Virus record (IMG/VR): IMGVR_UViG_3300013127_000034
Coordinates: 1 to 22,804 of that record
From: a virus
Length of the DNA: 22,804 bases
Reading direction: 5' to 3' (one strand)
Part shown: positions 1 to 22,804 of the stretch, one piece after another
Position numbering within the stretch: the first letter of the stretch is position 1
How the letters are laid out: each line of letters starts with the position of its first letter
The notes under the pieces: model-generated
Databases searched by the model: none
What the model saw: only the letters and a program-made list of their open reading frames with translations
What the model was told of the DNA's origin: nothing
Translations under genes and position numbers: made by a program

Positions 1-15
1 CTGCCGGGGTTTACC

Positions 16-285
16 ATGAACCACCCCGACGGGACTTCGGACGAGTACGATGCCGATGGTACGCTGCGCAGGCTTCTTACGGAGGGCCCGCTTAGGCCTA
101 AGACCAGCAGCCATCGTCGCATGATCCGCTCTGCAGGTACAAGCACGCAGTTGCGTAAGCTCGCTGCCGATGTACGCGCACACGGCGCCAACATGGACGC
201 CGAGCGCGCTGTAAAAACAGCTAAGATGATTACGGCGGCCGTTGGCCTCGAGCATCTGACAAAGACCCTGAGGACTTCAAAATGA
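16..285 (+). CDS. Small basic protein of unknown function, head gene block
   Basis: I do not recognise this 89-residue protein. It is hydrophilic and rich in Arg, Lys and Thr, with an acidic stretch near the N-terminus (residues 9-15) and a predicted helical second half. It has no signal peptide or membrane segment. Its stop overlaps the start of the next gene in an ATGA junction, so the two are probably translationally coupled and belong to the head operon that runs to the terminator at 2579. The frame stays open to the first base of the window (CTG CCG GGG TTT ACC before the ATG), so the true start may lie upstream and this copy may be partial. Its position before the decoration and capsid genes suggests a role in head assembly, but that is inference only. 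Confidence 0.6.
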   Translation: MNHPDGTSDEYDADGTLRRLLTEGPLRPKTSSHRRMIRSAGTSTQLRKLAADVRAHGANMDAERAVKTAKMITAAVGLEHLTKTLRTSK

Positions 286-638
286 AGTACGCTGAAGTAG
301 CTGATGTTCTCGACGCAGTCGCTGACTACATCGACGGCATCGAGACACAGAAGAAGACCGCTGAGGATAGCGCCAGGAACGAGCGCATCGGCAAGCTCGC
401 TTCGCGCTTCGAAGCGTCCACGGGTGAATCTATCCCCGCTAGCATGAAAGAAAAGCTAGCGGGCCTGGATACTGACACCCTTGATCAGCTACTTAAAGTA
501 GCCAAGAATACTGGGGACTCCCCGACCGCACTCGGCAGTCCTGCAGATCGTGAAGATGCGCCGGTTGCACCCCGTAATACGAAAGAAGCCAGCGCTCAGG
601 CAGATGACCGATTCCTAAGCTGGCTTACCGCTGACTGA
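282..638 (+). CDS. Unknown protein, possible capsid assembly factor
   Basis: This 118-residue protein is hydrophilic and probably mostly helical up to about residue 85, followed by a flexible Pro/Ala/Asp-rich linker and a short C-terminal ADDRFLSWL segment. The start is supported by TGAGGACT at 269-276, five bases before ATG, and by the ATGA overlap with the preceding gene. It lies just upstream of the decoration-like and major capsid genes, where many phages encode a scaffold or prohead core component. The small size and helical character are compatible with that, but no family signature is visible. An ADDRF sequence also occurs in the large polyvalent protein (residues 514-518), which may be chance. 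Confidence 0.65.
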   Translation: MKYAEVADVLDAVADYIDGIETQKKTAEDSARNERIGKLASRFEASTGESIPASMKEKLAGLDTDTLDQLLKVAKNTGDSPTALGSPADREDAPVAPRNTKEASAQADDRFLSWLTAD

Positions 639-690
639 TTACATCAAACTATCCTCAGACAAGTTCTGCAGGTTGTAGGAGAAAAAAGAC

Positions 691-1158
691 ATGGCCGCGC
701 TTACCGACAAGTTCGACGTACTCCGTGGCTGGGAACCCGGAGGTGACGCCGGCGTTGACCAGTCGTTCCCGCCCAACGCGCCTGGCGGCGTACCGGTAAC
801 CCTTCTTCCGGGGTATATCGTGACGCTAGCGCCTGCGGGCACCGTAGACGTGGCGACCTCGCCCGCCGACGTAACTCTCGGCACGGCTGATCCGCGTCAG
901 GTATACGTCGTTGTCGAAGGCAACGGCGCGGACTTCTCGGCGCGCTTCGTCGGTAAGGTAGTGTGCCTCCGTGGCAAGCTCACCATCCGCACGGATAAGC
1001 TGGGCGTAGCCCAGACCTTCCCGGTTGCGGGTAAGGTGACCTACGGCGCCGGTCTCCTCCTGGATAAGGCCCCTGCGGCCACCACGCAGGTCATCGGCAC
1101 TGTCATCGCCAATAACGTCGCGACCAACGGTACGATCGACGTTGAGATCGACATCTGA
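691..1158 (+). CDS. Probable head decoration (capsid-stabilising) protein
   Basis: This 155-residue protein is rich in Val, Gly, Thr and Ala and looks all-beta. It ends in an alternating hydrophobic strand (GTIDVEIDI). It lies immediately upstream of the major capsid protein, the usual position for a decoration protein that binds the outside of the expanded capsid. A strong AGGAG at 677-681 precedes the ATG, and the gap to the capsid gene is only 43 bases, so both are probably expressed together at high level. No lambda gpD-type signature can be claimed by eye, so the call rests on position, size and beta-rich composition. Another small virion protein is the main alternative. Confidence 0.6.
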   Translation: MAALTDKFDVLRGWEPGGDAGVDQSFPPNAPGGVPVTLLPGYIVTLAPAGTVDVATSPADVTLGTADPRQVYVVVEGNGADFSARFVGKVVCLRGKLTIRTDKLGVAQTFPVAGKVTYGAGLLLDKAPAATTQVIGTVIANNVATNGTIDVEIDI

Positions 1159-1201
1159 TCGGTCACCGGCATCTGAACAACTTGAGGACTGAGGAATAAA
1201 A

Positions 1202-2131
1202 ATGACGACTCCGGCGTACCGTACCGAAACTGAGAAGGTCTCGGCGCAGTTCATCAACTCCAACTTCGTGCGCAAGCTCGAGCAGGGCCGCGTGAAGGAA
1301 GCCAGCGAGGAAGGCTCGGCTTTCATCCGCACCAAGCTCCGCCAGGAAGCTTTCGTGCGCGAGATCCTTCCGCCGGTTCTCCTATCGGACGACGAGATCG
1401 ACCGTGACGAGAACACGGATCAGCCGAAGAAGATCGTAGAGAAGGAGCCCGACAGCGTGGCTACCTTCGTACCCTTCTACGGTACGGGCCCCCGCACGCT
1501 CTTCCGCGGACCGCGCTACTCCGTCTTCTTCGGAAAGACCGAGTCGCAGCGCTTCCGCAAGAGCAAGTTCGAGCTGATGACCTATCAGAACGACATCCGC
1601 AAGATCCTCTCGGATAACTCCGTGAAGGACATGGCGGACCAGGAAGATCTGAAGTTCATCCAGACCGCCAACTCGATCCTCGCGGCTGCGCCGGCGCAGG
1701 TCGTTGCGGGCACGGGCTTCAACAGCGCGGCCTTCAAGCTGGGCTTCCAGAACCTCGTAGGCCGCCGCCTCCCGATCGGTAAGCTGCTCATGACCAAGCA
1801 GACTTACTACGAGGCGCTGGACCTCCCGGCCACGAGCGTCGGTAACGACGTAGCGTCGCGTCACTACGCCGAGGGCATCGAGAAGGAAGAGCGCCTTTGG
1901 GGCATTCCGGTCGTCTCGACCATCAAGACCGACATCCTCACGCCGCAGGCCGGCGCGTCGCACTCGGTCTACGTGTTCGCGCCGGAGAACTTCTTCGGCA
2001 ACTTCTTCCTGCTTCAGGACGCGACGCTGTTCATCAAGCAGGAAGCGGACATGATCTTCTTCCACACGTACGCGGCCCCGGGCATCGGTATCGGCAACAC
2101 AGCGTCGCTGTGCCGTATCGACATCGCCTGA
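1202..2131 (+). CDS. Major capsid protein (HK97-fold type, inferred)
   Basis: At 309 residues this has the size and pattern of a phage major capsid protein. There is a charged helical N-terminal arm (about residues 1-60), a mixed central region, a long helix around residues 130-165, and a C-terminal half of beta strands ending in aromatic-rich segments (APENFFGNFFLLQDATLFI near residues 260-278) typical of the P-domain of HK97-like capsids. Two GAGGA sequences (1184-1188 and 1191-1195) lie before the ATG, fitting strong translation. Codon use is more regular than in the neighbours, as expected for the most abundant virion protein. It sits between a decoration-like gene and the end of the head operon. 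No prohead protease or cleavage site can be identified in the window. Confidence 0.8.
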   Translation: MTTPAYRTETEKVSAQFINSNFVRKLEQGRVKEASEEGSAFIRTKLRQEAFVREILPPVLLSDDEIDRDENTDQPKKIVEKEPDSVATFVPFYGTGPRTLFRGPRYSVFFGKTESQRFRKSKFELMTYQNDIRKILSDNSVKDMADQEDLKFIQTANSILAAAPAQVVAGTGFNSAAFKLGFQNLVGRRLPIGKLLMTKQTYYEALDLPATSVGNDVASRHYAEGIEKEERLWGIPVVSTIKTDILTPQAGASHSVYVFAPENFFGNFFLLQDATLFIKQEADMIFFHTYAAPGIGIGNTASLCRIDIA

Positions 2132-2143
2132 TAAGCGGTACCT

Positions 2144-2560
2144 GTGCCGGATCTCTACTGGCTACGTCTGGTTCTTGGGACTGTGCTCGAGCTGCGCAGT
2201 CTCAAGGACTATGGCGGACAACCGCTGGTCTTTAGTTCTCCTGCGTTCATGCGCATGCGAGTGACCAAGGACACGCTCGATAGCGAGCTGGTTCAGCGTT
2301 ACATTGCCATGGGCATGCTGACGTACGAACTCGACGCTGAGCACAGCGCGCCAGCCGCGGCCTCGGCGCCTGCGCCTGTCGCCGCCCCGCCCCCACCGCC
2401 CGCTCCCGAGCCTGCGCCTGAGCCTGAGGTGCCTCCCGTACTAGAGACGCCCTCCGAGGTATCTCCAGAGCTCGCGGTAGCGCCCGCGGCTGAGCCCGCA
2501 GCGGAACCGGCCCCAGAGCCCGCGTCCGAGCCCACGAAGAAAACACCACGGCGTCGCTGA
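2144..2560 (+). CDS. Head-operon protein with Pro/Ala/Glu-rich tail
   Basis: This 138-residue protein starts at a GTG 12 bases after the capsid stop and is the last gene before the terminator at 2579. Residues 1-65 look folded, with a hydrophobic start (YWLRLVLGTVLELRSL) and a helical segment. Residues about 68-130 are almost entirely Ala, Pro and Glu, including repeated PAPEPAPEPE-type units, and the protein ends in a basic KKTPRRR. Such tails are usually extended and surface-exposed. A head fibre, vertex or capsid-surface protein would fit the location, but the folded part is not recognised. No good Shine-Dalgarno is visible, so translation is probably coupled to the capsid gene. Confidence 0.6.
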   Translation: MPDLYWLRLVLGTVLELRSLKDYGGQPLVFSSPAFMRMRVTKDTLDSELVQRYIAMGMLTYELDAEHSAPAAASAPAPVAAPPPPPAPEPAPEPEVPPVLETPSEVSPELAVAPAAEPAAEPAPEPASEPTKKTPRRR

Positions 2561-2578
2561 GCTAAGCGACACACTACG

Positions 2579-2611
2579 AAAAGGCGCGGTCCAGTAGGTC
2601 CGCGCCTTTTT
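2579..2611 (+). terminator. Intrinsic terminator ending the head operon
   Basis: A perfect 11-base inverted repeat (AAAAGGCGCGG at 2579-2589 and CCGCGCCTTTT at 2600-2610) encloses a 10-base loop and is followed by another T. The loop can pair two further bases after a T-T mismatch. The GC core followed by a U-tract is a classic rho-independent terminator. It lies 18 bases after the last head-operon stop codon. Confidence 0.9.
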
Positions 2612-2615
2612 CGCG

Positions 2616-2624
2616 TGGTATACT
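2616..2624 (+). promoter_or_regulatory. Extended -10 promoter for the neck gene block
   Basis: TGG followed by TATACT forms an extended -10 element (TGn plus a 5/6 match to TATAAT) directly behind the terminator. No -35 hexamer is seen at 16-18 bases upstream, consistent with an extended -10 promoter. The ATG at 2637 is only 12 bases downstream, so the 5' leader would be about 5 bases and carry no ribosome-binding site. Confidence 0.45.
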
Positions 2625-2636
2625 CACTACACGGCC

Positions 2637-3200
2637 ATGGCTACACAGACCATAAAGTGGTTACCGTCTACCTCTCCAAATATCGTGGCATACACGATAT
2701 TGAAGAGTGATACGGGCATTGGCGGTACATATACGCAGCTGACGCAGATCCTGAATATGATTTCAGGGCCCAACTGGCTACCTGCGGAGAACTGCTTCTT
2801 CTATAACGACGATCTGGTGCCCTACAGATGGTACCAAATCCAAGTGCTAGATCAGTACGGCAATAGCTCTGCTCCTAGCGCTCCTACACCCTTCCAGGCG
2901 GGCAACGCCCCGGTCGTCACGCCATCGCTGTACGTGACTGCACTAACCGAGAACAGCGGTGGAACCAACAACTTGCAATACGTCACTCAGGGCGGTACGC
3001 CCATCGGTGGCGCAACCATCCGGGTGTATCGCAAGCTAGATTGGGACACCAAAAAATACAGCAAAGTGGTGGGCACGGCAGTCACTGCGGCCACAGGTGG
3101 CTGGGCCGCTCCAGTGTTTGTAGAGCCCGGCGAAACCTATACAATCGTCTTCGAAAAGACCTACGAATACGGTCCTGACCGCACAGAAATCACGGTATAA
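2637..3200 (+). CDS. Fibronectin type III-like virion protein (neck region)
   Basis: The 187-residue protein appears to have two beta-sandwich domains. Residues about 3-88 follow an FN3-like pattern: a Trp-containing first strand, a turn with GTYTQL, FYNDD, then PYRWYQIQVLD and YGNSSAPS near the domain end. Residues 95-187 contain a repeated beta pattern (GGTPIGGATIRVYRKLD, then a GETYTIVFEKTYEYGP strand) resembling Ig-like or carboxypeptidase-regulatory-like modules of phage surface proteins. It is the first gene after the head terminator and starts 12 bases after a -10 element with no Shine-Dalgarno. The N-terminal half resembles that of the 278-residue protein at 7217, suggesting related roles in the neck or on the tail. 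The exact function is unknown. Confidence 0.6.
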   Translation: MATQTIKWLPSTSPNIVAYTILKSDTGIGGTYTQLTQILNMISGPNWLPAENCFFYNDDLVPYRWYQIQVLDQYGNSSAPSAPTPFQAGNAPVVTPSLYVTALTENSGGTNNLQYVTQGGTPIGGATIRVYRKLDWDTKKYSKVVGTAVTAATGGWAAPVFVEPGETYTIVFEKTYEYGPDRTEITV

Positions 3201-3202
3201 AC

Positions 3203-3727
3203 ATGCCCAGTCTGAAAACCGCTGCACAAGTCAGGATCCAACACTGGACCACCGTCCAGATGTGGATGACCCCCGGCGCACAATTCACAGACGCACTGCC
3301 TGCAGATGTAGTTGGAGGCACTGGTTTAGTGTTTGAGCGTGGGGTGTGGAAGTACCCGCAACAAGGAGTTGGCGGGCGTTTTAGGGTGAGCTCGGCGCAA
3401 AGCGCGCCGGTACGCCTGGTAGGCCTCATGGCGGACTTCGGCGCCTCGACGGCATGGACTCTCTCGATCAACGGCTTCGACGGTTCGGGAGCACGTCCCG
3501 ACAACACGTCTGGAGAGCCCTACGCTGCAGGAGACGCTCCCTTGTTCCGCGAGGGGGACATTCAAGTAGCGTCGGGCACAGACCGCTATCTCGCGCTGAA
3601 TCTCAACAGCGCAGCTAACGGCGTGTTCGCGATCGTGCTACCTGGACAAGACGTCGTACTCACTACAGCCGCAGGAGTCGCGCCTATCGCGCGTATGACC
3701 TTCGGACTTTGCGGCGATTTCTACTGA
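3203..3727 (+). CDS. Beta-rich virion protein of unknown function
   Basis: This 174-residue protein starts two bases after the preceding stop and has no recognisable Shine-Dalgarno, so it is probably translated by coupling. The composition is Gly, Ala, Val and Thr rich with many alternating hydrophobic positions, and no membrane segment or signal peptide. The central part (VRLVGLMADFGASTAWTL, then DRYLALNLNSAANGVFAIVL) looks like a jelly-roll or similar sandwich. The position between an FN3-like protein and a connector-like protein points to a virion or adsorption component. I do not recognise a family. Confidence 0.55.
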   Translation: MPSLKTAAQVRIQHWTTVQMWMTPGAQFTDALPADVVGGTGLVFERGVWKYPQQGVGGRFRVSSAQSAPVRLVGLMADFGASTAWTLSINGFDGSGARPDNTSGEPYAAGDAPLFREGDIQVASGTDRYLALNLNSAANGVFAIVLPGQDVVLTTAAGVAPIARMTFGLCGDFY

Positions 3728-3736
3728 GCGTTAGTC

Positions 3737-4216
3737 ATGCCCATAGTCGCAACGCCGGCCACGCCGATCATCGTGACTACGGATCAAGTCCGTAGGTTCA
3801 TGCGCGACTACCCCGATAAGAACATCCTGCTCGATGACGTCGAATTCAGCCAGGAAGACGTCAATCAGGGCATTGAGATGGTCACGTCGAAATACAACGC
3901 CGTGACTCCTCAAACAACGATGTTTCCGTCTACATGGCCCAGCCACCTACAGTACGTGCTGTTGCTTGGTGTGGCCGCGTACCTGATAAAGAGCTGCGCC
4001 TTCTTGCAGCTACGGAACCAAGCTACCTACCAAGATGGCGACATCGCGCCCATCGGCATCGACGACAAATACCCGCTGTATCTACAGTTCGCCCAAGCGC
4101 TGCAGGCGGAGTGGGACGAGATGGTGCGTGGGATAAAGACGCAAAACAACCTGGAGTGCGCTTACGGATCCCTGTCCTCGGGGTATCGCAACGTGTCCAG
4201 GTTCCACCAAAGTTAG
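3737..4216 (+). CDS. Probable head-tail connector or neck adaptor protein
   Basis: The 159-residue protein has an N-terminal segment (TTDQVRRFMRDYPDKN) followed by LLDDVEFSQEDVNQGIEMV and a helix-rich remainder, including a hydrophobic helix at about residues 70-88. The pattern of an alpha-helical small protein with a 'defines a short arm, then DDVEFS and a helix leading to the rest' order resembles phage head-completion or adaptor proteins of the gp6/gp15 type, from memory rather than from an alignment. Its place among head-to-tail genes agrees. It lies 9 bases after the previous gene with no clear Shine-Dalgarno. Other neck functions are possible. Confidence 0.5.
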   Translation: MPIVATPATPIIVTTDQVRRFMRDYPDKNILLDDVEFSQEDVNQGIEMVTSKYNAVTPQTTMFPSTWPSHLQYVLLLGVAAYLIKSCAFLQLRNQATYQDGDIAPIGIDDKYPLYLQFAQALQAEWDEMVRGIKTQNNLECAYGSLSSGYRNVSRFHQS

Positions 4217-4225
4217 GCGGATCCC

Positions 4226-4879
4226 ATGGTTACTGCTGCCTACGCAATGGGTTGTCTGGCTGCCCGCCTCAAGCTGGGAACGGCTGCGGGAGCTATCGAA
4301 TACGCTCCTGGCCCTCCGGGCGAAACTCCGACCAACAACGACAACATGGTGCAAGAGCAGCAACTCCACGCGAAGCGTGAGCCTGCCCCGGCGTTCATGG
4401 TGCCCAAGATGGCCAGCCAATCTGACGCCGGGTACGCGCAGTATGGTGACGGTCTGTACGGTGTAGGCGCTGCTGACGCTAACCGCCTGCTGGTAGACCG
4501 TGATCTACGCAACCGCCTCTCTATTCAGAGGGCCTTTGACACCAACAACAACCTGGACGCGTCGTTCGGCCCCGAGCCCGCAATGACGCAGCCGCACGGC
4601 TCTGAGAAAGCCGCGGCTGCGGCCGCGACGTTTGGCGTAGGCGGCGGGATGCGTTCTGGCGGCATGTCCGGAATGACGAGCGCCAACTCCCTGATGGGCA
4701 ACGACGGCATGCCTCAGCTGAATGCGCCCAAGATGGGGCGTGGCATGCACTTGGACCCTCGGGCGGATAAGCCCCCGGGCATGAATCTACAGCACGGGAT
4801 TCAGACTGCGTCAGGCGCTTACGACATGAGTAGCTCCGCGGGATCTCCTGTTCGCCGGTTCCAAGGGAACCCGCTCTGA
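4226..4879 (+). CDS. Unknown virion-region protein with shared N-terminal motif
   Basis: This 217-residue protein is low in regular structure: rich in Gly, Met, Ala, Asn and Pro, with a Gly/Met-rich stretch around residues 137-160 and many short PHG, GMQ and NAPK-like turns. The N-terminus (A5-Y6 onward, AYAMGCLAARLKLG) matches the N-terminal motif of the proteins at 11567 and 14001. That could be a targeting or assembly signal for the virion. It ends one base before the start of the polyvalent protein and is probably in the same operon. GCGGA upstream of the ATG at 4226 gives only a weak ribosome-binding site. No function can be assigned. Confidence 0.55.
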   Translation: MVTAAYAMGCLAARLKLGTAAGAIEYAPGPPGETPTNNDNMVQEQQLHAKREPAPAFMVPKMASQSDAGYAQYGDGLYGVGAADANRLLVDRDLRNRLSIQRAFDTNNNLDASFGPEPAMTQPHGSEKAAAAAATFGVGGGMRSGGMSGMTSANSLMGNDGMPQLNAPKMGRGMHLDPRADKPPGMNLQHGIQTASGAYDMSSSAGSPVRRFQGNPL

Positions 4880-4880
4880 T

Positions 4881-7184
4881 ATGCGCCGCGCCCCGCAAAG
4901 GCCGGGCAAGCTAGCGTCCGCGCCCGAAATGGGCTCGGCCATGTACAGCCCTTTGTCTAGCGCCACGGGCGATTCTGGGCGTAGCCATGGACGCACTAAC
5001 GATGATCCGGCTAATAACGCAGCGTCTGCTTTTGAAGAACAGCAGAAGCAGCTGCTGAATCACCCGCACAACGAAGCGCACCCGTTTCCGGTAGGGGCTA
5101 ATCAAAGTGCTTTGTTGAAGAGTGCCGCTGAGGACTGGACTAAGAAACTACTCGAGTCTTCGTCCTTGCCGCTGCGCACAGACCCCGAGCTAATTGCCGC
5201 AGCAGACGGTGGGCCTGCTTTTGGTAACGACAAGGGCTCCAAGTTCATCGTACATGACCCGGCGCAAGGACACAGCTGGCCAGGTCTAGCGCATGAACTA
5301 GGTCACGCAGACATAGACGATACCCTGCTAGGGCAAATAGGCCACTCCCGCGCAGCTGACTGGGCCCTAAAAGCTACACCTTTTGTGGGCCTGGCTCAGG
5401 GTTTTGCCGGCGTACGTTGGCCCACAACACTAGCTACCGCAGGGCTGTTGGCGGCCCCGCGAATAGGTGCGGAGCTGGGCGCAGACTACCAAGGATATCA
5501 GCGACTAAAGCGTTTGGGGGCTGACGACGCTACACTGCGCGAATATCTATCGAGCATTGCGTTGCCTCAAGCCAGTTATGCAGCAATGCCCTTGTTAGCT
5601 ACCGGCGCTAACAGGGCAGCTAATTTCGCTATGAAAGCGGCCAAGCACAAGCTCGCTCGCCGCATGAAGTTTCAAGGCCTAGACATCAGCATTGAAACTG
5701 ACGTAGGGGACAAACGCGAATGGTACGACCCACACGAAGATAAACACGGCGTGACCGTGATGAAGTACCCGTATGGGTACATACGTAAAACACTAGGGAC
5801 TGACGGCGATCACGTAGACGTGTACGTAGGCCCCGACGAAGGTGCTTCGTATGTTTACGTGATCAATCAGATGAAAGCGCCGGAGTTTAAGGAGTTTGAC
5901 GAGCAGAAGTGCATGCTCGGTTTCCCGAATGCCGCGGCTGCCAAGTCGGCGTACCTGAAGCAGTACAACAACCCTCGCTTCTTCGGTTCAATGAAGAAAA
6001 TGTCGCTCGAGGACTTCCGGGCGAAGGTCCTCGACAAGAAGAACCACGGCGAAAAGGTGGCGGCGAAGGCGGTCTATTACCACGGCAGTCCGCACAAGCT
6101 GACGACCCTCCGTGGCGGCTCCTGGGTGACCCCGCACAAGGAGGACGCCGCCGTCTTCGGTGCGCCGTGGGGCAGCAAGGACCTGCACCACAAGGGCGGT
6201 GATGATGGCCGTCCTCCGCAGCAGCTCGACTTCAAGAAAGAGCCGCCGAAGGATCACCCCGTCTACGTCTACGAGGTCAGCGGCAACGTGAAGCCAGCCC
6301 TGACGAACACCGGGCGGGAGTACGACTGGAATCGCCAGCTCACTGCTGAGACCCCGGTGAAGTTGGTTGAGGTGATCCCGTCGTGGCATGACCGCTTCAT
6401 CAGGAAGGAAGCGGCCCACGCCGACGACCGCTTCGCCGAACGCAGCACTCTGGGCAAGCCCCACCTGAAGACACTGCGCGACGTCCTTCACGCAGCCGAT
6501 CCGCACAAGCTGCCTGAGAAGTTCACCGTGCCTCTCGTTGATGGGAGCAAGGCGGTGGTGATGCGCACGCCAGGATCTACACCCAAGCTGACGCTCAAGA
6601 CCGTCTTGTCGGCGCGCATGAAGTCCAAGGATCCAGTGATTACGGTAGACACGCTGCATTCGGCTAAGCATGCGGCTCTATCTGATTCGCAGATCATGGA
6701 CCTAGCAGGCTTCAAGCAGACCTCAGACGCCAACGTGTCCGAGTCCCAAGTAGCTCGCGGAACTCGGGTGGAGAAAGAACACACCGATCGGGCGGGCATC
6801 GCGCGGCAAATAGCCGTAGATCATCTCAACGAGCGCCCCGATTACTACAAGCTACTCGAGCGTCACGTAGAGAATGCGCCGCCCGGCGCCGGTAACAAGC
6901 TAGCCAGCTTGCGAGACTACCTCGCTAAGCGCGCTTCGGACTTCAGCGCCTTCAGCCCTACCAACACAGCCACACGCGGCCCGGGCCCTACCCACAACCA
7001 AGTGCCCGGCGACTTCCTAGGGCTGCCCATGAGCCAGCCCGGCGGTTACCGGAAAATCGTTGGGGGTCACCCAGAGGTACCGGACGAGGGTATAGCGCGC
7101 ACGTTTAGGTTCCACGACGAACCCACGGACACGTATACTATGGACGGCAACACCGCTGCGCAGCCGAGCGGGCCCGCCGTATAG
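4881..7184 (+). CDS. Multidomain polyvalent protein: metalloprotease-, pyrophosphatase- and ADP-ribosyltransferase-like
   Basis: This 767-residue protein has several parts. Residues 1-110 are a disordered-looking N-terminus. Residues about 120-250 hold HELGH (138-142), a zinc metalloprotease core, followed by hydrophobic helices and AELGADYQGYQRL, in the position of the second metal-binding helix of YugP-like peptidases. Residues 262-385 match the inorganic pyrophosphatase-like domain of phage polyvalent proteins: YGYI at 298-301, DGDHVDV at 308-314 (compare the pyrophosphatase DGDPxD signature) and DEQKCMLGF from 340. Residues about 396-510 begin YYHGSP (399-404), then GSWVT and DAAVFG, an ADP-ribosyltransferase-like pattern. 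Residues 513-585 (HADDRFAER onward) are a further small unassigned domain, and the C-terminus contains LRDYLAKRA (677-685). The gene sits among neck genes, so the product may be packaged and injected. Domain calls are by eye. GTA and CTA codons vanish between about 5840 and 6640. Confidence 0.7.
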   Translation: MRRAPQRPGKLASAPEMGSAMYSPLSSATGDSGRSHGRTNDDPANNAASAFEEQQKQLLNHPHNEAHPFPVGANQSALLKSAAEDWTKKLLESSSLPLRTDPELIAAADGGPAFGNDKGSKFIVHDPAQGHSWPGLAHELGHADIDDTLLGQIGHSRAADWALKATPFVGLAQGFAGVRWPTTLATAGLLAAPRIGAELGADYQGYQRLKRLGADDATLREYLSSIALPQASYAAMPLLATGANRAANFAMKAAKHKLARRMKFQGLDISIETDVGDKREWYDPHEDKHGVTVMKYPYGYIRKTLGTDGDHVDVYVGPDEGASYVYVINQMKAPEFKEFDEQKCMLGFPNAAAAKSAYLKQYNNPRFFGSMKKMSLEDFRAKVLDKKNHGEKVAAKAVYYHGSPHKLTTLRGGSWVTPHKEDAAVFGAPWGSKDLHHKGGDDGRPPQQLDFKKEPPKDHPVYVYEVSGNVKPALTNTGREYDWNRQLTAETPVKLVEVIPSWHDRFIRKEAAHADDRFAERSTLGKPHLKTLRDVLHAADPHKLPEKFTVPLVDGSKAVVMRTPGSTPKLTLKTVLSARMKSKDPVITVDTLHSAKHAALSDSQIMDLAGFKQTSDANVSESQVARGTRVEKEHTDRAGIARQIAVDHLNERPDYYKLLERHVENAPPGAGNKLASLRDYLAKRASDFSAFSPTNTATRGPGPTHNQVPGDFLGLPMSQPGGYRKIVGGHPEVPDEGIARTFRFHDEPTDTYTMDGNTAAQPSGPAV

Positions 7185-7216
7185 CCCGTCCTACCGCCCT
7201 AGTATGACGCTCTCCG

Positions 7217-8053
7217 ATGCAAACAGTCATCACACGCACGACTCCTATATACCGGTCGCAGAGTGATCACGGTATATTCCTGCAATGGGTAATTGAAAAT
7301 CCCACTCTAAATCCCATTGCTAATACGAAGATCGAGCGTGCGGGGGCGCCTGAAGGGCCGTACGAGCTAGTAATAGACGGGCTGGCGGGTTTTCACTTCT
7401 ACGACGACCTACGCGCACTGCCTGCCCCTGCGCCCGGTAACACTCGAGAGAATCTGAACTTCCTGTCTCTGAGCCGCCAGATCTACTACCGCGTAACGAT
7501 CACGGACAGCGCAGGAGCCAGTTCTGCAGGTGTACGCTCACTAGAAGCAGGACTGCCTAAGAGGCAAATGCTGCTCAAGCGCAAGATACTACGCGATGAG
7601 CGTGTGGCGTTTAAGTTCAACGGGACGCAGTTCGCCGTACTCAAGCGTCGGCACTGGGGCACCCGTTGCAAAGTGTGCTTTGACCTACTGACTAAGCGCG
7701 TCACCCGCAGCAAGTGCAACGAGTGCTACGGTACGGGCTTCGAGGGCGGGTATTGGGCACCCGTGCGAATAACCGCGCGTCAGGGCGTCACCAACGTACA
7801 GACGCAGATGTCCCCGCAGGGAAACACGGACATTAACAAGAAGCGTCTCGTGCTGCTAGACTACCCTGCCGTAGAGGTCCACGACGTACTGGTAGACATA
7901 GCTCGCAACTCCCGCTTCATCGTAGACACCGCTACGCGTACCGAGCTCCGCTCAGTAGTGGTACACCAAGAGCTCACGCTCTCGGAGATAGCCCGCGATA
8001 GCATCGAGTATCGGATCCCCGTCAACTTCGACCACATACCCGTGATCTACTAA
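7217..8053 (+). CDS. Neck/tail protein: FN3-like domain plus zinc knuckle
   Basis: The 278-residue protein has an FN3-like N-terminal region (about residues 15-115: ILQW-type first strand, EGPYELVIDGL, FHFYDD, then a YYRVTITD strand and GASSAG). A four-cysteine knuckle follows at C151-x2-C154 and C167-x2-C170, continuing CYGTGFEGGYW, which should bind one zinc ion and resembles DnaJ-type CxxCxGxG turns. The C-terminal 90 residues are beta-rich. It is followed, with a one-base overlap (TAATG), by a tail-terminator-like gene and then by the sheath, so it probably belongs to the neck or proximal tail. No enzyme motif is visible. The start at 7217 lacks a good Shine-Dalgarno. Confidence 0.6.
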   Translation: MQTVITRTTPIYRSQSDHGIFLQWVIENPTLNPIANTKIERAGAPEGPYELVIDGLAGFHFYDDLRALPAPAPGNTRENLNFLSLSRQIYYRVTITDSAGASSAGVRSLEAGLPKRQMLLKRKILRDERVAFKFNGTQFAVLKRRHWGTRCKVCFDLLTKRVTRSKCNECYGTGFEGGYWAPVRITARQGVTNVQTQMSPQGNTDINKKRLVLLDYPAVEVHDVLVDIARNSRFIVDTATRTELRSVVVHQELTLSEIARDSIEYRIPVNFDHIPVIY

Positions 8054-8730
8054 TGGCCGGCCACGAGAACAGCCAAGTCCGCCCTAAGACACCGCAAGAC
8101 CGCAGCGTCATTGCCGCGGGGTCCCCGTTGGCCATTCAGGGCATCTTTCTGGAAGTAATACGGGAGAGGTTTACGCCAAACGCTGGCCTCAACTGGGTCT
8201 GGAACCCCGACATCACCCAGACGGGCGTGGTGATAGAGGCGTCTTACAACGAGGAAACCGAATCTCGTAACGAGACGCCGGCTGTTTACGTCACACGCCA
8301 GAACACAGTGCCCGCCCGAGTAGTAGTGGGTGACCGCGCAGGTGTTCACCTGCCGGACCACCTAGAAGGTTTCGCCGCATACACGACCTGTCAGATGCAG
8401 GTCGAGGTAGTGTCCAACGACGAGGGTGAGAGCGCCGTGCTGGGTGACATAGTGCAATTCATGCTACTCGCCTCACAAGACGTAATACAGCGTGAGTTTG
8501 GACTACACGACTTCACACACCCCACGCTCGGCCCCACGCAGCCCTCTCCACGAGACGTAAACAAGTGGAGCACTATGATTGATTTCCAGGTGTCCTTCTG
8601 GATTCGCTGGTCTCAAGTACCCATCGCGCCGCTGCTGCAGCAGATAGCCACACGCGTCAAAGGCAGCACCAACCCCGACAGCTACTTCCAAGAAGTAGTG
8701 CTGAACTCTCTGTCCAGAAAAACAGGATGA
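8053..8730 (+). CDS. Probable tail terminator / tail completion protein
   Basis: This 225-residue protein overlaps the previous stop by one base and is the last gene before the promoter of the tail sheath. It has an alpha/beta look: an early helix (AIQGIFLEVIRERF), strands with charged turns (GVVIEASYNEETESRNETPAV), QMQVEVVSNDEGESAVLGDIVQ, then a helix (MLLASQDVIQREF) and a C-terminal strand with FQVSFWIRWSQ. Tail terminators and neck proteins of the gp15/gpU type share a small alpha/beta core and commonly lie just upstream of the sheath, so that role fits. The identification rests on order and general pattern, not on a family motif. Confidence 0.5.
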   Translation: MAGHENSQVRPKTPQDRSVIAAGSPLAIQGIFLEVIRERFTPNAGLNWVWNPDITQTGVVIEASYNEETESRNETPAVYVTRQNTVPARVVVGDRAGVHLPDHLEGFAAYTTCQMQVEVVSNDEGESAVLGDIVQFMLLASQDVIQREFGLHDFTHPTLGPTQPSPRDVNKWSTMIDFQVSFWIRWSQVPIAPLLQQIATRVKGSTNPDSYFQEVVLNSLSRKTG

Positions 8731-8753
8731 CCTGCAGCACACTGGCTCCTTTC

Positions 8754-8782
8754 TTGATGCATACAGCTGCAACTCCTATACT
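8754..8782 (+). promoter_or_regulatory. Sigma70-type promoter for the tail sheath
   Basis: TTGATG (8754-8759), a 17-base spacer and TATACT (8777-8782) give a -35/-10 pair with ideal spacing and 4/6 and 5/6 consensus matches. The predicted start near 8789 gives a roughly 30-base leader before the sheath ATG at 8819. It lies in the 88-base gap after the tail-terminator-like gene and is the best promoter in the window. Confidence 0.7.
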
Positions 8783-8796
8783 TAGACCGCACTCCG

Positions 8797-8809
8797 TCCA
8801 CGCTGTGGA
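8797..8809 (+). promoter_or_regulatory. Hairpin over the tail sheath ribosome-binding site
   Basis: TCCAC (8797-8801), loop GCT and GTGGA (8805-8809) form a perfect 5-base stem in the 5' leader. The 3' arm contains most of the GGAG (8807-8810) that serves as Shine-Dalgarno for the ATG at 8819. The hairpin could reduce or time translation, but it is short and may be weak. Confidence 0.4.
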
Positions 8810-8818
8810 GCCCCAAAA

Positions 8819-11554
8819 ATGACCAGGCCGTTAGTACTTCTATTCCAGGAAACCGCCACCCCCACGGTGGTTCCGGTAACGCCCGACCTCAACTGCCTGA
8901 TCTTAGGACCGGCCTATCAGGTACTAGATTTCCCGGACGACCGCGCGAATATCCAGGTGTCTAACTACGGCACGCTCAACGCCGATAACCCGTACACGCC
9001 CCCGGTGGCATTCGTACCGGCTATCACGCTAGCAGCGCCGCCTGGAATCGTCGCAGGTGGTTGGGTAGACCCGGCCTCGGTGCGGGTCTTCTTCGACAAG
9101 TTCCGTGTACGGCTCGCGGTAGGTACGGACGGTACCACCGTGGTCACCGCTCCCAACGAGAACACCTTCACGTCCGCTGGCGCGACCTTCCAGACGGCGG
9201 GCGTGCAGGCCGGTGATATCCTGATCGTCGATAACCCGTCCGGCCCGCTCACGCCCAATCTCAAGCTGACCATCAGCGGCGTCGATAGCCAGACGGTACT
9301 GCGAGTCACGTCGAATTTCACCGCGGCAGTTGCGGGAACACTCCGCTACCGTGTTGAGCGCGCGCTCTCTAATACAGAGATCGACGACACGTTCGTCTCT
9401 ACACAGACGTTCCGTACGTCCAACCAGATACAGATCCTTGGCGGCGTTACGGTCCCGGTTGGCGGCACGCCCCGTATCGTGACCTACGCCGAAGTCTACG
9501 TGGGTTACCGCGCATACCGCACGGACCTGCAGACCCTGGACACCGTCGTCTCCACGCAAGAGATCCTCACGAAGATCGGCAAGATCGACGCGCGTAACCC
9601 GCTCGCTGCGGGCTGCTTCGTAGCCTTGCAGAACTCGGGTCAGGCGCCCATCCAGTTCTTCGGCGTAGATACGGACGACCTCGTTGGATACAACAAGGCC
9701 AAGGACGTCATCTCGCCGCTCGAGGACATCTACGCGATCGTCCCCCTGAACCCCGATCTCAACATCGTTGCTGCCTTCAAGGCCGACAACGAGAGTCTCG
9801 CAGATCCGCTGGTGTCGCTGTCTACGGGTGTGCCCCAGAAATTCCGTGTCGTTATCGGCAACGGGACGCTGCCGGTCACCGAGGATATCAGCGACGAGGT
9901 CGTGACGGGCAATACGGAGGCGCTCGCTGGCGCGGTGCCTCCGGGCATCCGTACGATCAACATCCCGGCGTTCACGGCCCTCACCAGCAATCTCCGCCCT
10001 GGGGACCAGCTTATTCTTTCGGCGAGCCCCAACGTGGCGCCGCTAGACGGCACCTACACGATTGCGCACATCAACAGCAACACTCAGATTGAGCTTGATC
10101 AGGCGCTACCTGCGACAGTAGGTGTTGCCGAAGGCATCAACTACCAGGTCGTACGTCCGAGCACCGGCGCTACGATCATCCCGCTGGTTGATAACCGAGC
10201 CCACTACGACAACACCGGCGTGCGGTATTTCAGCCGCGTAGCGGGTGTCGCTGCGGGTGCCCGCACTATCCAGCTGTTCCAGGACGCCACCGTACCCGGT
10301 GGCATCAACAGCATCGTAGAAGTAGCGAACGTCTCTACGATCATCAACGGTGACTGGGCCGCCGCGTCCATCACTGCTGCGCAGGTTGCCTCTGCCCTTA
10401 ACACGGGCGCTGGCGTCACGATCCCGTTCAGCGGGTCCATCAACCTGGTGGCACTCGCGTTTACGCCGGCGCTGTTTCCGGTTGCGGTCGGTGCCACTGC
10501 CGTATCTGGTACGGTGGCAGGTGTGGACGGCCTGGCGTCTACCACCGCGCTCGACACGGTGTTCATCCGCTTCTACGACGCGGCGGCGACGTTCCTCACC
10601 GATGGCGTTCTGCCCGGAGACATCCTCGAGATCCCGCAGAACCCGAATGGTGTCTTCGCGCCCTCGGGTAATAAGCGGTTCACTGTCAACGCCGTCGTCA
10701 GCGAACAGCGTCTCGAGATTACGAACATCGTATCGGGGCTGTACGTAAACAACAGCTCCGTCGTGGAAGCAGAGCTGCCCCATTTCGATAATCGTCTCGG
10801 GACCGGCACGCTGGTTACACCGTTCACTATCCGCTACCGCGTAATCCGCGATCTGACCAAGACCCAGCAGGTGACACAGCTGGTCGCCGAGTCGCAGAGC
10901 CTCAACTCGCGCCGCGCCCTGCTCGCATGGCCCGACGTGCTTACGGTTTCGGGTCTCGTAGACAACAGCAAGCCCAAGAACCCCGACGGCACTGCGGCGG
11001 CTGCAGACCCGCAGCCGGGCTACTACGCCGCTGCCGGTGTGGGCGGCATGACCGCGGGCTACCCCAGCCACCAGGGCTTCAGCCGCCTGGGTGTCGTCGG
11101 CATCAGCCGTCTCACACACTCGAGCGACTACTTCAGCGAGCAGCAGCTCACGGACCTGTCCGATGGTGGTTGGTACGTCTTCGTGCAGCAGGCGCCGACG
11201 TCCATTCCGTACAGCATCCACCAGCTGACCACAGACCCCGCGACGCTCGAGTCGGGCGAGTACTCCATCGTGAAGAACTTCGACTTCGTGTCAGTGTTCT
11301 ACGTGAGCGTCCTCGACCCGTTCCTCGGCATCTGGAACATCAACAACGACACGCTCGGGTTCATCCGCCAGGCCCTCAACACGGGCACCGAGAACCTCAA
11401 GCTGCGCCGAGTAGCGCGAATCGGCGCGCCCATCAACGACGCCTCGATCACCTCGCTAGAGGTGTCGACCGCTTCCGCAGACCGTGTCGAAGTCTTCATG
11501 GAAGTGGACCTGCCCAAGCCCCTTAACGTAATCGGCCTGCACCTGGTAGGCTGA
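8819..11554 (+). CDS. Tail sheath protein
   Basis: The 911-residue protein has the layout of a contractile tail sheath subunit. The N-terminal part (LVLLFQETATPTVVPVTPDLNCLILGP) resembles the start of large-phage sheaths. The middle is a long beta-rich region. The C-terminal third has the subtilisin-like-sheath order: GYYAAAGVGGMTAGYPSHQG, LGVVGISRL, a DGGWYVFV strand, SIPYSIHQLTT, a YSIVKNFDFVSVFYVSVLD helix/strand region, and a final domain ending DRVEVFMEVDLPKP. The sheath forms the contractile outer tube and wraps the tail tube. At about 911 residues it is longer than common sheaths (roughly 400-700), the extra length being mid-protein repeats of beta segments that probably decorate the surface. 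It has its own promoter and a Shine-Dalgarno inside a hairpin. Confidence 0.85.
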   Translation: MTRPLVLLFQETATPTVVPVTPDLNCLILGPAYQVLDFPDDRANIQVSNYGTLNADNPYTPPVAFVPAITLAAPPGIVAGGWVDPASVRVFFDKFRVRLAVGTDGTTVVTAPNENTFTSAGATFQTAGVQAGDILIVDNPSGPLTPNLKLTISGVDSQTVLRVTSNFTAAVAGTLRYRVERALSNTEIDDTFVSTQTFRTSNQIQILGGVTVPVGGTPRIVTYAEVYVGYRAYRTDLQTLDTVVSTQEILTKIGKIDARNPLAAGCFVALQNSGQAPIQFFGVDTDDLVGYNKAKDVISPLEDIYAIVPLNPDLNIVAAFKADNESLADPLVSLSTGVPQKFRVVIGNGTLPVTEDISDEVVTGNTEALAGAVPPGIRTINIPAFTALTSNLRPGDQLILSASPNVAPLDGTYTIAHINSNTQIELDQALPATVGVAEGINYQVVRPSTGATIIPLVDNRAHYDNTGVRYFSRVAGVAAGARTIQLFQDATVPGGINSIVEVANVSTIINGDWAAASITAAQVASALNTGAGVTIPFSGSINLVALAFTPALFPVAVGATAVSGTVAGVDGLASTTALDTVFIRFYDAAATFLTDGVLPGDILEIPQNPNGVFAPSGNKRFTVNAVVSEQRLEITNIVSGLYVNNSSVVEAELPHFDNRLGTGTLVTPFTIRYRVIRDLTKTQQVTQLVAESQSLNSRRALLAWPDVLTVSGLVDNSKPKNPDGTAAAADPQPGYYAAAGVGGMTAGYPSHQGFSRLGVVGISRLTHSSDYFSEQQLTDLSDGGWYVFVQQAPTSIPYSIHQLTTDPATLESGEYSIVKNFDFVSVFYVSVLDPFLGIWNINNDTLGFIRQALNTGTENLKLRRVARIGAPINDASITSLEVSTASADRVEVFMEVDLPKPLNVIGLHLVG

Positions 11555-11566
11555 TCACGTAAGTCC

Positions 11567-13216
<1,650 letters not shown>

Positions 13217-13251
13217 ACTAGAATACTCGCACACGTTCTTCAGGAGTTCCC

Positions 13252-14004
13252 ATGCCCCTCGGTATTACACGAAATCTAGCATCCTGGCGCTTCCAGGATC
13301 AGTATGTCGAGCGCGTCATGGATAACGCGGCGTACACGTCCGCGCACCCTGACGACACGCTTGTCCTTGCTGGTCCGGCACGTCTAGACACCGTAGACGT
13401 TGCGCGCAGCAACGGCCAGAGCATCCAGTCGCTGCTAGCGATTGGCATGCTGCAGAACTTCAGCCTAAGCCAGTCCAAGCCCACCCAGCCTATGATGGCC
13501 ATCGGTTCAGGCCGCTCTTTCTTCGTGAGCGGTAAGGCGCAAGGACAGGGCAACATGCAGCGCCTGTTCGTGAACGGACGTAATCTACTCCGCGTGCTCT
13601 ACCACTGCGCTCGCGCAGCCAACCTGCCCGTCAATCTGCTGGACGATCCGGCAGCGCGCAGCGCCCAGTCCAAGTTCTACATCAATCTGGACTCCGAGCT
13701 GTACCTCATCCCCTTCGGTCTAGGCTCGGTGTTCCGAACCAAGGCTCACGACTTCGTGGGCGGGTTCTACGCCGAACTCACCATGCTGACCAACTACACG
13801 ATCGGCTACCAAGCAGGCGGCAACCAGATCATGGAGCAGGTGGGCTTCGTATTCGATCGCCTCCTACCCTTCGGCGAAGACACCCAGGTACTAACCAACG
13901 TGTCGCGCGCTTCGCTAGATCAGGTCATCGGCTTCATCGACGCGACCGACACCGACGTCGCCGCAGAGAAGATCGACAGCAGCACCGTAAGCGCCACGGT
14001 GTGA
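13252..14004 (+). CDS. Probable tail tube protein
   Basis: The 250-residue protein is a soluble, mixed alpha/beta protein with no low-complexity parts. It contains QSIQSLLAIGMLQNFSLSQSKP, RSFFVSGKAQGQGNMQRLFVNG, SELYLIPFGLGSVFRT and a C-terminal beta/Asp-rich end. Tail tube subunits of large myophages have this size and combine strong expression with a location after the sheath; the AGGAG at 13242-13246 and its own putative promoter agree. A 549-residue protein intervenes between sheath and this gene, unlike the simplest sheath-tube order. I cannot point to a diagnostic motif; a baseplate or other tail component remains possible. Confidence 0.5.
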   Translation: MPLGITRNLASWRFQDQYVERVMDNAAYTSAHPDDTLVLAGPARLDTVDVARSNGQSIQSLLAIGMLQNFSLSQSKPTQPMMAIGSGRSFFVSGKAQGQGNMQRLFVNGRNLLRVLYHCARAANLPVNLLDDPAARSAQSKFYINLDSELYLIPFGLGSVFRTKAHDFVGGFYAELTMLTNYTIGYQAGGNQIMEQVGFVFDRLLPFGEDTQVLTNVSRASLDQVIGFIDATDTDVAAEKIDSSTVSATV

Positions 14005-14486
14005 CGATGCGCCATCGCGCCTACCGCTCGGGCTGCCTGTACGCAACCGCCTGTTTAGGGTTGCTTAAGCAGGCAAGCCTGGTGGCGCCTGGGCTACTTG
14101 GAGCAAGCCTGGGCGCTACGACGGGCGCACTCGCCGCTGGCGAAGGCAACCGTATAGAAGGAGCACTCCTGGGCAGCGCGCTAGGCGCTGCTGGAGGCGC
14201 TGGTGGCGCGGCGTTAGGGCGGCGGACCGGGTCCGGCATAAGACAGTGGGCTGAAGGCGTAGCAAATAAACACCTTGCTGCTGCAGACGCAGCTGAGCTC
14301 GCGGGAGCAGTGCGCCCTTCCACGGAGACCCTGCTGACTAACCTAGAGCATATACGCGCTGCGGAGCCGTGGATTGAGCACGCAGGTACCGCCGGCGGTA
14401 CGGCCATAGGCATGGGTGCTGCCGGGCGGCTTGCTCCAGGCCCTGCGCCGCAGCCAAACCAAGACCCCTACGGCTATTACCAGTAA
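14001..14486 (+). CDS. Glycine-zipper protein, possible membrane-active virion component
   Basis: The 161-residue protein begins with GTG overlapping the preceding stop (GTGA); an ATG at 14007 is an alternative start. The N-terminus (A7-Y8, AYRSGCLYATACLGLLKQA) shares the motif of the proteins at 4226 and 11567. Residues about 28-75 are two Gly/Ala-rich helices (LGASLGATTGALAAG, then ALLGSALGAAGGAGGAALG) with the small-xxx-small spacing of glycine zippers, joined by GNRIEGA (49-55), matching GERWEGA in the 549-residue protein. A second hydrophobic Gly/Ala segment follows near residues 130-150. It may insert in membranes during DNA entry or act as an internal tail protein; this is inferred from composition only. 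Confidence 0.6.
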   Translation: MTMRHRAYRSGCLYATACLGLLKQASLVAPGLLGASLGATTGALAAGEGNRIEGALLGSALGAAGGAGGAALGRRTGSGIRQWAEGVANKHLAAADAAELAGAVRPSTETLLTNLEHIRAAEPWIEHAGTAGGTAIGMGAAGRLAPGPAPQPNQDPYGYYQ

Positions 14487-14504
14487 CTCAGTCTGTGCTA
14501 TCGT
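14477..14504 (+). promoter_or_regulatory. Candidate promoter with leaderless start for the spike gene
   Basis: TTACCA (14477-14482), a 16-base spacer and TATCGT (14499-14504) with an upstream TGc (14496-14498, extended -10) make a candidate promoter. Only six bases separate the -10 box from the ATG at 14511, and no Shine-Dalgarno is present, so transcription may begin at or next to the start codon. Confidence 0.4.
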
Positions 14505-14510
14505 CCTGTC

Positions 14511-15986
14511 ATGTACAGGACTGATCCGACGAGTACGCCCGATGGGAGTAGCGGCCGCCATGGCGGCATGCCTGACCGTAATCGCCGCGGCGAATTCGCT
14601 ACGGTAATTAGCTACCAATCCGACAACTACACTTCCACGATCCGTACGGAGCGCGGTCGCACGTTGTCTGGGGTGCCGCGCATGCGCGCGACGCCCGGCG
14701 AAGTCGCAGCGCTATCACCGGGCACCGAGGTGTGCGTAACCTACGACTTCGGATTCCCCGTAATAATGGGCATCCTCAACATGCCCGCTACGGACAACGC
14801 GGGCTCCGAAGCTATTGCTGTGACTGAGGCTACCGGTATCGGCGGAGAAGGCCCAAATAGAACGGTAATCGCGGGTCGTGGCAACTACCGACTAGCTGCA
14901 GAACCCAGAGACGTAGCGCCGGGCGACTGGGTACAGACCGGCCCTGATGGTGCAATGGCCGCAGTATTGACCGGCGGCACTGCACTTATCAAGGGCAGTG
15001 CCATGGCGCAGGTGCGCACGCACAATCTCAATGACCTCGTAGAGGTAATTAGCCGTAACTACCGAAATGTTACGGACATGGGAGAGCTAAACGTAAAAAA
15101 TACGGATGGCCGTGTAAACCTGAGCTTCCGTGGTGCCAGCGACCAGCGCACTGAGTCTGGTCCTGACGAGGAACGCTGGACCGTAAAGCTAGATATCGGC
15201 GCCATCGGTGACTTGTTCAACTTCGAGCTGTGTACACCCAGCGGCCAAACGCTGTTTAGACTGCACGTAGACTCTTCTGGGGCCTGCGAGATATTCGGTG
15301 TGAACGGCGTAAACATCTGCTCTGGAAACCGTACAGGCGGCGGACGCGCCGAAGAACACAACGGAGACAGCGCTGTTACCATAGCGGGTGCACGCGAGGT
15401 CACAGTAGAGTCCGACGACACGCTCTCAGTCTTTGGCTCAGTGCTAACTACGACTGAAGCGGATCATGTGATCAATGCCGGAAACGACGCTCGAATACAG
15501 ACCACCCGCGACATAGGCATCGCCTCCGGACGCAACATGGCTATCTCCATACAGGGCGGTGAAGGCGACACCGCGCTAGCCCTGACCGTAGAAGATGGTG
15601 ACTTCACCACGAGCTTAGGCTCTGTCGACTCACCTAACTCTGCGTACAAGGTGACTACCACCGCCGGAGCCCTCGAACTGAAATCCACTCAGGGCGGCGG
15701 CATAACCTTGGAAACCACGTCAGGTAACATCACCACCAATAGTCAAACTATCAAACTCAAGACTAGTCTCATGGACTCGGTGATCTTGGGCGGGGACACT
15801 CTGGTGAGTCATCTGGCAAAATTCGAAGAACTGCAGCAGCTGATGCAAGCCCTCTTCATAGCGCTAGACACACATACCCATCCTCTAGCTAGCAGCGCCA
15901 CGCTCACGCCTACCGCGCCAATAGGCTCTACGCTCACAAGCATGCTGAACAACGTAAAAAGCACGAAGGCCGGAGTTTCCAGCTAA
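14511..15986 (+). CDS. Baseplate spike protein (gp5/VgrG-like, trimeric beta-helix)
   Basis: The 491-residue protein has the layout of a central spike. After a short Gly/Arg-rich start, residues about 25-105 look like an OB-fold domain (FATVISYQSDNYTSTIRTERG, then VSLSPGTEVCVTYDFGFPVIMGIL). Residues about 110-240 contain GDWVQTG and ALIKGSAMAQVRTH-type turns. Residues 265-430 are repetitive short beta strands (TIAGAREVTVESDDTLSV, then ALELKSTQGGGITLETTSGNI), typical of a triple-stranded beta-helix. HTHP and a proline-rich TPTAPIGS near the end match spike tips. It would puncture the outer cell surface on contraction. No lysozyme domain is present. Transcription ends at the bidirectional terminator at 15986. 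Confidence 0.8.
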   Translation: MYRTDPTSTPDGSSGRHGGMPDRNRRGEFATVISYQSDNYTSTIRTERGRTLSGVPRMRATPGEVAALSPGTEVCVTYDFGFPVIMGILNMPATDNAGSEAIAVTEATGIGGEGPNRTVIAGRGNYRLAAEPRDVAPGDWVQTGPDGAMAAVLTGGTALIKGSAMAQVRTHNLNDLVEVISRNYRNVTDMGELNVKNTDGRVNLSFRGASDQRTESGPDEERWTVKLDIGAIGDLFNFELCTPSGQTLFRLHVDSSGACEIFGVNGVNICSGNRTGGGRAEEHNGDSAVTIAGAREVTVESDDTLSVFGSVLTTTEADHVINAGNDARIQTTRDIGIASGRNMAISIQGGEGDTALALTVEDGDFTTSLGSVDSPNSAYKVTTTAGALELKSTQGGGITLETTSGNITTNSQTIKLKTSLMDSVILGGDTLVSHLAKFEELQQLMQALFIALDTHTHPLASSATLTPTAPIGSTLTSMLNNVKSTKAGVSS

Positions 15987-16018
15987 ACAAAAGACCACTA
16001 CACCTGTGATCTTTTGTT
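15986..16018. terminator. Bidirectional intrinsic terminator between convergent genes
   Basis: AACAAAAGA (15986-15994) and TCTTTTGTT (16010-16018) form a 9-base stem, extended by a C-A mismatch and CAC/GTG pairs around a 7-base loop. A-rich and T-rich arms give a U-tract on either strand. It overlaps the spike stop codon by one base and lies 22 bases from the end of the minus-strand gene at 16040, so it can stop both transcripts. Confidence 0.8.
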
Positions 16019-16039
16019 ACCGACACAGTCAATGTCTAC

Positions 16040-16369
16040 TCATCCGTTGAGCACATTGAGGTCGTCCACATCTAGCAGAGATACCTCTACTAGATCCTTA
16101 CGTTTCCCTTTCCCGTCTTTGACTGGGTCTATGACTACTAGCAGTATATCCGCGTCGGTATGGACGATAGTCCCTACGTGGGTCTTACCGTCACTAGTAA
16201 AAAACGTAGCTACTTGTCCGCGACGTTGGGCTAAAAGAGCAGCGCGTTTTACCGCGCGCGCTCTTAGGACTTTTCCCTCAGTGTGGGAGTGGTATTCTAA
16301 GACTAGAACACCCGCTCCCACACTGAGAAGTCCTGCGCCCCACATCGCCAACGCGATTAACGCTGGCAT
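16040..16369 (-). CDS. Small membrane-anchored protein with basic/beta C-terminal domain
   Basis: The 109-residue protein starts with a single hydrophobic segment (about residues 3-26: ALIALAMWGAGLLSVGAGVLVL), followed by a basic region and a beta-rich domain (QVATFFTSDGKTHVGTIVHTDADILLVVIDP) that looks like a small barrel. The ATG is preceded by TGAGGACT seven bases away, which overlaps the stop of the upstream membrane gene, so the pair is translationally coupled. Codon use is like most of this phage (CTA and GTA present). The segment 16266-16334 inside it forms a striking hairpin. Membrane topology and role are unknown; a lysis or membrane-associated accessory function is only a guess. The long plus-strand frame across this area is Ser/Thr/Arg-rich and rejected. 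Confidence 0.6.
   Translation of the reverse strand: MPALIALAMWGAGLLSVGAGVLVLEYHSHTEGKVLRARAVKRAALLAQRRGQVATFFTSDGKTHVGTIVHTDADILLVVIDPVKDGKGKRKDLVEVSLLDVDDLNVLNG
16266..16334. repeat. Long imperfect inverted repeat (hairpin) inside a membrane-protein gene
   Basis: From the outside inwards: AGGACTT (16266-16272) pairs with AAGTCCT (16328-16334); four unpaired bases (ttcc); then a perfect 13-base stem, CTCAGTGTGGGAG (16277-16289) with CTCCCACACTGAG (16315-16327); then an apical TTCTA (16295-16299) / TAGAA (16304-16308) stem with an AGAC loop. It lies in codons for about residues 12-35 of the gene at 16040-16369 and could form in its mRNA. Confidence 0.9.
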
Positions 16370-16381
16370 GCGGGCCAGTCC

Positions 16382-16765
16382 TCAGCTCGCCGCCGCCTTA
16401 CGGCGGTTGGCTGGGGGCGGTGGCGCCTGCTCCGGCTCTGGTGCCGGGGCAGGCGCCTGCGCTGGTGCCGCTGCCGCCTTCGCGGCTTGGGCCTCCTGCC
16501 TCGCGGAGAATACCTCCGCGAGGAGTCGCCCTTCCCGCTCGCTGTGGACCATGCGTCGAGTGTGGAGCGCCAGCTCCACACCGCGCACCCCGTCGGCCTG
16601 CCAGGCCTCGACGAGTGCGGCGTTGTCCTCGGCCAGCTTCTTGGCCGAGCGACCCTCCAGGATCCACCGTGCGGTGACCCCGAGGATCACCACGCTCGCC
16701 GTCCCACCGACGGCGAAAACCAGCCATCCCCAAACGCCCAACAGGATCACGGGCATGTTGCCCAC
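16382..16765 (-). CDS. Membrane-anchored coiled-coil protein with Pro/Ala-rich tail, GC-rich island
   Basis: The 127-residue protein has one N-terminal membrane segment (about residues 5-33: VILLGVWGWLVFAVGGTASVVILGV), then a charged helical stretch with coiled-coil character (about 36-90) and a Pro/Ala/Glu tail (PAQAPAPAPEPEQ) ending in basic NRRK. The start is GTG at 16765 with GAGGAG (minus strand of 16770-16775) a few bases upstream; an ATG at 16756 behind AAGGTGG is an alternative. The layout of membrane anchor plus coiled coil resembles inner-membrane spanins or holin-associated proteins, but no partner or endolysin is visible here. Codons are almost all G/C-ending, unlike its neighbours, suggesting foreign origin. 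It is the first gene of a two-gene minus-strand unit. Confidence 0.6.
   Translation of the reverse strand: MGNMPVILLGVWGWLVFAVGGTASVVILGVTARWILEGRSAKKLAEDNAALVEAWQADGVRGVELALHTRRMVHSEREGRLLAEVFSARQEAQAAKAAAAPAQAPAPAPEPEQAPPPPANRRKAAAS
16499..16581. repeat. Two perfect hairpins within the GC-rich membrane gene
   Basis: First hairpin: CCTCGCGGAG (16499-16508), loop AATAC, CTCCGCGAGG (16514-16523), a 10-base perfect stem. Second: GTGTGGAGC (16560-16568), loop GCCA, GCTCCACAC (16573-16581), a 9-base perfect stem. Nearby, GGCGCCTGC occurs at 16422-16430 and again at 16452-16460, with its inverse at 16449-16457. Confidence 0.85.
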
Positions 16766-16771
16766 CTTTCT

Positions 16772-16791
16772 CCTCGGCGAGCTTGCCGAGG
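16772..16791 (-). promoter_or_regulatory. Hairpin covering the ribosome-binding site of the membrane gene
   Basis: CCTCGGC (16772-16778) and GCCGAGG (16785-16791) form a perfect 7-base stem with a 6-base loop. On the minus strand the 3' arm contains part of GAGGAG (16770-16775), the Shine-Dalgarno for the GTG start at 16765, so the structure could block translation. On the plus strand it could act as a weak stop signal, but it lacks a T-tract. Confidence 0.5.
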
Positions 16792-16830
16792 TCTACATAT
16801 TCTTATACCCCAACAACGCGTCTAATTTTT

Positions 16831-17028
16831 ATGCCCCCTACCTGGAACAAACCGCCCGTATTTTCAGCTACCCTACGACTCTCTCGGCTAGTTTCCGCAC
16901 TCAAGAAGAAAGAGCTAGACGATAAGTTGCAGCGACTACACTCACTGCTACAAAAACAACTGAGGCGCGCGAATGGCGAACTGGGCGACAGTAAATCTAA
17001 GCCAGCTGATCCCCGCGGAACTGACTGA
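16831..17028 (+). CDS. Small basic coiled-coil protein
   Basis: A 65-residue reading frame starts at ATG 16831 and overlaps the start of the next gene by 56 bases. It is basic, with a heptad-like Leu pattern (LVSALKKKELDDKLQRLHSL) suggesting an amphipathic or coiled-coil helix. CTA and GTA codons occur as in genuine genes of this phage. A TTG 48 bases upstream (16783) is a possible alternative start, though it would overlap the hairpin at 16772-16791. No Shine-Dalgarno is visible; TATACC at 16804-16809 might be part of a promoter. The overlap would favour translational coupling with the large gene that follows. The call depends on codon character only, so it is tentative. Confidence 0.45.
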   Translation: MPPTWNKPPVFSATLRLSRLVSALKKKELDDKLQRLHSLLQKQLRRANGELGDSKSKPADPRGTD

Positions 17029-18766
17029 CACGACTACAGCCGTGTCCGATGTTCTGGACACGCTGACTACATATCTAGAGACTCTGCGAGAAGCGCTGCA
17101 GCTGGTTTCGTCGCTTGCGGCTAGCTCTCCAGCTACTGCGCTGGAAAGCGCCCTGCGTGAAGTAATCGACGAAGTTCAGGGTATCGTCAACGGGCTTGCG
17201 AGAGGCACGACGATACATGCCATCTTCATCCCCATACAGAAGCGCTACTATTACCGAGGTGTGCAAGGCACGGTGGGTCAGCAGCTCGGTAGCACCCAAT
17301 CTCCCAACTTCGCCGACCTCGTGAGCGGCGGGGGATTCTCAAATATAGACATCAATACGCTACCTCCCGACGTAGCCAATTTCATCAACGCGTCGTCTTC
17401 CGCAATCGGCGGCAACGAGGGGTTCTGGCGGGAACTGTCAGCGTCCACCTCAGACACCGGCGACGTGCACCGCCCGATATTCCCCGACAACTTCGCTACT
17501 GCAGGGGTATGCGTGCTGTTTGGCGCTACCGACCTTGCCAGCCTGCAGCCTAACTTCAACCTGCTCACAAGCCTGATCCAGGCAGGAGATCACGCTGAGT
17601 TAGCCGCAGGCACACGTCCCACAGTTAAGGACTTGGTAGCACGCGTCACCGCGGACGTGAACACCCTTAGTCAAATGAGCGTGGCTCTGGAGTGGAACTC
17701 CGACGTAGCCCCGACGTCTCTGCGGTTGTTCACCAACGAGACGATGCAAATCAAAGAGGTTTTCATCCTACGTTCTGAGAACGCGAAGTTACGCGACAAG
17801 TTCACCTGGAACCAGTTGTTCTCTCGGCAACCTCGAGAGAGTCCCAGCGACCTGCAGGAAGAGAACGGGGTCAAGGTCGTTGCTCGGGTACCATACGACG
17901 GCGAATTGCCTAAATATACAGACAGCTCCAGTGAGTTGACCCCCGGCAACGTGTACTACTACGCGACTTCCGTGCGCTACGCGACGGTAAACCCGGACGA
18001 CGCAGACGTAAGCAACGCGGAAATTCAGCCCATGAGCGACCTGTCCAACTGTGTGCGGGTAAAGATCAAAGGCACGCCATCACAGGGACGCACCGGCACC
18101 AGCCCCGACTGGCAAGCGACGCCCAACCTGCTCAGCCTATTTCCCAACCTCACTGAGGTCGTTTCACTCATAAACGGACTATTCGCCAACCTGCAAACAC
18201 GTACTACGGTGGCGAGCTCCACGTCCCAGCTGCTAACCGCCACGATCGCGCAGCTAGACCGCACCGTCACACAGCTACGTGCGGTGGTAGACGACCTCTC
18301 CTCAGTAAACGCGCGGCTAGCTGCCATCAGCGGAGAATCAGCCGCGGGTCTGTCCGCTACGGTCATCACGTTAGGGTCGGGAGGCATCAACGGCTGGCTG
18401 GGAGAGCTGGCCCGCCGCCTGTCTGATACTTCCGACTCTACCCGCCCTGCTTTCGACAACGGCGAACTAGTCGCCGGCGTAGTCTTCCTGTGCGGCGCCC
18501 CGGGCATCGACCAGCTGGCGGCCACTATAAGCCTGCTGGAGGCATTCTTCGGTAGCTCCGAGAGCTCTACCCTGCTGGCCGCCATAGACAGCGTGGAGGC
18601 TGTCGCAGCCACCTCCTACACCATCAGCTTTGACGACACCATGACTGCGTCGCGCAGTACCGAGACCGAGACCGCCGAAGCCACCGCTGCCGCGGCCGCC
18701 ACGGAACCTACGTCCGGCTCCGTTTTCAACGCTGCGCTGCAGCCGACCAACGATAGAACCTGCTGA
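16973..18766 (+). CDS. Large virion-like protein with FN3-like region and internal duplication
   Basis: This 597-residue protein starts behind GAGG (16962-16965). Residues 1-75 form amphipathic helices (TDTTTAVSDVLDTLTTYLETL). Two related blocks occur at about residues 151-200 and 475-522, each with a [FW]xxEL, an SDT, an RP-F-x-N/D, an AGV and a LxG-A pattern. Between them, residues about 235-365 look FN3-like (ALEWNSDVAPTSLRLF, FILRSENAK, then NVYYYATSVRYATVNPDD). A coiled-coil-like region (about 415-460) precedes the second block, and the C-terminus is Thr/Ala/Glu-rich. It has no membrane segment. The size, FN3 content and neighbours fit a baseplate or tail component, but no specific family is recognised. 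Confidence 0.6.
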   Translation: MANWATVNLSQLIPAELTDTTTAVSDVLDTLTTYLETLREALQLVSSLAASSPATALESALREVIDEVQGIVNGLARGTTIHAIFIPIQKRYYYRGVQGTVGQQLGSTQSPNFADLVSGGGFSNIDINTLPPDVANFINASSSAIGGNEGFWRELSASTSDTGDVHRPIFPDNFATAGVCVLFGATDLASLQPNFNLLTSLIQAGDHAELAAGTRPTVKDLVARVTADVNTLSQMSVALEWNSDVAPTSLRLFTNETMQIKEVFILRSENAKLRDKFTWNQLFSRQPRESPSDLQEENGVKVVARVPYDGELPKYTDSSSELTPGNVYYYATSVRYATVNPDDADVSNAEIQPMSDLSNCVRVKIKGTPSQGRTGTSPDWQATPNLLSLFPNLTEVVSLINGLFANLQTRTTVASSTSQLLTATIAQLDRTVTQLRAVVDDLSSVNARLAAISGESAAGLSATVITLGSGGINGWLGELARRLSDTSDSTRPAFDNGELVAGVVFLCGAPGIDQLAATISLLEAFFGSSESSTLLAAIDSVEAVAATSYTISFDDTMTASRSTETETAEATAAAAATEPTSGSVFNAALQPTNDRTC

Positions 18767-18772
18767 CAACGC

Positions 18773-18778
18773 TATAAT
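18773..18778 (+). promoter_or_regulatory. Consensus -10 box with leaderless start
   Basis: A perfect TATAAT ends six bases before the ATG at 18785. No -35 match is seen at 16-18 bases, and there is no Shine-Dalgarno. The predicted transcription start coincides with the start codon, so the mRNA would be leaderless. Confidence 0.5.
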
Positions 18779-18784
18779 AGCCAC

Positions 18785-19171
18785 ATGCCGACACTTACCG
18801 CCACGTTAACGCTGTCCTACGGCAGTACCGTCCCCGATGGATCCGTGCCGTGCCGTGAGCCGTTCACGTTCACCCTGGCGTACACCGAGGTGTCCATAAA
18901 GACGGTACAAATCGCCGCCAGCTCGGTTGATGTGCCTGTTCTACTGGATACCGTCACCGCCCCCAAGTTCGTACTAGTACGTTCGGTGGTGACCGACGTG
19001 GTCGTCAAAGTGTCCGATGGCGTCGTAGTGACGCCCACACCTACCGCGGTGGCCGCTGCGTCCGGTTGGATTTGCATTGCGAACCCCACGGGCCAGACCA
19101 TTAACCGGTTCCTAGTCACCACACCAGCGTCCACCACCGGGTCGACCGTAAGTTTCATGGCCTTCGAGTGA
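18785..19171 (+). CDS. Small beta-rich virion-like protein
   Basis: The 128-residue protein is rich in Val, Thr and Ser with alternating hydrophobic strands throughout (TLTATLTLSYGSTV, VQIAASSVDVPVLLDTV, then DVVVKVSDGVVVTPTPTA and SGWICIANPTGQTINRFLV). It lacks a membrane segment or signal peptide. The pattern resembles small all-beta proteins that lie near tail and baseplate genes of tailed phages, but no function can be assigned. It follows the 597-residue protein by 18 bases, which include a consensus -10 box. It ends six bases before the next gene, so the two are probably co-transcribed. Confidence 0.6.
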   Translation: MPTLTATLTLSYGSTVPDGSVPCREPFTFTLAYTEVSIKTVQIAASSVDVPVLLDTVTAPKFVLVRSVVTDVVVKVSDGVVVTPTPTAVAAASGWICIANPTGQTINRFLVTTPASTTGSTVSFMAFE

Positions 19172-19177
19172 CTCGTC

Positions 19178-19501
19178 GTGAGCGAATTGCCGGAAGGTAT
19201 ACAGCTACTGCTTAGCCAGGGACCCGTAGGTCTCATTGCAGGGCTATTCGTGTGGCTATACCTAAAAGAACGCAAAGAACACGCAGATCTTCGCACTAAA
19301 AAAGAAGACGAGAACAAGGCTGACCGCGAAACGCACTACAAGCAGCTTGACGCTGTTCGGCAAGCGCAGATAAACAGAGAGGCCGAAGTCGCGCAAACCC
19401 TCGATGAGTACGGTCGCAGCGTAGTGACCGCCGTAGAGCAAACCGCATCTCTAGCCAAAGAACTACGGAGTATATATGCGAGACGCGACCGCGACCGCTG
19501 A
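19178..19501 (+). CDS. Membrane protein with coiled coil, holin- or spanin-like
   Basis: The 107-residue protein starts at GTG and has no internal methionine, so this start is likely. Residues about 13-32 form one membrane segment (SQGPVGLIAGLFVWLYLKER), followed by a long charged helix with coiled-coil character to the end (HADLRTKKEDENKADRETHY and beyond). A short N-terminal part outside the segment, one membrane helix and a coil match small holin-like or inner-membrane spanin-like proteins. No endolysin gene lies nearby to confirm a lysis role. It overlaps the next gene by 26 bases, so the two are likely co-expressed. Confidence 0.6.
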   Translation: MSELPEGIQLLLSQGPVGLIAGLFVWLYLKERKEHADLRTKKEDENKADRETHYKQLDAVRQAQINREAEVAQTLDEYGRSVVTAVEQTASLAKELRSIYARRDRDR

Positions 19502-19769
19502 GCGACAGTTCCCGAGCGAGTTAGCCGCCCGTAACCGTCAGACGGTTCGCATGCAGGCCGCACAGATAAACGAGAAGCTCAAACAGCTTCGCGAAGTCAC
19601 TCAGCTGGTCGAAGGACGCCCCTCCGTATGCACCGAAGTGACGGTCCCGCCCGAGCTTACTGAGGACCACTCCTTAGAACGCGCGATGTCCAACACAGAG
19701 CGCGAGATCCTGGCCGCCGAAGACGCCAAATCCTCTCGCCCGCGCAAGAGGACTTGGCTGCCCTGGTAG
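19476..19769 (+). CDS. Small soluble protein overlapping the membrane protein gene
   Basis: The 97-residue protein has a clear CGGAG Shine-Dalgarno at 19466-19470, six bases or so before the ATG, inside the end of the preceding gene. It is hydrophilic and largely helical (EKLKQLREVTQL), with a single Cys and a basic RPRKRTWLPW terminus. It has no lipobox, so it is not an outer-membrane spanin. It ends one base before the minus-strand gene's stop codon, so the two converge tail to tail. Function unknown; the overlap suggests it acts with, or is regulated with, the membrane protein. Confidence 0.6.
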   Translation: MRDATATAERQFPSELAARNRQTVRMQAAQINEKLKQLREVTQLVEGRPSVCTEVTVPPELTEDHSLERAMSNTEREILAAEDAKSSRPRKRTWLPW

Positions 19770-19770
19770 T

Positions 19771-20103
19771 TTATTCAGCGGCGTCTTCGTCAGGACTGGC
19801 TTGAATGCTGAGGCCAGCCTCAGCCGCCTTCTGTGCGCGAAGCGCTACGTACTTGTCGCCTAGCTCCTTGAGCAAGATCGCGGCATCCTGCACGTTGTAC
19901 ACGGTCAAGTACGGACCGATCTTGGGAGTCTGCGTCTGCTCATCGTATTGAGCAGTACCTACTTTGAATGAGTACCGAGGGACGCGCAGTGGCAACTCGG
20001 TCACTTGAACTACAGCTGTGTTTCGGACACGCGTTTCACACGCGGTCCATTCAGGTTTGGGGTAGCGACTCACGGTCATCTCCAGTATATATGGCCTAGA
20101 CAT
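19771..20103 (-). CDS. Unknown small protein downstream of tRNA-Lys
   Basis: This 110-residue protein is mixed: an N-terminal beta-rich part (RNTAVVQVTELPLRVPRYSF) followed by a helix (AAILLKELGDKYVALRAQKAAEAG) and an acidic end (SPDEDAAE). Its ATG lies 21 bases from the 3' end of a tRNA-Lys on the same strand, so the two may be one transcript. An AGGG a few bases before the ATG is the only possible ribosome-binding site. A second in-frame ATG at codon 9 lies four bases after a minus-strand TATACT and could be a leaderless alternative. I do not recognise a family. Confidence 0.6.
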   Translation of the reverse strand: MSRPYILEMTVSRYPKPEWTACETRVRNTAVVQVTELPLRVPRYSFKVGTAQYDEQTQTPKIGPYLTVYNVQDAAILLKELGDKYVALRAQKAAEAGLSIQASPDEDAAE

Positions 20104-20124
20104 TATGCCCTGATTTACCTGTAA

Positions 20125-20197
20125 TGGGACCAGCGGGGATCGAACCCGCGACGGACGCTTTAAAAGAGCGCTACTCTACCGACTGAGTTATGGTCCC
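20125..20197 (-). tRNA. tRNA-Lys (anticodon UUU)
   Basis: On the minus strand the 73 bases fold as a full cloverleaf. GGGACCA/TGGTCCC is the acceptor stem; ACTC/GAGT is the D stem; GCGCT/AGCGT (one G-U) is the anticodon stem with loop CTTTTAA; and GCGGG/CCCGC is the T stem with TTCGATC loop. Discriminator is A. The anticodon TTT reads Lys codons AAA and AAG. The CCA end is not encoded. It lies between a minus-strand small gene and a plus-strand gene. Confidence 0.93.
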
Positions 20198-20207
20198 GTG
20201 ATCGGCC

Positions 20208-20213
20208 TAAAAT
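20208..20213 (+). promoter_or_regulatory. Candidate -10 box with leaderless start
   Basis: TAAAAT (5/6 match to TATAAT) ends six bases before the ATG at 20220, the same geometry as at 18773. No Shine-Dalgarno is present. The upstream region, where a -35 would be, lies inside the tRNA-Lys gene and has no good match. Confidence 0.4.
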
Positions 20214-20219
20214 AACAAC

Positions 20220-20627
20220 ATGCCCAACGTAAAAGGTAGCGCGGGTAAACCAGCCACGATGGATCTCACCACGGGGTCGGCGCACCTACAGGGTGCTGAA
20301 CAGGCCGCTCGTGATATGGGTGCTGGTTTGAACATGTTGAGTGCCGAGGTTGCCGATCTTAACAAGACCCGCCTGGGCCAAAAGACCAACACACCACCTA
20401 AGGCGCGCATACTCAACACAGGGCCGTATACCACGTCAGGCAGTTTGGCGCCTCCCAAAACGGCCGCTTTGGAGGATACGCCCAGTTACCGAATAGCGTC
20501 TTCCACCAGTACCAGCTGCGGCTCGTGCAAACACCGCGTCACTGCTGGTACCGAGAAAGACTACTGCAAACTGCACGACTTCTACGTTAGTGAGGACTAC
20601 GTCTGCGACAGCTGGCGGCCGCGCTAA
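20220..20627 (+). CDS. Small protein with C-terminal four-cysteine cluster
   Basis: The 135-residue protein has a hydrophilic, mostly disordered first two thirds. Its C-terminus carries C-x2-C, then YCKLHDFYVSEDYVCDSW, giving four cysteines spaced as in small zinc- or iron-sulfur-binding domains (from memory a similar 'CGxC...YC...YVCDxW' end occurs in other phages, sometimes called high-potential iron-sulfur-like). Metal or cluster binding is likely, but the type cannot be told from sequence. It may start on a leaderless mRNA and its stop overlaps the stop of the convergent radical SAM gene by 4 bases. Whether the two act together is unknown. Confidence 0.65.
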   Translation: MPNVKGSAGKPATMDLTTGSAHLQGAEQAARDMGAGLNMLSAEVADLNKTRLGQKTNTPPKARILNTGPYTTSGSLAPPKTAALEDTPSYRIASSTSTSCGSCKHRVTAGTEKDYCKLHDFYVSEDYVCDSWRPR

Positions 20628-22081
20628 GCCTCCGGCAGCACGAACGCGCGATACTTGGCGACGAAGTCCTGGGGGTCCGGTAGCGGTAGCAGCTCCTCAC
20701 GGGGGCCGTACGAGGACGGTCCCATAGACCCCTTCACAGCATCTACGTAAGCCGAGAAAGCGCCCTCGAGCACGTGATAGAACCGCGTGTCCACGCCACG
20801 TGCCTTCAGCTGCGCGTCGAACTGCTCGGCCAGTGCCGTGTCGATGCCGATCTGAAGATACGTGTCTTTCTCCGCCACGCGCTCAACCACTGTGAACCAG
20901 TCTTTGTACAGACTAGGCATGACTGACTTGCCGCGACCCGCGGTTTTGTACCCAAGTAGTGTTACCCGGATGTTCGCCTCGGCGCAGGTGTGTAGAATAC
21001 GCGCAAGCTCGTCGAGCTGTACCACGCCCATGACGCACTGGACCATTGCTTTGCTCGCAGGGCAATCAGACTGTGCCAGCTGCCGAATGAGATTCTTCAC
21101 GTCCTTCTCGGACGTAGCCGAGTAAGCAAAAGCCCCGCAGAGCTCGAGTACACGCGTGCGCAGCGCCTTATTGCGCAGCCAGTCCAAGCGCTTCGTCGTG
21201 AAGTTGGGGACGATGTGCTTGTCTCGCGCATACTGCAATATCTCCACGAAGTCCGGGTGCTGCGTGGTCTCGCCACCGCCCAACGCAGCTTCGAACACTT
21301 GCAACTCCGAGAGCGTGTCTAGTACGCGCTTGATGTACGCAGTGTTGCCGTGCACGCCCTCGGGTGTGGAGTCCTGATAACAGAACGCGCAGCCCGCCGT
21401 GCAGTAGTCGGTGATCTTGATGTCTACTAGCTCGGGCGTCTCCGCACGAGTGACTTTACGCTGCAGCGTGATGTCGTCGAACGCCAACCGCATCTTACCG
21501 CCAGAGCGACGGTTGAACAGCGTCCAGAACGCATACTGCGAATCCCAGCGCGCAACGAGGTTGCCGCGTCCCTCACCGCCGAAGAACGACGTAGGCATCT
21601 CCTGCTCTGCGTTGTAGAGCGGGTGTATGTGATCATCGTTGTCGTTGCCGCCAAGAATGGCTACGCCGTCTTGCAGAATGAAATCACTGAACTGCGCCAA
21701 GAACTGCCGATGAACATCGTTCTCGAGCCAGTTACGTGGAAACGTAAGTACGCTCTGATGATCTACACTGGCGTTAATATGCCCCGACCCATCGTTGGTG
21801 TATGAGTGCTTCTCAAACGAGATGTCAGGTAAATCATACATGTCCCGAAGGATATCCGCGGCTACCTCGCCGGGGGTAAATTGACTCAACGCGATATACG
21901 CCTGCGCGGCCAGCCACCAACGCTTGGTCTCGGAGCTAGCCGCGGTAAAATATTCCCATCCGAACTCGTGATCCGACACGTCGTTATCACGGGCGCCGCC
22001 TTTGATAAAAATAATCGAATGGGATGAGGACGAGTTAGTCGCAAATCCCATTCGCACGTTGTATATTTTTAGCTCTCTCAC
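20624..22081 (-). CDS. Radical SAM enzyme with N-terminal TNSSSS motif
   Basis: The 485-residue protein has a radical SAM core. CTAGCAFC gives the C-x3-C-x2-C motif at C227, C231 and C234, binding a [4Fe-4S] cluster that cleaves S-adenosylmethionine. GGE at 269-271 (in LGGGETTQHPDF) is the usual second motif. The N-terminal 220 residues are an additional domain, beginning with MGFATNSSSSHS (residues 11-22), a Ser-rich motif that I recall from other bacterial and phage proteins. GTG at 22081 is chosen because AGGAG lies about seven bases upstream; ATG at codon 11 lacks one. Substrate unknown; no QueE-type features were seen. Promoter unclear. Peptide or nucleotide modification is possible. Confidence 0.85.
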   Translation of the reverse strand: MRELKIYNVRMGFATNSSSSHSIIFIKGGARDNDVSDHEFGWEYFTAASSETKRWWLAAQAYIALSQFTPGEVAADILRDMYDLPDISFEKHSYTNDGSGHINASVDHQSVLTFPRNWLENDVHRQFLAQFSDFILQDGVAILGGNDNDDHIHPLYNAEQEMPTSFFGGEGRGNLVARWDSQYAFWTLFNRRSGGKMRLAFDDITLQRKVTRAETPELVDIKITDYCTAGCAFCYQDSTPEGVHGNTAYIKRVLDTLSELQVFEAALGGGETTQHPDFVEILQYARDKHIVPNFTTKRLDWLRNKALRTRVLELCGAFAYSATSEKDVKNLIRQLAQSDCPASKAMVQCVMGVVQLDELARILHTCAEANIRVTLLGYKTAGRGKSVMPSLYKDWFTVVERVAEKDTYLQIGIDTALAEQFDAQLKARGVDTRFYHVLEGAFSAYVDAVKGSMGPSSYGPREELLPLPDPQDFVAKYRAFVLPEA

Positions 22082-22118
22082 GCGCGCTCCTGATTAAAAC
22101 AATCGGTAGTCTAAACGG

Positions 22119-22147
22119 TTGCCATACGCTACGCTTTTTACTAAGCT
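22119..22147 (+). promoter_or_regulatory. Weak candidate promoter for the HNH gene
   Basis: TTGCCA (22119-22124), a 17-base spacer and TAAGCT (22142-22147) would give a near-leaderless mRNA, as five bases separate this -10 from the ATG at 22153. The -10 match is only 3/6, so the call is weak. It lies in the 71-base divergent gap between the radical SAM and HNH genes. Confidence 0.3.
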
Positions 22148-22152
22148 ACTGC

Positions 22153-22746
22153 ATGCCCACATGCGCCATTCCTTCTTGCGGAAAACACTTCTCCTCGCGC
22201 TACCGTGTCGGGGACAAAATACACAACCTAGCAAGCCGTAAATATTGTCTAGAGTGCAGTCCTTTTGGCTACCACAACACGAAAAAACTAGACGGCAGCG
22301 CGGACCGTAGGCACGGCACTACGCGCCTCACAGGAGAGCTCCGGATTTGCGGCATTTGTCACAAACCAAATACCGCAGTCAAAGGCACGAAATGCGCAGG
22401 GTGTAGTCTTAGGAAACGTAGAGACATGCGATCTGCCGCCATATACGCGGCCGTGGGCACTGCATGCTGGTATTGCGACTACGACAAAGGAATCGCGGCC
22501 AAGTCTGTATTAGAGTGGCACCACGTAGTCCCTGCACATAAACTGCATAATCTAACAACACGCGAAATTATCGGCTGCACGTGGGCTTCTATTCGCGCCG
22601 AAGTCCAGAAGTGCGTATCTTTGTGCTGCCGCTGTCACCGAGAATACCACGCCGGTTTGATACAAACCGAGGAACTGCATAAGCTCCAAGAAACGAAGTG
22701 GAAGTTGTTTGCACCGCTGTTGCCGGTGACTCTGGGCCGTACGTGA
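22153..22746 (+). CDS. HNH endonuclease
   Basis: The 197-residue protein has an N-terminal Cys-rich part (C4, C9, then KYCLECSPFGYHN, with C33 and C36) and a second Cys pair (RICGICHK, then KCAGC), likely zinc ribbons. The HNH nuclease domain follows: CWYC at 105-108, W122-H123-H124, then HKLHNL and CCRCHREYH (158-166), giving the H-N-H catalytic centre and its structural zinc. HNH enzymes of this type are common in phages, often as homing-like elements. The stop codon lies inside the acceptor/T arm of the minus-strand tRNA by 14 bases, so the gene and tRNA are tail to tail. It is probably mobile; the target is unknown. Confidence 0.85.
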   Translation: MPTCAIPSCGKHFSSRYRVGDKIHNLASRKYCLECSPFGYHNTKKLDGSADRRHGTTRLTGELRICGICHKPNTAVKGTKCAGCSLRKRRDMRSAAIYAAVGTACWYCDYDKGIAAKSVLEWHHVVPAHKLHNLTTREIIGCTWASIRAEVQKCVSLCCRCHREYHAGLIQTEELHKLQETKWKLFAPLLPVTLGRT

Positions 22747-22804
22747 TTCGAACACGTAATTTTCCCGTTATGAGCGGGGGACGTTACCAGTTACGTTCAA
22801 CGGC
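22733..22804 (-). tRNA. tRNA with CAU anticodon (Met or Ile2), 5' end outside window
   Basis: Read on the minus strand, the window holds all but the first two bases. The acceptor is (GG)GCCGT with ACGGCCC, discriminator A. The D arm has ACG/CGT around TAACTGGTAA. The anticodon stem is CCCG/CGGG with loop CTCATAA (anticodon CAT). The T arm is ACGTG/CACGT with TTCGAAT. The anticodon stem lacks the three consecutive G-C pairs of initiator tRNA, so it is elongator Met or lysidine-type Ile2. CCA is not encoded. Confidence 0.8.

Follow-up and report, generated by a model that had tools for sequence, protein, structure and literature searches.

What is a phage doing with a long, multi-domain enzyme gene in the midst of its virion genes, and where does the product act? 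The window analysed here is a whole IMG/VR virus record of 22.8 kb, in which an ATG-started frame of 767 codons is open from 4881 to 7184. The original prediction had assigned exactly this frame to a polyvalent protein that is packaged and injected into the host, and had named a HELGH motif, a pyrophosphatase-like domain, an ADP-ribosyltransferase (ART)-like segment and a further small domain as its parts. All motifs quoted in its support are present in the translation: HELGH (residues 138-142), YGYI (298-301), DGDHVDV (308-314), DEQKCMLGF (340-348), YYHGSP (399-404) and GSWVT (413-417). The genes concerned are the following.

1202..2131, plus strand: major capsid protein gene; its homologue in contig L071 matches phrog_2522, major head protein
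4226..4879, plus strand: upstream neighbour gene, conserved in every orthologous locus
4881..7184, plus strand: polyvalent protein gene, 767 aa (ATG-started ORF; Pfam domains)
7217..8053, plus strand: downstream neighbour gene, conserved in every orthologous locus reaching that far, with a weak virion-structural PHROG match in L143
8819..11554, plus strand: tail sheath gene; its homologues in L002, L009 and L019 match tail sheath PHROGs

The gene was said to lie between head and neck genes. It does stand among virion genes, with the major capsid protein (MCP) gene on one side and the tail sheath gene on the other, both assigned through homologues; the finer placement is approximate, and both directly flanking genes are without a firm assignment. 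Within the protein we distinguish these parts:

4881..5105, plus strand: N-terminal tail, residues 1-75, xPEMGxAMY..SSATGD...PHNxAHxFPVG (orthologue alignment, dN/dS)
5217..5600, plus strand: M48-like metallopeptidase domain, residues 113-240 (motif, alignment, M48 profile matches)
5292-5306, plus strand: HELGH site, residues 138-142, metallopeptidase motif
5472-5474, plus strand: third ligand Glu198, invariant in six sequences
5649..6035, plus strand: InPase domain, polyvalent-type inorganic pyrophosphatase, residues 257-385 (Pfam, portal homologue, alignment)
6060..6410, plus strand: putative ART-like module, residues 394-510 (motif; absent as a clean block from L001)
6411..6668, plus strand: putative BECR-RNase-like segment, residues 511-596 (HADDRFAER helix and KTVL strand, at pattern level only)
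6747..6863, plus strand: DUF5661, a small domain recurring with InPase, residues 623-661 (Pfam PF18905)
6969..7181, plus strand: C-terminal tail, residues 697-767, THNQVPGD..RFHDxP, kept in all orthologues on contigs extending this far

HELGH marks a metallopeptidase site. Both HE[LI]GH and Glu198 are invariant in all six aligned syntenic sequences, and Glu198 is part of an E-x-x-A-D sequence preceded by a hydrophobic stretch; an HEXXH motif, a hydrophobic segment and then a glutamate in an ExxAD motif are common to this domain and to peptidase family M48 (HtpX/BepA). The domain is most likely M48-like, because the orthologue in L143 passes the gathering score of Pfam Peptidase_M48 (21.8 bits vs. 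20.3, E 1.8e-4) and the best PDB match of a five-sequence metallopeptidase profile, a weak one (E 0.05), is the M48 peptidase BepA. Similarity to HtpX/BepA is weak, however, and just this one orthologue passes the Pfam cut-off, the window protein itself falling below it.

The pyrophosphatase claim was borne out by a match of residues 257-382 to Pfam InPase (PF18823; E 2.2e-35, 121.9 bits vs. a curated cut-off of 26.8), while NCBIfam gave an inorganic diphosphatase match only, below threshold. The catalytic residues are kept: the six orthologous sequences agree without exception at E272, R279, D308, D310, D313, D340, E341 and K343, and an alignment of 70 IMG/VR phage InPase proteins does so at E272, R279, Y298, G299, D308, D340, E341 and K343. 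InPase domains of the polyvalent clade lack the beta-hairpin insert of the classical enzymes, according to PMC5512222. The further small domain is DUF5661 (PF18905; 39.4 bits vs. a cut-off of 27, E 7.5e-10). One chain inside a virion gene block thus holds at least two biochemically unrelated domains, namely InPase, DUF5661 and an M48-like metallopeptidase, and its gene stands among late virion genes, MCP to tail sheath, whose order is kept. By these features the 767-aa protein belongs to the phage polyvalent class. No relative with the full protein was found in the bacterial genomes searched.

The syntenic gene was recovered on further contigs (L001, L090, L143, L145/L148 and L146) when the whole protein, the zincin region and the two tails served as queries. 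These contigs amount to four distinct sequences in addition to the window, L145 and L146 being almost the same; the orthologues are few in number and without exception metagenomic. As far as each contig reaches, the gene order is MCP, the homologues of the genes at 3737 and 4226, the polyvalent gene, and the homologues of the genes at 7217 and 8053. All five relatives have the N-tail, metallopeptidase and InPase, and those on contigs long enough to include it have the C-tail as well. Their capsid proteins share 89-97% identity with the one in the window, but the stretch from InPase to C-tail is unrelated among the relatives. In the window this slot holds the ART-like module, the BECR-like segment and DUF5661; L001 has the same content minus exactly residues 394-510, its contig end cutting it at the start of DUF5661. 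The slot of L090 holds a P-loop kinase (AAA_18, E 3.4e-7) and that of L145/L146 a glycine-rich module, and L143 has no cargo but about a dozen linker residues.

That the ends, the protease and the pyrophosphatase stay constant while the cargo is swapped, shortened or dropped suggests a delivery protein, borne by the particle, whose payload can be exchanged at one slot. Our favoured explanation, which we hold to be reasonably probable, is a phage-type polyvalent protein in which a fixed carrier holds a single slot for interchangeable cargo, and which would be carried in the particle, processed and delivered. The fixed parts would be the N-tail, the C-tail, the M48-like metallopeptidase and the InPase, and the slot would lie between InPase and C-tail.

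The N-tail shows the strongest constraint in the protein (dN/dS about 0.02 vs. L001, with dS close to saturated), with a pN of 0.055 against 0.266 for the faster-evolving metallopeptidase, and C-tail identity is 54-68% in deep orthologues. A highly constrained N-tail, like the position of the gene directly inside the structural genes, would also suit a structural neck or head component that stays in the particle, its enzymatic domains acting in assembly and nothing being ejected. The InPase lends this alternative a further argument, as an orthologue profile matches the C-terminal domain of the gp19 portal (PDB 9b41_L, E 1.9e-20), and the same domain is carried by Pbunavirus minor head/portal proteins. 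Completely different cargo in close relatives is easier to reconcile with a role directed at the host than with one in assembly, however, and in the cryo-EM structure of E217 only residues 97-528 of 765 of the portal were modelled (PMC10329688), so that the InPase part is unordered there and forms no ordered neck piece. We therefore regard a purely structural role as unlikely. The window protein has the InPase domain family in common with the portals of Pbunavirus (gp19, 9b41_L, phrog_4660) and BcepF1, which are virion proteins, but it lacks a portal domain, and its InPase is central, preceded by the metallopeptidase and followed by cargo.

In many phages InPase is also found in short proteins that contain little else (e.g. 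L024, L027 and L063), as might be expected if the window protein were expressed late and acted unpackaged in the infected cell, in nucleotide metabolism or host shut-off, its gene position reflecting late transcription only. This alternative appears improbable to us: the conserved tails bear no enzymatic signature, the position between capsid and sheath genes is fixed, and among 70 InPase proteins surveyed with Pfam, four have the domain fused to portal and four to MuF. Further partners in this survey included DUF5661 in eight proteins (window included) and topoisomerase I in four. The latter are fusions of topoisomerase IB (PF01028) to InPase, confirmed in L014 (6374-10900), with the others among L009-L087. 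In Bordetella phage PHB04 (L004; 3283-6426 and 6472 onward), genes for a (p)ppGpp synthetase-like protein, a Ser/Thr phosphatase, an InPase and an N6 DNA methylase are clustered downstream of the portal gene.

DUF5661, the commonest partner in the survey of 70, is a recurrent companion of InPase. Of 79 InPase loci, 17 contain it, about half of these in the InPase chain itself and the rest elsewhere in the locus, and 52 arbitrary viral loci, a smaller control (420 vs. 1244 kb), contain none. In Vibrio phage VPs20 it is fused to a head maturation protease (phrog_530, E 2.6e-64). A separate observation concerns the 2031-aa protein of L071 (5378-11473), which combines an intein near its N-terminus (Hint/LAGLIDADG Pfam matches), DUF5661, a Gly-zipper and InPase; by eye its exteins look like prohead protease, with no supporting profile match.

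The ART claim fared less well, and comes down to short motif resemblance, with no sequence match in Pfam, PHROGs, NCBIfam or the PDB. Residues 394-510 carry VYYHGSP...GSWVT, and their precise absence from L001 shows that they form one discrete module. The ART-PolyVal profile (PF18760) gives no match to residues 392-513, and tblastn against phages and plasmids, phmmer against the PDB, Pfam at E 10 and DNA-pattern scans of IMG/VR and GTDB gave no convincing relative, except for short solo ORFs in L111 and L124 that have only an HGSP...GTWFT motif in common with it. Larger related phage records have no ART-like module. A genuine ART-PolyVal domain is present in L046 (Pfam E 3.8e-22; VFHGTP...GFYFT...A), which the VYYHGSP...GSWVT...A pattern of the window resembles, as does the solo ORF in L111. 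In a by-eye alignment with L046 and L111, H401 is present, Trp415 takes the place of the ART-PolyVal Tyr, and the third catalytic acid is not assignable. AlphaFold models of the slot segments reached a pLDDT of 37 (single sequence) and 43 (two sequences), too poor to judge an ART or BECR fold; a Foldseek search with the pLDDT-43 model gave no match at E<=0.001, a result that is meaningless at such pLDDT values and was set aside. A genuine NAD-dependent ADP-ribosyltransferase in residues 394-510 is plausible, though we lean slightly against it; it would compete only with an unassigned module and is compatible with the carrier-and-slot explanation.

Residues 511-596 look BECR-RNase-like, judging from motif patterns. 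The segment is common to L001 and is under purifying selection between the two (dN/dS about 0.13, dS near saturation), and H513 and Thr571/Thr574/Thr588, candidates for the N-terminal-helix His and the C-terminal Ser/Thr expected of PBECR RNases, are conserved in the window and L001, just two sequences. Pfam gives no match for residues 508-601, and hhalign with an L010 segment assumed to be PBECR gave a probability of 0.8%, no match.

Nearly all module boundaries carry a short motif, K-x-A-[AS], found at these places:

4908..4919, plus strand: KLAS, start of the N-tail
5118-5129, plus strand: KSAA, after the N-tail start
6054..6065, plus strand: KVAA, junction of InPase and cargo slot
6405..6416, plus strand: KEAA, junction of the ART-like and BECR-like parts
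6897-6908, plus strand: KLAS, upstream of KRAS
6927..6938, plus strand: KRAS, before the C-tail

For the wider form K-x-A-[ASNG], the window protein has seven sites where shuffling gives an expectation of 1.9 (p 0.001); six of them, at residues 10, 80, 392, 509, 673 and 683, lie at presumed module boundaries. The ART-like module is flanked by KVAA and KEAA, both of which are replaced by one KVAA in L001. The slot of L143 consists of a single KVAS, and the cargo of L090 and L145 is flanked by KVAN/KVAG and KAAS. K-x-A motifs are frequent in L001 genes upstream of the capsid gene (e.g. KTAA, KLAA and KEAA), and an enrichment of K-x-A-[AS] was seen in the gene sets of the window, L001 (24 vs. 3.9) and L071 but not in those of L009, L012 and L019. 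Giant phages are known to use a short protease motif for cleavage of their head and ejection proteins (PMC5694885). On account of this precedent, its place at junctions and its enrichment in the group, we propose K-x-A-[AS] as a possible maturation cleavage site in this phage group. We offer this as a hypothesis because the pattern was noticed prior to testing, several variants were tried, and the other orthologues are individually not significant (p 0.06-0.12), the window protein alone being significant among the five tested. The window shows no head protease gene. A role for K-x-A as a general feature of phage InPase flanks was considered and rejected: 79 proteins had 15 occurrences vs. 10.5 expected, no clear excess, and the motif is therefore claimed for this phage group only.

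Under the carrier-and-slot explanation, the two tails would place the protein in the head or neck of a phage with a contractile tail, and the chain would be built into the prohead. The head maturation protease, the protein's own metallopeptidase or both could then cut it at the K-x-A-[AS] linkers, and the freed modules would enter the cell along with the DNA. The InPase might remove pyrophosphate or a nucleotide signal, and the slot modules would be expected to act on host nucleic acid or protein. Processing and all enzymatic activities are in this sense predicted, and so are packaging and injection, as put forward in the original prediction; the synteny, the Pbunavirus portal homologue, the very strongly conserved N-tail and the swapping of cargo are consistent with them. 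More tentatively, tailed phages may possess a virion-delivered polyprotein in which a constant carrier is joined to a hypervariable slot, each cargo with its own K-x-A linkers and the payloads exchanged as cassettes, like polymorphic toxin tips; we think this wider picture possible rather than probable.

Polyvalent proteins are described by Iyer et al. 2017 (PMC5512222), who cover InPase, metallopeptidase and ART domains in them, predict that they are packaged and processed, and report that domain combinations have been rearranged among orthologous proteins of Helicobacter prophages. The window protein shares with those proteins several unrelated enzymatic domains per chain, InPase and metallopeptidase included, and a place next to virion genes; it differs in that its metallopeptidase is M48-like, a family that Iyer et al. 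do not name. The available text of their paper also has no fixed frame with a single slot, no K-x-A motifs at junctions and no DUF5661 as a common partner of InPase. New by comparison are a carrier that stays constant around one slot among close relatives, a peptidase of M48-like type, the association of DUF5661 with InPase and the motif at the junctions. P1 Dar and T4 Alt are internal head proteins, some of them processed by the prohead protease, which are ejected to protect DNA or to modify the host (PMC12810830, PMC5512222). The window protein may work like them, by proposed function alone, and no sequence relationship is claimed.

If the carrier with its slot is real, slot comparison across related phages would lead directly to proteins injected at the start of infection, and new anti-defence or host-takeover enzymes could be found without guessing at single genes. 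The analysis also ties DUF5661 and phage InPase, two little-studied domains, to head genes, and proposes a concrete candidate cleavage motif (K-x-A-[AS]).

A few further features of the window were noted. A radical SAM enzyme gene (20624-22081, minus strand; PF04055, E 1.4e-8) is encoded opposite to the structural block, at its end, and its best NCBIfam similarity, far below the cut-off, is to mycofactocin maturase. At 16014-16925 the longest plus-strand ORF looks spurious, and readable proteins are found on the minus strand, e.g. a membrane-like ORF (ALIALAMWGAGLLSVGAG...), forming a small antisense island in a one-way gene block. The genes at 11567-13216 and 14001-14486 are glycine/alanine-rich genes of the virion region, one of them with a polyglutamine run. 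By eye, the glycine-rich module of L145/L146 resembles the glycine-rich part of 14001-14486, which suggests that modules move between genes. The N-termini of 4226-4879, 11567-13216 and 14001-14486 have in common a YxxG...LGL-type pattern (AYAMGCLAARLKLGTAAG, AYAEGRDLALTGLGLEKVA and AYRSGCLYATACLGLLKQA), possibly a capsid-targeting signal.
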